From Robertkochia solimangrovi (lineage in GTDB: Bacteria; Bacteroidota; Bacteroidia; Flavobacteriales; Flavobacteriaceae), in assembly GCF_007279655.1 (NCBI RefSeq), contig NZ_QKWN01000001.1, forward strand, positions 124,001 through 188,000: a stretch of DNA of 64,000 bases, read 5' to 3'. Below the pieces are notes generated by a model. That model did no database searches, was not told the origin of the DNA, and was given only the letters and a program-made list of their open reading frames with translations. Each line of letters starts with the position of its first letter. Within the stretch, counting starts at the first letter, position 1. Below are positions 1 to 64,000 of the stretch, piece by piece. The position numbers and the translations under genes were made by a program.

Positions 1-127
1 TGATGAATTTACTATCAGAAATACCCTGATTCCAATCTCTAAGATTATTAAATGCAGAGAAAGATCCCAGACAACTGGTAAACAAAACGGAAAGTGCCAT
101 TGCACTGCAAAGAGCGATTCTTTTCAT
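1..127 (-). CDS. DUF3332 lipoprotein, N-terminal part only
   Basis: The gene starts with ATG at 127 on the minus strand and runs off the left edge, so only 42 codons are visible. The product begins with a short basic stretch and a hydrophobic segment ending in a lipobox-like TSC, which predicts an outer- or periplasmic-membrane lipoprotein. The following residues SFSAFNNLRDWNQGIS match my memory of the DUF3332 family, whose members start with a lipobox and then a conserved DWN motif. Function is unknown for that family. It lies 74 bases downstream of the phytase gene in the same direction and could be the last gene of that unit. No terminator is visible between them. The family call is moderate because so little of the protein is present. 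Confidence 0.6.
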   Translation of the reverse strand, partial: MKRIALCSAMALSVLFTSCLGSFSAFNNLRDWNQGISDSKFI

Positions 128-201
128 AATAAAAATTTTGTCGATTGATTTCTCTAAATTAAGAAAAACAATTTAGAATGAAAGACTTATTTGCCTAATA
201 A

Positions 202-1215
202 TTAGTTATTTGGAATAATTTTACTCAAATCAAAGAAGTAAAAATTCTTCGCATCGTTCATGGCTACAAATAATCCGCTAGGATATTTCTCACCTAAAGA
301 CTCAGTAACTACATCACAACCATCCGTTTCTGTGGTTGTAAGATCAAGTTCTTTGATGAATTCGTTACTATTCCTGTCAAAGATCACAAACGAATGTTGT
401 TGCTGATTTGATACGATGAGATAACCTTCGCCATCTTTAAACCTGGCAATGGCAATCCCTTCAATATCCTCTCTGAACAATGCTGCACCAAAACAGGCAA
501 GCTCTTCATCTCCTTTTGAAGGTTCAGCATAATACTTACGAATACAATGTCCTTCATCCGAATAGTAAACAATCCCGTTTTCATCATCCACAGCAATAGC
601 TTCAATTTCCTTTTTACCACTGAACTGTCCGAATTTACGAACCAGTGTAGCGGAAATTCCAGCTGTATTTGCTTCCAACTTATACTGATGCAGGTATCCG
701 TTTAAAGGACCAGACTTTCTTCCTACAATGGCATAAAAGGCACCGTCGATCGGAGATTTGTATAAACTCACCCCCATAGGAAGATCGTGTTCGACTCCGG
801 TTTCACCTTCAAAGATCTGAATTCCTCCATTATCAAGCGGTTTCATATCAGGTACTGAAAAGATGCGGATTTGTTTGCGCTCTCGCTCGGTCAATACAAC
901 AATATCCGTTTTAGTTGAATCATTGAGCTGAAATCCATATCGGAGATCAACATTATTTGGTCTTTTGAGTCCTCTTATAGTTTTAGATTCAATGATCTTT
1001 CCATCGAGATCAAAAGCATACAATGCTCCATCTGTGTCTTTATCGGTTCCGAATACTATTGAGGCAGCAGGATCTTCCGGGTTAACCCAAATCGCAGGGT
1101 CGTCAGTGTCATGAAGTGTCAATTCCGTTATGACTTGAGGTTCAACAACAGGCAGATCCTTTCCATTACATGCGATCAGTATAAGAGCTAATAGGGTACT
1201 AAATTTGAATTTCAT
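202..1215 (-). CDS. beta-propeller 3-phytase lipoprotein
   Basis: Predicted to remove phosphate from phytate (inositol hexakisphosphate) on the cell surface or in the periplasm. The 337-residue product starts MKFKFSTLLALILIAC, a lipoprotein signal with a cysteine at about 16. An upstream start would add 16 residues before the signal and is rejected. The mature part has the beta-propeller phytase pattern: HDTDDPAIWVNPEDP near the start, VFGTDKDTDGALYAFDLDG, then repeated blades, and the acidic DDENGIVYYSDEG region expected to hold calcium. Length fits the family (about 330-360). It follows the TonB receptor gene at 1300-4140 by 84 bases in the same direction, and receptor plus phytase is a known pairing in Bacteroidota. 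Phosphate control is likely but I see no operator I can name. Confidence 0.85.
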   Translation of the reverse strand: MKFKFSTLLALILIACNGKDLPVVEPQVITELTLHDTDDPAIWVNPEDPAASIVFGTDKDTDGALYAFDLDGKIIESKTIRGLKRPNNVDLRYGFQLNDSTKTDIVVLTERERKQIRIFSVPDMKPLDNGGIQIFEGETGVEHDLPMGVSLYKSPIDGAFYAIVGRKSGPLNGYLHQYKLEANTAGISATLVRKFGQFSGKKEIEAIAVDDENGIVYYSDEGHCIRKYYAEPSKGDEELACFGAALFREDIEGIAIARFKDGEGYLIVSNQQQHSFVIFDRNSNEFIKELDLTTTETDGCDVVTESLGEKYPSGLFVAMNDAKNFYFFDLSKIIPNN

Positions 1216-1299
1216 AGGATAACTAAAATAAAGAGAAGAGTGCAAAGAAATGAATCTCTGCACTCAAAAGATTAAGAATTATTGATAGATAATTTTTGA

Positions 1300-4140
1300 T
1301 TAACCTTTAAACAGGTCGTATTTAAGTCCGATCGTTATTCTTCTCGAATAATATTCCATCTGCATCGTACGATCTTTCACACCCTGATAATATCGTAACG
1401 GTTGATTGGTAATATTGGTCAGGTCAGCATAAAGTCTGAGATTCTTATTAATCGAGAAATTCAGATTGAAATCCAGGAAGAATTGCTCGTCATAATAACG
1501 ATCTTCAAACGCTCGTCCTCCGATCTCATCGATATAGGCATCAGAATAGTTTGCCGATAATCTCATACTAAGACGTTTTCCTGTATAAGCCAGGGAGCCA
1601 TTGAACATATTGGGTGCAGTATTCGGAAGATCCAGATCATCTCTTTCATCGCCGTCTTCATTTTTAATTCCATTTGCATCTGAAGAAAGATAAGTATAGT
1701 TCAGATAGATACTGAAGTTACTTGCAAATCCCGGAAGGAAATCCAATTGTCTCTGCAATGCGATCTCTGCTCCAAGAATACTGGCATCGTCACCATTTTG
1801 TGGCTGGAAAACGTCGTAACCCTCGGTTCCTGAACCGAAACTATCATCAGTTGCTTCAAATACTGAAGTATAAATAAAATTGTCAACCTTCTTATAGAAC
1901 ACTCCTCCGGAAATCAATCCGACATTCTTAAAATAATGTTCAGCCATAAGGTCAAAGTTCATCGAGGTGGTTGGATCGAGTTCTGAATTTCCAAGTACGA
2001 CTTCATTATCATCAGTGATCACATCGATAGATGGAACAAGGTCTACATAATTCGGTCTTGCCAAAGTATTGGTCCATGCTAACCTGAAAATGGTATTTTC
2101 ATTCAGATTATACTTAAAATGTACCCCAGGCAGCACATTGGTATACGCGCTCTTATCGGTAACTTTTCCAATAAGATCTTCCTCATCCATGATCTGATTT
2201 CCTGTAGCGGTTATATTGGTATTCTCAATACGAACTCCGGCAAGAACTGATAATTTATCCGTGATATTCTGATTAGTCATCAGATAACCCGCATAAACGT
2301 TTTCATCCACATCGAAATTAGCTCTCAGGTATTCATCGGGAACATCACTTTCTTCAAAGATATCCTCATTTTTAAGATTCAGACCTCCTAAGAATTCAGG
2401 AGTCACAAAATAACCAGCCTGATATTGCGATCCCGCAAGGAAATCAGGATCGGTATAGTCATGTATGGCTACATCCTTCATTGTATCAAATCCTGGAATA
2501 AGAGACTCATATTCGTAGAAATTATTATTTCTCTCTTTATTCTTGAAACGACCTCGGGCACCGAATTTAATAGTTCCGCCATGTCCGAGAAGATCAGCAG
2601 GTAATTGGAAGTTAAGGAAAGCATTGATATCCTTTTCATCGGTATACTGATATTCTTCAGTTAACTCATCGAATTCATAATTCTCAGGAGTAGTATCTGC
2701 CGGATCAACCGGAGTCATGATCGGGTAACGGGTATTCAGGTTACGGTTCACCGCGAATTCACTTGCGTAAGCGATATAACGCTCATTCGGACGTTCTTCT
2801 GATGCCTTTGCATAGGAAGCCATCCAATTAACCTTCATATTCCCGAATAAATGATCACCACCCAGACTATAGTTCTGCATGCGCTGATCTTCAAGTCGGG
2901 CATTATCATTTCGTCCACCCGGTACACCACCTTTAGTCTCTCTCACTTCTTCGGCAGGAAAACGAACAAGGTTGTTATTACCATCGATCTGAAAATCACC
3001 TATTGCGATATCTTCTCCATCCAGGATCTCATTACTGTAGGCAAAACGATTCTCGCGATCATCTCTCCAGTTATACATGGATTTAAAATAGATATTATGA
3101 TTTTCATTAAAATTATAATCCAGATTTGCAGCAAAACTTCTTCTTACCCGTTGAACAAGGTAAGTTCTGGTTTCATATTCTTTGGTATAAGGATTAACCT
3201 CCACCTCTTCGGTATCACTACCATTAAAGTATTCGAATTCATCATCCCATTCAGCTTCTACGTTATCCGAACCGAAATCATTATCATTGATCGAAGCGGA
3301 AACCATCCATCCGAACTTCCCGTTCTTGGTACGATCCCCTACAAGGAAGGAACCGTTGAGAATTCTCTTTTCAGTGATTGTGTTCACCCCAGAACCTGCA
3401 GTTGCCGAAAGACGAAATCCCTGTGGAGCAGTACGTGTAACAAGATTTACAGATCCGCCCAATGCGTCAGCATCCATATCCGGGGTAACAGCCTTACTCA
3501 CCTCGATGGTCTGGATCATATCGGAAGGGATAAGGTCCATCTGAACATTTCTGTTATCTCCTTCTGCAGAAGGAATGCGGCTACCATTCAGCGTAACCGA
3601 ATTCAATTGTGGTGAAAGTCCGCGGATAATAATATTTCTGGCCTCTCCCTGATCCACCTGCATAGTGATTCCGGGTATCCGTTTAACGGCATCCCCTATA
3701 TTCGCATCAGGAAATTTCCCAATTTGATCTGTCGACACCACATTGGTAATATTCATATTGTTCTTCTGGGTGTTGAGTGCTCTTGCCTGACCGCTCAATC
3801 CGTAAGCGGAGATTTCCACTCCTTCCAGTTCCATACTCTCAGCGGTAAGAACGATATTTATATGAGTGGTCTCCGAAGCTTTAACGGTAACATCCACCTC
3901 AACATCTGAAAATCCCAGATATTTTACGATGACCTTATGATCGCCTTCAGGAACGGCTACGAAAGTAAATTTACCGTTCTGATCGGAAACTGCACCCTTC
4001 ATCATATCAGATATTATTACAGTGGCTCCCGGAACATAGATACCGTTTTCATCAGCAATTGTTCCCGTAAGGTTTCCTTCCTGGGCAACTGCAGACAAGA
4101 ACAGCATAAACATTAGTGAAAATGCAAATAGATTCTTCAT
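1300..4140 (-). CDS. TonB-dependent receptor, Caulobacter-type, next to phytase
   Basis: An outer-membrane beta-barrel of 946 residues for energy-driven uptake. It has a signal peptide (MKNLFAFSLMFMLFLSAVAQ), a carboxypeptidase-regulatory-like domain (about 22-105, with GATVIISD and GKFTFVAVPEGDH), then a plug (about 125-250: VVSTDQIGKFPDANIGDAV, RNIIIRGLSPQLNSVTLNG, ADALGGSVNLVTR) and a barrel ending in a hydrophobic strand LKYDLFKG. The plug wording is that of the TIGR01782 receptor group, often used for sugars and other polar compounds. No SusD-type partner is present. The phytase gene lies directly downstream, so the imported ligand is probably phytate, a phytate breakdown product or inositol phosphate; that is inference from position only. 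Confidence 0.85.
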   Translation of the reverse strand: MKNLFAFSLMFMLFLSAVAQEGNLTGTIADENGIYVPGATVIISDMMKGAVSDQNGKFTFVAVPEGDHKVIVKYLGFSDVEVDVTVKASETTHINIVLTAESMELEGVEISAYGLSGQARALNTQKNNMNITNVVSTDQIGKFPDANIGDAVKRIPGITMQVDQGEARNIIIRGLSPQLNSVTLNGSRIPSAEGDNRNVQMDLIPSDMIQTIEVSKAVTPDMDADALGGSVNLVTRTAPQGFRLSATAGSGVNTITEKRILNGSFLVGDRTKNGKFGWMVSASINDNDFGSDNVEAEWDDEFEYFNGSDTEEVEVNPYTKEYETRTYLVQRVRRSFAANLDYNFNENHNIYFKSMYNWRDDRENRFAYSNEILDGEDIAIGDFQIDGNNNLVRFPAEEVRETKGGVPGGRNDNARLEDQRMQNYSLGGDHLFGNMKVNWMASYAKASEERPNERYIAYASEFAVNRNLNTRYPIMTPVDPADTTPENYEFDELTEEYQYTDEKDINAFLNFQLPADLLGHGGTIKFGARGRFKNKERNNNFYEYESLIPGFDTMKDVAIHDYTDPDFLAGSQYQAGYFVTPEFLGGLNLKNEDIFEESDVPDEYLRANFDVDENVYAGYLMTNQNITDKLSVLAGVRIENTNITATGNQIMDEEDLIGKVTDKSAYTNVLPGVHFKYNLNENTIFRLAWTNTLARPNYVDLVPSIDVITDDNEVVLGNSELDPTTSMNFDLMAEHYFKNVGLISGGVFYKKVDNFIYTSVFEATDDSFGSGTEGYDVFQPQNGDDASILGAEIALQRQLDFLPGFASNFSIYLNYTYLSSDANGIKNEDGDERDDLDLPNTAPNMFNGSLAYTGKRLSMRLSANYSDAYIDEIGGRAFEDRYYDEQFFLDFNLNFSINKNLRLYADLTNITNQPLRYYQGVKDRTMQMEYYSRRITIGLKYDLFKG

Positions 4141-4301
4141 TAGTGATTGTAATTTAGTTGACGGTTACAAAGAAACTATGAGGAATCCTGAAACATGTTG
4201 TGGGAAAAATAAGGTAATGTTAAGCTACCTTTTCGAATACACAGGAAGGAAGTTAAGTTTTAGAATTATTTAACATATGGTTAATAAACCCCCTGAAAAG
4301 C

Positions 4302-4339
4302 AAAAAGCCCTTTGACAGAAATATGTCAAAGGGCTTTTT
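4302..4339 (-). terminator. terminator of rplU-rpmA
   Basis: A perfect 16-bp inverted repeat, 4302-4317 against 4324-4339, with a 6-base loop. Its outer pairs are A:T, so the minus-strand transcript ends in a T run. It sits 19 bases downstream of the rpmA stop and before the start region of the receptor gene. Confidence 0.9.
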
Positions 4340-4358
4340 ATTTTTTGTAAAAAGCTTC

Positions 4359-4619
4359 TTAAGCCTCGAAAGGCTCGATAGAAACGTAAGACTTATTGTC
4401 TTTTTTCTTCTGAAACTTAACGATACCGTCAATTTTAGCATGTAAGCTATGGTCTTTACCCATATATACATTATCACCAGGATGGTGAGCAGTACCTCTT
4501 TGTCTTACAATGATATTTCCAGCGATTGCGGCCTGACCTCCAAAGATCTTAACACCGAGGCGTTTCGATTCTGATTCTCTACCGTTCTTGGAACTACCAA
4601 CTCCTTTTTTATGTGCCAT
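4359..4619 (-). CDS. rpmA: 50S ribosomal protein L27
   Basis: L27 (bL27), 86 residues, sits at the peptidyl transferase centre of the large ribosomal subunit. The sequence [18 protein letters not shown] and the [17 protein letters not shown] stretch are diagnostic. The start is directly MAHKKG with no N-terminal extension of the type cleaved in Firmicutes. It follows rplU by 29 bases, the classic rplU-rpmA pair, and is followed by a strong terminator at 4302-4339. Confidence 0.98.
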
Positions 4620-4648
4620 TTTATTAGAGTTTTATCGGTTATCAATAA

Positions 4649-5140
4649 TTAGCTTAATGCTTCGATTAATTCGGCTTTTTTCATAGAAGAGTAACCTGTT
4701 ACTCCTTTATCTTTTGCCATTTCTCTCAACTCAGCAACGGTAAGATCGTTTAGATCCTGACCTGCAGCGGCTGGAGCAGCTTCAGCTTTCTTTTCTTCTT
4801 TCTTAGGAGCAGCTTTTTTAGTTGCACCACTAGCTACGATATTCTCGATTACAAGCTCGGTAAGGTATTGTCTGTGACCGTTCTTAACACGGTAACCTTT
4901 ACGTCTCTTTTTCTTGAATACAATAACTTTGTCTCCTTTAAGGTGCTTTACGACTTTAGCCTCAACAGCGGCTCCGTCTATAGCCGGGGCGCCGATGGTA
5001 ACTGAACCGTTGTCATCAAGAAGAAGTACATTGTCAAAGGAAACTTTGTCACCTTCTTCTGAAGCCAAACGATGCACATATACCTTCTGATCTTTTGCAA
5101 CTTTAAATTGCTGCCCTGCTATCTCTACAATTGCGTACAT
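4649..5140 (-). CDS. rplU: 50S ribosomal protein L21 with C-terminal helical domain
   Basis: L21 (bL21) of the large ribosomal subunit. Residues 1-103 are the ordinary protein ([18 protein letters not shown], and [16 protein letters not shown] near the end). The E. coli protein stops at 103, whereas this one has 163 residues. Residues 104-127 are a lysine/alanine/proline-rich linker, and 128-163 form a small domain ([18 protein letters not shown] ... [10 protein letters not shown]) that resembles the N-terminal helical domain of transcription termination factor Rho or a SAP domain, both nucleic-acid binders. Such a tail is common in Flavobacteria as far as I recall. The gene is first in the rplU-rpmA operon, with a promoter at 5203-5233 and a hairpin in the leader. 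Confidence 0.97.
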
Positions 5141-5178
5141 AACGTATGGATTAATAAAATAATAGTAATTAAACTGCT

Positions 5179-5197
5179 GCCAAAATGTATTTTTGGC
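5179..5197 (-). promoter_or_regulatory. hairpin at the 5' end of the rplU leader
   Basis: A perfect 7-bp inverted repeat, 5179-5185 against 5191-5197, with a 5-base loop. It lies where the transcript from the promoter at 5203-5233 should begin, so the mRNA would start with this hairpin, followed by about 35 AU-rich bases before the rplU ATG. Ribosomal-protein leaders often bind their own product; here that is only a possibility. Confidence 0.45.
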
Positions 5198-5202
5198 GGG
5201 TG

Positions 5203-5233
5203 CAAATATACTGTTAATTCCCTAAACCGCAAA
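5203..5233 (-). promoter_or_regulatory. Bacteroidota-type promoter of rplU-rpmA
   Basis: Read on the minus strand there is TTTG (5230-5233), exactly 19 bases, then TATATTTG (5203-5210). This matches the Bacteroidota primary sigma consensus TTTG-N19-TAnnTTTG. The expected start of transcription is near 5197, giving a leader of about 57 bases. Confidence 0.8.
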
Positions 5234-5238
5234 CGTTT

Positions 5239-5700
5239 TTATGCCTTTTGAATATTTTTTTTAGGGTTCCAGCTCGGTTTGAATTTTTGCATGAAGGCAA
5301 GTGTGAGTACAACTGTTGAAGCAAATCCTTCAACCAGGAGTATAAATATGAGAATTCCAGGGCCTTGATTGTAGTCTTTCATCCAGCTTTCCATAATCAA
5401 TTTCGGGAACTCTTTATCGATATGAAACATATAGATAGCCATAAAGCCTACAAAGATGAGGGTAGCCAAAAATCCGGTGAAAATACCGGTCTTAAATCCT
5501 TTATAATAGTCAAATTTATCACCCTCGATCAATCTTCTGATTCGGATCACAGAATAGATACCATAAGCTACTATGGCTCCGTTAGAGATCCTTAACCAAG
5601 GATTTTCATGCAAACCGATCAATTTCAATATTAAGAAATAAGCGATCAGTCCTATGGCGATGAAAATTCCAAAACGAATATGCAATTTTTCAGGATTCAT
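5239..5700 (-). CDS. DUF4199 membrane protein
   Basis: A 153-residue integral membrane protein with four predicted transmembrane helices (about 10-28, 38-55, 72-94 and 115-138). The layout, with IRRLIEGDKFDYYKGFKTGIFTG after the second helix, fits the DUF4199 family that is widespread in Bacteroidota and has no known function. It stands alone: the rplU promoter begins just after its stop and the divergent M16-like gene starts 292 bases upstream. The start is the ATG at 5700; no better upstream start is visible. Confidence 0.75.
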   Translation of the reverse strand: MNPEKLHIRFGIFIAIGLIAYFLILKLIGLHENPWLRISNGAIVAYGIYSVIRIRRLIEGDKFDYYKGFKTGIFTGFLATLIFVGFMAIYMFHIDKEFPKLIMESWMKDYNQGPGILIFILLVEGFASTVVLTLAFMQKFKPSWNPKKNIQKA

Positions 5701-5992
5701 AGAGGTAACCTTTTAATTAACAGCATTTAAATTACAAAAAATTGAATGACTCCCGGTTAATATTGACTTAAAATTTAGTCGTTAACCCACCTGATCTGAA
5801 TTATTCCATTAATTTTACGCCAGAAATTATCAACCGGTGTGCCACAGTGATTTAAACATCCCAACACCCCCCTTTCATTCAAAATCGGGTTATTACGATA
5901 AACGATGATTGTTAAATTAAATTAAAGGATTTTCAACTGTACGGTACATTTCTTAATTTCAATACGGAGTTAATCCAGCTCGAATTTAAAAA

Positions 5993-8068
5993 ATGAATTT
6001 AATGAAATACTTGTTGTCCTGTTTTGCCATCGCTGCCTGCCTTTCACTGACTGCTCAGACCGGCGAAGAACAACAATCGGAAACCGCAACAGCATCTCAA
6101 CCGACTATCGAAGTATCCCGATCGCTAATTTTAAGCAATGGTTTAAAAGTCATTGTGATCGAAGACAGAGAACTTCCTAAAATCACCTATACACTAACAC
6201 TGGATAATCCACTTATACCTGAAGATGACCAGCCCGGTATTACTGCCCTGGTTCATAAAATGACCGGTAACGGTTCTGAAAACATTTCCAAAGAAGAATT
6301 TGAGAACCAGATCAAACAGATGGGAGCATCCTTCTCTTTCGGATTGGATAAAAATGTGGCCACCGGACTATCCGGAAATCACGACCAGATCCTCAATTTA
6401 TTCTCCGATGCCCTTCTGCACCCAAATTTCACAACGGAAGAATTGGAGAAAATTAAAGCTGAATTGATCACTAAAATAGAAGAAGATCAAAATCATATTG
6501 AACACACAGCTTCTGATGTTGCAAATATTCTGGCCTATGGAAAGTCACACCCAAGAAGCATGAGAGCAAGTGCAGCTTCCCTTAAAAGCATTTCTTTGGA
6601 AGATGTCCAGAAGTTCTATCATAACTATTTTGTTCCGGCAAATGCATATTTGACCATAACGGGTGACATCAGCTTTGAAGAAGGTGCGAGAATAGCAGAA
6701 AAGAATTTTTCAGAATGGGCTAAAGCCACTCCCCCGTCTTTCACCTTCAATGCACCAAAGGACCCGTATTATACACAGATCGCTTTTATCGACATGCCTG
6801 GAGCATCCAAATCGAGAATTATCTATGAGAATCTTATCGACCTCAAGATGAATCAATCTGACTATCCCGCTGTAATTCTTGCCAATTCTATTTTGGGCAG
6901 GAAAGGCAAAGGCAGACTTTTCCGCTACCTGACAGAGACCAAAGGCTTTACTAATAATGTAACTTCTCATGTGGGATATAGCAAGAAATCAATGTCTACT
7001 TTTCAGGTTCGTTCAACTGCAAACCCCGAGGATACTGAGAATATCATCAAGGCTATTCTGGAAGTTTTAGAGAACATGAAAGAAACTCCGGTCACTGATA
7101 CTGAATTACAACAGGCACAACAATCGCTGATCGCAGACATGAAGAAAAGACGGTCTAATCCGGTTAACAGAGCAGATCAGGAGGTGAAAATCATGACCGA
7201 ATCCTTACCTTCAAACTTTTATGCCGATTTTGAAGCCAGAATTCTTTCTGTATCATTGGAAGATATTCAAAGGGCTGCGAATACCTATTTTAAATCTGAC
7301 CGTGCGAGAATAATAGTTGTAGGAGATGGCAGTGACATGCTCAGTGCACTGAAATCACTCAAATACAAAAATAAACCAGTGCCTGTCAAATTTTATGACA
7401 GAAACGGAGAGCCTGCCACGGAACCTAAATATACCTCAGAAATCCCGGAAGGAACTGATGCAAATACGATTCTGCAAAAATTCATCGACTCTTTGGGTGG
7501 ACGCGAAAGACTAGAAGAGATCAGCTCTATGTATATGTCTGCAGAAGGCAAGGTACAAGGAATGAGCATGAATATGGAGATCAAAAAACTGAGCGGTAAA
7601 TATTCCATGGCCATGAAAATGATGGGGAGCACGATCACCAAGCAGGTATATAATGGAGAATCCGGATACATGATCGTTCAGGGAAATGTAGAACCCATGC
7701 CTGAAAAAATGATCAACGAACTCAATATCACCTCGAATGTCTTTCCCGAACTAGCCATGTTAAATAATAACATCCTAAAACTCGATCGGGTTGAAATGCT
7801 GGATGGAAGAAAAACCTATGTGCTTTCCGGTTTCGGCAATAAATACATGTATTTCGATGCTAAGTCTGGTTTGAAGATAAAAGAGGAAACCGTGGTTAAA
7901 TCAGGTAATGAAACCATTGTTTCAACTACCCTCATGGGAGATTACCGCGAAGTCAATGGAATCAAATTCCCATATTTCCTTTCACAGACAACCGACAATC
8001 AGGAGATCGAAATGAATGTTCAGACATTAAAACTCAACGAAGGGGTTTCGGATACTGATTTTCAGTAG
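5993..8068 (+). CDS. M16-type peptidase-like protein without the zinc motif
   Basis: A 691-residue exported protein. After a signal peptide (to about residue 22) comes an M16 (insulinase/pitrilysin) half of about 40-290 and a second M16 domain of about 270-470. The catalytic HxxEH should fall at about 84-95, but the sequence there is ITALVHKMTGNG, so the zinc site is absent. In Bacteroidota an active M16 subunit is usually paired with such an inactive one. Residues about 490-691 form an extra beta-rich domain (LGGRERLEEISSMYMSAEG ... YREVNGIKFPYF) that recalls the LolA/LolB-like fold seen at the end of related proteins. No active partner lies next to it here. It probably acts as a chaperone-like or binding subunit in the periplasm. 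Confidence 0.8.
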   Translation: MNLMKYLLSCFAIAACLSLTAQTGEEQQSETATASQPTIEVSRSLILSNGLKVIVIEDRELPKITYTLTLDNPLIPEDDQPGITALVHKMTGNGSENISKEEFENQIKQMGASFSFGLDKNVATGLSGNHDQILNLFSDALLHPNFTTEELEKIKAELITKIEEDQNHIEHTASDVANILAYGKSHPRSMRASAASLKSISLEDVQKFYHNYFVPANAYLTITGDISFEEGARIAEKNFSEWAKATPPSFTFNAPKDPYYTQIAFIDMPGASKSRIIYENLIDLKMNQSDYPAVILANSILGRKGKGRLFRYLTETKGFTNNVTSHVGYSKKSMSTFQVRSTANPEDTENIIKAILEVLENMKETPVTDTELQQAQQSLIADMKKRRSNPVNRADQEVKIMTESLPSNFYADFEARILSVSLEDIQRAANTYFKSDRARIIVVGDGSDMLSALKSLKYKNKPVPVKFYDRNGEPATEPKYTSEIPEGTDANTILQKFIDSLGGRERLEEISSMYMSAEGKVQGMSMNMEIKKLSGKYSMAMKMMGSTITKQVYNGESGYMIVQGNVEPMPEKMINELNITSNVFPELAMLNNNILKLDRVEMLDGRKTYVLSGFGNKYMYFDAKSGLKIKEETVVKSGNETIVSTTLMGDYREVNGIKFPYFLSQTTDNQEIEMNVQTLKLNEGVSDTDFQ

Positions 8069-8074
8069 TGATCA

Positions 8075-8950
8075 TCATTTGCCTTTATTGACGAGATAGA
8101 CACCTCCCAGAATGAATATAGCCCCGAACAAATGCCCCAATCCGAAATGCTCTCCGTCAAGAACGCCCCAGAACACCCCCACAACCGGTATCAGATAGGT
8201 CACTGAGGTTGAAAAAACAGCATCTGAAATTTGAATAAGTCTGTTGAAAAGGATCTTAGCCATACCGGTTCCAAAAACCGCAAGTATTGCGATATACATC
8301 AGTGAGGTCTGCAGTTCCTGCAAATCCGCTTCATCGGTTTCAAATATTCCGGAAAAACAAAGCAATACGATCGCTGGAAGCACCATAAAAGCGAAATTAC
8401 CCACAGCTATGCTCATCGCAGAAACATCCTGTAATTTAGTCTTTATAATATTCGCATTAGCTGCATAAAGAATCGCAGCAATAATTACCAACAATGAATA
8501 GAAATAGTTTTGATCAGGATTCAGGGAGGCTCCCTGTAAAATCAATAATCCGGCACCTATCAGTCCGAAAAGGACACCAAATAATTGAATCCTGACGAAC
8601 CGGATCCTGAATAATACCACCCCCATAATAATCGCAAAGAGGGGAACCAATGAATTGAGAACCGAAGCGATATTACTATCGATCTCCGTTTCTGCAAAGG
8701 CGAACAGGAATACCGGAATAAAGGTGCCACAAAGCGCCGACAGCCCCACCCAGGGCCATTCTTTCTTCTTAATCCTGAACAACGATCTAAAACCTATCAG
8801 AAACAAAAATATCGTTGAAAATATGATACGTACTGCACCGAGTTGCAAGGGTGTAAGGCCACCAAGCCCCTTCTTTATGAGAATATAAGAACTCCCCCAT
8901 ATCAATGAAAGTACGATCAGATATACCCATTTACGTGTATCATTATTCAT
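8075..8950 (-). CDS. EamA/DMT-family transporter
   Basis: A 291-residue inner-membrane protein with ten predicted helices arranged as two EamA repeats (about 6-138 and 150-288). The first has SLIWGSSYILIKKGL and the FIPVFLFAFAETEIDSNIASVLNSLVPLFA stretch, the second the matching AVFSTSVTYLIPVVGVFWGVL, both typical of drug/metabolite exporters. The substrate cannot be told from sequence. Its stop lies 6 bases from the stop of the convergent M16-like gene, with no clear terminator between them. It appears to be a single-gene unit starting at the ATG at 8950. Confidence 0.85.
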   Translation of the reverse strand: MNNDTRKWVYLIVLSLIWGSSYILIKKGLGGLTPLQLGAVRIIFSTIFLFLIGFRSLFRIKKKEWPWVGLSALCGTFIPVFLFAFAETEIDSNIASVLNSLVPLFAIIMGVVLFRIRFVRIQLFGVLFGLIGAGLLILQGASLNPDQNYFYSLLVIIAAILYAANANIIKTKLQDVSAMSIAVGNFAFMVLPAIVLLCFSGIFETDEADLQELQTSLMYIAILAVFGTGMAKILFNRLIQISDAVFSTSVTYLIPVVGVFWGVLDGEHFGLGHLFGAIFILGGVYLVNKGK

Positions 8951-9149
8951 CGAATACCAATTTTTAAGAGAGCAAAAATGACATAATATTTAATTATTCA
9001 TACTACGATTCACCTTAAAATTATCGACAACCTCATCGTTATGTTCTGCTCAAATCGAAACATGATTACCAAATCAGAGTTTAGATTCCGGGATTATCTT
9101 AAGGCATTGAAAAAAAATAGACTTAATTTTAGACTTTAAATTTACATTC

Positions 9150-9572
9150 ATGAAAAAATTATTGATCCTTATTTTAATAGCTCCGTTAATGCTCCTGTCC
9201 TGTAAACAGGAAAAACCTGCAGAGAACGAGCAGATGAAGCGAGTGATTGCTATCCACGATGAGGTCATGCCTCAAATGACGAAGCTCACAAAATTAGTTG
9301 GAGAACTCAAGCCCCTTGCAGATTCTACTGAGACGGGAGCTCCTTACCAAAAAGCGATGACCGACCTGCAGGAATCTCATGAACTCATGATGTCCTGGAT
9401 GAAAGGTTTTGGTGATCGTTTCACACACGAAGAGATCCTTCAGGGAAAGGAACTTAGTCCCGAAAAGGAAATATGGCTCGATGAAGAAGAAATAAAAGTC
9501 AAGGAGATGCGAGACAAGGTTAATGAAAGTGTCGCCAATGCTGAAAAACTACTCAGCAAGCCATCTGAATAA
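9150..9572 (+). CDS. small helical lipoprotein of unknown function
   Basis: A 140-residue lipoprotein. The signal MKKLLILILIAPLMLLSC ends in a lipobox with cysteine 18. The rest is charged and almost wholly helical (about 28-60, 66-92 and 105-135), with many methionines (HDEVMPQMTKLTKLVGEL, SHELMMSWMKGFGDRF). I do not recognise a named domain; similar short helical lipoproteins occur widely in Flavobacteria. A methionine-rich helical periplasmic protein could bind metal, but nothing here proves that. It is transcribed alone and ends in a palindromic terminator shared with gldD. Confidence 0.7.
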   Translation: MKKLLILILIAPLMLLSCKQEKPAENEQMKRVIAIHDEVMPQMTKLTKLVGELKPLADSTETGAPYQKAMTDLQESHELMMSWMKGFGDRFTHEEILQGKELSPEKEIWLDEEEIKVKEMRDKVNESVANAEKLLSKPSE

Positions 9573-9614
9573 TTAAAAAAAGAGCCCGTTGATCAACGGG
9601 CTCTTTTTTTAATT
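9571..9614. terminator. bidirectional terminator between lipoprotein gene and gldD
   Basis: A perfect 44-bp palindrome centred between 9592 and 9593, with a GC-rich core and seven A:T pairs on each side. It can stop both converging transcripts. It contains bases of the stop codons of both genes: the plus-strand TAA ends at 9572 and the minus-strand TAA spans 9609-9611. Confidence 0.9.
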
Positions 9615-10163
9615 CCAGGTAAATGATTCCATCAAATGCCTGATATCATCTTCCAGATATGCTGCTGCTGGCATAATACTATCATAATTCGGTTTCGATG
9701 AGAAATATAGCGACCCGGTTACGAAGTTACGTGTACTGTCAGTCAAATAGAATTGTGATTGTGATGCAGCATTTCCCCTTACCATATAAAACATACCATA
9801 AACGCCCTTATCATCATTTATAAAGGGCTGCTCGGTTATATTATCCGCCTTAACCACATGTTCATAAGTCAGCTTTTGCGCATCCCTAAGTAAGAGATCG
9901 AGATCTCCATCAACCGCCTTATAGGTTATATAGATCTTTGCATTCATTCCTTTATAATCGAGATTGAATGAACAATCTTTAAAATTCTCAAGGGTTGCCG
10001 CTTTATTTTGTTCGAAATCGAAAGGACATTCCTTTGAGATCCCGGAATATAAGGGAGCTGGATATTCCAGCCTTAGCGTAGCTTTAGGCTTCGGTACGGG
10101 GGCATCACCGCAACTACTTACAAAGATCACGGCAACAGAAAGGATCAATAACTTCCTGAACAT
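9609..10163 (-). CDS. gldD: gliding motility lipoprotein GldD
   Basis: GldD is an essential lipoprotein of the flavobacterial gliding machinery and is needed for type IX secretion. The product has a signal MFRKLLILSVAVIFVSSC with lipobox cysteine 18, then the family pattern YPAPLYSGISKECPFDFE and a C-terminal YLEDDIRHLMESFTW. I chose the ATG at 10163 (184 residues), which lies 2 bases after the gldE stop. A TTG at 10169 would add two residues and overlap gldE, and is less likely. It is the last gene of mutY-ssb-gldE-gldD and ends in the shared palindromic terminator. Confidence 0.92.
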   Translation of the reverse strand: MFRKLLILSVAVIFVSSCGDAPVPKPKATLRLEYPAPLYSGISKECPFDFEQNKAATLENFKDCSFNLDYKGMNAKIYITYKAVDGDLDLLLRDAQKLTYEHVVKADNITEQPFINDDKGVYGMFYMVRGNAASQSQFYLTDSTRNFVTGSLYFSSKPNYDSIMPAAAYLEDDIRHLMESFTWN

Positions 10164-10165
10164 TC

Positions 10166-11482
10166 TCAACTCAGACTTACTTTTAATTGTTTAATTCTTT
10201 TTTTATCCAGGGCTTCGACCTCAAAAATATAATTGTTGAATTTTATCTTCTCTCCCTTTTTCGGAAAACTACCTGCGATCTCCAGAACGAATCCGGCTAT
10301 GGTTTCCGATTCACCTTTGCAATCCTCAAATTCCGATTCATTTTCTATTCGGATCACCCGATAAAAATCCTTCAATGTCGTTTTCCCTTCAAATACAAAG
10401 TTCTTTTCATCAAGTTTGGAATAGATGAGATCTTCATCGTCGAATTCATCACTGATATCACCAACGATCTCCTCTATGATATCTTCCAGAGTTACGAGTC
10501 CTGAAGTACCGCCATATTCGTCTACCACAATAGCCAAATGACTTTTCATTTCCTGAAACTCCTTTAAAAGGTCATCAAGCTTTTTATTTTCCGGAACAAA
10601 ATAAGGATCTCTGATCAAAGATACCCAGTCAAAGACCTTTCTGTCGATATAAGGCAACAGATCCTTAACATAAAGAACGCCGGTAACATTATCCATATTG
10701 TCGCGAAATACCGGAATACGCGAATACCCGTTATCGACGATCAAGCTAACGACCTCCGGAAATTTCATTTCCTCATTCAATGCGAAGATATCGATCCTGG
10801 GTCGCATAACCTGCCTGGTATCCGTATTCCCAAAGGAAACAATACCTTGTAATATCTTCTTTTCCTCGTTGGTGGTATCGTCCTCCGAGGTAAGTTCAAG
10901 AGCATGAGAAAGCTGATCAACCGATATATTACTTCGTTTTTTACCCAGTTTATCCTGAAGATAGATCGTGATCGCCCGCATCGGCATACTCAACGGATAG
11001 AATAAATGATCGAGAACATTCAACGGATGAGCCATGAAAAGTGCAAACTTGGTCTTATTCCGACTCGCGTAGATCTTTGGAAGAATCTCCCCGAATAACA
11101 GAATCAGAAAGGTTGCCACGACAACTTCAAGAATAAATCTTATATCGATAAAACCAAATATCTTACCATTAACTCCGGAAAAGAACAACTCACTGAGAGA
11201 ACTGAATAGCAGAACAATGGCAATATTTATAAAATTATTGGCCACCAAAATGGTAGCCAGTAGTTTCTTAGGTTTTTCCAGTAGTTTGACCACTATATTT
11301 CCTCGATCCGATTTCGAGACCTGAGGGTCATTGATATCGGAAGGACTCAAGGAAAAGAATGCGACTTCAGCTCCGGAAATAAGTGCAGAAAATGTAAGCA
11401 GGCAAATAAGCACCAGCAGTTTGATGACTGAAGCTGATTCTATAAATAAAAAAGCGATTAAACTCGGGGGTTCAGGGTCCAA
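10166..11482 (-). CDS. gldE: GldE, CNNM/CBS-domain membrane protein of gliding
   Basis: GldE belongs to the CorC/HlyC membrane family and works with GldD in gliding and type IX secretion. The 438-residue protein has a CNNM transmembrane domain (about 18-190, with SALISGAEVAFFSLSPSDI and FGEILPKIYASRN), two CBS domains (about 205-330, MRPRIDIFALNEE and HLAIVVDEYGGTSGLVTLE), the DIIEEIVGDISDEFD signature, and a CorC_HlyC domain (about 345-432). The start is TTG: the codons upstream lead to a stop within 18 bases and no ATG is near, and a start reading MDPEPP is what I recall for GldE. The gene follows ssb by 24 bases. Confidence 0.92.
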   Translation of the reverse strand: MDPEPPSLIAFLFIESASVIKLLVLICLLTFSALISGAEVAFFSLSPSDINDPQVSKSDRGNIVVKLLEKPKKLLATILVANNFINIAIVLLFSSLSELFFSGVNGKIFGFIDIRFILEVVVATFLILLFGEILPKIYASRNKTKFALFMAHPLNVLDHLFYPLSMPMRAITIYLQDKLGKKRSNISVDQLSHALELTSEDDTTNEEKKILQGIVSFGNTDTRQVMRPRIDIFALNEEMKFPEVVSLIVDNGYSRIPVFRDNMDNVTGVLYVKDLLPYIDRKVFDWVSLIRDPYFVPENKKLDDLLKEFQEMKSHLAIVVDEYGGTSGLVTLEDIIEEIVGDISDEFDDEDLIYSKLDEKNFVFEGKTTLKDFYRVIRIENESEFEDCKGESETIAGFVLEIAGSFPKKGEKIKFNNYIFEVEALDKKRIKQLKVSLS

Positions 11483-11506
11483 AGTCCAAGGTTTTAATTA
11501 AACAAA

Positions 11507-11986
11507 TCAGAATGGAAGATCGTCATCTTCTTCTTCATACTGCGATGGTGAATTCGTGGCACTTACAGCCGGTCCTGACTGTTGTGGCCGGGATTCATTT
11601 TGCTGACGAGGTTGTGGCGCACCACCGCTCTGACCAGCAGGATTATCGTTTTTATTGGATAAAAATGTGAAATCGGTCGCATGAATCTCTGTTGTATACC
11701 TCATATTTCCATCTTCACCCTGCCATTGTCTGGTTTTCAGTCTGCCCTCCACATAAATCTTGTCTCCTTTAGAAAGGTATTTCTCGCAGACCTCAGCCGC
11801 CTTATTTCGAACAACGATATTATGCCATTCGGTATTGGTTACTTTTTCACCGGTCTGCCTGTTGAGATAGGTCTCGTTCGTAGCCAGCGGAAAACGCCCC
11901 AGGCAATTGCCTCCTTCAAAATAATTCATCTTTACCTCGTCTCCAAGGTGTCCTATCAACATTACTTTATTCAGTGTACCACTCAT
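11507..11986 (-). CDS. ssb: single-stranded DNA-binding protein
   Basis: SSB of 159 residues, coating single-stranded DNA in replication and repair. The OB fold covers about 1-110 (LNKVMLIGHLGDEVKMNYF, NTEWHNIVV, KGDKIYVEGRLKTRQW). A glycine/glutamine/proline-rich linker follows, and the acidic tip EEEDDDLPF is the usual docking site for partner proteins. It lies 55 bases after mutY and 24 before gldE. The position between a DNA repair gene and gliding genes is a conserved flavobacterial arrangement rather than a functional link. Another ssb copy may exist elsewhere in the genome. Confidence 0.95.
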   Translation of the reverse strand: MSGTLNKVMLIGHLGDEVKMNYFEGGNCLGRFPLATNETYLNRQTGEKVTNTEWHNIVVRNKAAEVCEKYLSKGDKIYVEGRLKTRQWQGEDGNMRYTTEIHATDFTFLSNKNDNPAGQSGGAPQPRQQNESRPQQSGPAVSATNSPSQYEEEDDDLPF

Positions 11987-12041
11987 AAGATCGGTTTCTA
12001 ATAATCAGGTTATTTTATAAATGTATTAATTTTTGTTGTAT

Positions 12042-13079
12042 CTAAAAATCAAATTCCCGGACAAAATTAGCAATCAACACAGGAACAGGATATTCAGAGA
12101 GGCTTTTCTCATCAACTCCATCTTTGATACTACCCTGCAAATTTACGATCCAGAACGTAGTATTGATATGTTGATGCGATAATTTATGAACTTTTGGCTT
12201 TTCGTTAAAACGAATAATTTCAAACGGATCGTTTTTCACCAATTCTTTAAATGTTGAATCCGCCAAAATATCTGGTTCCTCCAAGACCTTTTCCGATTCG
12301 ATCAATGGGAATTCGTAAAGATTCTGCCATATATCACCTTCCCCTCTTTTTCTGAGTATAGTATTTTCACCGGTCCTTACAATCACATAATTAAAAAACC
12401 GCTGTCTGATCTTCTGCTTTTTGATCTTTACGGGCAATTCCCCAACCTTTCCGGATTGAAATGCCTGACACTCCATATTCAAAACACACGATTCACAATC
12501 AGGATTGACCGGCTTACATTGTACCGCTCCGAATTCCATTACAGCCTGATTATGATCTCCGGGATCTTCAGGACCTATCTGATCATTGGCAATTTCTTTA
12601 AAGAGCCTGATTCCGACAGTGGAGTTTATGGGCTCATCAATCCCGAAGTAACGCGACAAAACCCGGTAAACATTTCCGTCGACCACGGCAACAGGTTCAT
12701 CATAACAGATGGAGGCAATTGCATTGGCTGTATATTCACCTACTCCTTTTAATTTTTTTAATTCTGCTGCTGAAGCGGGAAAAACACCATTAAGTTCTGA
12801 AGCTATATACTTTGCGGTAGCATGCAAATTTCTCGCTCTCGAGTAATACCCCAACCCTTGCCAAAGCTTTAAAACTTCCTGTTCTTCTGCATCCGCAAGG
12901 TCAAAAATAGTCGGAAACCGCTCTTTAAATTTTAAATAATAGGGCAATCCCTGTGCCACACGGGTTTGTTGTAACATTATTTCCGAAAGCCATATATTAT
13001 AGGGTATTTTCGATGTTCGCCATGGTAGCAGCCTCTTATTCGCTGTATACCAGTTATTTATATTTTTAGTAAAAGACAT
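12042..13079 (-). CDS. mutY: A/G-specific adenine DNA glycosylase
   Basis: MutY removes adenine mispaired with 8-oxoguanine. The 345-residue protein has the N-terminal WYTANKRLLPWRTSKIPY and SEIMLQQTRV, a helix-hairpin-helix LKGVGEYTANAIAS followed by the catalytic-aspartate segment VAVVDGNVYRVLSR, and an iron-sulphur loop C-x6-C-x2-C-x5-C (CKPVNPDCESCVLNMEC). The C-terminal NUDIX-like 8-oxoG recognition domain covers about 225-345. It is the first gene of mutY-ssb-gldE-gldD and is divergent from the HU gene. Confidence 0.95.
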   Translation of the reverse strand: MSFTKNINNWYTANKRLLPWRTSKIPYNIWLSEIMLQQTRVAQGLPYYLKFKERFPTIFDLADAEEQEVLKLWQGLGYYSRARNLHATAKYIASELNGVFPASAAELKKLKGVGEYTANAIASICYDEPVAVVDGNVYRVLSRYFGIDEPINSTVGIRLFKEIANDQIGPEDPGDHNQAVMEFGAVQCKPVNPDCESCVLNMECQAFQSGKVGELPVKIKKQKIRQRFFNYVIVRTGENTILRKRGEGDIWQNLYEFPLIESEKVLEEPDILADSTFKELVKNDPFEIIRFNEKPKVHKLSHQHINTTFWIVNLQGSIKDGVDEKSLSEYPVPVLIANFVREFDF

Positions 13080-13164
13080 ACCCGATTAAAATAAATTTTA
13101 GTAAATTGGGTTTATTTAGTTAAATTTTAATTGTTTAGAGTATAAATATTGATATTTTAATTTA

Positions 13165-13172
13165 TATATTTG
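13165..13172 (+). promoter_or_regulatory. -7 box of the HU gene
   Basis: TATATTTG at 13165-13172 is a perfect TAnnTTTG box, 41 bases before the ATG and followed by GC. No TTTG is found at the ideal spacing upstream, so only half of the promoter is clear. Confidence 0.6.
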
Positions 13173-13212
13173 CAACCCCTAAATTTATAACACGTAAAAC
13201 AAAAATAACAAA

Positions 13213-13503
13213 ATGACTAAAGCAGACATCGTAGCTAAGATTTCAGAAAAACTTGGCATGGAAAAAGGAGACGTACAGGCAACTGTTGAATCATTTATGG
13301 AAGAGGTAAAAAACTCCTTGGAAGGTGGTGATAATGTATACCTACGAGGTTTTGGAAGCTTTATTATCAAAACTAGAGCTGAAAAAACCGGAAGAAATAT
13401 TTCCAAAAATACTACAATTAAGATCCCAGCTCACAACATTCCGGCATTCAAACCAGCGAAAGTTTTTGTAGAGGGTGTTAAAACTAGTGTAGAGGTAAAA
13501 TAA
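13213..13503 (+). CDS. HU/IHF-family DNA-binding protein
   Basis: A 96-residue histone-like nucleoid protein. It begins MTKADIVAKISEKLGMEKGD, has the GDNVYLRGFGSFIIKTRAEKTGRN segment leading into the DNA-binding arm, and ends with IPAFKPAKVFVEGVK. HU binds and bends DNA as a dimer. HU and IHF subunits cannot be separated by sequence alone in this phylum, so I give no symbol. It is followed after 25 bases by a tiny basic protein gene. A -7 promoter box lies at 13165-13172. Confidence 0.95.
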   Translation: MTKADIVAKISEKLGMEKGDVQATVESFMEEVKNSLEGGDNVYLRGFGSFIIKTRAEKTGRNISKNTTIKIPAHNIPAFKPAKVFVEGVKTSVEVK

Positions 13504-13528
13504 ATTATTAATATAAATCATTTCATAA

Positions 13529-13618
13529 ATGCCCAGCGGTAAAAAAAGAAAGAGACATAAGGTAGCTACGCACAAGCGTAAGAAAAGAAGAAGAGCTAAC
13601 CGTCATAAGAAAAAGTAG
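13529..13618 (+). CDS. 29-residue highly basic protein, likely ribosomal
   Basis: A 30-codon gene, ATG at 13529 to TAG at 13618. The product starts MPSGKKRKRHKVATHKRK and ends RANRHKKK; about two thirds of its residues are Lys, Arg or His. I remember the same short protein directly after HU genes in other Bacteroidota. Its spacing of KKRKR, THKRK and RHKKK resembles the COX24/AURKAIP1 domain of the small ribosomal proteins bS22 and mitochondrial mS38, so a ribosomal protein of the small subunit is the best guess; that is inference from pattern. It sits 25 bases after the HU gene and its stop lies inside the terminator hairpin at 13607-13639. Confidence 0.75.
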   Translation: MPSGKKRKRHKVATHKRKKRRRANRHKKK

Positions 13619-13639
13619 TTAGATTAACTACTTTTTCTT
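13607..13639 (+). terminator. terminator of the HU / small basic protein unit
   Basis: A 15-bp perfect inverted repeat (13607-13621 with 13625-13639) with a 3-base loop and a T-rich 3' side. The left arm contains the TAG stop codon of the 29-residue protein gene. Confidence 0.8.
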
Positions 13640-13677
13640 TTTCAAGGTATTTAATACAACTATCGTTCATTGAAATA

Positions 13678-13816
13678 GGAAAATCAATTGATTTGATTTG
13701 ATTTTCCGCCGGGTTTAAAAAAAACCTGTCTGACAAAAGAAATTAAGCTCAAACGTTTTCTTAAGGAAAACCAGAGTTATTGTTTAATCCATCGGTCCGT
13801 GACATCAACTACGGAC
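13678..13816 (+). promoter_or_regulatory. structured leader upstream of rng
   Basis: Upstream of the rng GTG there is a perfect 10-bp inverted repeat (13678-13687 with 13698-13707, spacer containing repeated TTGAT), then a 6-bp one (13795-13800 with 13811-13816). Both could fold in the rng leader. RNase E of E. coli controls its own mRNA through a folded leader; a similar loop here is only a possibility. Confidence 0.35.
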
Positions 13817-13835
13817 AGATATAAATTCATTCAGA

Positions 13836-15380
13836 GTGAATAAAGAATTAATCGTAAGATCTGGTTCCTCTGACGTTGATTTTGCCATATTAAAGGATGG
13901 AAAACTAATTGAATTGCACAAGGAGCAGGACAGTAGTGATTTCTCCGTTGGTGACATCATGCTCGCCAAGGTCAGAAAACCTGTTTCCGGATTGAATGCC
14001 GCATTTGTCAATGTCGGTTATGAAAAAGATGCATTTCTGCATTATCACGATCTGGGACCACAATTGTCTTCCCTACTGAAATTCATTAAACGAGTAAGCA
14101 CAGGTAAATTAAAAGATTTCTCTTTAAAAGACTTCCCATTTGAAAAAGATATAGACAAAAATGGCGTCATCAATGATGTTCTTAAAGCCAATCAGTCTAT
14201 ACTAGTACAAATTGTAAAAGAGCCTATTTCAACCAAAGGTCCGAGAATCAGTTCAGAACTTTCCATCGCGGGAAGATATCTTGTTCTCGTTCCATTTTCC
14301 GATCGCGTTTCCGTTTCACAGAAAATAGAAAGCAAAGAAGAAAAAGACCGGTTAAAAAGGCTGGTACAAAGCATCAGACCAAAAGGTTTTGGCGTTATTG
14401 TACGTACAGTTGCCGATGGCAAAAAAGTCGCAGAACTAGACAAAGATCTGAACAACCTGTTAAGTAAATGGACAGCGTTGTGTAAAAAAATCTATAAAGC
14501 GAACTATCCATCCAAGGTCCTAAGTGAATTAAACAGAGCCGCATCCATTCTCAGGGATGTATTTAATGATGATTTCACAGGAATTTTTGTTGATGATGAG
14601 ACGCTTTACTACCAAATCAAGGATTATGTGCATCAAATTGCACCTGATAAAGAATCCATTGTAAAATTATATGATTCCAGTATCCCGATATTCGAAAAAT
14701 TCGGAATAGAGAGACAAATCAAAACTTCATTCGGCAGAACCGTTTCAACCAGTAAAGGAGCTTATCTGGTAATCGAACATACCGAGGCTTTACACGTAAT
14801 CGATGTAAACAGCGGGAATCGTTCCAATAAAGCTAAAACACAGGAAGACACGGCCCTCGAGGTAAACCTGATCGCCGCCAAAGAGATCGCAAGACAATTA
14901 CGTCTGCGAGATATGGGCGGAATTATCGTGATTGATTTCATCGATATGACTACCGCCGATAATCGTAAAAAACTTTACGATAAATTAAGAGAGGAAATGA
15001 AAGATGACCGCGCTAAGCACAAGATTCTTCCTCCGAGTAAGTTTGGACTCATACAAATTACAAGACAGCGCGTAAGACCGGAAATGAATATCAAAACCAG
15101 GGAAGAAAATCCTAATGGTGAGGGCGAAGTTGAAGCCCCGATCGTATTGATAAATAAGATTTCCGCTGATCTGGAGCGCATATTACAAAATAAAAGCTTT
15201 AAAGAAGGTATCATTCTAAATACCCACCCTTTTATAGCTGCATACTTAACCAAAGGATTTCCATCCGTCCGTTCTAAATGGTTTTTAGAACACAAAAAAT
15301 GGGTTAAAGTTTTACCAAGAGATGCTTACACGTACCTTGAATATCGTTTTAAAGATAAAAACGGAAAGGTATTATCATAA
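13836..15380 (+). CDS. rng: ribonuclease E/G family endonuclease
   Basis: RNase G of 514 residues, a single-strand endoribonuclease acting in rRNA maturation and mRNA decay. It has an S1 RNA-binding domain (about 35-125), a 5'-sensor region, and the DNase I-like catalytic part with the two metal aspartates in HVIDVNSG (D323) and VIDFIDM (D367). The cysteine pair of the E. coli zinc link (CPxC) is absent: the matching place reads NPNGEGEVEAP, so dimer or tetramer assembly must differ. The start is GTG at 13836, directly before NKELIVRSGSSD. The leader may fold into hairpins. A terminator follows at 15381. Confidence 0.95.
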   Translation: MNKELIVRSGSSDVDFAILKDGKLIELHKEQDSSDFSVGDIMLAKVRKPVSGLNAAFVNVGYEKDAFLHYHDLGPQLSSLLKFIKRVSTGKLKDFSLKDFPFEKDIDKNGVINDVLKANQSILVQIVKEPISTKGPRISSELSIAGRYLVLVPFSDRVSVSQKIESKEEKDRLKRLVQSIRPKGFGVIVRTVADGKKVAELDKDLNNLLSKWTALCKKIYKANYPSKVLSELNRAASILRDVFNDDFTGIFVDDETLYYQIKDYVHQIAPDKESIVKLYDSSIPIFEKFGIERQIKTSFGRTVSTSKGAYLVIEHTEALHVIDVNSGNRSNKAKTQEDTALEVNLIAAKEIARQLRLRDMGGIIVIDFIDMTTADNRKKLYDKLREEMKDDRAKHKILPPSKFGLIQITRQRVRPEMNIKTREENPNGEGEVEAPIVLINKISADLERILQNKSFKEGIILNTHPFIAAYLTKGFPSVRSKWFLEHKKWVKVLPRDAYTYLEYRFKDKNGKVLS

Positions 15381-15408
15381 AAAAAACCACGCCAAGGCGT
15401 GGTTTTTT
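15381..15408 (+). terminator. terminator of rng
   Basis: A 13-bp perfect inverted repeat (15381-15393 with 15396-15408) with a T run, starting right after the rng stop codon. recX begins 15 bases later, so recX needs read-through or its own promoter. Confidence 0.88.
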
Positions 15409-15423
15409 TGTTTCTTTACGTCC

Positions 15424-15900
15424 GTGAATACCAAAAAATCCTATACCGTTCAGGAGGCTACCGCAAAGTTGGAATACTATTGCGCATATCAGGAAAGATG
15501 TCATCGCGATGTTCGTGAAAAACTGATTTCCATGAATATGATCCCCCTCGCGATAGACACCATCATAAATCATCTTATTCAGGAGAACTATCTGAATGAA
15601 GAACGCTTTGCAAGAAGTTTCGCCCGCGGTAAATTCCGGATAAAGAAATGGGGACGCAAACGCATTATAAGAGAACTCAAATTACGTGACATCACCCGAT
15701 ATAACATCGAGGCAGCTCTTTCCGAAATCACCGACGAAGAATACTTCTCAGCACTCGAAGAACTGGCAATTAAAAGACTCGAATCCCTCAGGGAAAAAGA
15801 TACGTTAATGCGAAAGAAAAAACTATGTGACTATCTGCTTTACAGAGGATGGGAACACCATCTCGTCTATGAAATTTCAAACAACCTTATACAGGATTGA
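15424..15900 (+). CDS. recX: RecX-family regulatory protein
   Basis: RecX modulates RecA filaments. I start it at GTG 15424 (158 residues), just after the rng terminator; a longer reading would begin inside rng and translate through the terminator. The three-helix repeats show ATAKLEYYCAYQERCHRDVREKL, YLNEERFARSFARGKFRIKKWG and a C-terminal KKLCDYLLYRGWEHHLVYEI, all typical of RecX. The length fits the family (about 150-170). Its last 14 bases overlap the end of the convergent cupin gene. No recA is in the window. Confidence 0.88.
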   Translation: MNTKKSYTVQEATAKLEYYCAYQERCHRDVREKLISMNMIPLAIDTIINHLIQENYLNEERFARSFARGKFRIKKWGRKRIIRELKLRDITRYNIEAALSEITDEEYFSALEELAIKRLESLREKDTLMRKKKLCDYLLYRGWEHHLVYEISNNLIQD

Positions 15901-16756
15901 TGCCTAAGGCCCGGTGTGTATCAATAACAGCCCGGTCATTTTTATAATCGATCCATTCCTGACCTTTACGCCTTCGCATTAAATTATCAAAATGGCGCAT
16001 TACAAGCACGTTGTATGCTGCCCTGGCCAAATTCACAGGTTTTCGCGGAAACGCCCTTAAACTCATCGAAAACCCCGGAGTAAGGTATTTCATGTAATGC
16101 CAGTAACCCTCAGGCATATATAACATCTCTCCATGATTGAGTTCTGCGACATAACCTTCTGCATATTTTAAGGCAGGCCACTTTTCAAAATCCGGATTAT
16201 CAAAATCGATATCCTCCCTTGAGATCAGCGAATGAGGTATCTTATACATATACTTAGTCTGATCAGGAGGAAGTATTACACAGCGCTTCTTGCCATGAAA
16301 ATGAAAATGCAGAATATTGGAATAATCGATATCGAAATGCATAAAGACACGACTATTCTCACCTCCGAAGAATAACATAGGTAATTGTTTAACCAGACGC
16401 AAACCGATATCGGGCCAGTTAAAATCCTTTTGTAACGAAGGCACCTCCTTCATCAGATTATAGAGAAAGATTCGGTAATTGGTCGGTTTCGATTTAAGAA
16501 GATCTATATAATCAGCCATCTTCATCTTCGCATGCGGCTGGTTGAATCCATCTTCGTGTGAAACAGGCCTGTCATCATATAACGGCACTTCCCGTTCACC
16601 AGAAATCTCTTTTATATAATCGAGATTCCATTTATCGTAGGCTGCCCAATCTTTGGTCAGTGTCTCGATTACCACGGGTTTCTGAGGCTTTAGATAATGC
16701 TTTACAAAATCTTCCTTAGAGATAGATTTTACGCGGGGTATTTCATGTAATTTCAT
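15887..16756 (-). CDS. JmjC/cupin_8-type iron-dependent oxygenase
   Basis: A 289-residue cytosolic protein of the cupin-like (JmjC, Cupin_8) group, Fe(II)/2-oxoglutarate oxygenases that usually hydroxylate proteins. The iron triad HxD...H is present: FMHFDID (H140, D142) and MPEGYWHYM (H220), with the expected strand SNILHFHFHGKKRCVILPP between them. Starting at MKLHEIPR (ATG 16756) is preferred; an upstream start would add ten residues and bring the gene closer to the bioB terminator. The substrate is unknown. It shares 14 bases with the end of convergent recX. Confidence 0.85.
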   Translation of the reverse strand: MKLHEIPRVKSISKEDFVKHYLKPQKPVVIETLTKDWAAYDKWNLDYIKEISGEREVPLYDDRPVSHEDGFNQPHAKMKMADYIDLLKSKPTNYRIFLYNLMKEVPSLQKDFNWPDIGLRLVKQLPMLFFGGENSRVFMHFDIDYSNILHFHFHGKKRCVILPPDQTKYMYKIPHSLISREDIDFDNPDFEKWPALKYAEGYVAELNHGEMLYMPEGYWHYMKYLTPGFSMSLRAFPRKPVNLARAAYNVLVMRHFDNLMRRRKGQEWIDYKNDRAVIDTHRALGINPV

Positions 16757-16780
16757 ATCAAAAACATAAACAGAACAAAA

Positions 16781-16804
16781 AATCACCAGGTAAACCTGAT
16801 GATT
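16781..16804 (-). terminator. terminator of the biotin operon
   Basis: A 10-bp stem (16781-16790 with 16795-16804, one G:T pair) and a TAAA loop, followed on the minus strand by a short T run. It lies 77 bases downstream of the bioB stop and just before the cupin gene. Confidence 0.75.
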
Positions 16805-16880
16805 TATCCGATCCTGCCAACACCTATTGTGTTAAGCTAAATTGTCTTTAAAGTTAACTGAAATTTAATTAAAATATTAT

Positions 16881-17981
16881 TTAGATCTTATCTGCCGTTT
16901 TGCTTTTTTCTCTCGCAGCCTCATTTCTTTCGATCGTATGCCCTGGTCTTGACCACTTCGGTTTTTCTCCCAAAGCGTTGTATTGTGAATCCTTTTCTTC
17001 AACGGTAGCTGGCTGCATCTTCTTGATAAAAGGCTTTTGCGGATTCAATCCTAGCTTTTCGAACATCAGCATATCTTCATTTACATCCGGATTCGGCGTG
17101 GTAAGCAATTTATCTCCTGCAAAGATTGAATTAGCACCTGCAAAGAAACACATCGCCTGACCTTCACGTGTCATTTGGGTGCGTCCCGCTGATAATCTTA
17201 CCTGAGTCTCCGGCATTATAATTCTTGTGGTAGCCACCATACGTATCATCTCCCATATTTCAACCGGAGTCTGATCTTCCATAGGCGTTCCATCAACCGC
17301 TACCAAAGCATTGATCGGCACCGATTCAGGCTGAGGATTCAGCGAAGATAACGCAACAAGCATACCGGCCCTGTCTTCAACTGCTTCACCCATTCCAATT
17401 ATTCCGCCACTACAAACCGTAACATTTGTTTTTCGTACGTTATCTATAGTATCGAGACGATCCTGATAACCGCGGGTAGAAATGACTTCTTTGTAATATT
17501 CTTCTGAGGTATCAAGGTTATGATTATAAGCATACAAACCAGCTTCAGCCAAACGTTTTGCCTGATTCTCAGTAATCATACCAAGCGTACAGCACACCTC
17601 CATATCGAGTTTATTGATGGTTCGTACCATCTCCAGTACCTGATCGAATTCAGGACCATCCTTAACGTTTCTCCATGCAGCACCCATACAAACGCGTGAG
17701 CTACCTGAAGATTTAGCACGTAATGCCTGTGCTTTAACCTGTTGTACTGTCATCAGATCATTACCTTCTACCGAAGTGTGGTAACGAGCAGCCTGCGGGC
17801 AATACCCACAATCTTCAGGACAACCTCCTGTTTTGATCGATAACAATGTAGAAACCTGCACAGTATTAGGATCATGAAATTTCCTATGTACCGATGCTGC
17901 TTCATACAACAACTCCATTAATGGTTTATGATAGATCTCCAGGATCTCTTCCTTAGTCCAGTTATGTCTGATTTCACTCAT
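16881..17981 (-). CDS. bioB: biotin synthase
   Basis: BioB is a radical SAM enzyme that inserts sulphur into dethiobiotin, the last step of biotin synthesis. The 366-residue protein has the cluster motif C54-x3-C58-x2-C61 (TGGCPEDCGYCPQ), YNHNLDTSEEYY, CSGGIIGMGE and the RLSAGR segment with the arginine that contacts the second cluster. The C-terminal tail is somewhat extended. It is the last gene of the operon, 131 bases after the ketoacyl synthase gene, with a possible extra promoter box in that gap and a terminator downstream. Confidence 0.97.
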   Translation of the reverse strand: MSEIRHNWTKEEILEIYHKPLMELLYEAASVHRKFHDPNTVQVSTLLSIKTGGCPEDCGYCPQAARYHTSVEGNDLMTVQQVKAQALRAKSSGSSRVCMGAAWRNVKDGPEFDQVLEMVRTINKLDMEVCCTLGMITENQAKRLAEAGLYAYNHNLDTSEEYYKEVISTRGYQDRLDTIDNVRKTNVTVCSGGIIGMGEAVEDRAGMLVALSSLNPQPESVPINALVAVDGTPMEDQTPVEIWEMIRMVATTRIIMPETQVRLSAGRTQMTREGQAMCFFAGANSIFAGDKLLTTPNPDVNEDMLMFEKLGLNPQKPFIKKMQPATVEEKDSQYNALGEKPKWSRPGHTIERNEAAREKSKTADKI

Positions 17982-18027
17982 AATATCCTTTTAAACAGAA
18001 CCGTTAAAACGAGTTCCGATATTGGCA

Positions 18028-18035
18028 CAAATGTA
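18028..18035 (-). promoter_or_regulatory. possible -7 box upstream of bioB
   Basis: Read on the minus strand this is TACATTTG, a match to TAnnTTTG, 46 bases before the bioB ATG in the widest gap of the operon. No TTTG at the right distance is visible. Confidence 0.35.
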
Positions 18036-18112
18036 ATAAATAGATTCAGGTATCTTAGCAATCATTAACAAAAGATGCCTTCGAACCATCCCTGAGCCCT
18101 AATATATAAACG

Positions 18113-19300
18113 TTATTCTTTCAGGTACTTTTCCGGAGCTTCCAGCAGTATGCTGACTGCATTACCACCAAAACCTACCGCATTGACCATTACTTTTCTT
18201 ATAGGCCCTCTAATTCCAGCACCCTCCTCAAAAGGCACGCCCACGAACTTCTGATCACGTATCATGGTAATCGCAAGATCTGCGCTTAGCAAACCGGAGG
18301 CTCCAAAAGTATGTCCTATTTTCCATTTATTGGACGTTAAGGCTGGCTTATGATCTCCAAAAACCTTACCGATCGCACGCAACTCTGAAAGATCACCTTT
18401 GATGGTTCCGGGCGCATGCATCACGATGACATCCACTTCCCGCGGATCAATCCCTTTCAACGCCATCTTCATGGAACGTTGAAAACATACGGCATCGGAT
18501 GTAATGGAAATATTATGTTTCAGTATTTCGGTTGCATAGCCAACTCCGGCAATCACAGCCAGTGCATTTGACGCGACACCACGTTCCAGACACATGGCCG
18601 CAGCTCCTTCACCTAAAACCATGGTATTGGAACTTTTCTCCATATCCAGAGCACGGCAGGGATAATCAGCCGCAATATCCCGGGCATAAATCTTAAGGGA
18701 TCGCATCTGAGCGATCGTAAAAGGTGTCAACGAAGCTTCACTTCCTCCTACCAGAAACCGCTCACTCATTCCTGATCGTATCCAGGCTACACCGTTGAGC
18801 AATGAATGAAGCGCTGTACTGCATGTAATGGAATGTGAGATCTGAGGACCTTCATTCTGCAGATCATGAGCCACCCATGAAGAGATATTCCCAAGAGTGG
18901 TGGTAGGTGATGCCAAAGTACTGCTATATCCCTTTTCAAGAAACTCCTTATGATACTTTTCAAATAGCTCAGTAGCTCCTCTGGATGATCCAAAATTAAT
19001 GCCGAAATCCTTTTCTTCATTCCAACCTGCTTCTCGCACTGCAATTCTGGAAACCAGTATCGCATAAATCACACTTGGATCCAGCGAGGCATACTTAGGG
19101 TCACCGTTTCGAATTTCTCCCGCAATTTCAAGATCTTTCTCTTGTAACCTACCAACGAAAAGCTCTTCCCCATTGAAAAGATCTTTGGTTAAATAATGCC
19201 GATTGTTTTTATACGCTTCCCTGACACTAACCTGATTACTCCCCAGTGGCGACAAAACCCCTGATGCAGTAACCGATATCTTATTGTAAGTCTTCTCCAT
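18113..19300 (-). CDS. KAS I/II-type beta-ketoacyl synthase in the biotin operon
   Basis: A 395-residue condensing enzyme of the KAS I/II thiolase fold. The active-site set is complete: Cys160 in SITCSTALHSLL, His295 in VMHAPGTIKGD and His330 in KWKIGHTFGASG, so it should be active. It joins an acyl primer to malonyl-ACP. Its place between bioA and bioB in a clean bio operon suggests that it helps make the pimeloyl chain. No bioC, bioH, bioG, bioI or bioW is in the operon. It is not FabH-like, so it is not an ordinary BioZ. Spacing is 39 bases after bioA and 131 before bioB. Substrate remains unproven. Confidence 0.85.
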   Translation of the reverse strand: MEKTYNKISVTASGVLSPLGSNQVSVREAYKNNRHYLTKDLFNGEELFVGRLQEKDLEIAGEIRNGDPKYASLDPSVIYAILVSRIAVREAGWNEEKDFGINFGSSRGATELFEKYHKEFLEKGYSSTLASPTTTLGNISSWVAHDLQNEGPQISHSITCSTALHSLLNGVAWIRSGMSERFLVGGSEASLTPFTIAQMRSLKIYARDIAADYPCRALDMEKSSNTMVLGEGAAAMCLERGVASNALAVIAGVGYATEILKHNISITSDAVCFQRSMKMALKGIDPREVDVIVMHAPGTIKGDLSELRAIGKVFGDHKPALTSNKWKIGHTFGASGLLSADLAITMIRDQKFVGVPFEEGAGIRGPIRKVMVNAVGFGGNAVSILLEAPEKYLKE

Positions 19301-19339
19301 TCCGGTTCTTCAATATGATCAAATGCCTTTTACAGCAAC

Positions 19340-20632
19340 CTATTCAACCTGATTCATTTTCATGGCAGGCAGCTCTTCAAGTAACGAAAGAATTACCTCA
19401 TAGATCGTATTCATCTCCTCCTGCCCGATCACATATGGGGCCTGAATATAAATCGTGTTCCCCAACGGGCGAAGGTATACCCCTCTCTCCATAAAATAGG
19501 AAAACATCTTATTTCTTAAACCGCCATATCGTGACATATCAAGATCGAGGTCCAGAGCAAAAATGACTCCACACTGGCGAACTCCTCGCACCATCGGATG
19601 TCTCTTTACCTGCTCACCAAAAATTTCATGATATCGAATCACCTGACGGATCTGAGACTGAATCGCTTCTGTTTGCAGAAGTTCGATTGCCGCCAAAGCA
19701 GCTGTACATGACAATGGATTGGCTGTATACGTATGACCGTGGAAGAAACCTTTTGCAATATCATCACTGTAGAAAGCATCAAATACCTCCTGCGTACAAC
19801 TCGTAGCAGCCATCGGCAATAAACCTCCGGTCAACGCTTTACTCATACAGATGATATCAGGTTTTTGACTTATCTGATCGGAAGCAAAAGCGGTCCCTGT
19901 TTTTCCAAAACCGGTCATAACTTCATCTGCGATCAGTAAAACACCCTGCTTGTGCAAATATTCAAGAATCACATTCAAGGATTCCGCATCATGCATTTTC
20001 ATCGCCGCCGCTCCCTGTACCAATGGTTCATAGATGAACGATGCGACTTTCTTTGTTTCGCATATTTCCCTGAGAACAGACAACAGTTCCTCAGTGTTAT
20101 TTCCATTTGGAACCGGAATTCTGATCACTTCGAGCAACATACCTTCAAACGGACCATTATAAACCGAGAGGTTTGAAACAGACATCGCTCCAAAGGTATC
20201 TCCATGGAATCCTTCTTCAAAGGCGATGATCACCTGCTTGCGATCTCCCTTATTAAAATGATACTGAAGAGAAATCTTTACACCAACTTCAACCGAAGTG
20301 GATCCGTTATCAGAATAAAACAACTTCTCCTGATTATCGGGCAGCAGCGCGATCAATTTCTCAGAAAGTTCAACTGCCGGTTCGTGCGTAAATCCGCTGA
20401 ATACCACCTGATCGAGGTTTTGCATTATGTGCGCTACCCTGTCGGTGATTTCAGGATTACAATGACCATACATACAGGTATACCAGGATGATATCCCATC
20501 GATATAGGATTTCCCGCTTTCATCATATAGGTAAACGCCTTTAGCCCTGGCGATAGCCAGATTCTCAGGGTATGTTTTATGCTGGGTAAGAGGATGCCAA
20601 ATATGCTTCTTATCTCTTTCGGAAAGTTTCAT
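19340..20632 (-). CDS. bioA: adenosylmethionine-8-amino-7-oxononanoate aminotransferase
   Basis: BioA (430 residues) is a PLP enzyme that moves an amino group from S-adenosylmethionine to 8-amino-7-oxononanoate, giving 7,8-diaminononanoate. Diagnostic parts are KHIWHPLTQHK at the start, the active-site YIDGISSWYTCMYGHCNPEI, the PLP-lysine segment ICMSKALTGG and the HGHTYTANPLSCTAA loop. I start at the ATG at 20632; a TTG two codons upstream is less likely. It is the third gene of the operon, 81 bases after bioD. Confidence 0.96.
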   Translation of the reverse strand: MKLSERDKKHIWHPLTQHKTYPENLAIARAKGVYLYDESGKSYIDGISSWYTCMYGHCNPEITDRVAHIMQNLDQVVFSGFTHEPAVELSEKLIALLPDNQEKLFYSDNGSTSVEVGVKISLQYHFNKGDRKQVIIAFEEGFHGDTFGAMSVSNLSVYNGPFEGMLLEVIRIPVPNGNNTEELLSVLREICETKKVASFIYEPLVQGAAAMKMHDAESLNVILEYLHKQGVLLIADEVMTGFGKTGTAFASDQISQKPDIICMSKALTGGLLPMAATSCTQEVFDAFYSDDIAKGFFHGHTYTANPLSCTAALAAIELLQTEAIQSQIRQVIRYHEIFGEQVKRHPMVRGVRQCGVIFALDLDLDMSRYGGLRNKMFSYFMERGVYLRPLGNTIYIQAPYVIGQEEMNTIYEVILSLLEELPAMKMNQVE

Positions 20633-20713
20633 GAACAAAAGATTGAAGTTGCAAAATTGCTAAATACGGGCAGTAGTGCCAAGTATAAGCCGCTTTAAAT
20701 TGTTAAGCAGAGG

Positions 20714-21334
20714 TTAAAGTTTCTGAAGACAGGATCTGAACTTATCCGCATATTTACGTATCACCTCAGGAGTAAACTCCTTTTCCTCATCGATTCTTCC
20801 GATGATCTGAACTCCGGTCATATGACTGATAATATCCTCAGTTGCGGGATGCTCCCTTCCATTGAAAAGAATAAAAACCTCAAAGCCCTGTTGCTTCAGG
20901 AGATTAACAGTAAGTAACGTATGGTTGATACTTCCGAGATAATGTCGGGAAACAACAATTACCTTATAATCCGGCTTCATCACATCCATGATGGTGCTTT
21001 TATCACTTAAAGGAACTAACAACCCTCCAGCCCCCTCTATAACGAGATGATTTTCGGTTTCCGGTTCGATGATCTTATCTACATCGATCACCACACCATC
21101 TATAGCCGCTGAAGCATGCGGACTGATAGGGACTTTAAGTGCATAGCTGTTCGGATGAAATTTAGTGACACAGTTTGAAACAAGTGCTTTAACCTTGTGG
21201 GTATCCGAATTATCCAGATCTCCCGATTGTACCGGCTTCCAGTAATCCGCTTCCAGTGCTTCCGTGATAATAGCAGATGCTATCGTTTTTCCAACTTCAG
21301 TGGAAATCCCGGTTACAAAAATCTTTTTTCTCAT
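20714..21334 (-). CDS. bioD: dethiobiotin synthetase
   Basis: BioD (206 residues) closes the ureido ring of dethiobiotin using CO2 and ATP. The P-loop is GISTEVGKT (residues 9-17), the substrate-binding YWKPVQSGD follows, and VIEGAGGLLVPLSDK is the conserved second motif. The downstream part is typical of the family (HTLLTVNLLKQQG). It lies 28 bases after bioF. The gap of 81 bases to bioA holds no recognisable signal. Confidence 0.95.
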   Translation of the reverse strand: MRKKIFVTGISTEVGKTIASAIITEALEADYWKPVQSGDLDNSDTHKVKALVSNCVTKFHPNSYALKVPISPHASAAIDGVVIDVDKIIEPETENHLVIEGAGGLLVPLSDKSTIMDVMKPDYKVIVVSRHYLGSINHTLLTVNLLKQQGFEVFILFNGREHPATEDIISHMTGVQIIGRIDEEKEFTPEVIRKYADKFRSCLQKL

Positions 21335-21362
21335 TTTTCGTCGGTGGCCTTTACCTTTTAGT

Positions 21363-22523
21363 TCAGGAACTTACAAATTTAGCAAGTAAGTTTAAAAGGA
21401 CCTCAATTTCACGCAAAGAATTAAAGCTATGCAAACATATTCTGATTCTTTCCTGACCCTTTGCCACAGTAGGAGACATAATCGCTTTAACGATCAAACC
21501 ATTATTATTCAAAACCTGAGCAACTGCCCTTACTTCCTCATTACCGGGAACAAGAATTCCCTGGATCGCAGATTTGCTGGCAAGAAGATTTTCATTTACT
21601 CCTATCACCGCGGCCAGTTCCCTGAATTCATCGATGACTGACTGAAGTTTAAAAGCTGCCTCAGACCTTTCAAAAAATTTATGGGCCGCAATAATTCCGG
21701 CAACAGCATGTGGAGAGAGAGCCGTTGTATAGATAAAACTTCTCGTATAATTGACCATAAAAGATTTTAGCTCTTCACTACCCAGGATCGCCGCACCATG
21801 ACAGCCCATACCTTTACCAAAAGTTACGATGCGAATAAAAACATCAACAGCTTCATTATCATAGGTCAGCCCCTTGAAGTCTTTCCCGCAAACTCCTACC
21901 GCATGGGCCTCATCCACGATCAAACGACATTTATACAGGCTACAGATATCAGATAGCCTGGAGAGATCAGGACTGTCACCATCCATAGAAAATACAGATT
22001 CAGTAACCACATAGATCTCTGAATTGATTCCATCTTGCCTGGCATGTATTTCAGCGCTCAATTTCTTCAACAAACGATCCAACGCATCCAGATCATTATG
22101 CGGAAATTTATACGATTGCGCATGTCCCATCTGAATCCCGTCACGTATCGATGCATGGATAAGTGAATCGTAAACGATAAGATCATTCCTGTCGGGAATA
22201 CTGGAGAACAATCCGACATTGGCATCATAGCCTGAATTAAAAATCAAAGCTGCTTCTGCCTTATAGAACGCCGTCAGATACGCCTCTGCCTTTTCATAAA
22301 ATCGGTGATTCCCACTGATAAGTCTCGATCCTGTTGCCCCTGATCCCGGAATCCCGCTCATCAGTCTAGAGGTAAGTTGTTCGATCTCTGGTTCGTTTGA
22401 AAATCCAAGATAATCATTCGAGTAAAAATCAACGCCCTCTACCGGGCCTGACAATTGGCGTAAGGCACCTGCAGACTCCCTCTCGATAAGCTTCTTTCTT
22501 AATTTTCCGGGAAATTTTTCCAT
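21363..22523 (-). CDS. bioF: 8-amino-7-oxononanoate synthase
   Basis: BioF-type PLP enzyme of 386 residues that condenses pimeloyl thioester with alanine. It has the VDFYSNDYLGFSN start, the SGATGSRLISGNH loop, DEAHAVG (204-210) and the PLP lysine K237 in TFGKGMGCHGAA. The first gene of the biotin operon, so the promoter should lie in the 100 bases shared with the divergent M61 gene. A minus-strand TATTTTTG at 22528-22535 resembles a -7 box, but lies only 5 bases from the ATG. No palindromic BirA site is obvious. 2-amino-3-ketobutyrate ligase is a related alternative, excluded by the neighbours. Confidence 0.95.
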   Translation of the reverse strand: MEKFPGKLRKKLIERESAGALRQLSGPVEGVDFYSNDYLGFSNEPEIEQLTSRLMSGIPGSGATGSRLISGNHRFYEKAEAYLTAFYKAEAALIFNSGYDANVGLFSSIPDRNDLIVYDSLIHASIRDGIQMGHAQSYKFPHNDLDALDRLLKKLSAEIHARQDGINSEIYVVTESVFSMDGDSPDLSRLSDICSLYKCRLIVDEAHAVGVCGKDFKGLTYDNEAVDVFIRIVTFGKGMGCHGAAILGSEELKSFMVNYTRSFIYTTALSPHAVAGIIAAHKFFERSEAAFKLQSVIDEFRELAAVIGVNENLLASKSAIQGILVPGNEEVRAVAQVLNNNGLIVKAIMSPTVAKGQERIRICLHSFNSLREIEVLLNLLAKFVSS

Positions 22524-22623
22524 AGTTCAAAAATACTACCCGAATTTAAATACTGGTGATCTCACGAATAAAAATCATTCATTATCTTCATGGCGATAAG
22601 AAATTACAGAAATAAAATTAGCT

Positions 22624-24408
22624 ATGAAGCAATTGAAAAACCCTATTTCATTTTTAGTGCTACTACTTTTCTCGCCATTTAGTCAGGCGTTTTCTCAGGC
22701 CCCGGTCAGTTACGGCATAGAGTTCCCCAATGCCGTTCACCATGAAGCAGAGATCACAATGACATTAACAGACAAATCGATGGATACCTTATTTGTCAAA
22801 ATGAGCAGGAGTTCACCTGGCCGCTATGCGGTCCATGAATTTGCGAAAAATGTGTATAATTTCAAAGCAGCCGATGCAAGTGGAAAAGCATTGAATATTT
22901 TCAGACCAGATCCATATACCTGGGGAATCACAGGGCAGGATGGTCCAGTAACCGTAAGCTATACGCTGTTTGGCAACAGAGGAGACGGAACTTACAGCCA
23001 AATCGATGAAACTCATGCACACCTTAATATGCCAGCCACTTTCATGTATGCCCCGGCTTATGTCGATGAAGCGATGGAATTGAAATTTGATCTTACAGGA
23101 CATTCCGATTGGAAAATAGCTACACAGCTTAAAAAAGATAATGAAACTACCTATCAGGCTCCGAATCTCCAGTATTTTATGGATAGTCCTATCGAAGTAA
23201 GCAATTTCGAAAAAGAAAGTTTTGAAGTCAACTCCAATGGTAAGACTTACACGATCAACTTCACGCTACATCATCAGGGCAGCCATGAAGACTTCATGAC
23301 CTACTTTGAACAAGTCAAGAAGGTCGTCCTTGAAGAAGAAAAGGTCTTCGGATCACTTCCTGACTATGACTTCGGCGAATACACGTTTCTGGCCTGTTAT
23401 ATGCCTCAAGCCAGCGGAGATGGAATGGAGCATAGAAATTCTACCGTAATCACCAGTACCAGGGCACTCGCTGAAGGTGGAATGTCTGGAAATATCGGAA
23501 CGGTTTCACACGAATTCTTCCACTGCTGGAATGTAGAAAGAATCAGACCACAATCACTGGAACCATTTGATTTTTCACAAGCAAATATGAGTGGAGAGCT
23601 ATGGTTTGCGGAAGGCTTTACCAGTTACTATACCAATCTCATATTATGCAGAGCTGGCATCATGACCCCGGACAAATATATCACCGGTTTAAAAGGCACT
23701 TTTAATTATGTTTGGAATACCCCGGGCACTCAATTCTTCAATCCTATAGGCATGAGCTATCAAGCTCCTTTTGTGGATGCCGCAACCTCCATAGACCCCG
23801 TAAACCGTCATAACACCTTCATTTCCTACTACTCTTACGGAAGTGTTCTCGGGCTCGCACTTGATCTTAGCCTTAGAAAAGAGGGTTTGAATCTTGATGA
23901 TTTTATGAAAGAAATGTGGCAGGAATACGGGATGAAAGAACATCCTTACACTGTAAAAAACATAGAGCATACGCTCAGAGCTTATGCAGGCAGTCCTTTT
24001 GCTACTGCATTTTTTGCAAAGTACATATACAACAGTGAAATGCCGGATTATAAGAACCTGCTTGCAGATATGGGTATCGACCTATCCACTGATGAAACCG
24101 CACCTTATACCGGCCTTAAAATGAATAAAGAAGGTATGCTGGGAAGTGTTTATATGGGAAGCCCTGCTTACAATGCCGGATTGGAATCAGGAGATGAGAT
24201 CCTGACCATCAACGGAGCATCTGCTTTGGAATCAGATATACTGAAAAAAACTAAACCGGGAGACCATCTTGTAATTAGTTATAAAAGATTTGGAGAAGTC
24301 CGCAATGCACAGATCAAGGTGGAAAAGGATCCGGAATATACCCTGTCGATCGCTCCTGAACAAACCAAAAAAACAGATCGAAAAAGATCCGAATGGCTTA
24401 AACAATAA
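22624..24408 (+). CDS. M61-family glycyl-aminopeptidase-like protease with PDZ domain
   Basis: A 594-residue exported metalloprotease. After the signal peptide (to about 25) an N-terminal beta domain leads to the catalytic domain with HEFFH (296-300) and the third zinc ligand E330 in WFAEGFTSYY, which is the M61 pattern. A PDZ domain follows at about 495-575 (MGSPAYNAGLESGDEILTIN), expected to bind peptide ends or regulate access. All key residues are present. It is a single gene, divergent from bioF, ending in the terminator shared with atpC. The family prefers N-terminal glycine or alanine; the natural substrate is unknown. Confidence 0.92.
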   Translation: MKQLKNPISFLVLLLFSPFSQAFSQAPVSYGIEFPNAVHHEAEITMTLTDKSMDTLFVKMSRSSPGRYAVHEFAKNVYNFKAADASGKALNIFRPDPYTWGITGQDGPVTVSYTLFGNRGDGTYSQIDETHAHLNMPATFMYAPAYVDEAMELKFDLTGHSDWKIATQLKKDNETTYQAPNLQYFMDSPIEVSNFEKESFEVNSNGKTYTINFTLHHQGSHEDFMTYFEQVKKVVLEEEKVFGSLPDYDFGEYTFLACYMPQASGDGMEHRNSTVITSTRALAEGGMSGNIGTVSHEFFHCWNVERIRPQSLEPFDFSQANMSGELWFAEGFTSYYTNLILCRAGIMTPDKYITGLKGTFNYVWNTPGTQFFNPIGMSYQAPFVDAATSIDPVNRHNTFISYYSYGSVLGLALDLSLRKEGLNLDDFMKEMWQEYGMKEHPYTVKNIEHTLRAYAGSPFATAFFAKYIYNSEMPDYKNLLADMGIDLSTDETAPYTGLKMNKEGMLGSVYMGSPAYNAGLESGDEILTINGASALESDILKKTKPGDHLVISYKRFGEVRNAQIKVEKDPEYTLSIAPEQTKKTDRKRSEWLKQ

Positions 24409-24433
24409 AAAGTTGACACTGACTCACAAAAAC

Positions 24434-24463
24434 AAAAACGCCGGACAATTGTCCGGCGTTTTT
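24434..24463. terminator. bidirectional terminator between M61 gene and atpC
   Basis: A 13-bp perfect stem (24434-24446 with 24451-24463), AATT loop, with A runs on the left and T runs on the right. It sits between two converging genes and can serve both. Confidence 0.88.
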
Positions 24464-24485
24464 TATTATTGCGTTGAAAAAATTG

Positions 24486-24764
24486 TTAATCAGCAAGAAC
24501 AATCACCTTGTTCTCATTCATTTCTACAGTACCATTATTGATAAGTAGTACAGTTTCATTCTTTTCTCCTTTTATAAATCTGTCAGCATACTGACCGGCA
24601 ATAGCAACATCGCCATATATCTTCACCTTACCTTTTCCAAGAATTGAAACGATCGGTGCGTGATTATTCAACATTTGAAACTCACCATCTACTCCTGGAA
24701 CGGCAACTGAATTTACCTCTCCTTTGAACAGTGTAGCTTCCGGTGTTACGATCTCTAAATACAT
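24486..24764 (-). CDS. atpC: ATP synthase F1 epsilon subunit, short form
   Basis: The epsilon subunit of F1 ATP synthase, 92 residues. It holds only the N-terminal beta sandwich (MYLEIVTPEATLFKGEVNSV, PGVDGEFQMLNNHAPIVSIL). The C-terminal two-helix domain that inhibits ATP hydrolysis in E. coli (139 residues) is missing, as is usual in Bacteroidota as far as I know. It follows atpD by 58 bases. Loss of the inhibitory helices suggests that another mechanism controls reverse activity. Confidence 0.95.
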   Translation of the reverse strand: MYLEIVTPEATLFKGEVNSVAVPGVDGEFQMLNNHAPIVSILGKGKVKIYGDVAIAGQYADRFIKGEKNETVLLINNGTVEMNENKVIVLAD

Positions 24765-24822
24765 AATCTTAAGATTTCAATTATCAAATGTGGCTTAATC
24801 TAATGACCACCTGGTCTAATTA

Positions 24823-26334
<1,512 letters not shown>

Positions 26335-26412
26335 TTAAGTGTTTAATGTTTAGCTTATTATTTACTTAAAAAGCCTGACCTCAATTAATTAAATCGTACT
26401 TTTTTAGCGCTG

Positions 26413-26420
26413 CAAAGATA
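26413..26420 (-). promoter_or_regulatory. -7 box of atpD-atpC
   Basis: Read on the minus strand this is TATCTTTG followed by CAGC, a perfect TAnnTTTG. The sequence upstream is AT-rich without a clear TTTG at 19 bases. The rest of the 380-base gap up to glmS holds only the glmS terminator; I see no gene or RNA in 26421-26657. Confidence 0.55.
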
Positions 26421-26657
26421 TGTTTTTAATTGAAAAAAAATTGATTTTAAGAATTTTTTTTAACCTCCATTTACACCTGCGGTTTTTAAAGCTTTAATTC
26501 CTATAAAACACCAAGTTAACCATACGATGCAGGCCTTCAGAATCCCGGATTTGAGAAATTTAATAACACACTGAAACGCAGACTAACTACCCTAATTATG
26601 GCAAACTCATTTTTAAGGATAATTAAAAATTAAAGAAGAATATTACCCTTTCAAAAT

Positions 26658-26690
26658 AAAAAGGCCGGAGCTAAAAACCCCGGCCTTTTT
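26658..26690 (-). terminator. terminator of the glmS operon
   Basis: An 11-bp perfect stem (26658-26668 with 26680-26690) with an 11-base loop and A/T flanks. It lies 21 bases after the glmS stop on the minus strand. Confidence 0.85.
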
Positions 26691-26711
26691 TATGATATAG
26701 TAAGTTATCTT

Positions 26712-28559
26712 TTATTCAACGGTAACCGATTTCGCCAGGTTACGTGGCTGATCCACATTACAACCTCTCATCACCGCAATATGATATGAAAGCAACTGTA
26801 ATGGAATAGTGGTCAACAACGGAGTTAATGCTTCATAGGTTTCAGGAACTTCAATGACGTGATCCGCCAGTAGTTTCACATCGCGGTCACCTTCGGTAAC
26901 AACGGCAATGATCTTTCCTTTTCTGGATTTGATCTCCTGAATATTACTGATCACCTTTTCGTAATGTCCTTTTTTTGTAGCGATAACCACCACTGGCATC
27001 TGCTCATCAATCAATGCGATAGGACCATGTTTCATCTCTGCAGCGGGATATCCTTCTGCATGGATATACGAAATCTCTTTAAGTTTCAGCGCTCCTTCAA
27101 GTGCCACCGGGAAATTATACCCGCGTCCCAGATACAGGAAGTTAGCTACATCCTTATAGATTGAAGATATATATTTAACATGGCTGTCAACTTCAAGACT
27201 CCTTTCTACTTTAGCAGGAATTGTTTCTAATTCTGCAAGGTATTGATGAAACTCTGACTGACTGATCCTTCCGTTACGCTTAGCGAGCTTTAACGCCATT
27301 AACGTAAGTACCGTGATCTGCGTGGTAAAGGCCTTGGTAGATGCCACTCCGATTTCCGGCCCGGCATGAGTATAGGCGCCCGCATGAGATTCTCTCGCAA
27401 TAGATGAACCTACCACATTGCACACTCCAAATACAAAAGCTCCGTTCTCTTTAGCCAGTTTGATAGCTGCAAGAGTATCGGCAGTTTCACCGGACTGTGA
27501 AATAGCGATCACAACATCATCGCTGTTTATAATTGGATTTCTATAACGGAATTCTGATGCGTATTCCACTTCAACCGGAATCCTTACCAGGTCTTCAAAG
27601 ATATATTCAGCCACTAATCCGGCATGCCATGAAGTACCACACGCTACTACGATAATACGTTTAGCATTGAGAAACTTATGGATATTATCTTCCAGACCGG
27701 CCATTTTAACGATACCATCGTTAATTCGAAGTCTACCCCGGTAAGTATCTTTAATTGCCTCGGGCTGTTCATATATCTCTTTAAGCATGAAATGCTCATA
27801 GCCTCCCTTCTCGATCTGCTCAAGATTAAGTTGCAATTCCTGAATATAAGGAGCAACCTGCTTATCTCCATCGATCTGACGAACTCTGACATCCCTTCCT
27901 TTACGGATGATCGCCATTTGTTCATCTTCAAGATAGATAGCGTTATTGGTATATTCTATAAAAGGTGAAGCGTCGGAAGCGATAAAGAATTCATCTTCCC
28001 CAACACCGATAGCCAGAGGACTACCTAATTTGGCAACGATGATCTCATCCGGTTTATTCCTGTCAAAAACCGCGATTGCATAAGCTCCAACCACTTGATT
28101 CAAGGCGATCTGAACAGCCTTCCCTAACTTAACACCTTCATGCTTCTGAATTTCTTCGATAAGATTGACCAGCACTTCAGTATCCGTATCGGAATGAAAC
28201 ACATAACCTCTCTTGATCAATTCTTCCTTGATGGAGGCATAATTCTCAATGATTCCATTATGGATGATCACAAGATTACCGGAATTGGAATAATGAGGGT
28301 GGGCATTAACATCATTAGGCACCCCATGGGTAGCCCATCGGGTATGTCCTAATGCGACATGACCTTTAGTAATGTTTTCTTTTTCTGATTTTTTCTTCAG
28401 ATCTAAGACCTTTCCCTGTGTTTTACAAAGCTGTAGATCCTGGCCATCGTAAAGCACTATACCCGCACTGTCGTAGCCTCTGTATTCAAGACGCTCGAGT
28501 CCTTTAAGCACAATTGGGTAGGCTTCGCGATTACCGATATAACCAACGATTCCACACAT
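26712..28559 (-). CDS. glmS: glutamine-fructose-6-phosphate aminotransferase
   Basis: GlmS (615 residues) makes glucosamine-6-phosphate, the entry to peptidoglycan and lipid A precursors. The N-terminal glutaminase domain starts at the catalytic Cys2 (MCGIVGYIG). Two SIS sugar-isomerase domains follow (about 290-430 and 460-595), with VACGTSWHAGL, AISQSGETADT and the conserved C-terminal end NLAKSVTVE. It is 24 bases after the DUF4270 gene and ends in a terminator. No glmS ribozyme can be expected here, since the gene is inside an operon. Confidence 0.97.
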   Translation of the reverse strand: MCGIVGYIGNREAYPIVLKGLERLEYRGYDSAGIVLYDGQDLQLCKTQGKVLDLKKKSEKENITKGHVALGHTRWATHGVPNDVNAHPHYSNSGNLVIIHNGIIENYASIKEELIKRGYVFHSDTDTEVLVNLIEEIQKHEGVKLGKAVQIALNQVVGAYAIAVFDRNKPDEIIVAKLGSPLAIGVGEDEFFIASDASPFIEYTNNAIYLEDEQMAIIRKGRDVRVRQIDGDKQVAPYIQELQLNLEQIEKGGYEHFMLKEIYEQPEAIKDTYRGRLRINDGIVKMAGLEDNIHKFLNAKRIIVVACGTSWHAGLVAEYIFEDLVRIPVEVEYASEFRYRNPIINSDDVVIAISQSGETADTLAAIKLAKENGAFVFGVCNVVGSSIARESHAGAYTHAGPEIGVASTKAFTTQITVLTLMALKLAKRNGRISQSEFHQYLAELETIPAKVERSLEVDSHVKYISSIYKDVANFLYLGRGYNFPVALEGALKLKEISYIHAEGYPAAEMKHGPIALIDEQMPVVVIATKKGHYEKVISNIQEIKSRKGKIIAVVTEGDRDVKLLADHVIEVPETYEALTPLLTTIPLQLLSYHIAVMRGCNVDQPRNLAKSVTVE

Positions 28560-28583
28560 AATAAAATTTGTTTTCTAGTTTTC

Positions 28584-30275
28584 TTAGTTTTTTGGTTCGG
28601 TATAATAAATCTCCAGACGCAACCTTTTATCGGAATTGTCTGCGGAAACCGCGCTACCATGTAAGATCGTACCAAACGGATACATAACTGAAGAACGCGG
28701 AACCGTGATTTCATCTCCCTGAGCATCGTAAGCCTTAACATTTGTCACTGAAGAAATATCCAATGGCAGTGAAAGCCCAAGATGCACATTAGTCGAATCA
28801 CTATTGATGATCCTTTTCACATGCTCTGTAATTCTGAACTTGTAATAGGGGTCACTTTCATCATCATCGACAAGTACTCCGCTAAATATAGGGTATTTTA
28901 CAGACGCCCCGGTTGTATTTCCGACAGGATCCACATTAAAGTCTATCAAAGACGTCTGATTATCAATATCGTATAGATAAAGTCGCTCCGGTGAAACAGG
29001 ACTTCCATATTTTTGAATCTCCTCTTCATCGAGGTAAAATATAAGGTTAGCCTCATTGATCAACACATCTTTACCCATAAGGGCTCCGAACGCTTCATCA
29101 ATGTCCATTCCACCAGAAAGATCTACTGTAGCAACCGTACCAGCACCTCCCCTTAGGAAGATCTTATCTGCGGCTGTCTCAGCATTCAATTTCTCAGCTA
29201 TTTCTGAAGGATATTCAGATTCCTGAATATAATTAACCTTGTTCCCGTTAAAATTGATCCTGAATGTTGACTTCTCAACAACGATTCCGTCATCCGAAGT
29301 ATCATCATCCGTATCATTATCACTGAACGCATCATATTCATACTGAATCTCTATGTACGGCAACAGCTCTGAATCACTATTGGAAAACAGATCGAACAGC
29401 ATATTTATGTTTTCTGTAGGAACATCTATACTCACGAAGATCCCTCTAAGATAATCCAGGAAAAATCCTGATGAACTCAATTCCTGGGAGCCTTCCATAT
29501 CAAGGATCTTCTCCTGAAAGAAATCCTTATCAAGTTCAATACGCAATCTTGGAGATAATCTTTCTGAAGGCGTTTCCGATTCATCCTCTTCTGTATCAGG
29601 ATCATCTTCTGTTTCAAAGAATAACAATTCTTCTTCATTGATATATTGCTCTCCTTCATAGAGTACGGTCGAAAGGAAAGGTGAAGGATCCTCATCTGAA
29701 AAATATTGCTGAGCATCCTGAAAACCGGATTCCGGATCTAAATCCCTGAGGAACTTTGTAAACTCTTGCACTTTAAGTGTAAAAGGAGCATCCCTGTCAC
29801 CGAATATTGAATCCACACGGTAAGACACAGGCTCATTCTCCTCTCTGTCAACCGTATCTGCAAGCGCTGTACTGAAGTAAGGTATGTTCAGGTAAACCGC
29901 GGTCACCCGTTCATTTTCATTGATCGTATCCTGACTTCCTCCATTATCACTCAACTCCTCAACATCCTGACGATAATTCCCAAAAAGCGCAGGATATGTA
30001 GACAGTGTTAACTGCGTCACAAAAGAGGCTTTATAATGTCCGTAGATCTCATCATTGAAATCTCCAAGTTGATAAGCACCCAGAGAATTGGTACTAACCG
30101 ATTTCAATTTATGATTATATGCCAGGACATCCAGCGTTAGCTTTTCCAATCCGAAATTGATATCATCGACGATATCTACTCCGATCGTGTTGAATTCCTT
30201 TTCACATGATATAAAAAAAATAACACTACCTATCACAAGTAGTGCTTTAAAAACAGAGCTATTTCTTAATTTCAT
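28584..30275 (-). CDS. DUF4270 lipoprotein
   Basis: A 563-residue lipoprotein (signal ending FFISC, cysteine about 24) followed by EKEFNTIGVDIVDDINF. The body is beta-rich and very acidic, especially about 230-250 with a run of Glu, Asp and Ser/Thr, and again near 335-345. The family DUF4270 is common in Bacteroidota and of unknown function; surface exposure is likely. It sits between the half glycogen-synthase-like gene (19 bases upstream) and glmS (24 bases downstream), all in one direction. A role in the envelope linked to amino-sugar supply is conceivable but unproven. Confidence 0.8.
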   Translation of the reverse strand: MKLRNSSVFKALLVIGSVIFFISCEKEFNTIGVDIVDDINFGLEKLTLDVLAYNHKLKSVSTNSLGAYQLGDFNDEIYGHYKASFVTQLTLSTYPALFGNYRQDVEELSDNGGSQDTINENERVTAVYLNIPYFSTALADTVDREENEPVSYRVDSIFGDRDAPFTLKVQEFTKFLRDLDPESGFQDAQQYFSDEDPSPFLSTVLYEGEQYINEEELLFFETEDDPDTEEDESETPSERLSPRLRIELDKDFFQEKILDMEGSQELSSSGFFLDYLRGIFVSIDVPTENINMLFDLFSNSDSELLPYIEIQYEYDAFSDNDTDDDTSDDGIVVEKSTFRINFNGNKVNYIQESEYPSEIAEKLNAETAADKIFLRGGAGTVATVDLSGGMDIDEAFGALMGKDVLINEANLIFYLDEEEIQKYGSPVSPERLYLYDIDNQTSLIDFNVDPVGNTTGASVKYPIFSGVLVDDDESDPYYKFRITEHVKRIINSDSTNVHLGLSLPLDISSVTNVKAYDAQGDEITVPRSSVMYPFGTILHGSAVSADNSDKRLRLEIYYTEPKN

Positions 30276-30294
30276 ACTTCACCGACTAGGCAGG

Positions 30295-31104
30295 TTAACT
30301 TAATACTTTTGTCTCGTAGAATTCCGTATAAGCTTCTTCGAACTCATAGATCGACATATGTGGCAGCACCGGTTTTGAAAGACCTTCAATATGATCCATC
30401 AGATCTTTATCCACATTGTCTGAGGCAATAACCACTGCATCTGAATTATCAACGGCCACCTTTAGTAAATTATTGTAATTCGGCTGATCAAGCACTTTAA
30501 CATCATCATCACTGATTCCGTCGAACATGATCTTTTCCTTCATGGCCATATCCAGATTCCCTTCGAATCCTGTATTATACACAGAAGTAACGATTTTACT
30601 TTCTGCAAACAACGGCTCGTCGGCATAATATTTTCGAAGATACAAAGGCAATAGCGATGCCATCCAACCGTGCACATGAATGATATCAGGATTCCAGTTC
30701 AGTTTCTTCACCGTTTCCACTACCCCTTTCGCGAAGAAAATGGCGCGCTCATCATTATCCGGAAACAAATTCCCCTCTTCATCGGTAAACGTAGCCTTTC
30801 TCTTGAAGTACTCTTCATTGTCTATAAAATAAACCTGAATTCTTTCTTTGGGAATAGAAGCTACCTTGATAATGAGAGGCATATCCATATCGTTTACCAC
30901 CAAATTCATACCTGATAAACGAATTACCTCATGCAACTGATGTCTTCTCTCATTGATATTTCCGAAACGAGGCATAAAGATTCGTATTTGTCCTCCTCTG
31001 TCATTAACCATTCGCGGGCTTTCATAAGCCAGGGATGAAACTTCATTTTCCGGTAAGTATGGGATCATTTCAGAAGCGACAAATAATACTCTTTTGTCTG
31101 TCAT
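30295..31104 (-). CDS. half-length glycogen/starch-synthase-like protein (GT5 N-terminal domain only)
   Basis: A 269-residue protein that matches only the first Rossmann half of glycogen synthase: KRVLFVASEMIPYL at the start, GGQIRIFMPRFGNI, the IHVHGWMASLLPLYLRKYY motif (the HxW of GlgA), and a DAVVIASDNV strand. GlgA normally has about 480 residues with a second half that binds ADP-glucose and holds the catalytic Glu; that half is absent. Also the N-terminal KxGGL glucose-nucleotide site is changed to ENEVSSLA. So it is probably not a working glycogen synthase. I recall the same short protein beside panC in other Bacteroidota. It heads an operon with DUF4270 and glmS. Confidence 0.78.
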   Translation of the reverse strand: MTDKRVLFVASEMIPYLPENEVSSLAYESPRMVNDRGGQIRIFMPRFGNINERRHQLHEVIRLSGMNLVVNDMDMPLIIKVASIPKERIQVYFIDNEEYFKRKATFTDEEGNLFPDNDERAIFFAKGVVETVKKLNWNPDIIHVHGWMASLLPLYLRKYYADEPLFAESKIVTSVYNTGFEGNLDMAMKEKIMFDGISDDDVKVLDQPNYNNLLKVAVDNSDAVVIASDNVDKDLMDHIEGLSKPVLPHMSIYEFEEAYTEFYETKVLS

Positions 31105-31144
31105 AAAATCGAATTGTTTCTTTACACTTAGGACCTAAAGCATG

Positions 31145-31152
31145 CAAAATTA
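31145..31152 (-). promoter_or_regulatory. -7 box of the GT5-like/DUF4270/glmS operon
   Basis: Read on the minus strand: TAATTTTG followed by CATGC, 40 bases before the ATG at 31104. Matches TAnnTTTG. No -33 TTTG at 19 bases. Confidence 0.4.
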
Positions 31153-31183
31153 CAAAAAATATGCCTAATTAGTTTAATTTATA

Positions 31184-31191
31184 TAGCTTTG
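31184..31191 (+). promoter_or_regulatory. -7 box of the panC-panD operon
   Basis: TAGCTTTG followed by CAAG, 22 bases before the panC ATG. Matches TAnnTTTG. It is back-to-back with the box at 31145-31152, so the two operons share one short control region. Confidence 0.5.
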
Positions 31192-31213
31192 CAAGCTGTT
31201 AATTTTTTGACAA

Positions 31214-32062
31214 ATGCAAGTTTTCGAAACAAGGTCAACCCTTAAATCACACTTGGAATCTCTCCGGAAGAACGGGTTTTCAACAGGACTTGTCCCTACA
31301 ATGGGCGCTTTACACGATGGCCATATATCATTGGTTAACAAATCAGTAAAGGAAAATGACATCACTGTTGTCAGTATTTTTGTCAACCCAACCCAGTTCA
31401 ATAATCCAGATGATCTGGAGAAGTATCCACAGACGCTGGAAAATGACCTGGAATTACTTAAAAAAACTTCAGAAAACACCATAGTATTCGTTCCAAACGT
31501 TCAGGAAATGTATCCGGAACAGGTCAATTCTGCACATTTTGATTTCGGCGGACTCGAAAATAAGATGGAAGGAAAGTTCAGACCCGGGCATTTTGACGGC
31601 GTAGGTACTATCGTAAAAACACTACTGGAACTGGTCGCTCCTGACAATGCTTATTTCGGTGAAAAAGATTATCAGCAATTACTCATCATCAAAAAACTGA
31701 AGGAGATCGCAGCACTACCTGTAAATATTATAGGCTGCCCGATCAGTAGAGAGGAGAACGGTCTTGCAAGGAGCTCCCGAAACGAACGACTAACTCCTGA
31801 GATGAGAAATAAGGCAGCATTCATTTATGAAATCATTAAGACTGCCAAATCACTTTTTGGCACAAAAAGTGCCACCGAAGTAACCGACTGGGTAACCGAT
31901 CAGTTTAAAAATCAACAAGATCTAAAATTGGAATATGTTGAAATCGCTGATGCAAACACCCTTGAAACTGTTAAAACAAAAGAAGATAACAAAGCATACC
32001 GTTTATTTATTGCAGTATATGCAAACGAGGTTAGGCTGATAGATAATATTGCTCTAAATTAA
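31214..32062 (+). CDS. panC: pantothenate synthetase
   Basis: PanC (282 residues) joins pantoate and beta-alanine with ATP to make pantothenate, the coenzyme A precursor. Key motifs are LVPTMGALHDGHISLV (the HIGH-like HDGH), SIFVNPTQFNNPDDLEKYP, GEKDYQQL and the KMSKS-like RSSRNERL. It is followed after 12 bases by panD, which supplies beta-alanine. The start ATG at 31214 lies 22 bases after a -7 box. Confidence 0.96.
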   Translation: MQVFETRSTLKSHLESLRKNGFSTGLVPTMGALHDGHISLVNKSVKENDITVVSIFVNPTQFNNPDDLEKYPQTLENDLELLKKTSENTIVFVPNVQEMYPEQVNSAHFDFGGLENKMEGKFRPGHFDGVGTIVKTLLELVAPDNAYFGEKDYQQLLIIKKLKEIAALPVNIIGCPISREENGLARSSRNERLTPEMRNKAAFIYEIIKTAKSLFGTKSATEVTDWVTDQFKNQQDLKLEYVEIADANTLETVKTKEDNKAYRLFIAVYANEVRLIDNIALN

Positions 32063-32074
32063 TACCTTTGTACC

Positions 32075-32425
32075 ATGCAAATTGAAGTAGTAAAGTCTAA
32101 AATACACCGAGTTACCGTAACCGGGGCAGACTTAAATTATATCGGAAGTATCACTATTGACGAGTCATTGATGGAGGCAGCCAATATAATCGAAGGAGAG
32201 AAAGTACAGATCGTAAACATCAACAATGGCGAAAGACTCGAAACCTATGCCATCAAAGGAAATAAGAATAGTGGAGAGATCACACTGAATGGTCCGGCAG
32301 CACGTAAGGTGCAACGAGGCGATGTAATCATCATCATCTCCTATGCTATTCTTGATTTCGAGGAAGCCAAGCAATTCAAACCCTCGCTGGTATTCCCCAA
32401 CGAAAAGAATAATACCTTGTCATAA
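32075..32425 (+). CDS. panD: aspartate 1-decarboxylase
   Basis: PanD (116 residues) makes beta-alanine. It is a pyruvoyl enzyme made by self-cleavage between Gly and Ser in YIGSITID (about residues 22-29). Other family parts are [24 protein letters not shown] and [10 protein letters not shown]. It lies between panC and a membrane protein gene, 12 and 3 bases apart. The site that is cut is intact, so the precursor should mature normally (PanZ, the helper of enteric bacteria, is not expected here). Confidence 0.96.
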
Positions 32426-32428
32426 CAT

Positions 32429-33394
32429 TTGAAACGGAGCTTGTCAAAAATCCTGAAGACAGTCTTACCCCTATTGATAGGTGTATTTCTGGTTTGGTAT
32501 TCATACCATAACACCACTCCGGAAGACAGGCAAGCCATCGTACACCACATTAGTAACGCGAATTATTTCTGGGTAGGCATTGCACTTTTAATGGGCTTGA
32601 TCAGTCATGTTTCCAGAGCTCTTCGATGGAATCTCTTACTGGAGCCCATGGGGTATAAACCCAGATTTGCGAACAATTTCATGGCGACGATGATCGCCTA
32701 TCTGGGCAATCTTGGCGTTCCCCGATCCGGAGAGATCTTAAGAGCCACCACACTGAGTACTTACGAAAAGATCCCATTTCAAAAAGCTTTCGGAACCATC
32801 GTTACTGAAAGAGTGATCGATCTGATCATGCTGCTTTTACTGGTCGCATTAACCACGCTTCTCCAAACTGAGGTCATTTTAGCATTCTTCGAGGAAAAAG
32901 GTATAGAGCCGGGAAAAATGATCCTGATTCTAATACTGCTTTTCATCATTGGCATTATCGGACTCTATATTCTAAGAAGAATGAAAACCGGGTTCTTTGG
33001 TAAATTGAACCAGTTTATCTCCGGTCTTCTCGAAGGTGTCTATAGCATCCGCAAAGTCAGAAGCAAAAGCCTCTTTATCTTTCATACCTTATTGATCTGG
33101 CTGATGTATGTAGGCATGTTCTTCGTAATTAAATTTGCTATCCCGGAAACTGCCGCACTCGGAGTGAAAGCCTTACTTGCCGGATTTGTTGCCGGAGCCT
33201 TCGCTATGAGTACCACTAACGGTGGGATAGGACTATACCCAATAGCTGTTGGCAAGATCCTGATGATCTACGGAATCTCGAAAACATCAGCGGATGCTTA
33301 TGGCTGGATCATGTGGACTTCTCAAACAATTATGGTGATCATTCTTGGTTCTCTGTCGTTTATTGTACTCCCTTTCTTCAACAATAAGAAATAA
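32429..33394 (+). CDS. lysylphosphatidylglycerol-synthase-TM (UPF0104-type) flippase-like protein
   Basis: A 321-residue inner-membrane protein with seven or eight predicted helices, matching the membrane domain of MprF (LPG_synthase_TM): SHVSRALRWNLLLEPMGYKPRF, GNLGVPRSGEILRATTLS, TIVTERVIDLIMLL, and the C-terminal TTNGGIGLYPIAVG. The catalytic soluble domain of MprF is absent, so it does not make lysyl-lipid; such proteins are thought to move lipids. The start is TTG at 32429, 3 bases after panD, with no ATG nearby. Link to pantothenate synthesis is by operon only. Confidence 0.82.
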   Translation: MKRSLSKILKTVLPLLIGVFLVWYSYHNTTPEDRQAIVHHISNANYFWVGIALLMGLISHVSRALRWNLLLEPMGYKPRFANNFMATMIAYLGNLGVPRSGEILRATTLSTYEKIPFQKAFGTIVTERVIDLIMLLLLVALTTLLQTEVILAFFEEKGIEPGKMILILILLFIIGIIGLYILRRMKTGFFGKLNQFISGLLEGVYSIRKVRSKSLFIFHTLLIWLMYVGMFFVIKFAIPETAALGVKALLAGFVAGAFAMSTTNGGIGLYPIAVGKILMIYGISKTSADAYGWIMWTSQTIMVIILGSLSFIVLPFFNNKK

Positions 33395-33428
33395 TTTTTT
33401 ATCTTTCACGCCACTTAACCTAACAATT

Positions 33429-34574
33429 ATGAGAAACTACAGCCTATTGGCAATCACGATGTTACTATTCGTAGCCACCGGTTTTTCCCAGATTAAGAAG
33501 AACACGATCGAATCTTATAAACTGGGAGAAAAAAGAGATATCCGTATCTATGTACCAGAGGACTATTCCGCGGAAAAAACCTATCCGTTAATCGTAGTTT
33601 TAGATGCCGAATACCTTTTCGAATCATTTGTCGCCACCTCTAAATTCTACAGCCAAAAAGATGAAATGCCCCAAAGCATCGTAGTTGGAATAGAACAGAG
33701 TAAAACGAGATATGATGATTGTTTCTATTCAGACAGTGACGGCCTTCCTGATAAAAAAGGTTCATTATTCTTTGAATTCATAGGAATGGAGCTGATCCCG
33801 CAACTGGAAAGAGAATTCAATATCGCTAAATTCAAAGCAATTGCAGGACATGATACCACTGCAAACTTCTTACATTATTATCTGTTTAAAAAAGAGCCTT
33901 TATTCTCAGCATACATAGCCATGTCTCCAACATTGGCACCAGAAATGGAACAAAACATTACAACCCGACTTAACTCAGTTGAGTATAAAGAATTCTACTA
34001 CCTCTCTACCTCAGCACAGGACGATCCGGATAATCTGGGAAGAATATCGATGCTGAATGGCAACCTTCAGTCGTTGAAAAATGACAAAGTTGAATATTAC
34101 TATGACAACTTTCAGGATGGTGACCATTACTCCATCGCAGCCTATAGCATCCCACGCGCACTGAATAAGATCTTCAAGATCTATAAACCGATCAGTGTTA
34201 AAGAATATAGAGAACAATTACTGTCCTATGACGGACCGGTGTATGAATATCTTGTCAACAAATACCAAAGCATAGAAACCCTGTTCGGCTTTAAAAAACC
34301 GATCACTCTTAACGATTTCATGGCTACTTATTCAGGAAGTAAGAAAAAAGAAGATTGGGAATCGATAAAAGGCCTGAGCGAAATTGCTAAAGAAGAATAT
34401 CCGGACACCATGTTAGGATTTTATCTTGAAGCCGAATACCTGGAGCAGATGGGAGAACCCAAAAAAGCGATGCGTACCTATGAAAAAGCTTTTGGAATGC
34501 AGGAGATAGATTTTCTGACCAGAGATCATGCCATGGAAAAAATCGATAAGATCAAGCAGGATTTCGGTTGGTAA
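33429..34574 (+). CDS. exported esterase-D-like alpha/beta protein with changed nucleophile
   Basis: A 381-residue exported protein (signal to about 20, GFSQ cleavage). Residues about 30-270 follow the esterase D fold (PF00756): DIRIYVPEDY, YPLIVVLDAEYLF, and a His at about 233 in FQDGDHYSIA. The nucleophile elbow, normally GHSxGG, reads AGHDTTANF, with Asp142 in place of Ser. So it may not be a serine esterase. The C-terminal part (about 275-381) is helical and TPR-like (EAEYLEQMGEPKKAMRTYEKAFG). I start it at the ATG at 33429, since the longer reading overlaps the previous gene. It lies between the flippase-like gene and radA. Confidence 0.8.
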   Translation: MRNYSLLAITMLLFVATGFSQIKKNTIESYKLGEKRDIRIYVPEDYSAEKTYPLIVVLDAEYLFESFVATSKFYSQKDEMPQSIVVGIEQSKTRYDDCFYSDSDGLPDKKGSLFFEFIGMELIPQLEREFNIAKFKAIAGHDTTANFLHYYLFKKEPLFSAYIAMSPTLAPEMEQNITTRLNSVEYKEFYYLSTSAQDDPDNLGRISMLNGNLQSLKNDKVEYYYDNFQDGDHYSIAAYSIPRALNKIFKIYKPISVKEYREQLLSYDGPVYEYLVNKYQSIETLFGFKKPITLNDFMATYSGSKKKEDWESIKGLSEIAKEEYPDTMLGFYLEAEYLEQMGEPKKAMRTYEKAFGMQEIDFLTRDHAMEKIDKIKQDFGW

Positions 34575-34585
34575 TACATATCGCT

Positions 34586-34593
34586 TACTTTTG
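34586..34593 (+). promoter_or_regulatory. -7 box of radA
   Basis: TACTTTTG followed by CAGC matches TAnnTTTG, 22 bases before the radA ATG. Nineteen bases upstream lies TTCG (34563-34566), one base off TTTG. It overlaps the end of the preceding gene. Confidence 0.55.
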
Positions 34594-34614
34594 CAGCGAT
34601 AACGAGATATCATA

Positions 34615-35976
34615 ATGGCCAAGACCAAAACAACTTTTTTCTGCCAGAACTGTGGCACCCAGTATGCCAAATGGCAGGGACAATGTTCATCATGCCGTCA
34701 ATGGAACACCATTGTTGAGGAACTTATACAGAAAACCGACGAAAAAGACTGGAGATCTTCGGAAAATCCTAAAAAGCAACCGGTAAAGCCGTTGCGAATT
34801 CAGGAAATCGACGGAACCGCTGAAACCAGACTTTCTTCCGGTAATATGGAATTTGACAGGGTCCTTGGCGGGGGTCTCGTACCCGGATCCGTTACACTCC
34901 TAGGAGGTGAACCGGGGATCGGAAAAAGCACGCTCCTTTTACAAATAGCACTTATGATTCCCTACAAAACCCTCTATGTTTCCGGAGAAGAATCTCAGAA
35001 ACAGATCAAAATGAGAGCCGACAGAATTCATAGTGACAGTGAAAATTGCTATGTGCTTACTGAGACTAAAACTCAACAAATATTCAGGCATATTGAAAAA
35101 GTTGAACCGGAGATTGTTGTAATCGATTCTATTCAAACCCTACAGACAGATTTTATCGAATCTTCTGCAGGGAGCATCTCCCAGATCAGGGAATGCACCT
35201 CTGAATTGATCAAATTTGCTAAAGAGAGTAACATCCCGGTGATTCTTATCGGTCATATCACTAAAGAGGGTAATATTGCAGGCCCGAAGATTCTCGAGCA
35301 TATGGTTGATACTGTTCTTCAATTCGAAGGTGACACCAACTATGTCTACCGAATACTGAGAGCCTTGAAAAACAGATTTGGATCCACTGCAGAACTCGGG
35401 ATCTATGAAATGCAGGGAAGCGGATTAAGAGAGGTCAACAATCCTTCTGAAATACTTATCTCTAAACATGACGATCAATTAAGTGGAACCGCAATTTCGG
35501 CAACACTTGAAGGAATGAGACCCCTGATGATAGAAATTCAGGCACTGGTGAGTACAGCGGTTTACGGCACACCACAACGCAGTTGTACAGGCTTTAATAT
35601 CAAAAGACTTAATATGCTACTCGCCGTATTGGAAAAAAGAGCCGGCTTCAGATTGGGAGCTAAGGATGTTTTCCTGAACATTACCGGTGGAATTACTGTT
35701 GACGACCCTGGCATCGACCTGGCAGTGGTTGCTGCAATTCTATCCAGCAATGAAGATATCGCCATAGAAAAGGACATCTGTTTCGCTGCGGAGGTTGGAC
35801 TCGCTGGTGAAATCAGACCGGTTCAAAGAGTTGAACAGCGCATACTGGAAGCAGAAAAACTGGGATTCGCCCAGATCTTCGTCTCCAAACAAAATAATTT
35901 ACCTGAAAATAAAGGCAATATCAGAATACATCGCGTTTCCCGAATTGACGAAGTTGCCTCCCTGCTTTTCGGTTAA
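34615..35976 (+). CDS. radA: DNA repair protein RadA
   Basis: RadA (453 residues) drives branch migration in recombination. It begins with the C4 zinc finger (CQNCGTQYAKWQGQCSSC, about 10-27), then the RecA-like ATPase with Walker A GGEPGIGKST and the RadA-specific KNRFG motif (LKNRFGSTAELGIYEM), and ends with a Lon-like domain (about 290-453, LGAKDVFLNITGGITVDDPG). The gene follows the esterase-like gene by 40 bases and probably has its own promoter box at 34586-34593. It converges on the aldo/keto reductase gene with 13 bases between stops. Confidence 0.97.
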   Translation: MAKTKTTFFCQNCGTQYAKWQGQCSSCRQWNTIVEELIQKTDEKDWRSSENPKKQPVKPLRIQEIDGTAETRLSSGNMEFDRVLGGGLVPGSVTLLGGEPGIGKSTLLLQIALMIPYKTLYVSGEESQKQIKMRADRIHSDSENCYVLTETKTQQIFRHIEKVEPEIVVIDSIQTLQTDFIESSAGSISQIRECTSELIKFAKESNIPVILIGHITKEGNIAGPKILEHMVDTVLQFEGDTNYVYRILRALKNRFGSTAELGIYEMQGSGLREVNNPSEILISKHDDQLSGTAISATLEGMRPLMIEIQALVSTAVYGTPQRSCTGFNIKRLNMLLAVLEKRAGFRLGAKDVFLNITGGITVDDPGIDLAVVAAILSSNEDIAIEKDICFAAEVGLAGEIRPVQRVEQRILEAEKLGFAQIFVSKQNNLPENKGNIRIHRVSRIDEVASLLFG

Positions 35977-35989
35977 ACTCAAAGCAATT

Positions 35990-37030
35990 TTATGGTGCGG
36001 GATTGGGGTTCCCTTCATGGATCTCCTCAATAGCTTTCAATAAGGAAGCATCAGGAACGTAGGATGCACTCGTAATATTCTCCTTTAATTGTTCCATAGT
36101 GGTAGCTCCGATGATATTACTGGTAACAAAAGGCCGGGTATTTACAAAAGCTAAAGCGAGAACCGCTAATGATATACCATGCGCTTTCGCCAATCTGTAA
36201 TATGCCTCCGTAGCCTTTAAAGCATTTAGCCTATTATACCTGGACATCGACGGAAATAATTCAATTCTGGATGAAGACACATCGCTTCCATCCAGAAATT
36301 TATCACTTAATCTGCCAAATCCAAGGGGAGAATACGGCAATAATCCCACATCTTCTCTTAGCGATATCTCAGACATCCCTATTTCATAGGTCCTGTTTAA
36401 TAAATTGTATGGATTCTGTACAGTACTGATCTTCGGAAGATCGTACGCCCTGCTTTTTTCAAGAAAATTCATGGTACCCCAGGGAGTTTCGTTAGACAAC
36501 CCGATCACACCGATCTTTCCATCCTTTATAAATCCATTGAGAATCTCCAATATTTCCTGAGTTCGATCTACATACTCGGTTTCCGTTAGTTTAGTCACCC
36601 CTCTTTGTCCAAAAAAATTCGTAGCTCTATCGGGCCAGTGAAGTTGATACAAATCGATATGATCGGTCTGTAATCGCTTTAAACTATGATGCAATGCATC
36701 TTCAAAAGCCTCTTTAGTATAGACCTTTTCTCGAATATAATGATTATTGAATTTCGCAGGACCCGCTATTTTTGATGCAAGGATCACCTTATTTCTATTA
36801 CCTGTTTCTTTAAACCAATTTCCAATTATGGTTTCAGTGGCACCCTGAGTTTCCCTTTCTTTTGGAATTGCATATAATTCCGCAGTATCAAAGAAATTAA
36901 CCCCATGTTCCAAAGCATAGTTCATTTGCCCGAATGCATCGGATTGAGAATTTTGCTTTCCCCAGGTCATAGTACCGAGGCAGATTTTACTAACTTTTAA
37001 GGAGGTTCCGGGAAGTGTTGTATAGATCAT
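35990..37030 (-). CDS. aldo/keto reductase (Tas-type)
   Basis: A 346-residue NADPH-linked oxidoreductase with a TIM barrel. The tetrad is visible: FFDTAELY (Asp, Tyr), ILASKIAG (Lys) and LYQLHWPDR (His). The family start LPGTSLKVSKICLGTMTWG and the C-terminal TRPFVTSNIIGATTMEQL also fit. The length and the GQRGV insert after the catalytic His resemble E. coli Tas. The substrate is unknown. It is a single gene: the OmpA terminator lies in the 89-base gap upstream. Confidence 0.9.
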   Translation of the reverse strand: MIYTTLPGTSLKVSKICLGTMTWGKQNSQSDAFGQMNYALEHGVNFFDTAELYAIPKERETQGATETIIGNWFKETGNRNKVILASKIAGPAKFNNHYIREKVYTKEAFEDALHHSLKRLQTDHIDLYQLHWPDRATNFFGQRGVTKLTETEYVDRTQEILEILNGFIKDGKIGVIGLSNETPWGTMNFLEKSRAYDLPKISTVQNPYNLLNRTYEIGMSEISLREDVGLLPYSPLGFGRLSDKFLDGSDVSSSRIELFPSMSRYNRLNALKATEAYYRLAKAHGISLAVLALAFVNTRPFVTSNIIGATTMEQLKENITSASYVPDASLLKAIEEIHEGNPNPAP

Positions 37031-37068
37031 AGCTATGAATTTATAAAACCGTGTGACGGCATAAAAAA

Positions 37069-37096
37069 GACCGGTAACTTATAAAGGTCACCGGTC
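37069..37096 (-). terminator. terminator of the xth-OmpA unit
   Basis: A stem of 7 bp plus, after one mismatch, 4 bp (outer arms 37069-37075 and 37090-37096), followed on the minus strand by six T. It is 23 bases after the OmpA-type gene stop. Confidence 0.75.
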
Positions 37097-37119
37097 TCAA
37101 ATTTACAATAATATTTATA

Positions 37120-38079
37120 TCAGATCTCGCTTAACAATCTGCTGACCTCATCCAACTTCGGAGTAAGCACCACCTCAATACGACGATTCTTTGCCCTACC
37201 TTCCGGCGTATCATTTCCGGCAACCGGCATAAATTCACCTTTTCCGGACGCAGTTAGATTCGAAGCGTCGATAGCAGAATTCTCCAGCAAAATACCTACG
37301 ATCGCCGTCGCCCTTTTTACAGAAAGATCCCAGTTGTTCACCAGGGGCCCATTCCCTCGGTAAGGTACATTATCGGTGTGACCTTCTATGGCTACAGCGA
37401 TATCAGGATTTTGCGCAAGGACTTTCCCTAGCTGACTCACCGCGACACGACCCTGGCTATTCACAGCCCAACTACCACTATCGAACAACAATTTATTTTC
37501 CATAGAAACATATACTTTTCCATCGCGTTGTTCTACCGTAAGACCTTTGCCTTCAAAATCCAATAAAGCTCTTGAAATCGCATCCTTCAGACTTCTCATG
37601 GCCGCATCTTTTGCACTGATAAGCCCCTCGAGCTCATCTACGCGTTGCGAACGTAAGGCCAGTTGCTTTCTCAGCGATTCTAATCTGGCAGATTCCTCCG
37701 CGAGATGTCTTTCTTTTTCTTCGAGCTCTTTTAGCAACTCCCGGTTTCTGCGACTGTTCTCTGCAAGAGCGGAACTACTATTCTTTTCAAGAGCATCATA
37801 CGAAGCTCTGAGATTATCCAGATTTGCACTGACGGCTGCATAATCCTGTTTCAACCGATCTCTTTCGGCTACTGCATCCTTGTAGGCTCTTTTCAAAGCA
37901 TCAAGGTCATTCTGCAATGTATTCCTTTCCTCATACAGGTCCTGATTTTCTTTTGTCAGTCCTTCCTTTTCCTTTTTCAGATCGGCATAACGGGATTCAA
38001 GATCCTTATACACCTTAGTCGACACACACGAAACACTCATGATTCCGCAGGCCAGTAACAGTAAAGATTTTTTCAGCAT
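37120..38079 (-). CDS. OmpA-family peptidoglycan-binding lipoprotein with coiled coil
   Basis: A 319-residue outer-membrane lipoprotein (lipobox SVSC, Cys about 18). A long coiled coil covers about 25-165, rich in Glu, Lys, Arg and Leu. The OmpA C-terminal domain is at about 195-300, with LLFDSGSWAVNSQGR, IAIEGHTDNVP-type sequence (AVAIEGHTDNVPY) and the NRRIEVVL end; the Asp and Arg residues that hold diaminopimelate are present. It should tether the outer membrane to peptidoglycan. It lies 39 bases after xth in the same direction. Confidence 0.9.
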   Translation of the reverse strand: MLKKSLLLLACGIMSVSCVSTKVYKDLESRYADLKKEKEGLTKENQDLYEERNTLQNDLDALKRAYKDAVAERDRLKQDYAAVSANLDNLRASYDALEKNSSSALAENSRRNRELLKELEEKERHLAEESARLESLRKQLALRSQRVDELEGLISAKDAAMRSLKDAISRALLDFEGKGLTVEQRDGKVYVSMENKLLFDSGSWAVNSQGRVAVSQLGKVLAQNPDIAVAIEGHTDNVPYRGNGPLVNNWDLSVKRATAIVGILLENSAIDASNLTASGKGEFMPVAGNDTPEGRAKNRRIEVVLTPKLDEVSRLLSEI

Positions 38080-38118
38080 ATTTAATATTCGTTAGATTGA
38101 GATCATTATACACAATAA

Positions 38119-38883
38119 TTATTCCAATTCCAGCATAACAGGACAATGGTCGCTATGAATTGCATCCTTTAATATAACGGCTCTTTTCATTCTATCTTGT
38201 AAAGGACTCGCCACCATATTGTAATCGATACGCCAGCCTTTATTATTTGCCCTAGCATTTGCACGATAGGTCCACCATGAATACTGATGTGGTACATCAA
38301 CATGAAAATGGCGAAAACTATCTATAAATCCGCTATTGATAAAACCATCTATCCATGCTCTTTCAACAGGTAAGAAGCCGGATACTTTTGCATTTCGAAC
38401 CGGATCATGAATATCGATAGCCCTGTGACAGATGTTATAATCTCCGCAAACAATTAAATTGGGCAAATCCTTTTTAAGCGCATCGACATATTGCTGAAAG
38501 TCGGCCATATACGTAAGTTTATGATCCAGCCTTTCGATATTGGTTCCGGAAGGAAGATACATGCTCATCACGGAAACATCTCCGAAATCAGCTCTTATAT
38601 TTCGTCCTTCAAAATCCATATAGTCAATTCCGGTGCCATATTCGACATGATCAGGCTTAATTTTAGAAATAATCGCAACACCACTATACCCCTTTTTCTG
38701 TGCACTATACCAATAATGGTATTTATATCCGGCCTTTTCGAACAATTCGAGATCTACCTGATCCTTATTCGCTTTGGTCTCCTGAATACATAGTACATCC
38801 GGATCTGTTGCAACCATCCAGTCGATAAAACCTTTTCTGATCGCCGCCCTTATCCCATTAACATTGTAAGAAACTATCTTCAT
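38119..38883 (-). CDS. xth: exodeoxyribonuclease III (AP endonuclease)
   Basis: ExoIII (254 residues) cuts DNA at abasic sites and trims 3' ends in base excision repair. Catalytic parts of the endonuclease/exonuclease/phosphatase fold are complete: SYNVNGIRAAIRKGF, CIQETKAN (metal Glu), the Tyr in SMYLPSGT, CGDYNICH (Asp, Asn), and the C-terminal SDHCPV. The start at ATG 38883 is directly before MKIVSYNVNG, the normal start. It is the first gene of a two-gene unit with the OmpA lipoprotein. Confidence 0.95.
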   Translation of the reverse strand: MKIVSYNVNGIRAAIRKGFIDWMVATDPDVLCIQETKANKDQVDLELFEKAGYKYHYWYSAQKKGYSGVAIISKIKPDHVEYGTGIDYMDFEGRNIRADFGDVSVMSMYLPSGTNIERLDHKLTYMADFQQYVDALKKDLPNLIVCGDYNICHRAIDIHDPVRNAKVSGFLPVERAWIDGFINSGFIDSFRHFHVDVPHQYSWWTYRANARANNKGWRIDYNMVASPLQDRMKRAVILKDAIHSDHCPVMLELE

Positions 38884-38987
38884 TGTTTAATTCCGCTTAA
38901 ATTCGGGCTAAAATAAGGAATCTTACACTGGAGTTCAAAATGAATCAACCACCTTCCTTATCCAAAGAATAATTTTAAATTTACCAA

Positions 38988-41051
38988 ATGCGAACTGTCA
39001 TTTTACTGCTATTCCTGATTTTGAGTCCCCAACTGTTTTCTCAGGAAACCATAAAGGACACACTGAAGGAAGTGATTCTGGAAACAGGAAGAACTAAAAA
39101 GTTAAACGATTTCATCAGACCAACGTCCATAGACACTTTATTTTTGAAGGCTAATCCTCCGTTCGACCTAAGTACCAATCTAAATCAAGTACCCGGAGTA
39201 TTGGCTCAATCAGGCGGGCCTGGAGTAACCAGACTTTCGATACGGGGAATCGGAACCAGAAACCCCTATGGAACCAATCGTATACGGGCTTATTTTAACG
39301 GATTTCTTATCACCAATGGAAGTGGAATTACCGAGTTTGAAATATATGATCCGGAAAGCCTGCAGAATTTCAGTGTTCTCAAAGGACCGGAAAGTTCGCG
39401 ATATGGTGCAAATCTGGGAGGCGTACTTATTCTGGAAACCACAGCCCCCTTACAGGAAACCACAACTCTCAAAGACAACGTAACCGCGGGTTCATTTGGC
39501 ATGTTAAAAAATAGCCTTCAACTCTCACATCAGGCAGGGAATGAAGAACTCTACCTATTGTACGACCATCTTCAATCAGACGGCTTTCGACAGAATAGCC
39601 GTTACGAACGCGACAATATTTTGTTTAATTATAATCACAAAATTACCCGTAATCAGAAAATTGGAGTTATGGTCAATCACATACTGAACTACGCCGAAAT
39701 ACCGAGTTCCCTCAATTATGAGGATTACAGAAATAATCCTGAGAAAGCAGCTTCGAACTGGTATGCCGCTGCAGGTCATGAAGACAATAGCTACCTCCAG
39801 ACAGGCATCTCACATGAGATCAGGTTCTCCGAAAATTTGGTTTTATACAGCAATGCATTTTACACCTACCTGGACCACTATGAACCTCGGCCTTTTAACA
39901 TATTAGACGAGACGAGTAATGGATATGGCTTTCGGAGCGAGTTGCTATACACGCACAGGTTGAACCGCGCTACCTTGCTTATCAATTCAGGCATGGCCTA
40001 TAATGCAGATGAATATAGCTGGAAAACAATCGAAAATCTTTATGAAGAAAATCCGGATAATGAAAGCCTGGAAGGAACCCTGCTATCAAAAAATAAAGAG
40101 TATCGAAAACGCATGGATCTGTTCGCTTCCACACAATTGGATCTGGCAAAGTTCAGGTTCAAAATCGGATTAAATCTTACCGATGTAAATTATCGCTATC
40201 GAGATCATTTTAATACCGGAGAGGCCAACCTAAATTCCAACAATGATTTCGCTCCTGTGCTATCCCCTTCTGCCGGAATTAAATACAGGGTGTCAGAAAA
40301 TTTTAATTTCAGTGGTGCTGTATCCAAAGGCACTTCATTTCCCGGACTGGAGGAAACCTTGACGCAGGATGGAAGAGTCAACCCGGAACTAAAACCAGAA
40401 ACCGGAATCAGCTATGAACTTGAAGCCCATTTTAATGATCGTTCCAACACCCTGAATATCGATGCTTCAGTTTATTACATGGATGTTAAAAATCTGCTTA
40501 TAGCAGATCGTATAGGCGAGGATCAGTATATTGGAAGAAATGCCGGAAAAACAAGCCACAAAGGCATAGAGTTTAACTTTCGCTATCGTTTAGAAGCTTC
40601 TGAAGACATAAGTATCCTCCCATTTATGAACCTAAGCCTGAATCATTACCGATTTACAGATTTTGTCAATGAAGGAATAGACTATTCCGGTAATAAACTC
40701 ACCGGAACCCCTTCCACCGTAGTAAGCACAGGCTTCCTGATGCAACTATACAATAAATTTAATTTAGATCTCACCAGTTTATATCAGGGAAAAGCACCTG
40801 TAAATGATGCCAATACGGTTTATAATGAAGCCTACACCATCGTGAACATAAAAGCTACTTATAATCCAAATTTTAAAGGAAGGATCAAACTGGAAATTAC
40901 AGGCGGAATCAACAATTTATTCGACAAGAAATATGCCTCATCTTTTGTGGTGAATGCAACCGGATTTGGAGGAAGTGCCTCGAGATATTATTACCCGGGG
41001 CAACCTATAAATTATTATGGTGGACTTCGCCTTAATTATAAATTCAATTAG
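38988..41051 (+). CDS. TonB-dependent receptor, siderophore/vitamin type
   Basis: A 687-residue outer-membrane receptor without the carboxypeptidase-like N-terminal domain seen in the other receptors here. After the signal peptide (to about 18) the TonB box region reads LKEVILETGRTK. The plug (about 45-150) has TRLSIRGIGTRNPYGTNRIRAYFNG and SRYGANLGGVLILET, and the barrel ends in GGLRLNYKFN. Its size fits iron-complex or cobalamin receptors. No Fur-like site or transport partner is visible, so the ligand is open. Its stop codon overlaps the stop of glyS by 4 bases on the opposite strand. Confidence 0.88.
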   Translation: MRTVILLLFLILSPQLFSQETIKDTLKEVILETGRTKKLNDFIRPTSIDTLFLKANPPFDLSTNLNQVPGVLAQSGGPGVTRLSIRGIGTRNPYGTNRIRAYFNGFLITNGSGITEFEIYDPESLQNFSVLKGPESSRYGANLGGVLILETTAPLQETTTLKDNVTAGSFGMLKNSLQLSHQAGNEELYLLYDHLQSDGFRQNSRYERDNILFNYNHKITRNQKIGVMVNHILNYAEIPSSLNYEDYRNNPEKAASNWYAAAGHEDNSYLQTGISHEIRFSENLVLYSNAFYTYLDHYEPRPFNILDETSNGYGFRSELLYTHRLNRATLLINSGMAYNADEYSWKTIENLYEENPDNESLEGTLLSKNKEYRKRMDLFASTQLDLAKFRFKIGLNLTDVNYRYRDHFNTGEANLNSNNDFAPVLSPSAGIKYRVSENFNFSGAVSKGTSFPGLEETLTQDGRVNPELKPETGISYELEAHFNDRSNTLNIDASVYYMDVKNLLIADRIGEDQYIGRNAGKTSHKGIEFNFRYRLEASEDISILPFMNLSLNHYRFTDFVNEGIDYSGNKLTGTPSTVVSTGFLMQLYNKFNLDLTSLYQGKAPVNDANTVYNEAYTIVNIKATYNPNFKGRIKLEITGGINNLFDKKYASSFVVNATGFGGSASRYYYPGQPINYYGGLRLNYKFN

Positions 41052-42601
41052 GCGGTGACTTCGCATTTCTGAAGCCAGTAACGCATGTCTGTCTCCTTGC
41101 TTATAATAGATTTCAGATCCTCTATTTTTACCCTGGATTGCTCCATAGTATCTCTGTGACGGATAGTCACTGTATTATTTTCGAGGGTTTCATGATCCAC
41201 AGTGATACAGAAAGGAGTTCCAGCTGCATCCTGACGACGATAACGTCTTCCTACAGCATCCTTTTCATCATAGTCTACATTGAAATCCCACTTCAGCTCG
41301 TCAACGATCTTCTTAGCAATCTCCGGCAAACCATCTTTCTTCACCAAAGGAAGAATTGCAGCTTTTGTTGGCGCAAGTACCGCCGGAATCTTTAAAACGG
41401 TACGGGTTGTACCATTCTCAAGCTCCTCTTCCTGAAGCGCACTAGAGAATACCGCCAGGAACATACGATCAAGTCCGATTGAAGTCTCAAGTACATAAGG
41501 TACGTAGCTCTTATTCTCCTCCGGATCAAAATACTGAAGCTTCTTATTGCTAAACTTCTCATGACTTCCAAGATCAAAGTCTGTTCTTGAATGTATTCCT
41601 TCGAGTTCTTTAAAACCAAATGGAAACCTAAATTCAATATCCGCTGCAGCATCAGCATAATGCGCAAGTTTCTCATGATCATGGAAACGATAGTTATCTT
41701 CTCCCAGTCCAAGCGAATGATGCCATTTCAATCTGGCTTCCTTCCAGTATTCATACCATTCCTTCTGTGTTCCTGGCTTGATGAAGTATTGCATTTCCAT
41801 TTGTTCGAACTCTCTCATTCTAAAGATGAACTGGCGTGCAACAATTTCATTACGAAAAGCCTTCCCGGTTTGAGCGATCCCAAAAGGAATTTTCATACGA
41901 CCGGATTTCTGAACATTCAGAAAATTAACAAAAATACCCTGAGCGGTTTCCGGACGAAGATAGAGGTCTATTGCAGATTCTGCAGAAGCACCCAGTTTCG
42001 TACCGAACATAAGATTGAACTGTTTAACATCAGTCCAGTTTCGGCTTCCTGTTTCAGGATCAGCGATCTCAAGTTCTTCGATCAACGCCTTAACATCAGC
42101 CAGATCCTCACGTTCCAGAGACTGCCCCAAACGCTTTAGAATCCCGTTTGCCTCTTCCTGATATTTTAAAACTCTTGGATTTGTGCTTAAGAATTGTGCT
42201 TTATCAAAGGATTCTCCAAAGCGTCTTTCTGCTTTTGCTACTTCTTTTTCAATCTTACCTTCAATCTTGGCAACATAGTCTTCTACCAAAACATCTGCAC
42301 GATATCTTTTTTTAGAATCCTTATTATCGATCAGTGGATCATTGAAAGCATCTACGTGCCCTGAAGCTTTCCATGTAGTGGGGTGCATAAATATCGATGC
42401 ATCGATACCTACGATATTATCATGGAGCTGAACCATGGCCTTCCACCAATATTCACGTATATTCCGCTTAAGTTCAACACCGTTCTGCCCATAATCATAT
42501 ACTGCACTTAGTCCGTCATAGATCTCGCTGGAAGGAAATATATACCCATATTCCTTCGCATGGGAAATCACCTTTTTGAATTGATCTTCCTGTTTTGCCA
42601 T
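41048..42601 (-). CDS. glyS: glycyl-tRNA synthetase, single-chain class II type
   Basis: A 517-residue glycine-tRNA ligase of the alpha2 type used by eukaryotes, archaea and many bacteria, not the alpha2-beta2 type of E. coli. It begins with GYIFPSSEIYDGLSAVYDYGQNGVELKRNIREYWW, carries the motif-2 region RNEIVARQFIFRMREFEQMEMQYF, the motif-3-like SIGLDRMFLAVFSSA, and ends with an anticodon-binding domain (about 395-500). It follows the coiled-coil protein gene by 35 bases. Confidence 0.96.
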   Translation of the reverse strand: MAKQEDQFKKVISHAKEYGYIFPSSEIYDGLSAVYDYGQNGVELKRNIREYWWKAMVQLHDNIVGIDASIFMHPTTWKASGHVDAFNDPLIDNKDSKKRYRADVLVEDYVAKIEGKIEKEVAKAERRFGESFDKAQFLSTNPRVLKYQEEANGILKRLGQSLEREDLADVKALIEELEIADPETGSRNWTDVKQFNLMFGTKLGASAESAIDLYLRPETAQGIFVNFLNVQKSGRMKIPFGIAQTGKAFRNEIVARQFIFRMREFEQMEMQYFIKPGTQKEWYEYWKEARLKWHHSLGLGEDNYRFHDHEKLAHYADAAADIEFRFPFGFKELEGIHSRTDFDLGSHEKFSNKKLQYFDPEENKSYVPYVLETSIGLDRMFLAVFSSALQEEELENGTTRTVLKIPAVLAPTKAAILPLVKKDGLPEIAKKIVDELKWDFNVDYDEKDAVGRRYRRQDAAGTPFCITVDHETLENNTVTIRHRDTMEQSRVKIEDLKSIISKETDMRYWLQKCEVTA

Positions 42602-42636
42602 GGGGCAAAAATATGTTTTTTAGAAGAAATTAAACC

Positions 42637-43557
42637 TTATTTGAGTTTAAAAACCGATGAAGCCAGTAAATTTTCTTCATAGAAGACATTGACCCTGTAG
42701 TCTCCGGGTTCTTCCATGTCTTTTACGATAATATAATCGCAAATCTCCAGTGGTTTATTATCGTAGTCGATCACTACTTTTTTACTATAGATAAGCTTTT
42801 TATTGTTGAACATTTTAAAATCTCTGCTACCGAGAATCTGATTGCGGGGATTGATGAATTGAACAAAGAATTCACGTTCTCCGGGCTGCAAAAGTGTGTT
42901 CGGCGCAATATTGAAACAAACCCTTAGTCTTTCTGCCCTATTCACCCGTTGAGTGATCACCACTTTTCCATTGGTACGAACCTTATAAGCCATACCTCGT
43001 AAATTGGTAACACCAACTGCTGCACCACCTTTAACCTTGGCCGTCAATTGAATATTTTCGCTGATAAGGGAGTCTGTAAATTGGGTAAGATCCTCATTCG
43101 TGGATTTTAATGCCTGAGAATAACGTTCTAGCTCGATATACTTGAGATTCGTACTATCGATCTCCCTGGAAAGAAGATAATTCTGTCTTTGGATCGAATC
43201 TGCGAGCTGATGCAGGTATTTATTTTCCTTCCTCATCTCTGCCAATTCTCTTCGATAGCGTCCCAGAATCTGATAATCGACTTCCATTCGCTTAATAGAA
43301 TCAAGCAACAATGAGATTCTTCTCCTGCTTTGTTCGATCTCCTGAATATGCGATTCATTCTCCTCCGCCAGATTCGAAAGATCATGTTGTATCTCTTCCA
43401 GATCCTCAACGATCATCCCCTTGGCATTCTCCAGGAAAGAAACCTTTTCTTCACTTTCAATATAGTTGAAATAGGAAAATGCAGTAAGTGCGACAATACA
43501 TATAAGCAACACCCCCAGAATGATTTTTTGGCCTAATTGCTTTCTTTGTGCACTCAT
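42637..43557 (-). CDS. membrane-anchored coiled-coil protein of unknown function
   Basis: A 306-residue protein with one N-terminal transmembrane helix (about 12-30), a long coiled coil (about 35-175, full of Glu, Leu, Arg and Ser) and a C-terminal beta-rich domain (about 180-306; RGMAYKVRTNGKVVITQRVNRAERLRVCFNIAPN, DNKPLEICDYIIVK). I do not know a named domain. Such proteins in Flavobacteria are sometimes labelled chromosome-partitioning protein, without support that I can see. It is probably periplasmic. It is upstream of glyS (35 bases) in the same direction and divergent from the ComF-type gene. Confidence 0.7.
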   Translation of the reverse strand: MSAQRKQLGQKIILGVLLICIVALTAFSYFNYIESEEKVSFLENAKGMIVEDLEEIQHDLSNLAEENESHIQEIEQSRRRISLLLDSIKRMEVDYQILGRYRRELAEMRKENKYLHQLADSIQRQNYLLSREIDSTNLKYIELERYSQALKSTNEDLTQFTDSLISENIQLTAKVKGGAAVGVTNLRGMAYKVRTNGKVVITQRVNRAERLRVCFNIAPNTLLQPGEREFFVQFINPRNQILGSRDFKMFNNKKLIYSKKVVIDYDNKPLEICDYIIVKDMEEPGDYRVNVFYEENLLASSVFKLK

Positions 43558-43575
43558 GTAAAATAATTAGATTTG
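43545..43575 (+). promoter_or_regulatory. Bacteroidota-type promoter of the ComF-type gene
   Basis: TTTG (43545-43548), exactly 19 bases, then TAGATTTG (43568-43575). This is a full TTTG-N19-TAnnTTTG match. It ends 22 bases before the TTG start and overlaps the first codons of the divergent coiled-coil gene. Confidence 0.7.
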
Positions 43576-43597
43576 AAAATAACTTGAACTGCTACAA

Positions 43598-44296
43598 TTG
43601 ATTAATGCCGTAAAGATAATAAATGATCTTAAAAATTTATTCTTTCCTCCTTACTGTGCAGGTTGCAATTCCATTCTGCTGTATAATTCAGAACCCTTGT
43701 GCATAAAATGCAGACATCAGCTACCACTCACCGGATTTGTTCACCTGAACGACAATAATACGGAAAAGATTTTCTTCGGAAGAGTAAAAATTGAAAATGC
43801 TGCCTCCTTTATCTGGTTTCACAAAAAAAGCATCACCCAGCGATTAATACATGATCTAAAATATAAAGGCAATCAGAAAGCCGGAAGATTCATCGGAAGA
43901 TGGATGGGGGCGGAAATGCTGAAAAGTGATCGATTCAAGGAAATAGATATGGTTATTCCTGTCCCTCTCAGTAAACGCAAATTAAGAAACAGAGGATATA
44001 ACCAGGTTAGTGAATTTGCCAGGGCACTTTCAGAAATGCTTTCCTGCGAGTACAAAGAAGATATTTTATCTCGCAATGACAGCAGTACTTCTCAAACATT
44101 CAAATCAAGGCAGATCCGAAATTTTGGATCAGCACCTGTATTCACTCTAAATTCAGACCTATACTTAAGTGGAAAACACATACTTGTCGCAGATGATGTC
44201 ATTACTACCGGCGCTACACTTGAAAACTGCATCAAGCAATTCAGCCATATTCCCAACCTCCGGGTGAGCATAGTCTCAATTGCATTAACAGCATGA
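43598..44296 (+). CDS. ComF-family phosphoribosyltransferase
   Basis: A 232-residue protein of the ComF/GntX family, related to competence protein ComFC. It has an N-terminal double zinc site C-x2-C...C-x2-C (CAGCNS, LCIKC), the ITQRLIHDLKYKGNQKAGR stretch, VIPVPLSKRKLRNRGYNQ, and the type I PRPP-binding motif HILVADDVITTGAT. The start is TTG at 43598, since no ATG or GTG lies in frame before the conserved cysteines. ComFC is needed for DNA uptake in competent bacteria, but many non-competent bacteria carry it. Own promoter at 43545-43575; an Ig-like lipoprotein gene follows 50 bases later. Confidence 0.9.
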   Translation: MINAVKIINDLKNLFFPPYCAGCNSILLYNSEPLCIKCRHQLPLTGFVHLNDNNTEKIFFGRVKIENAASFIWFHKKSITQRLIHDLKYKGNQKAGRFIGRWMGAEMLKSDRFKEIDMVIPVPLSKRKLRNRGYNQVSEFARALSEMLSCEYKEDILSRNDSSTSQTFKSRQIRNFGSAPVFTLNSDLYLSGKHILVADDVITTGATLENCIKQFSHIPNLRVSIVSIALTA

Positions 44297-44346
44297 TTTT
44301 ATCTTTACTAAAATTAATCGTTATTTTGCAGCATTAATTCCATTCG

Positions 44347-45957
44347 ATGAAATTGCGAAGACTATCATACTTCAGCCTTTTCTTTGTACTGTTTTTAGGA
44401 TTCCTGAACTGTGCAAAAAGAGGAACTCCAACAGGGGGCCCTAAAGACGAAACACCGCCAAGTATTATTTCTTCAAGGCCGGAAAATAATACGACTAATT
44501 TTAAGGGAAATGAAATTCGCATCACCTTTGACGAATACATTAAATTAAAGGACCTTCAAAAGCAGCTTATCGTCTCTCCGCCTTTGGAATACACCCCTAT
44601 CATTTATCCCCAGGGTAGCGCCAGCAAGTATATTGATATTGAGATCCAGGACACCCTTCAGGAAAACTCCACCTATGTATTTAATTTTGGCCAGAGTGTG
44701 GTTGACAATACTGAAGGAAATCCATACTCTTATTTTTCATATGTTTTCTCTACAGGCGATTACATCGATTCTTTGAATCTTGGTGGTTTTGTCGCTGATG
44801 CAGAACTGAAGAAGCCGGATAATTTTATCTCTGTTATGCTGTATAAGATCGATACCGCATTTACCGATTCTATCATTTATAAAAAGCCTCCTACCTATAT
44901 TACAAATACACTGGACAGTGCGGTTAACTTCAACCTTTCAAATTTGAAAGATGGTAAGTATATGCTTATCGCCATGAAAGACAACGCCGGAGATCACCGA
45001 TTTGATCCAAAATCAGATAAGATCGCCTTTCTGGATCACTATATTGAAGTACCTAACGACACCTTATACCAATTAACCCTATTCAAGGAAATCCCTGCAT
45101 TTCGTGCTACACGACCAAACATGGCATTTAAGAATATGATCACCTTTGGATATGAAGGAGATCCTGAAGGGATGGAAATTAAGCTATTGTCTGACCATCC
45201 GCAGGATTTCAAATACACCACTATAAAAGCCAGTGATAAGGATTCCATCAATTACTACTTCACTCCTTTCGAAACGGATTCATTGCTTTTCGAGGTTGGA
45301 AATAAGAAATTCATCGATACGTTTACGGTAAGAATACGCGATCTCTATAACGATTCTCTCGCATTCAAAGCGCAAAATTCCGGAGCTATCGGATTAGAGG
45401 AAGATTTTATGATCAGCAGCAATGTGCCAATGGAGAGCATCGATGATGCAAAGATCACCATCATGGACAAAGATTCTGTTAATGTACCCTTTACGTTTGA
45501 ATTGGACAAGGTGAAAAACCTGCTCAATTTAAAATGGGAAAAACAGCCTGAACAAAAATACAGGGTTGAAATTTTACCGGAATCTATTACCGATTTCTTT
45601 GAAAAGACCAATGACACATTAAAATATGGGGTTAGCACGAAGAGCCTCGCTGACCTTGGAAGCATTCGAATCAAACTCAGAAATGTTCGTGAATTCCCGC
45701 TGATCCTTCAGCTGACCAATGATAAAGGCGTTGTACAGTACGAACAGATCGTGACTGCCGCAGGATCTGTACCCGAATTTAAGAATATAGATCCTGGAAA
45801 TTACCTCATAAGAGTAATACATGATCGAAATTCCAATGGCAAATGGGATACCGGAAATTACCTGAAAAAGATACAACCCGAAGATATCAGTTATTATCCG
45901 GAATCTGTGGAATTACGCGCAAACTGGGAAATTGAACAAACTTTTACCCTAGAGTAA
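44347..45957 (+). CDS. Ig-like (Big_5) domain lipoprotein
   Basis: A 536-residue lipoprotein (signal MKLRRLSYFSLFFVLF..., Cys about 22, followed by AKRGTPTGGPKDETPPSI). Residues about 35-135 fit the Big_5 Ig-like domain (NEIRITFDEYIKLKDLQKQLIVSPP, STYVFNFGQSVVDNTEGN). The remainder is beta-rich with several acidic stretches and ends with an Ig/prealbumin-like part (NYLIRVIHDRNSNGKWDTG). The start matches a protein set common in Bacteroidota with unknown function, probably at the cell surface. Its stop overlaps the end of the convergent nitrilase-type gene by 14 bases. Confidence 0.8.
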   Translation: MKLRRLSYFSLFFVLFLGFLNCAKRGTPTGGPKDETPPSIISSRPENNTTNFKGNEIRITFDEYIKLKDLQKQLIVSPPLEYTPIIYPQGSASKYIDIEIQDTLQENSTYVFNFGQSVVDNTEGNPYSYFSYVFSTGDYIDSLNLGGFVADAELKKPDNFISVMLYKIDTAFTDSIIYKKPPTYITNTLDSAVNFNLSNLKDGKYMLIAMKDNAGDHRFDPKSDKIAFLDHYIEVPNDTLYQLTLFKEIPAFRATRPNMAFKNMITFGYEGDPEGMEIKLLSDHPQDFKYTTIKASDKDSINYYFTPFETDSLLFEVGNKKFIDTFTVRIRDLYNDSLAFKAQNSGAIGLEEDFMISSNVPMESIDDAKITIMDKDSVNVPFTFELDKVKNLLNLKWEKQPEQKYRVEILPESITDFFEKTNDTLKYGVSTKSLADLGSIRIKLRNVREFPLILQLTNDKGVVQYEQIVTAAGSVPEFKNIDPGNYLIRVIHDRNSNGKWDTGNYLKKIQPEDISYYPESVELRANWEIEQTFTLE

Positions 45958-46723
45958 AAGTATCCTGATCTTTAAGAAACCCTAATTTATCGCGAATTTC
46001 AATCATCGCTGACCTTGATAATTCGGCGATCAGTATTTCTTCAGTTTCGGAGTAACATAATTGATACCCTAATGGATCATAGGCACTACTGGCTCCTGTA
46101 TACGGATACCCGTTCCCGTCCTTTCCAACCCTGTTCACACCAATGACGTATGACATATTCTCGATCGCCCGGGCCTTTAATAAAGCGCTCCATGCACCTA
46201 TTCGCATTTCCGGCCAGTTAGCCACATAGATGGCCAGATCATAATCGAGATTATTTCTGGACCATACAGGGAACCGAAGATCATAACAGATCTGTGGAAA
46301 AATACGCCAACCCTTGTAGCTAACAACAACACGCTCAGTACCGGGTGTATAGCTCTTATCTTCACCGGCCAATGTAAAGCAATGGCGCTTGTCATAGAAT
46401 AAATAATTCCCTTCCGGATACACAAACATGAAACGGTTATAAAAACGATTGTCTTCATTGATTACAAGACTCCCACAAATCGCTATATCCAATTCCCTGG
46501 CTAATCGCATCATCCAATTCACCGTATCATCATCCATCCCTTCCGCCACCGCAGCAGCATCCATTGTAAAGCCGGTAGAAAACATTTCCGGAAGAATGAC
46601 AAGATCCGCTTGTTCATTCGACAAAACCTTACGTATTTGAGATTCGAAACGGATTCTATTCTGTGCAGGGGCCTCCCAAACTAAATCAGCTTGTACAAGG
46701 GCAGTTTTTAACCGGTCACGCAT
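45944..46723 (-). CDS. carbon-nitrogen hydrolase, omega-amidase (YafV-like)
   Basis: A 259-residue nitrilase-superfamily amidase with all catalytic residues: E46 in LPEMFSTGF, K112 in YDKRHCF and C146 in QICYDLRFP. The closest well-known group is YafV/Nit2 omega-amidase, which hydrolyses alpha-ketoglutaramate. It is 42 bases after the DUF5689 lipoprotein gene and in the same direction, so it may be the third gene of that unit. A direct role in nucleic-acid use is not evident. Confidence 0.9.
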   Translation of the reverse strand: MRDRLKTALVQADLVWEAPAQNRIRFESQIRKVLSNEQADLVILPEMFSTGFTMDAAAVAEGMDDDTVNWMMRLARELDIAICGSLVINEDNRFYNRFMFVYPEGNYLFYDKRHCFTLAGEDKSYTPGTERVVVSYKGWRIFPQICYDLRFPVWSRNNLDYDLAIYVANWPEMRIGAWSALLKARAIENMSYVIGVNRVGKDGNGYPYTGASSAYDPLGYQLCYSETEEILIAELSRSAMIEIRDKLGFLKDQDTFTLG

Positions 46724-46765
46724 AACTCATGAATTCTAATATTCCCTAAAATTAAGCAAAGAAGT

Positions 46766-49435
46766 TCAATTCCTCATACCAGGAGTAAAATCATCAGGAG
46801 CGGTCTGAGGTTTACGCATACTCCCTGATACCCCGGAATTGTTCCATATGTTCCACTCAGAATAATCATAGACCGAATTGTTATAGTTTACCTCCTTTTT
46901 ACGGAGCACTCTTCCATCCTCAAAATCATGATTGGTTCCTGTACCATCCTCTCCTGGAATTCCGAAAATATCAACCTGACCACCATTACCATCTATCAAA
47001 ACTATGGTGTCATCGCCATTGGAATCTGCAGCACTCCCTCCCCCTCCTACACAAGTTGCATCAAACCCATACGTCTGTAAAAAACCATCCGCATCGGCAG
47101 CAATCACTAAGGTTCCCCCTGGGGGAATCTCATAACCGCTAAGTTCGATAACGGAAGCCGGAGTGTAGTTCAAGTTATCATTGGTATACCTCCTGATCTC
47201 CCAATCTTTCAGATTCACCGTCTGATCACCTGAATTAGCAAGTTCCACAAAGCGACCGTTAACAGTCGAACTAGTATTGACCGGATCAGCGATTTCGGAA
47301 ATGAACACTTGTCTGCTCGTGTAATATTCAGAGCAGTCCGATCTTTCCATACTCAGATCAAGATCGTTCGTATTTCGGATCATAAAATCATCCCTCCATT
47401 TAAAAAAAGTAATACTTCCACTCCCTCCCAGTACTGTATTCCCATAAAAATAAGCCTCCGGCAATATCGTTAATGACAATTCATTATAGCAATCCGAAAC
47501 CACCAACTGCTCTTCAAAAACCGCATTGGAATTTTCCGGTTGCATATGTTCTATTTCTAACAAAGTTCCCTGAGACATATTTGGCAAAATGTCAGGGGAT
47601 ACCGAAATTGGCGTAATCGCTTCTAAGGTCCCCACAGCCCTGATCAACTCTTCGGATACACCCGAGATCATTGGAACCCCTGCTTTAATTTCCAGTCTGG
47701 CTCCCGCCAAACCCACTTCAATCCCTGAATTAAGATCCCATTCATGGTCATAACCCAGATCGAAACCTACCCCCATAGTTCCGTCTTGCAAAATCAATGA
47801 CCGTGGTTCAAAGTTTTTTGAATTACGATCCGTGATCACCACCCCCTTAATTTTTATATTCTTCCTGATCGGATCGGATTCACCTGCATATTCACTCATA
47901 AAATCTTGTAAAGACATTTGATCTGCCAGGTCGAGAATGTCACAAGCAGTCGCGGTAGAATTGCCTATATCCCTTAGATCACGAATACGAATCTGATAGC
48001 CCTTGTCATATTCAAGAATACCTGTGATATTACCGATCAAATGGGGAGCTTCCATCACCGCCCCTTCAAAGTTTGAAGAAATCTTCATCACCAACATACT
48101 TCCGTAACAATCAATAAGTAACTTTACGTCATCATCTGCCGGCTTTAAAGAACCCGAATCCAAAAACTGAACATCCCTAAGGGTCACCAGTGAACCCAGA
48201 TGTTTCGCTTCGACCTCGGCAATGGATAACCTTTCAGTGTCAGTAGTATACTGGTCTCCGGTCAGGTAGAGATATCGATAACATTCTTCCAGCGGAATAG
48301 CTTCAACACTACCGGGAACTTGACGGAATATTTCCGGAACTCCATTAACTTCCCTTAGTAAAAGTCCACTGGCATCAACTACCAATACAGATCCTATCGT
48401 ATAGCCTTCACCGAAGATTCGGTTTCCATCGATCGGGATACGAATTCCATTATTTCCTTCCTGAACATAGAGTTCCCGGTTAAAATTTCCGGATTCATCA
48501 TCCGCCGTAATCACTCCTGTAAAAATGGTGCCATCAGAAAGCTTTACTCCCTCAACGGTCATCAAATTCCACAATTCACCAATAGATATATTGGGTTTAG
48601 GGATTTCGCAGGTCACCGAAAAATCTCCACATCTCAGGCCCGTCATATCAAGATCCGCCGGTTCACTAATACTTATCGCGAAGCCCGAAGAAATTTTTCT
48701 TAATACTCCGATCACTGCACCATGACCGGTTGGCATGGGTATCGTTGCCAATTCAGAATAACCGCTGGTAACCAGCTTCAATTTACTACCCATACAATCC
48801 TGAAGTTGCCGCTCCGTAGTTTCTTCTGAAACGGCTAAAGTTTGACAAATTTCATCTGGAATCGCCTCTACATCAACGATCTTTACCAATGTGTTCAAAT
48901 CAGCATCCCTGAGTTCGGAAACCGAACGCTCAACCGGTATTACCTTTCGACCGGTATTACAACTTTTATATACATGCTGAGGAATGGCTAAAGCCGGCAA
49001 CCTTCCCACCGCGGGATTTCCATAAGCATTAAAAATTCCCCCTATTAGAATTTCGCCTCTCTTTTTCTCAACATATAATCCTTTTAAAGAGATGATCAAT
49101 GAGTCGCCCGGTTGATACCACCGATATGCATCATTAAGATCAGCATTCAAACAAATACCTATTGTTGGATCTGAATATTTATCCTGCAGGTATATCTTCC
49201 CATAATTATTCCCATATTGATCACTGGAATTAACGATTCCTGAAACTACAAGATCCTGTGTTATCAAAGTCGGCTCCTCTTTAGCCATACCTTTTAACTC
49301 CGGAAGCAGCAGGTTGACTTCCGGGATATCACCCAAACAGGGATCAGTAATCTGTAACGTATCATTTCTATCGCATTGAAAGAAAAGAAAACAAACGGTT
49401 ATCAATAGTAAGACAGGTTTCCGGTTCACCTTCAT
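46766..49435 (-). CDS. DUF5689 / lamin-tail-domain lipoprotein
   Basis: An 889-residue lipoprotein (signal to lipobox FFQC). The ATG at 49435 is preferred to a TTG two codons upstream. It carries at least three OB-like DUF5689 modules: about 40-260 (LVVSGIVNSSDQYGNNYGKIYLQD), 280-480 (FTGVITADDESGNFNRELYVQE) and 500-700 (IKGVVITDRNSKNFEPRSLILQD). A lamin-tail domain lies at about 735-860 (VFISEIADPVNTSSTVNGRFVELANSG). Lamin-tail domains are found on secreted nucleases such as Shewanella ExeM. It lies 11 bases after the TonB receptor gene, like a SusD-type partner. Its likely job is to bind a polymer at the surface, perhaps DNA. Confidence 0.82.
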   Translation of the reverse strand: MKVNRKPVLLLITVCFLFFQCDRNDTLQITDPCLGDIPEVNLLLPELKGMAKEEPTLITQDLVVSGIVNSSDQYGNNYGKIYLQDKYSDPTIGICLNADLNDAYRWYQPGDSLIISLKGLYVEKKRGEILIGGIFNAYGNPAVGRLPALAIPQHVYKSCNTGRKVIPVERSVSELRDADLNTLVKIVDVEAIPDEICQTLAVSEETTERQLQDCMGSKLKLVTSGYSELATIPMPTGHGAVIGVLRKISSGFAISISEPADLDMTGLRCGDFSVTCEIPKPNISIGELWNLMTVEGVKLSDGTIFTGVITADDESGNFNRELYVQEGNNGIRIPIDGNRIFGEGYTIGSVLVVDASGLLLREVNGVPEIFRQVPGSVEAIPLEECYRYLYLTGDQYTTDTERLSIAEVEAKHLGSLVTLRDVQFLDSGSLKPADDDVKLLIDCYGSMLVMKISSNFEGAVMEAPHLIGNITGILEYDKGYQIRIRDLRDIGNSTATACDILDLADQMSLQDFMSEYAGESDPIRKNIKIKGVVITDRNSKNFEPRSLILQDGTMGVGFDLGYDHEWDLNSGIEVGLAGARLEIKAGVPMISGVSEELIRAVGTLEAITPISVSPDILPNMSQGTLLEIEHMQPENSNAVFEEQLVVSDCYNELSLTILPEAYFYGNTVLGGSGSITFFKWRDDFMIRNTNDLDLSMERSDCSEYYTSRQVFISEIADPVNTSSTVNGRFVELANSGDQTVNLKDWEIRRYTNDNLNYTPASVIELSGYEIPPGGTLVIAADADGFLQTYGFDATCVGGGGSAADSNGDDTIVLIDGNGGQVDIFGIPGEDGTGTNHDFEDGRVLRKKEVNYNNSVYDYSEWNIWNNSGVSGSMRKPQTAPDDFTPGMRN

Positions 49436-49446
49436 AGGCAATACAT

Positions 49447-52176
49447 TTAAAAGTTAATCGCTAAATTGAGAAAGTAGGTCCGGCCTGACCCATACCAGTA
49501 TTTCGGCCCAAATGACGGATTACCACTTAGCCTATCTTCATATAAGGCCTTAAAATTTGCTTTTCGATTCTGCTCATAACCACCGGATCTATAGCTATGG
49601 TCGAACAGGTTGTTCACACTTAAGAACAAACTCACATAGGTGTTATCAATGCGCCATGATTTACCACCGATAAAATTCAAAAGATATATAGGATCCAATT
49701 TTTCCTCCCTCAGCAATAATCCGATATTTTCGACGGTAGCCTCTGAAAAATCCTCACCTGTTTCCGGATCGACAGAGAAACTTTCTGTTCTGCTGATCGT
49801 GGATATACCGGGGTAATTCTGCCCCAGATAATTCATGGATAAACCGAACCACCAATATTGCTGAGCCCTGAATTCGATTCCCGCAGACAAAGCGATCTGC
49901 GGTCCGGTGTTTAGGTGGTAGCCTTTGATCTTCGCTTTACCCAAATTTGCATATCCAGTCGTATTTATTTGATCTTCATTTTCGTCAGCAGTATCGAAAC
50001 TGATTGCTATATCCGGGTCATTGAGATATTTATAATCTCCCCATGCAACCACCCCATTTACTTTAAGTTCGGAGGTAAGACTATATTCAACACCCAACTC
50101 CATCCCTTTATAACCTCTGTCGATACCGGTTACAATCTCCTGTACAAAATCACTTCCAAGTCCGCCTTCGAAATAGAAGAAATTAATATCGGTTCCACTT
50201 AAAGCACGATAATAGTACATTGAAAACAGCATTCTCAAATCCGGATAATCCAATTGGTAATCCAAAGACACCGCCTGTATCTTTTCGTTTCTGAGATTTC
50301 CTACCGTTCTGTCATGCTCCCTGGGATTGATGAATATTAAATCCGGGGTTGGAATTATCTGCAGGTACGCTGCATCCAGTTTTAACCGATGTCTTCCGGT
50401 TATTGCATATGCAGTACCTGCCTTCAGTGAAAGTCCGGAAGAAATGACACTTTTACTTTTCCCAAATGAAGATGCGGAATAACGTTCATTTAAAAACCTT
50501 CCTTCGCGATGAACTACAGCTCCCGAATATTCTAATGCAAAGTAATTATGCCAATTGGATTTATTGAGTTCAAATTTTCCGACGCCCGTAAAATCTGTTA
50601 ATTTCAAAAGATAATTATAGTTGAAAAGGTCTCCTTCAACTTTCCATAATTTTCCGTTCACATCATTGGAAGTATTTGAAAATGAATCCTGATCGAGATG
50701 ACCCGAAGCACCCAGCAGATCCGTGATTCTTGCAAAATTATGGGAACTGGTATTCCTTTCCTTGGCAGCAACCACAATTCTACTCTCAGCAAAAGGTTCG
50801 AATGCCACCCGAATCTTTCCGGATATACTTTGTTCCTTTGCAACATCATCATATAGGAGATATGCCGCAGCCCCCTTTTGGGAAAATGACTGGTTAGCCG
50901 CAAACAAATTCTCCCAATTGACCTGAGAATTCTCATTAAATCCCAGTGCTGCAAGACGAGCATTCTCAAAATTCCCTCCGTGATTGATATAATAGGAAGG
51001 TAAGTATCGATAATAATCCGGATATGGATTCGGGGCATTGTAATACCCCAGACGGGAAGAAGAATTAGGTCCGAATCTATATTGAAATCCGAACTGGAGA
51101 TTCCATTGCTTTCGTTTTGTTGTATATACGAACTGAAATAAAGGTCTTTCATACTTTTTCACCCTGGTGTTCCTAATTTCCGATTGCACAGACCCCCAAT
51201 AAGGATTGTATCGCTCTCCACCCAAGCTATGTACTTCCTCCGTTACCGCGGCATTACCAGCTCTTCTCACGGGGGTATACCAACCTAACACCACTAGCTT
51301 ACTAAAATCAGAAAATCTGTATTCTAACCCAGCGAAAATTGCCAGAGCGTTATAAGGGGTGCCGTTCATGTACCCTGTCTCTCCTTTCCTGACAGATCCT
51401 GACATACTCCAGGCGAACTTTTTATTCTTAATCCCTGAACTATACGTAGCCATCATTCTTTTTGAATAGGATCTGTTCGACACAGATACTGAAAGTCGTA
51501 ATCCTTTTCGAAGGGAAGAGGGAATTACCCGCATATTGACAGAACCAGCCAAACTTCCAAAAAGATCTGAATTAAGAGCATGACCCCCCTCAACCTCCTG
51601 ATCTCGTAAAACATCGTTTAATCCTCCCCAATTACTCCATATCGCGCTCCCACTAATCGGATCATTGAGTTTTATACCATTTAGAGAAACGTCCCTATAG
51701 CCGGTATCAAAACCTCTGGATCGATAAAACGCCTGGCCGAAATCAAATGCAGCTTTACGTCGAAATACGGGAGTATTCGAATTTAACACAATGTAGTTCT
51801 GCCCTGTATTTTCATAGTTATTGGACTCTATTCCATCAGGCAAAACGATAATATCGTCTTGCTCATAACTTTTTATAGGCTCCAAAAAGATCTCACCCAA
51901 TACTCTATTTTGAAGAATAACTATGGGAAATGATCGCGTTATATAATGCTCAGCAGATAATAATAGGGTATAATGACCTGGAAGCAACGTTTTAAATTCA
52001 AAATAACCGTCAGCATCGGTAGTAGTAATAACAGCTTTTTCCTTAAGTCTTACTGTGACACCAGATATAGGTTCTTTTGAAAACTCATCAAGCACTTTTC
52101 CTTCTAAGGAATTCTCTTGTGACAGTGAGGATATGCAATACAAATTACACATTACTAATATTAATCTCATGGACAT
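49447..52176 (-). CDS. TonB-dependent receptor paired with DUF5689 lipoprotein
   Basis: A 909-residue outer-membrane receptor. After the signal (to about 19) comes a carboxypeptidase-like domain (about 24-98, EGKVLDEFSKEPISGVTVRLKEK), a plug (about 130-225; QAFYRSRGFDTGYRDVSLNGIKLN, SGSAIWSNWGGLNDVLRDQEVEGG), and a barrel ending in TYFLNLAINF. It is divergent from the secreted nuclease gene, 65 bases apart, and 11 bases ahead of the lipoprotein. The combination suggests import of DNA or nucleic-acid fragments. The start at ATG 52176 competes with an ATG two codons later. Confidence 0.85.
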   Translation of the reverse strand: MSMRLILVMCNLYCISSLSQENSLEGKVLDEFSKEPISGVTVRLKEKAVITTTDADGYFEFKTLLPGHYTLLLSAEHYITRSFPIVILQNRVLGEIFLEPIKSYEQDDIIVLPDGIESNNYENTGQNYIVLNSNTPVFRRKAAFDFGQAFYRSRGFDTGYRDVSLNGIKLNDPISGSAIWSNWGGLNDVLRDQEVEGGHALNSDLFGSLAGSVNMRVIPSSLRKGLRLSVSVSNRSYSKRMMATYSSGIKNKKFAWSMSGSVRKGETGYMNGTPYNALAIFAGLEYRFSDFSKLVVLGWYTPVRRAGNAAVTEEVHSLGGERYNPYWGSVQSEIRNTRVKKYERPLFQFVYTTKRKQWNLQFGFQYRFGPNSSSRLGYYNAPNPYPDYYRYLPSYYINHGGNFENARLAALGFNENSQVNWENLFAANQSFSQKGAAAYLLYDDVAKEQSISGKIRVAFEPFAESRIVVAAKERNTSSHNFARITDLLGASGHLDQDSFSNTSNDVNGKLWKVEGDLFNYNYLLKLTDFTGVGKFELNKSNWHNYFALEYSGAVVHREGRFLNERYSASSFGKSKSVISSGLSLKAGTAYAITGRHRLKLDAAYLQIIPTPDLIFINPREHDRTVGNLRNEKIQAVSLDYQLDYPDLRMLFSMYYYRALSGTDINFFYFEGGLGSDFVQEIVTGIDRGYKGMELGVEYSLTSELKVNGVVAWGDYKYLNDPDIAISFDTADENEDQINTTGYANLGKAKIKGYHLNTGPQIALSAGIEFRAQQYWWFGLSMNYLGQNYPGISTISRTESFSVDPETGEDFSEATVENIGLLLREEKLDPIYLLNFIGGKSWRIDNTYVSLFLSVNNLFDHSYRSGGYEQNRKANFKALYEDRLSGNPSFGPKYWYGSGRTYFLNLAINF

Positions 52177-52241
52177 TGTTTCATTATTGTGAATTTAAAA
52201 CTATAGAATATTTTCTATATTTAAAGGATAATTACGATCCC

Positions 52242-53270
52242 ATGAAATATATTCTGATCCTTCTGACCCTTATGTCCATATCTGTGAGCGCCCAAATGGA
52301 CAAATACCAATTAGTATTGATCGCCTTTTACAATGCTGAAAACCTTTTCGACACTTCCAGAGACACCCTGATTCTGGATAATGCCCGTACTCCCGGAGGA
52401 AGATATCAATGGACTGAAGAGCGATATCAGAAAAAATTAAGAAATCTGGCAAAGGTTTTAGCCAATATCGGCGCTGCTCCATACCTGAGAATGCCCGATA
52501 TTATAGGACTTGCTGAAATAGAAAATCGAAAAGTGCTGGAAGACCTGATCACTACCGGGTCATTACAGCGATATCCATTAGGGATTCTACATATTAATTC
52601 GCCCGATGAAAGAGGTATTGATACGGCAATTATCTATAATCGTGACACCTTTATACCGGTATCTGTAAAAGCACATCCCTTACGAATTTACTCAGAGGAA
52701 GGATTCCGCGACTATACCCGCGATCTATTTCTGGTTTCCGGGTATTTGAAAGGAGAATTGGTTTATATTATGGTAAATCACTGGCCTTCCCGAGGGGGTG
52801 GAAAAAGAAGTGTATTCAACCGTGAAATTGCTGCCCGACAGGTAAAACGTAAAACAGATTCCATCCTATATAGAAACAGTGCGGCTAAGATCATCATTAT
52901 GGGGGATTTCAATGACAATCCAACCGATCATAGCATAAAAGACATAATGAAAACTTCCGGTAACAGGCAAACTATCAGTAAAGGTCAATTGTTCAATACG
53001 ACCGAGAAACTGTATAAATCCGGATTAGGTACTCATGCCTATCGCGATGAATGGAATTGTTTTGACCAGTTTATGATCAGCCAAGGATTATTAAATAATA
53101 GTAAAGGATATCGATATTGGCGTTCAGGCATCTTTAATCCGGCATTTCTGAGACAAAAGAAAGGCCGCTACAAAGGTTATCCTTTTCGAACTTATTCAGG
53201 CTTGAACTATACGGGTGGATACAGTGATCATTTCCCGGTTTATCTATACCTGATCCAACAGATTAATTAA
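52242..53270 (+). CDS. secreted endonuclease/exonuclease/phosphatase-family nuclease
   Basis: A 342-residue exported protein with a signal peptide (MKYILILLTLMSISVSA). The catalytic set of the DNase I-like fold is visible: FYNAENLFD (Asn), GLAEIENRKVL (metal Glu), YIMVNHWPSRGGG, MGDFNDNPTD and GGYSDHFPVYL. The Ser/Arg-Gly-Gly after HWP is typical of the large extracellular nucleases. I start at the ATG at 52242. An open frame reaches back to 52077, but it would overlap the divergent receptor gene and hide the signal peptide. With the neighbours it probably degrades extracellular DNA or RNA. Confidence 0.88.
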   Translation: MKYILILLTLMSISVSAQMDKYQLVLIAFYNAENLFDTSRDTLILDNARTPGGRYQWTEERYQKKLRNLAKVLANIGAAPYLRMPDIIGLAEIENRKVLEDLITTGSLQRYPLGILHINSPDERGIDTAIIYNRDTFIPVSVKAHPLRIYSEEGFRDYTRDLFLVSGYLKGELVYIMVNHWPSRGGGKRSVFNREIAARQVKRKTDSILYRNSAAKIIIMGDFNDNPTDHSIKDIMKTSGNRQTISKGQLFNTTEKLYKSGLGTHAYRDEWNCFDQFMISQGLLNNSKGYRYWRSGIFNPAFLRQKKGRYKGYPFRTYSGLNYTGGYSDHFPVYLYLIQQIN

Positions 53271-53276
53271 AGAGAT

Positions 53277-53720
53277 TTAGGCCAACCAAATATCGTAAGG
53301 AATACGAAGTAGGATCAATACGAGTCCGATACCATAGAATAAAGCGATCTTCCCGAATTTACGTTTAGAACTCACCTCTTTCTTATGCTTACTCCAACCG
53401 ATCGTGATCAAAGCAACAGCGATAAGATTAGTAACCGGGTGTTCCACAAGGATCAGACGAAGCAGGCTATCGCCCATAACGCCACCGGTTTGCCAGGCAT
53501 CAAAACGAGGTGTCATAAAATAAAGCACGAGTCCGAGCAATAATTGTATATGCGTAAAAATAAGCGCAAACAAGCTAACTCTAAGATCTTTAGCCATAGT
53601 AAAGTCCTTATTCTTGAAATAACCCGTTAGGGCATTTAAAACAGCGATAACAAGAATGATCAGTGTAAAATAAGCCCAATATGAATGAAGGGTGTTTACA
53701 ACGCTATAGGCAGAACTCAT
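53277..53720 (-). CDS. four-helix membrane protein, possible heme binder
   Basis: A 147-residue inner-membrane protein with four predicted helices (about 13-31, 50-68, 85-104 and 124-143). Histidines lie near helix ends (VNTLHSYWAYFTL, LIFTHIQLLLGLVLYF, LVEHPVTNLIAVALI), which would suit heme b or quinone binding. I recall similar flavobacterial proteins being labelled cytochrome b-like, but I cannot name a family with certainty. Its stop is 6 bases from the stop of the convergent nuclease gene. It is transcribed alone. Confidence 0.65.
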   Translation of the reverse strand: MSSAYSVVNTLHSYWAYFTLIILVIAVLNALTGYFKNKDFTMAKDLRVSLFALIFTHIQLLLGLVLYFMTPRFDAWQTGGVMGDSLLRLILVEHPVTNLIAVALITIGWSKHKKEVSSKRKFGKIALFYGIGLVLILLRIPYDIWLA

Positions 53721-53799
53721 GATTATATATATTGAAGTTGAACGTTCAAATGTAAGGATTTTTACCCATATCGGATATAACTCAAACGAAACTAAAATA

Positions 53800-53834
53800 A
53801 AAAAACCTGCAAGTTCAATACCTGCAGGTTTTTT
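53800..53834 (-). terminator. terminator of the 53.9-56.5 kb TonB receptor gene
   Basis: A 12-bp perfect stem (53800-53811 with 53823-53834) with A/T outer pairs. It begins 22 bases after the receptor stop on the minus strand. Confidence 0.85.
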
Positions 53835-53855
53835 ATATACTGTGATAGAATACTC

Positions 53856-56492
53856 TTAGAAATTATATCTTACTGAGAAGTTCCAGGTAAGTCCGTTTCC
53901 GTAGAAATATCCGTAGTTATCTTTTTGGTTGATATATTCCTTATCAAAAAGGTTATATGCATTTCCTCTTAAAACGATGTTATTGTCACCGAAATTGAAC
54001 TTATAGGTTGCTCCAAGATCGAACAGAGAATACGCATCTAACTTTTCAGCCTGATAGGTCTCACCTGCCTCAGAAGAAGCAACAACGTCCTCTACGTCAA
54101 CAAATCCATAGAGATTTGCATACCCGTTCCAGTCAGCATCAACAGTAAGTACATCTGGAATGATCTGATAAGAAGTCCCTAAACCATAAGAAGTTTGAGG
54201 AGCCTGTCCAACATAAGTCCCGGTAAGATCAACATTATACGAAGCAACCTGCTCATTATTCGTGTTGTTTCTAACATTCACAGGAGATGATCCATCATAT
54301 TTCCAATCACCGATAGTGAATTGCCCTCTAAGCATAAAACCATAAGTTGGTCTCCATTTACCATCGATCTCAATACCTTTGTGCAACTGACCGATATTTG
54401 TAAAAGAGAATCCTGCATCATCAATAAACTCACCACCTGGAAGCGTGTACTCTCCGGTAGTATACAAGTATCGATTATCCCATTTCGTGATATAACCATT
54501 AAGGTTGGCTACGAAATCTCCAGCTTCAAACCTATAACCAGCTTCAAATCCGAAGATCTCCTCGTTATCAACTTCCGGATCAGCATACATTGTATTATCA
54601 TCATAGGAAGGGAAGATGTTATCAAGGAATGGTTGTCTTGAATATTTACCACTATTAACATAGACGGTATTTCCTTCTATAAAGTTCCATGATACACCAC
54701 CTTTGATGTTGTAACCTGAAATGTTCTTTGTTGAAGATTCTTTTGGAGTAGCGAAATTACCTCGATCTTCTCTTTTATAAGACTGGTTTGAGATTGCCCC
54801 TTGAACGAAAGCAGTGAAACCATTATTAGCATACTCTACTTGTCCGAAAGCCCCCTGATAATTGATATTCTCTGAATAATCATAATCGATTCTTTCATCT
54901 TCATCTGCATAGTTAAAAAGAGCCGCCCATGGATCCGGGTTGAAAGTCGCAGACACAACATAATCGTCTGGTCTTCCTGCAATTGGTTCAACACGCCCGT
55001 CAAGTCCTAAAAGATCGGTAATCTCACGGAAGTGATCTCCTGCATAGAATCTGAAATCAGCACCTACATTAAAAGTAAAGTTCTTTAATGTATCATAGCT
55101 ATAGTTAAATACTGTACCATACCAAGCGTGGTTATTTACAGAAGCTCTTAAGATAGTTCCGTTATAACCCTGGCTTAAATTATTCGCAACACTTGGGTTG
55201 TAAGTGTTCACAATATAGTTCCAGTCAATAAGACCGTTACTTGAAAGATAAGCTCCTCTTGTATCAGGATCTCCATTATCTACATAAGAAACTCCATTTC
55301 CGTAGTCTCCTGTTCCACCACCTCTACCAAATGATGCATAAACAACAGTAGAGAAACTTGATTTTTCAGAAATGTTCCAGTCCCAGTTTAAGTTAAGTAC
55401 GGGCTTGTGATAAAAGTTTCTTCTAAGTGAAAGATATTCTCCGTTCTTAAATCCATAGTTGTTATTAAAACGAATTCCATACTTATCATAAAGTTCCTGA
55501 CTCTTTGAAAAATTCTGATCGTGCCATTGTGGTGCACCGGTGATGAGGAAGTTAAAGTTATGGTCTCCTGCTTTTTTACCAACAGAAAAGAAATAGTTCT
55601 GACCCTGACCTTTAGTCCCGTTAGCATACTTACTGTGTGCCTGCCAGTAATCTAGAAGGAATGAGAATCCCCATCCACTGTCACTCATTCCTGTATTATA
55701 AGAAGCAGTTGTTTTGAAGTAACTTCCATTACCAACCATCACTCTCGCAAATCCTCCTTCAGTTTTATCAGTAGCACGTGTAACGATGTTAACCGTACCT
55801 CCCACAGAAGAAATCGCAAGTTTCGAAGAACCTAATCCACGCTGAATCTGAACACCATTGGCAACATCAGACATACCTGACCAGTTTGACCAGTACATAT
55901 TTCCATCTTCCATACCATTGATCGGTTGACCGTTAAGAAGGAACGCAGTGTTATTCTGACCAAAACCTCGAACAAACATTTGTGAATCTCCAAAACCTCC
56001 CGACTGGTTAGAAACATAAACGTTAGGGGTGTTTTTCAAAACTTCAGGAAATTCAACATTACCTACGGCTTTGGTTTGAATTTCAGTTACACTAACAGAT
56101 GAAACCGCGATAGGTGTTTGACGATCATTTGCGAGGTCGATTACTCCCGACCCTACAACTACAACACCTTCCAATTCTTCTGCATTGGAATTCAAAGTAA
56201 TTGTACCAAGGTCCAGAGAACCTCCGCTTAAAGTGAATCGTACATCTTTAGATACAAAACCAAGGTAAGAAAATGTCAATACCCCGGTATTGGAATCCAC
56301 ATTGATAGTAAAGTTCCCATCAAAGTCAGTAGTGGTTCCGGTTGATGAACCTTTTACCATTACATTAGCTCCCGGAAGTGGTTCGCCAAGATCGCCATCG
56401 ACTACCTTACCGGTAATCACCCCCTGTGCAAAAGCAGTGGTAACTGTAAGAAATAATACTGCAGTTAAAAAACAGTTGTAAATTTTTCTCAT
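53856..56492 (-). CDS. TonB-dependent receptor with carboxypeptidase-like domain
   Basis: An 878-residue outer-membrane receptor. After the signal (MRKIYNCFLTAVLFLTVTTAFA) a carboxypeptidase-like domain covers about 24-105 (GEPLPGANVMVKGSSTGT, DFDGNFTINVDS). The plug (about 130-240) has KNTPNVYVSNQSGGFGDSQMFVRGFGQNNTAFLLNGQPINGMEDG and KLAISSVGGTVNIVTR; the barrel ends in GNGLTWNFSVRYNF. The TonB box could be VVVVGSG. No SusD-like partner, hydrolase or siderophore gene is next to it, so the ligand is unknown. It has its own terminator and stands alone. Confidence 0.88.
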   Translation of the reverse strand: MRKIYNCFLTAVLFLTVTTAFAQGVITGKVVDGDLGEPLPGANVMVKGSSTGTTTDFDGNFTINVDSNTGVLTFSYLGFVSKDVRFTLSGGSLDLGTITLNSNAEELEGVVVVGSGVIDLANDRQTPIAVSSVSVTEIQTKAVGNVEFPEVLKNTPNVYVSNQSGGFGDSQMFVRGFGQNNTAFLLNGQPINGMEDGNMYWSNWSGMSDVANGVQIQRGLGSSKLAISSVGGTVNIVTRATDKTEGGFARVMVGNGSYFKTTASYNTGMSDSGWGFSFLLDYWQAHSKYANGTKGQGQNYFFSVGKKAGDHNFNFLITGAPQWHDQNFSKSQELYDKYGIRFNNNYGFKNGEYLSLRRNFYHKPVLNLNWDWNISEKSSFSTVVYASFGRGGGTGDYGNGVSYVDNGDPDTRGAYLSSNGLIDWNYIVNTYNPSVANNLSQGYNGTILRASVNNHAWYGTVFNYSYDTLKNFTFNVGADFRFYAGDHFREITDLLGLDGRVEPIAGRPDDYVVSATFNPDPWAALFNYADEDERIDYDYSENINYQGAFGQVEYANNGFTAFVQGAISNQSYKREDRGNFATPKESSTKNISGYNIKGGVSWNFIEGNTVYVNSGKYSRQPFLDNIFPSYDDNTMYADPEVDNEEIFGFEAGYRFEAGDFVANLNGYITKWDNRYLYTTGEYTLPGGEFIDDAGFSFTNIGQLHKGIEIDGKWRPTYGFMLRGQFTIGDWKYDGSSPVNVRNNTNNEQVASYNVDLTGTYVGQAPQTSYGLGTSYQIIPDVLTVDADWNGYANLYGFVDVEDVVASSEAGETYQAEKLDAYSLFDLGATYKFNFGDNNIVLRGNAYNLFDKEYINQKDNYGYFYGNGLTWNFSVRYNF

Positions 56493-56583
56493 TGAATAAT
56501 TGATTTTTGTTTGTCCCGCAAAATTCCTCTATTCGAAGAATTCTGAGTTTACCTAAATGTTAAATAAAATTAAACTAAAACAA

Positions 56584-56623
56584 AAATAGCTGAAAAACTC
56601 AATTTGATGAGATTCAGCTATTT
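56584..56623 (-). terminator. terminator of the DUF3108-kynA-M23-pgi operon
   Basis: An 11-bp perfect stem (56584-56594 with 56613-56623) whose loop contains a further small CTCA/TGAG pairing. On the minus strand a T-rich tail follows. It lies 38 bases after the pgi stop. Confidence 0.75.
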
Positions 56624-56661
56624 ATAAATATAAATTTTATGTATTTGTTAATTGTTAGCCT

Positions 56662-58299
56662 TTATTTCTTAAAATGTGTTAACAAATTAACGGTAGATTT
56701 ATCATGTTTTCCGATTTCGGGACTTTTTATGTCTTTAAGAATGTTGTTCGCAAGCTGCTTTCCAAGCTCAACTCCCCATTGATCGTAGCTGAAAATGTTC
56801 CAGATCACTCCCTGAACGAAAATTTTATGCTCATACATTGCGATGATCTCCCCTAAAGATTGCGGTGTTAGTTTGTCGATCAGAATGGTGTTCGTCGGCT
56901 TATTTCCTTCAAATAATTTAAAAGGTAATAGCTTTTCAATTTCTGCTTCCGACATCCCTTTATCCTTTAATTCAGCTACTACCTCATCCTTTTCCTTACC
57001 CATTAGCAGGGCTTCGGTCTGAGCAAAGAAATTCGCCATTAGCTTATCATGGTGATCAGTATCCCCATGAAGAGATTCCATGAATCCGATAAAATCTGCC
57101 GGAATTAATTTAGTACCCTGATGTATCAACTGGAAAAATGCATGTTGAGAGTTCGTTCCGGGCTCTCCCCAGATAATTGTTCCTGTCTGATAATCTACGC
57201 GATTACCAGAACGGTCAATACTTTTACCGTTACTCTCCATGATTCCCTGCTGCAAATAGGCTGATAAACGATGTAGATATTGTGTATACGGAATGATCGC
57301 TTCGCTTTCCGCTCCATAGAAATTGTTGTACCATACACTTAGTAAAGCCAGTACCACCGGTATATTCCTTTCAAAGGGCGTTTCTTTGAAATGATTATCC
57401 ATCGCTCTTGCTCCATCCAGCATTTTCTCGAAATTATCATAGCCCGCAGCCAGTGCGATCGACAATCCTACAGCGCTCCAAAGTGAGAATCGACCTCCTA
57501 CCCAATCCCACATAGGGAAAACATTATCCGGGTGGATTCCAAATTCATCAACCTTTTCGAGGTTGGTCGATACTGCAACGAAATGTTTGGCTACATCTTC
57601 CTGTTTTGCATGCTCCAGAAACCATTTTCGAATCGTAGTTGCATTGCTAATGGTTTCCTGCGTCGTAAAGGTTTTCGAAACAATAACAAAAAGTGTTGTT
57701 TCGGGATCTAGGCCTTTCAACGATTCATAGACATGATCTCCGTCGACATTGCTAACGAAGCGTACATTGAGATGATTCTCATAAAATTTAAGCGCCTCGG
57801 TAACCATTGCCGGCCCCAGGTCTGAACCACCGATTCCTATATTTACGACGTCGGTAAATGCTTTTCCGGTATAGCCCTTTCTGGTACCGTCGATCACTTC
57901 GTTAGAAAATGATTTGATCTTTTCCCTTACGGCATATACTTCAGGAATCACATTCACACCATCCACCAACACTTCATCCTTGGCAGCAGCTCTCAGTGCC
58001 GTATGCAGTACTGCACGACCTTCGGTTTCATTGATGATATCCCCCCCGAAATAAGCCTTAATAGCCTCCTTTAGTTTGACATCTTCAGCGAGCTCCAACA
58101 AAAGATTAAAGCTGGTATTGTCGATTCTGTTCTTGGAAAAGTCCAGATAGAAATCATTCCATTCAATTTTGAAGCGGTCAGCCCTTGCAGGATCTTCCTT
58201 GAAAAGGGCCTGCATCTGCATTCCTTTTACTTCTTCAAAATGTTCTTTTAATTTATTCCAGGCCTGCGTTCCTTTCGGATCAATCGCGGATAAAGCCAT
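56662..58299 (-). CDS. pgi: glucose-6-phosphate isomerase
   Basis: Pgi (545 residues) interconverts glucose-6-phosphate and fructose-6-phosphate in glycolysis and gluconeogenesis. The signatures are [52 protein letters not shown] and [23 protein letters not shown] with the catalytic Glu and His. The length is that of the long (E. coli-like) form. The ATG at 58299 lies 1 base after the M23 stop, so translation is probably coupled. It is last in the operon. Confidence 0.97.
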
Positions 58300-58300
58300 A

Positions 58301-59602
58301 TTATTGATTTAATGTTATTAATTCATTCTCAAGCGAATCCTTGTTTTCCTCAGGATAGGCTATAGCCTCCAGCTGTAAACGTACCGGAGAGATGAAATCC
58401 ATGTAACGCGTTCTCAAACTATCATGAATCGGTTCTGCATCAGGCAACTTCTGACGGAACGGATCCACCTGGCTCCCGTTTTTCCAGAAACGGTAACAAA
58501 CGTGAGGCCCACTCGTATTCCCAGTCATCCCAACGGTCCCTATCACATCACCCTGCTTAACGAAATCACCGACTCTTACCAGTCGTTTCTGCATGTGCAG
58601 ATACTGTGTTGAATAAGTGCTGTTATGTTTGATCTTAACAAAGTTCCCATTACCTCCACGGCGCGTAGATTCGATTACGGTTCCATTAGCTGTCGCAAGT
58701 ATAGGAGTTCCTACCGGTGCTGCGAAATCAGTGCCCTTATGAGGACGGATCTTGTTTCCGTAATAGGCAATTCTTCTTTTAAGATTGTATCGTGAAGAGA
58801 TTCTGCTGAATTGAACCGGAGCTCTCAGGAAGGCTCTTCTTAAGTTCTTGGCATCTTCATCGAAATAATCTATAATATGTTTCGTAGAATCCGTTTCGAA
58901 CCTAAACGCATAAACCGGCTCACCCTTATGTTCAAAATAAGCAGCTTTGATCTTGTCGATACCTGCATAGATCGTATCGTCGATATACTTCTCAGTGAAG
59001 ATAACCTTAAACCGGTCTCCCTCCTGAATTCTGAAGAAATCGATCGTCCAGGCATAAATATCAGAGAGTTTATAGGCGATAAGCGGACTCATACCCTGCC
59101 CCTGAAAGGTCTCGTACAGCGTACTGTTAATCACTCCGGCTGCTTCTCTTTCCACTATTTTTACAGGCTTACTACCTTTGATAACCTTGGTTGAATCCCG
59201 AAAATCGACCACTACATAATCGATCGTATTAGGCTGATAGATAAAACATAACGGGCGCTGCAATGAATCTTCTTTATTACAAAGTAATGTATAAGGTTTC
59301 CCTGCCTGAAGGCTTGCAATATTAAAAGAATCCTTTGCTCCTTCAACGATCTGGTAGATCTCAGGATAATCAAGTTTATTCCGCTGAAGGATAGCTCCGA
59401 AACTATCACCGGATTTTATAGTATCTCTGACAACATGATAGTCGTTCAGATTATAACCGAATTCGTGAACTTCTATCGGTTTAACCTCTTCAGGTTTTAT
59501 GGTCACCACCGATTCTTCCACTTTTGTGGGTTTAGTTTCCTCCTTACATCCTCCTGCCAATGCTCCAACAAGCATCAGGCCTACCAATACATTTTTAAAC
59601 AT
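58301..59602 (-). CDS. M23 peptidoglycan peptidase lipoprotein with altered zinc ligand
   Basis: A 433-residue lipoprotein (lipobox AGGC, Cys19). A LysM-like or OapA-like region (about 55-130) precedes an M23 (LytM/LasA) domain at about 285-385. Zinc ligands H288 and D292 ([11 protein letters not shown]) and H336 (YLHMQKR) are normal. The HxH motif reads HVC (H367, C369), so the third zinc ligand is Cys. I recall the same spelling in other Bacteroidota, so it is probably a family trait. It should cut or sense peptide cross-links in the wall. It touches kynA without a gap and pgi with 1 base. Confidence 0.9.
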
Positions 59603-60568
59603 TTACTCTTTAATTTTCGGATTAAAAATATGATCTACCCATTGTTTGCCCCAATCCGACTTTTCACGATCAGTCCAAAATTCAGGAAAAAAGATGATTT
59701 TCTGAAAATTTGGAGGTAAATATTGTCGCCAATTTGTTCCACCGGTAGCATCGATCGCTTTTTCTCCTTTGCTAAGGTGGCGATATGCCGCCCCCATATG
59801 CATGAGATTCCAGTTAACATTCGCGTTCACATCTAAAGCTCGCATAGCCTCGATAAGTCTGGGGTTTTCTCTGGCCTCCCGGGGTAGTGCCAGATATTTA
59901 TCATATAAGGTCATCCCCTTAACCGCGTGCGCAATTCGCATAAAGCGAGGGGTATATCTATATTCGAATTGTTTCAGGGTGAGCGTTTTCTCTCCTGTCG
60001 CTGTATCAACGGCACCTTTCTTCCAATATATATTCTCATAGAGTTCTTCTAATGAACTCGAGCTATCAAATTTACCAACTACCGTATTATGCACCAAATT
60101 GATCAGTGGCGTCGCATAGATCTCTATCATTCTGAATTGAGCAGACTGAAACCCACTGGCCGGAAGTAGCGACATCCTGTATTGCAGGAATTGTTCACGA
60201 TCCATTCCGTTGATCATAATATCAAAGGAAGAAATCAGTGCTTTATAGTAATTATTGATCCGATTGATCCGCTGTACATAAAAATCAACCTGTTGCAACT
60301 TATCATCAATGATCTGTTTTTGTTCATGGATGATCAGTTTAAAATATAATTCTGTGATCTGGTGATACATAATGAAGATCTCTTCATCCGGAAAATGTGT
60401 CCTTGGAACCTGCAGACTCAAAAGCGTATCCAAATGGATGTAGTCCCAATAGGTCAGGTATCGTTCGTGCAGTAATCCATCGAGATAAGAACCGAGGTCC
60501 TGACCCGAATTTTTGTATTTCTCTTCAAGTTTTGCAATGCGCTCTTCAATCTCCGCTCTAATCGCCAT
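59603..60568 (-). CDS. kynA: tryptophan 2,3-dioxygenase family protein
   Basis: A 321-residue heme protein of the tryptophan 2,3-dioxygenase family, which opens the indole ring to give N-formylkynurenine. Motifs in order: LTYWDYIHLDTLLSLQ (about 38-53), IMYHQITELYFKLIIHE (66-82), LPASGFQSAQFRMIE (135-149), the heme His at about 257 in NLMHMGAAYRHL, and DATGGTNWRQYL near the end. The ATG overlaps the DUF3108 stop by one base, and its stop abuts the M23 ATG. No other kynurenine gene is near, so the purpose of this operon grouping is unclear. Confidence 0.92.
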   Translation of the reverse strand: MAIRAEIEERIAKLEEKYKNSGQDLGSYLDGLLHERYLTYWDYIHLDTLLSLQVPRTHFPDEEIFIMYHQITELYFKLIIHEQKQIIDDKLQQVDFYVQRINRINNYYKALISSFDIMINGMDREQFLQYRMSLLPASGFQSAQFRMIEIYATPLINLVHNTVVGKFDSSSSLEELYENIYWKKGAVDTATGEKTLTLKQFEYRYTPRFMRIAHAVKGMTLYDKYLALPREARENPRLIEAMRALDVNANVNWNLMHMGAAYRHLSKGEKAIDATGGTNWRQYLPPNFQKIIFFPEFWTDREKSDWGKQWVDHIFNPKIKE

Positions 60569-61359
60569 TAATCAACTTTAATTTTAAATTGATGTTTCAA
60601 TCCTTTAAATGCCTCCAGGTCTGCCTTCAGAGACCCGATCATCAAGTCTGCTTTAATTCGAATCGGCACTTTATTCTTATCATCTGAAACCCAAAGTGTT
60701 AAGCTTTCCTCTTCTTTAAAGACCCTCCCAGATTGTACATAAGGCCGAAATTTAAGACAATTTACATTACCAAACTTGGTATTTACCTCTTCTCTTCCCA
60801 GGAATTTAAGTTTAAATCGAAATGGTTTATCATCATCATACAACAAATCCAATATAATTTCCTCTCCCACCTTGAGATCTTCTGCCTGATAATTCTCTCT
60901 AAGAAAATAAAAAGCCGATAACAGATCCTGAATTTCATTATTGGTTTCTATTGTCTTGGTAGTTCCGTGCTTATGATTGGTCACCACCGCCTCGTTATCC
61001 TGATGATTGAAATTTATTTCAAGATCCTTGGTATACCCTCCTTCATCGATCTGTCTGATAAACCGGTAGGGCTTTCCATCCTGTTTATCAAAATAACTCT
61101 CATAATTATCGTCTACCGCAAAAAACCAACGGGCAAGTCCGGTGGTCTTGCCTTTCCCCACCACATGATATACCGATTTTCCTTTTAGCATTTCATCTTT
61201 TAACTCCAGAGTTGCATAGCTGGCGTTGAACACTCCGTAATGTATTCGAAACTGAAACCATTCACCACCCTGAAAAGAAGAATTAAACACAGGTTCTTCG
61301 TTCTGATAAGCAAAACTGGTCAGTAAAAATATTAGTATGACAGGGATAATTTTTCTCAT
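60568..61359 (-). CDS. DUF3108 periplasmic protein
   Basis: A 263-residue exported protein (signal MRKIIPVILIFLLTSFAYQ). The mature part fits DUF3108: GGEWFQFRIHYGVFNASYATLEL, VYHVVGKGKTTGLARWFFAVDDNYESYFDK, and ESLTLWVSDDKNKVPIRIKADLMIGSLKADL near the end. This beta-barrel-like fold is related to lipid- or sugar-carrier proteins, but the job is unknown. I start at the ATG at 61359; an upstream start would add 13 residues before the signal. It is first in the operon and overlaps kynA by one base. Confidence 0.85.
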   Translation of the reverse strand: MRKIIPVILIFLLTSFAYQNEEPVFNSSFQGGEWFQFRIHYGVFNASYATLELKDEMLKGKSVYHVVGKGKTTGLARWFFAVDDNYESYFDKQDGKPYRFIRQIDEGGYTKDLEINFNHQDNEAVVTNHKHGTTKTIETNNEIQDLLSAFYFLRENYQAEDLKVGEEIILDLLYDDDKPFRFKLKFLGREEVNTKFGNVNCLKFRPYVQSGRVFKEEESLTLWVSDDKNKVPIRIKADLMIGSLKADLEAFKGLKHQFKIKVD

Positions 61360-61610
61360 GTTCTGAATATGGCGTAAAAATAATAAAATCAGAAACATTT
61401 ACTGTTCAAACGCAGCAAAATCAAAATATTGTCAATACAGAATTTTTAACACACCCTAAAAGTATAAATCCTTCAGAATTAATTTATTCCGCATCGCATC
61501 ATTTACTTACAAATTCGAATCCAGCAAATGCCCCGGCATATTTAACTGCAACAGCCATGCCATTAATAAGACGACCAAAAAGTATCCTTGTTACAACGGT
61601 AATATCCAAT

Positions 61611-61696
61611 ATTACAGTAAACAGTGAAGCAGTAAGGCAGTAAGGCAGTAAGCAGTAGGCTGTAAACCGTAAGCTGTTTTCCGTTTCCCGTTTTCT
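61611..61696. repeat. degenerate 7-8 bp tandem repeats, array A
   Basis: About eleven degenerate copies of a 7-8 base unit GCAGTAAG that drift to GCTGTAA, ACCGTAA and then CCGTTTT. The stretch has no spacer structure, so it is not a CRISPR. The region between DUF3108 and array A (61360-61610) holds no gene I can support. Confidence 0.7.
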
Positions 61697-61765
61697 AATT
61701 AAGGAAACAAATATCAAAATCGAAAGTTTAAAATGTCACAGGCGAATTCAAATTAATTAATCCTT

Positions 61766-61830
61766 AACCCTGTTACCTGTTACGTTGTGACGTTGTTACT
61801 TGTAACCATTTAACGTGTCACCTTGTAACA
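61766..61830. repeat. degenerate 7-8 bp tandem repeats, array B
   Basis: About eight degenerate units built on CTGTTAC / GTTGTGAC / CTTGTAAC. It is of a different motif from array A, about 70 bases away. Similar drifting repeats are common in intergenic stretches of Bacteroidota as far as I recall, often near 23S-intervening-type four-helix-bundle genes, but no such gene is visible here. Confidence 0.65.
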
Positions 61831-61885
61831 TAAATAGCAGAAAACGCAACACACATTACCATAAGTGATTACGAAGCGTATTAAA

Positions 61886-61990
61886 AGAAAAAAGCCCGGC
61901 GCGAAGCCGGGCTTTTCCATTAACCAACCAAAAACTTTAAATTATGAAAACTTTACTTAAAGTCAGCAAAAGGGCACCACCCACTTTTGC
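61886..61990 (-). ncRNA. candidate small RNA of about 105 nt
   Basis: A full transcription unit without a gene. A perfect -7 box lies at 61996-62003 (minus strand TATATTTG), a start is expected near 61990, and a strong terminator follows at 61890-61916. The predicted RNA begins with a hairpin: its first 7 bases pair with bases 61965-61971 around a G-rich loop, and four more pairs are possible upstream of that. A second weak pairing joins ACTTTAA and TTAAAGT in the AU-rich middle. No ORF of note lies on this strand. It is not 6S, tmRNA, SRP RNA or RNase P RNA as far as I can judge. It lies about 120 bases downstream of hppD, and an alternative is a long 3' tail of that mRNA. Confidence 0.6.
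61890..61916 (-). terminator. terminator of the small-RNA candidate
   Basis: An 11-bp GC-rich perfect stem (61890-61900 with 61906-61916) and GCGAA loop, followed on the minus strand by a T run with one C. It could also end read-through from hppD, whose stop is 197 bases upstream. Confidence 0.88.
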
Positions 61991-61995
61991 GACTG

Positions 61996-62003
61996 CAAAT
62001 ATA
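61996..62003 (-). promoter_or_regulatory. -7 box of the small-RNA candidate
   Basis: Read on the minus strand this is TATATTTG followed by CAG, identical to the rplU and HU boxes. The bases at the TTTG position are GGAC, so the upstream element is missing. Confidence 0.55.
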
Positions 62004-62112
62004 CGTCGAGTTCCGAGTTTTGTCCTCGCGTTATTATAAGTTTAACTTTTTTAACAACCAGAATGCAACGGGTTGAAAAAAACAGTGTGTTTTTGGCAAC
62101 AATTCGGTCATT

Positions 62113-63252
62113 TTATAGCGTTCCACGCATTTCCTGTTCCCTTTCAATCGCCTCAAAAAGGGCTTTAAAGTTTCCTTTACCAAAGGATTTTGCACCTTTT
62201 CTTTGAATTATTTCAAAGAACATAGTCGGCCTGTCGAGAACTGGCTTTGTAAATAGCTGTAATAAATAGCCTTCATCATCCCGATCGATCAAGATTCCCA
62301 ATTCCTTAAGCGGCTCCAGATCTTCGTCTATTTCACCTACACGATCCAGAACTGTATCATAATAGGTCTCGGGAACATAGAGAAATTCCACACCTCTTGA
62401 CTTAAGCGCTTTGACTGTTTCAATAATATTATCGGTAGCAACTGCAATATGCTGGACACCGGCTCCATTATAGAAATCGATATATTCTTCGATCTGAGAT
62501 TTTTTCCTCCCTTCAGCAGGCTCGTTGATCGGAAATTTGATCCTTCCGTTTCCATTGCTCATCACTTTACTCATCAAGGCTGTGTAATCGGTGGAAATAT
62601 CCTTATCGTCAAAGGAAACCAATTGGGCAAATCCCATAACTTTCGCATAGAATTGACACCATTTATTCATCTCATTCCAACCAACATTACCCACCATATG
62701 ATCGATATACTTAAGTCCGACCGGAGCAGGCTTAAATTCCGGATTCCATGCTTTAAAACCAGGCATAAACGCTCCGGAATAATTCTTTCTTTCCACGAAG
62801 ATATGTACGGTTTCTCCATAGGTATGAATCCCTGACAAAACAACCTCCCCTTGGTCATCAGAAATAGTCTTCGGCTCCATATAGGGCTCTGCTCCACGCT
62901 TAACGGTTTCTTCAAAACTTTGAGTTGCATCATCGACCCAAAGGGCAACCACTTTCACCCCATCTCCATGTTTTTCAATATGCGCATTCACATCGCCTCC
63001 CTTTTGCAAAGGAGAAGTCAGCACTAACCTGATCTTATCCTGCTGAAGTACATAGGAGACCCGGTCTTTCATTCCTGTTTCCAAACCCGAATAGGCAACC
63101 GGTTGAAAACCCCACGCGGTTTGGTAATAATGGGCCGCCTGCTTGGCATTCCCAACATATAATTCAACGTAATCTGTTCCCAGCAATGGCAGAAAATCCG
63201 CTGCTGACTCAACTGTTTTATCAAGGTTTAAAGATGATGTATCTGTAGTCAT
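62113..63252 (-). CDS. hppD: 4-hydroxyphenylpyruvate dioxygenase
   Basis: HPPD (379 residues) converts 4-hydroxyphenylpyruvate to homogentisate in tyrosine breakdown. Two vicinal-oxygen-chelate domains are present (about 25-160 and 175-365). The iron ligands are in YIDHMVGNV (H185), GVQHIAVAT (H268) and MFFEIIQRKG (E347). I start at the ATG at 63252; a TTG three codons earlier is unlikely. It is 200 bases after hmgA in the same direction. No terminator directly follows; the nearest is at 61890-61916. Confidence 0.96.
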   Translation of the reverse strand: MTTDTSSLNLDKTVESAADFLPLLGTDYVELYVGNAKQAAHYYQTAWGFQPVAYSGLETGMKDRVSYVLQQDKIRLVLTSPLQKGGDVNAHIEKHGDGVKVVALWVDDATQSFEETVKRGAEPYMEPKTISDDQGEVVLSGIHTYGETVHIFVERKNYSGAFMPGFKAWNPEFKPAPVGLKYIDHMVGNVGWNEMNKWCQFYAKVMGFAQLVSFDDKDISTDYTALMSKVMSNGNGRIKFPINEPAEGRKKSQIEEYIDFYNGAGVQHIAVATDNIIETVKALKSRGVEFLYVPETYYDTVLDRVGEIDEDLEPLKELGILIDRDDEGYLLQLFTKPVLDRPTMFFEIIQRKGAKSFGKGNFKALFEAIEREQEMRGTL

Positions 63253-63452
63253 AATATTCAATTTTTATCATATCCCGCATCCTGTTAAAGCAATGATCTG
63301 ACCACTAGGAACAGCGAAGATATGATCGTTTTTTTAATAGCAATTTAGTAATACTCCCAATAAATTCAAGCTCGCTTAGCTGCCTGACTCAATGAAATTA
63401 CCTCACCACATCGCTCTGAGATGAGCCGTTATGTCTACTCTGTAATTAAGCA

Positions 63453-64000
63453 TTAGTCAAGCCAGGATTTATGATAAGATTCATCTGCAATCTCCATCGC
63501 TTGTTTAGTAACCTTAAGCGGCTTGAACGTATCTACCATCACAGCGAGTTCGTCGGTCTTTGTTTTACCGATACTTCTCTCAACAGCGCCCGGATGCGGA
63601 CCATGAGGTATGCCGGCCGGATGTAGCGAAATATGTCCTTTATCAATATCATTCCTACTCATAAAATCACCGTCAACATAGTACAACACCTCGTCTGAAT
63701 CAATATTGCTGTGATTATAAGGAGCCGGAATACTTTCCGGATGGTAATCATACAACCGGGGCACAAAACTGCACACTACAAAAGCATCCGTTTCAAAGGT
63801 CTGGTGAACCGGCGGCGGCTGATGTATCCTGCCAGTTATGGGTTCAAAATCATGAATACTCAAGGCATACGGGAAATTAAATCCGTCATAACCCACAACG
63901 TCAAACGGATGTGTAGCATAGACCACATCGAATATTTCTTCCTGTTTTTTGATCTTGATCAGAAAATCACCTTTTTCATCATTGGTTTCCAGGGTTTCGG
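63453..64000 (-). CDS. hmgA: homogentisate 1,2-dioxygenase, C-terminal part
   Basis: The last 182 or so residues of homogentisate dioxygenase; the frame is open through the right edge, so the start lies outside. The enzyme opens the ring of homogentisate, the product of HPPD. Visible are ATHPFDVVGYDGFNFPYALSIHDFEP, the iron ligands in YNHSNIDSDEVLYYVDGDF (His and Glu) and the third in GIPHGPHPGAVE. It lies upstream of hppD in the same direction, so the two form a tyrosine-degradation unit. Fumarylacetoacetase, the expected next step, may lie further upstream outside the window. Confidence 0.95.
   Translation of the reverse strand, partial: ETLETNDEKGDFLIKIKKQEEIFDVVYATHPFDVVGYDGFNFPYALSIHDFEPITGRIHQPPPVHQTFETDAFVVCSFVPRLYDYHPESIPAPYNHSNIDSDEVLYYVDGDFMSRNDIDKGHISLHPAGIPHGPHPGAVERSIGKTKTDELAVMVDTFKPLKVTKQAMEIADESYHKSWLD

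Follow-up and report, generated by a model that had tools for sequence, protein, structure and literature searches.

What does the minus strand encode between hppD and a DUF3108 gene of Robertkochia solimangrovi, and on what might its product act? The locus lies in a window of 64,000 nucleotides, the whole stretch of DNA that was analysed. A sequence-only reading had placed a small RNA (sRNA) here, with a -7 promoter box, a 5' hairpin where transcription is predicted to begin, and a terminator, and all three were found (Table 1). We read the locus as most plausibly an autonomous sRNA gene, from a family that Rfam lacks; that it is a real sRNA gene of a conserved family is, from the sequence evidence below, nearly certain. 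Computation supports that the gene exists, that it is structured and conserved, and that its core statistically prefers the start regions of SusC genes. As to function, we consider it probable that the product is an autonomous, terminator-ended, trans-acting sRNA of ~105 nt, the core of which would pair with SusC-type starts, block ribosome entry and lower the synthesis of glycan importers.

Table 1. Features of the sRNA locus and its neighbours (window coordinates)
Feature	Position	Strand	Basis
Upstream neighbour hppD (glyoxalase / HPPD domains)	62113..63261	-	Pfam
Tandem GTTAAA boxes GTTAAAAAAGTTAAA / GTTAAAAAAGTTAAAC, putative activator site	62041..62055 / 62040..62055	-	conservation in upstream regions
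-7 promoter box TATATTTG	61996..62003	-	sequence reading; TAnnTTT[G/A] in 133/134 homologous rows
5' hairpin SL1, loop GUGGUG	61966..61990	-	predicted fold; two-sided stem changes in relatives
Hairpin SL2, UUUUCAU in loop	61933..61964	-	predicted fold
Invariant core UUCAUAAUUUAAAGUUUUUGGUUGGUUA, proposed anti-start-codon pairing region	61921..61948	-	mostly invariant columns; SusC pairing statistics
Single-stranded part UUUGGUUGGUUAAU	61919..61932	-	GGUUGGUUA unpaired in most homologue folds
Intrinsic terminator SL3	61888..61918	-	fold, terminator scan and covariation
Downstream neighbour DUF3108 protein, conserved synteny	60568..61398	-	Pfam PF11306

Structure, conservation and distribution of the RNA

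In the predicted fold the minus-strand RNA consists of the 5' hairpin, a second hairpin, a short unpaired stretch and the terminator, and the energy of the whole RNA (-38.1 kcal/mol, z -3.83) was equalled by none of 200 dinucleotide shuffles. A terminator scan of 61400-62200 returned a single site, on the minus strand at 61918-61888 with a 13-pair stem, where 0.7 were expected. The unpaired AU-rich middle described earlier proves to be mostly the second hairpin, which the family keeps; what stands of that description is a conserved unpaired part at about the single-stranded segment of Table 1. Among 124 distinct homologues, GGUUGGUUA is entirely unpaired in the best fold of 82, and just three of the seven bases of UUCAUAA are unpaired in the best fold of 94.

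Inspection showed no conserved reading frame. That the conserved stretch is, on the plus strand, a small gene or its beginning (ATGAAAAC... at 61944) is hardly credible: the plus strand does resemble a Bacteroidota start region, but the frame from 61944 runs for 5-8 codons in the four listed relatives of the window's own type (type A, see below), the T-tract of the terminator is on the minus strand, and the stems covary. Judged by sequence, the locus has its own promoter, an intrinsic terminator and no coding potential.

Relatives were collected in several ways. A pattern scan of named genomes gave at least 120 stretches, 80 of them listed, and the genera named among the matches listed (Arenibacter, Maribacter, Zobellia, Kordia, Galbibacter, Capnocytophaga, Robiginitalea and others) are ones that we take to be Flavobacteriaceae. 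BLAST against 99 genomes, including that of R. solimangrovi, found matches in 26, part of them gene starts instead of RNAs; ten of 14 weak BLAST matches inspected were gene starts, and none was entered as target evidence. From 139 rows retrieved by pattern, in which some genomes appear twice (e.g. L002 and L041), we dropped five at locus edges, a repeat of the window RNA (L151) and one row without the box (L075). Merging of identical RNAs left the 124 distinct ones, and 48 diverse RNAs among these made up the alignment and the covariance model. One of 17 aligned rows, L016, was unconvincing as a type A member and was kept out of the model.

Two-sided changes were found in 14 of the 33 base pairs of the 48-RNA alignment, and no shuffle of 500 reached any of five measures. 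Compensatory changes had been proposed as a check on the gene, and they are present in SL1 and in the terminator (8 of its 14 pairs) and missing from SL2; 94.4% of the SL2 cells in this alignment are paired with zero pairs changed on both sides, so that SL2 pairing stands without proof by covariation. The SL1 loop GUGGU is invariant in all 48 RNAs. Conservation in sister species, a further check, is borne out by a comparison of five Robertkochia loci, with 94-98% identity over the first two thirds of the RNA. By segment, identity is 0.94 in SL1, 0.98 in SL2 plus the single strand and 0.78 in the terminator. For the flanks of the same five loci the values are 0.77-0.81 (end of hppD), 0.39-0.57 (intergenic sequence upstream) and 0.32-0.53 (downstream).

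The covariance model matches 163 of 299 family genomes and 135 of 236 genera (E<=1e-3), with one match in the R. solimangrovi genome and a maximum of four among the 163 matched genomes. In a sample of the phylum it matches 28 of 296 genomes, 22 of them in Flavobacteriaceae and the other six weakly (E 2.4e-5 to 7.4e-4). Many of the weaker matches (below ~58 bits) are divergent yet recognisable and others among these belong to a second type (type B, see below); those inspected in genus g152 retain the GUGGUU loop together with UUUCAUAAUUUAUAG or a near variant, and most of them UUUUGGUUAGUUA too. Duplicates of the sRNA, tandem or dispersed, were observed at G324:C10:110765-111213, in G027 (three copies) and at L035 and L064 (two each).

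At gathering score Rfam matched nothing in the window, and tmRNA, SRP RNA, 6S, RNase P RNA and Flavo-1 are absent from the 35 matches found at E up to 10 in 61300-62300. The sequence-only reading could not match the RNA to the first four either. Its suggestion of an RNA of the kind of Flavo-1, a flavobacterial candidate RNA that we take to be RF01705, found no backing at either threshold; the alternative that it offered, a new family, fits the lack of an Rfam match. The best Rfam match, the rnk_pseudo leader RF01772, is full-length yet scores 35.0 bits, the gathering score being 55; RF01772 is a Pseudomonas cis-leader, and the score probably comes mainly from the terminator. Within 20 related loci, Rfam recognised nothing besides two DUF805b RNA elements (RF02914) at L035 6302-6336 and 7036-7068, outside the sRNA and near the tandem Kordia copies. 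No description of this sRNA was found in the open-licence literature searched, and the available portion of PMC5069720 is silent on it.

Promoter region and gene neighbourhood

Of 134 homologous rows, 133 have a TAnnTTT[G/A] box before the RNA, with G as its last base in 104 and A in 29 (raw count). The upstream TTTG element is absent, as had been conceded when the sRNA was proposed, and GTTAA is conserved there instead. It occurs in 126 of 126 distinct upstream regions against 20.35 expected from single-base shuffles, and as a pair 9-11 bases apart in 107 of the 126 against 0.2 expected from such shuffles; the spacing is exactly 10 in 100 of these 107 regions and 9 in the window. The double GTTAAA box combined with TAnnTTTG is found once in the whole genome of R. 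solimangrovi, at the sRNA locus, and the tandem boxes may be the binding site of an activator.

The end of hppD lies on the same strand, 110 bases upstream of the -7 box, and this speaks for an RNA that is the mere 3' tail of the hppD mRNA, perhaps processed, an origin already weighed when the sRNA was proposed. It is very improbable given that the gene directly upstream varies (hppD in 69 of 138 rows, a gene for a patatin-type protein in 47) and that the promoter boxes are present throughout.

In most loci the sRNA stands between hppD or the patatin-type protein and a DUF3108-TDO-M23 cluster. The gene directly downstream is DUF3108 in 114 of 138 rows, its frame at a median of 155 bases from the core, in counts for which many rows are cut by the locus end and cluster names come from reading of the proteins, with Pfam for the window genes; loci with DUF3108 downstream are among L001-L015, L027 and L031-L150. 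TDO lies ~1 kb downstream in about five other rows, where DUF3108 was therefore perhaps missed by the script. This synteny would be expected of a 5' leader or transcription attenuator of the DUF3108-TDO operon, the terminator setting read-through from the TAnnTTTG start, but such a role is improbable on three counts. A separate sigma-54-like element lies between the terminator and DUF3108 in 97 of the 114 loci. In the window the DUF3108 start is 589 bases from the core. The intact RNA is also found beside truly different downstream genes, in Capnocytophaga (L082), Kordia (the tandem copies of L035, and L068), G027 (L008 and L027) and L006, and these copies keep the same RNA and core; the RNA is therefore no mere leader and is independent of DUF3108. 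A cis-leader would always lie upstream of the gene it regulates with no promoter in between, and the RNA of these loci does not.

The element downstream of the terminator, TTTGGAA[TC]A..TTGT (97 of 114 is a raw count), is presumably sigma-54-like and lies ~80 bases before the DUF3108 start in most loci shown. The window is without this form and perhaps has, by eye, a TGGCAT..TTGC-like site at 61546-61563 on the minus strand. Compared with R. marina (L041), window positions 61400-61880 hold ~450 extra bases between the core and the DUF3108 start (589 vs 135), and short repeats (GCAGTAAG, GTTAC-like) occur at ~61600-61835.

Pairing of the core with SusC start regions

Read as its reverse complement, the invariant core UUCAUAAUUUAAAGUUU..GGUUGGUUA gives UAACCAACC..AAACUUUAAAUUAUGAA, the pattern of a start-codon region, and the mRNAs of flavobacteria are without Shine-Dalgarno sequences (PMC6847099). 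Core duplexes in the R. solimangrovi genome reach -16.26 kcal/mol for 30 SusC genes vs -13.08 kcal/mol for 233 other exported genes (p 8e-6), in a comparison that uses the best-scoring 30 of 57 TIGR04056 matches (about 49 genes over the cut-off), genes within retrieved loci, start codons chosen by script under the same rule for both classes, and energies of pairing alone, ignoring RNA fold and accessibility. This difference was matched by none of 100 shuffled cores and by one of 100 decoys, the latter being reverse complements of real start regions from other exported genes. The unpaired part alone also prefers SusC in this genome (p 0.003; one of 100 shuffles as extreme). In 24-25 of the 30 SusC genes the predicted duplexes extend across -18 to +6, and in 17 they include position -24.

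The same preference was obtained in G036, for 8 full-length SusC genes over 101 others (p 0.0018), and in G027, for 10 of about 22 SusC genes, two with near-identical leaders, over 96 others (p 1.3e-4); no shuffle and no decoy, of 60 each, was as extreme in either genome. The SL1 loop, taken as a contrast, showed no preference for SusC, with 24 of 60 shuffles as extreme. By predicted pairing, a conserved region of the RNA is thus complementary to mRNA start regions, with a SusC preference in three genera, and the trans-acting role first suggested from the hairpin and its neighbouring sequence gains support from these statistics. That the sRNA acts on SusC-type start regions appears reasonably likely.

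The preference is one for a class of genes. Among 382 genes with a leader, start regions were not clearly better targets than shuffles: shuffles were as good in 23 of 40 trials for the single strand, 10 of 40 for SL2, 3 of 40 for the core and 0 of 40 for the SL1 loop, which despite this last figure binds upstream regions at least equally well. Pairing with DUF3108 starts is not special (mean -12.29 for 40 of the 114 vs -12.98 for other genes).

Support from individual candidate targets, as predicted from sequence, is thin. Over a sample of 575 start regions of R. solimangrovi, the best predicted target is a GH97 gene (-23.6), ranks two to six are not recognisable as PUL genes, and rank seven is a SusC gene (-21.6). 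TAACCAACC was rejected as a general start-region motif of this genome, 12 of its 55 sites having a nearby ATG that opens an ORF of at least 60 aa. By eye, about five of the 55 sites in the whole genome look like true gene starts (L183, GH20; L212, GH97; L225, an exported protein without Pfam match; L211; L230), and two of these are glycan enzymes, GH20 and GH97. The 18-base complement of the core, allowing up to three mismatches, has 52 matches vs 37 for the reversed control. In G170, AACCAACCAAA precedes the starts of two genes ~2.6 kb apart, one for a TonB-plug (SusC-type) protein and one for a rhamnogalacturonan lyase; the RNA of that genome reads GGUUAGUUA, so its pairing with AACCAACCAAA there would have one mismatch.

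In the mechanism that we propose, transcription from the TAnnTTTG promoter would be under the control of an activator bound to the tandem GTTAAA boxes. The invariant core would pair with about -18 to +6 of the mRNAs of SusC-type TonB-dependent transporters, and perhaps likewise with some PUL enzyme mRNAs; pairing would block ribosome entry, and less glycan importer would be made. Marine Flavobacteriaceae rank among the main degraders of algal polysaccharides. A family-wide sRNA acting on SusC start codons would, if real, place their glycan uptake under post-transcriptional control, as FopS does in gut Bacteroides, and would do so through an RNA family without detected relation to FopS, one for which a covariance model and a testable class of targets exist.

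According to PMC11697453, the FopS sRNAs of B. thetaiotaomicron pair close to the start codon of mRNAs for SusC-like importers and so repress them; GibS of the same species contacts two metabolic mRNAs at their start regions (PMC7366714). The likeness to FopS lies in a trans-encoded RNA and start-codon pairing with susC-like mRNAs, predicted for the window RNA. FopS forms a paralogous family of 14 copies (12-15 per genome) and consists of a single-stranded 5' seed and a terminator, whereas the flavobacterial RNA is mostly single-copy and combines a covarying hairpin at its 5' end with a 3' core. The best reading is that the flavobacterial RNA would resemble FopS in its mode of action without being FopS. 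FopS and GibS, sought by name only, are absent from the 35 Rfam matches at E up to 10, the presence of a FopS model in the library being unconfirmed. The Rfp1-89 RNAs are expressed in F. psychrophilum; one of them, Rfp18, is conserved and has an effect on metalloproteases (PMC9723704). These are likewise conserved flavobacterial sRNAs with a strong predicted fold and, in Rfp18, predicted mRNA targets; by description, Rfp18 differs in its reported targets, metalloprotease mRNAs, and in the place of its pairing region, a third stem-loop (PMC9723704).

The 3' module in other transcripts

Of 199 family genomes, 157 contain the complement pattern AACCAACCAAA..ATGA, and its reversed control matches many of them too; 30 loci with the pattern were classed as sRNA or 3' end (16), mRNA start (8) or neither (6). 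The module UCAUA-N-UUGGUUGGUUAGU is present in 70 of the 199 genomes, with one match for the reversed control. At 30 of its loci, a script assigned a terminator to 22, inspection by eye added a hairpin at 6 more (two of these with a poor T-tract), and 2 were mRNA starts.

Type B RNAs, a sister type with the 3' core of the window RNA, combine a GUGGUU (or GUAGUU) loop with ACUUUAA or a near variant of it, UUCAUA and UUUGGUUGGUUAGU. A -24/-12 sigma-54 promoter lies 82-84 bases upstream of the core in 10 of 10 type B regions, as selected by script, and in 0 of 128 type A regions. The type B loci are L358, L361, L364, L365, L384, L402, L404, L412, L419 and L432. In a third group, type C (L385-L393), UCAUAA..UUUGGUUGGUUAGU appears by eye to start at the stop codon of an arginine/serine-rich frame; the module is then followed by a terminator-like hairpin and looks like an mRNA 3' UTR or a 3'-UTR-derived sRNA.

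A module that ends several types of transcript, including the apparent mRNA 3' UTR of type C, could also mark a protein-binding RNA (a sponge, or one loaded on a chaperone), in which the 3' module UUGGUUGGUUA and the terminator would form the site of a Bacteroidota RNA-binding protein and no seed would exist. We regard this as unlikely: it leaves unexplained both the conserved UUCAU at start-codon spacing and the SusC preference in three genera, and GGTTGG was rejected as a general 3'-end motif, with counts of 2 vs 1 upstream of 157 predicted terminators in ~0.86 Mb of the R. solimangrovi genome.

Returning to start-codon pairing, we hold it possible, as a tentative extension, that the Flavobacteriaceae have an sRNA superfamily in which one interchangeable 3' module (UUCAUA...UUUGGUUGGUUA plus terminator) is joined to varied promoters, TAnnTTTG with GTTAAA boxes in type A and sigma-54 in type B, and even to mRNA 3' UTRs, so that different signals would converge on SusC-type translation without Shine-Dalgarno sequences. 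A 3' core common to sigma-54 and primary-sigma promoters would offer a clear example of modular evolution among sRNAs.

In the genome of R. solimangrovi, 6 of 55 GGTTGGTTA sites scored as followed by a terminator (one of them, L185, inside a gene), as did 7 of 55 in the opposite orientation, and the count therefore proves nothing by itself. Apart from the window RNA, GGTTGGTTA is followed by a terminator at L182, L196, L203 and L207. At L182 a TATCTTTG box lies ~118 bases upstream, and this locus may be a second sRNA.
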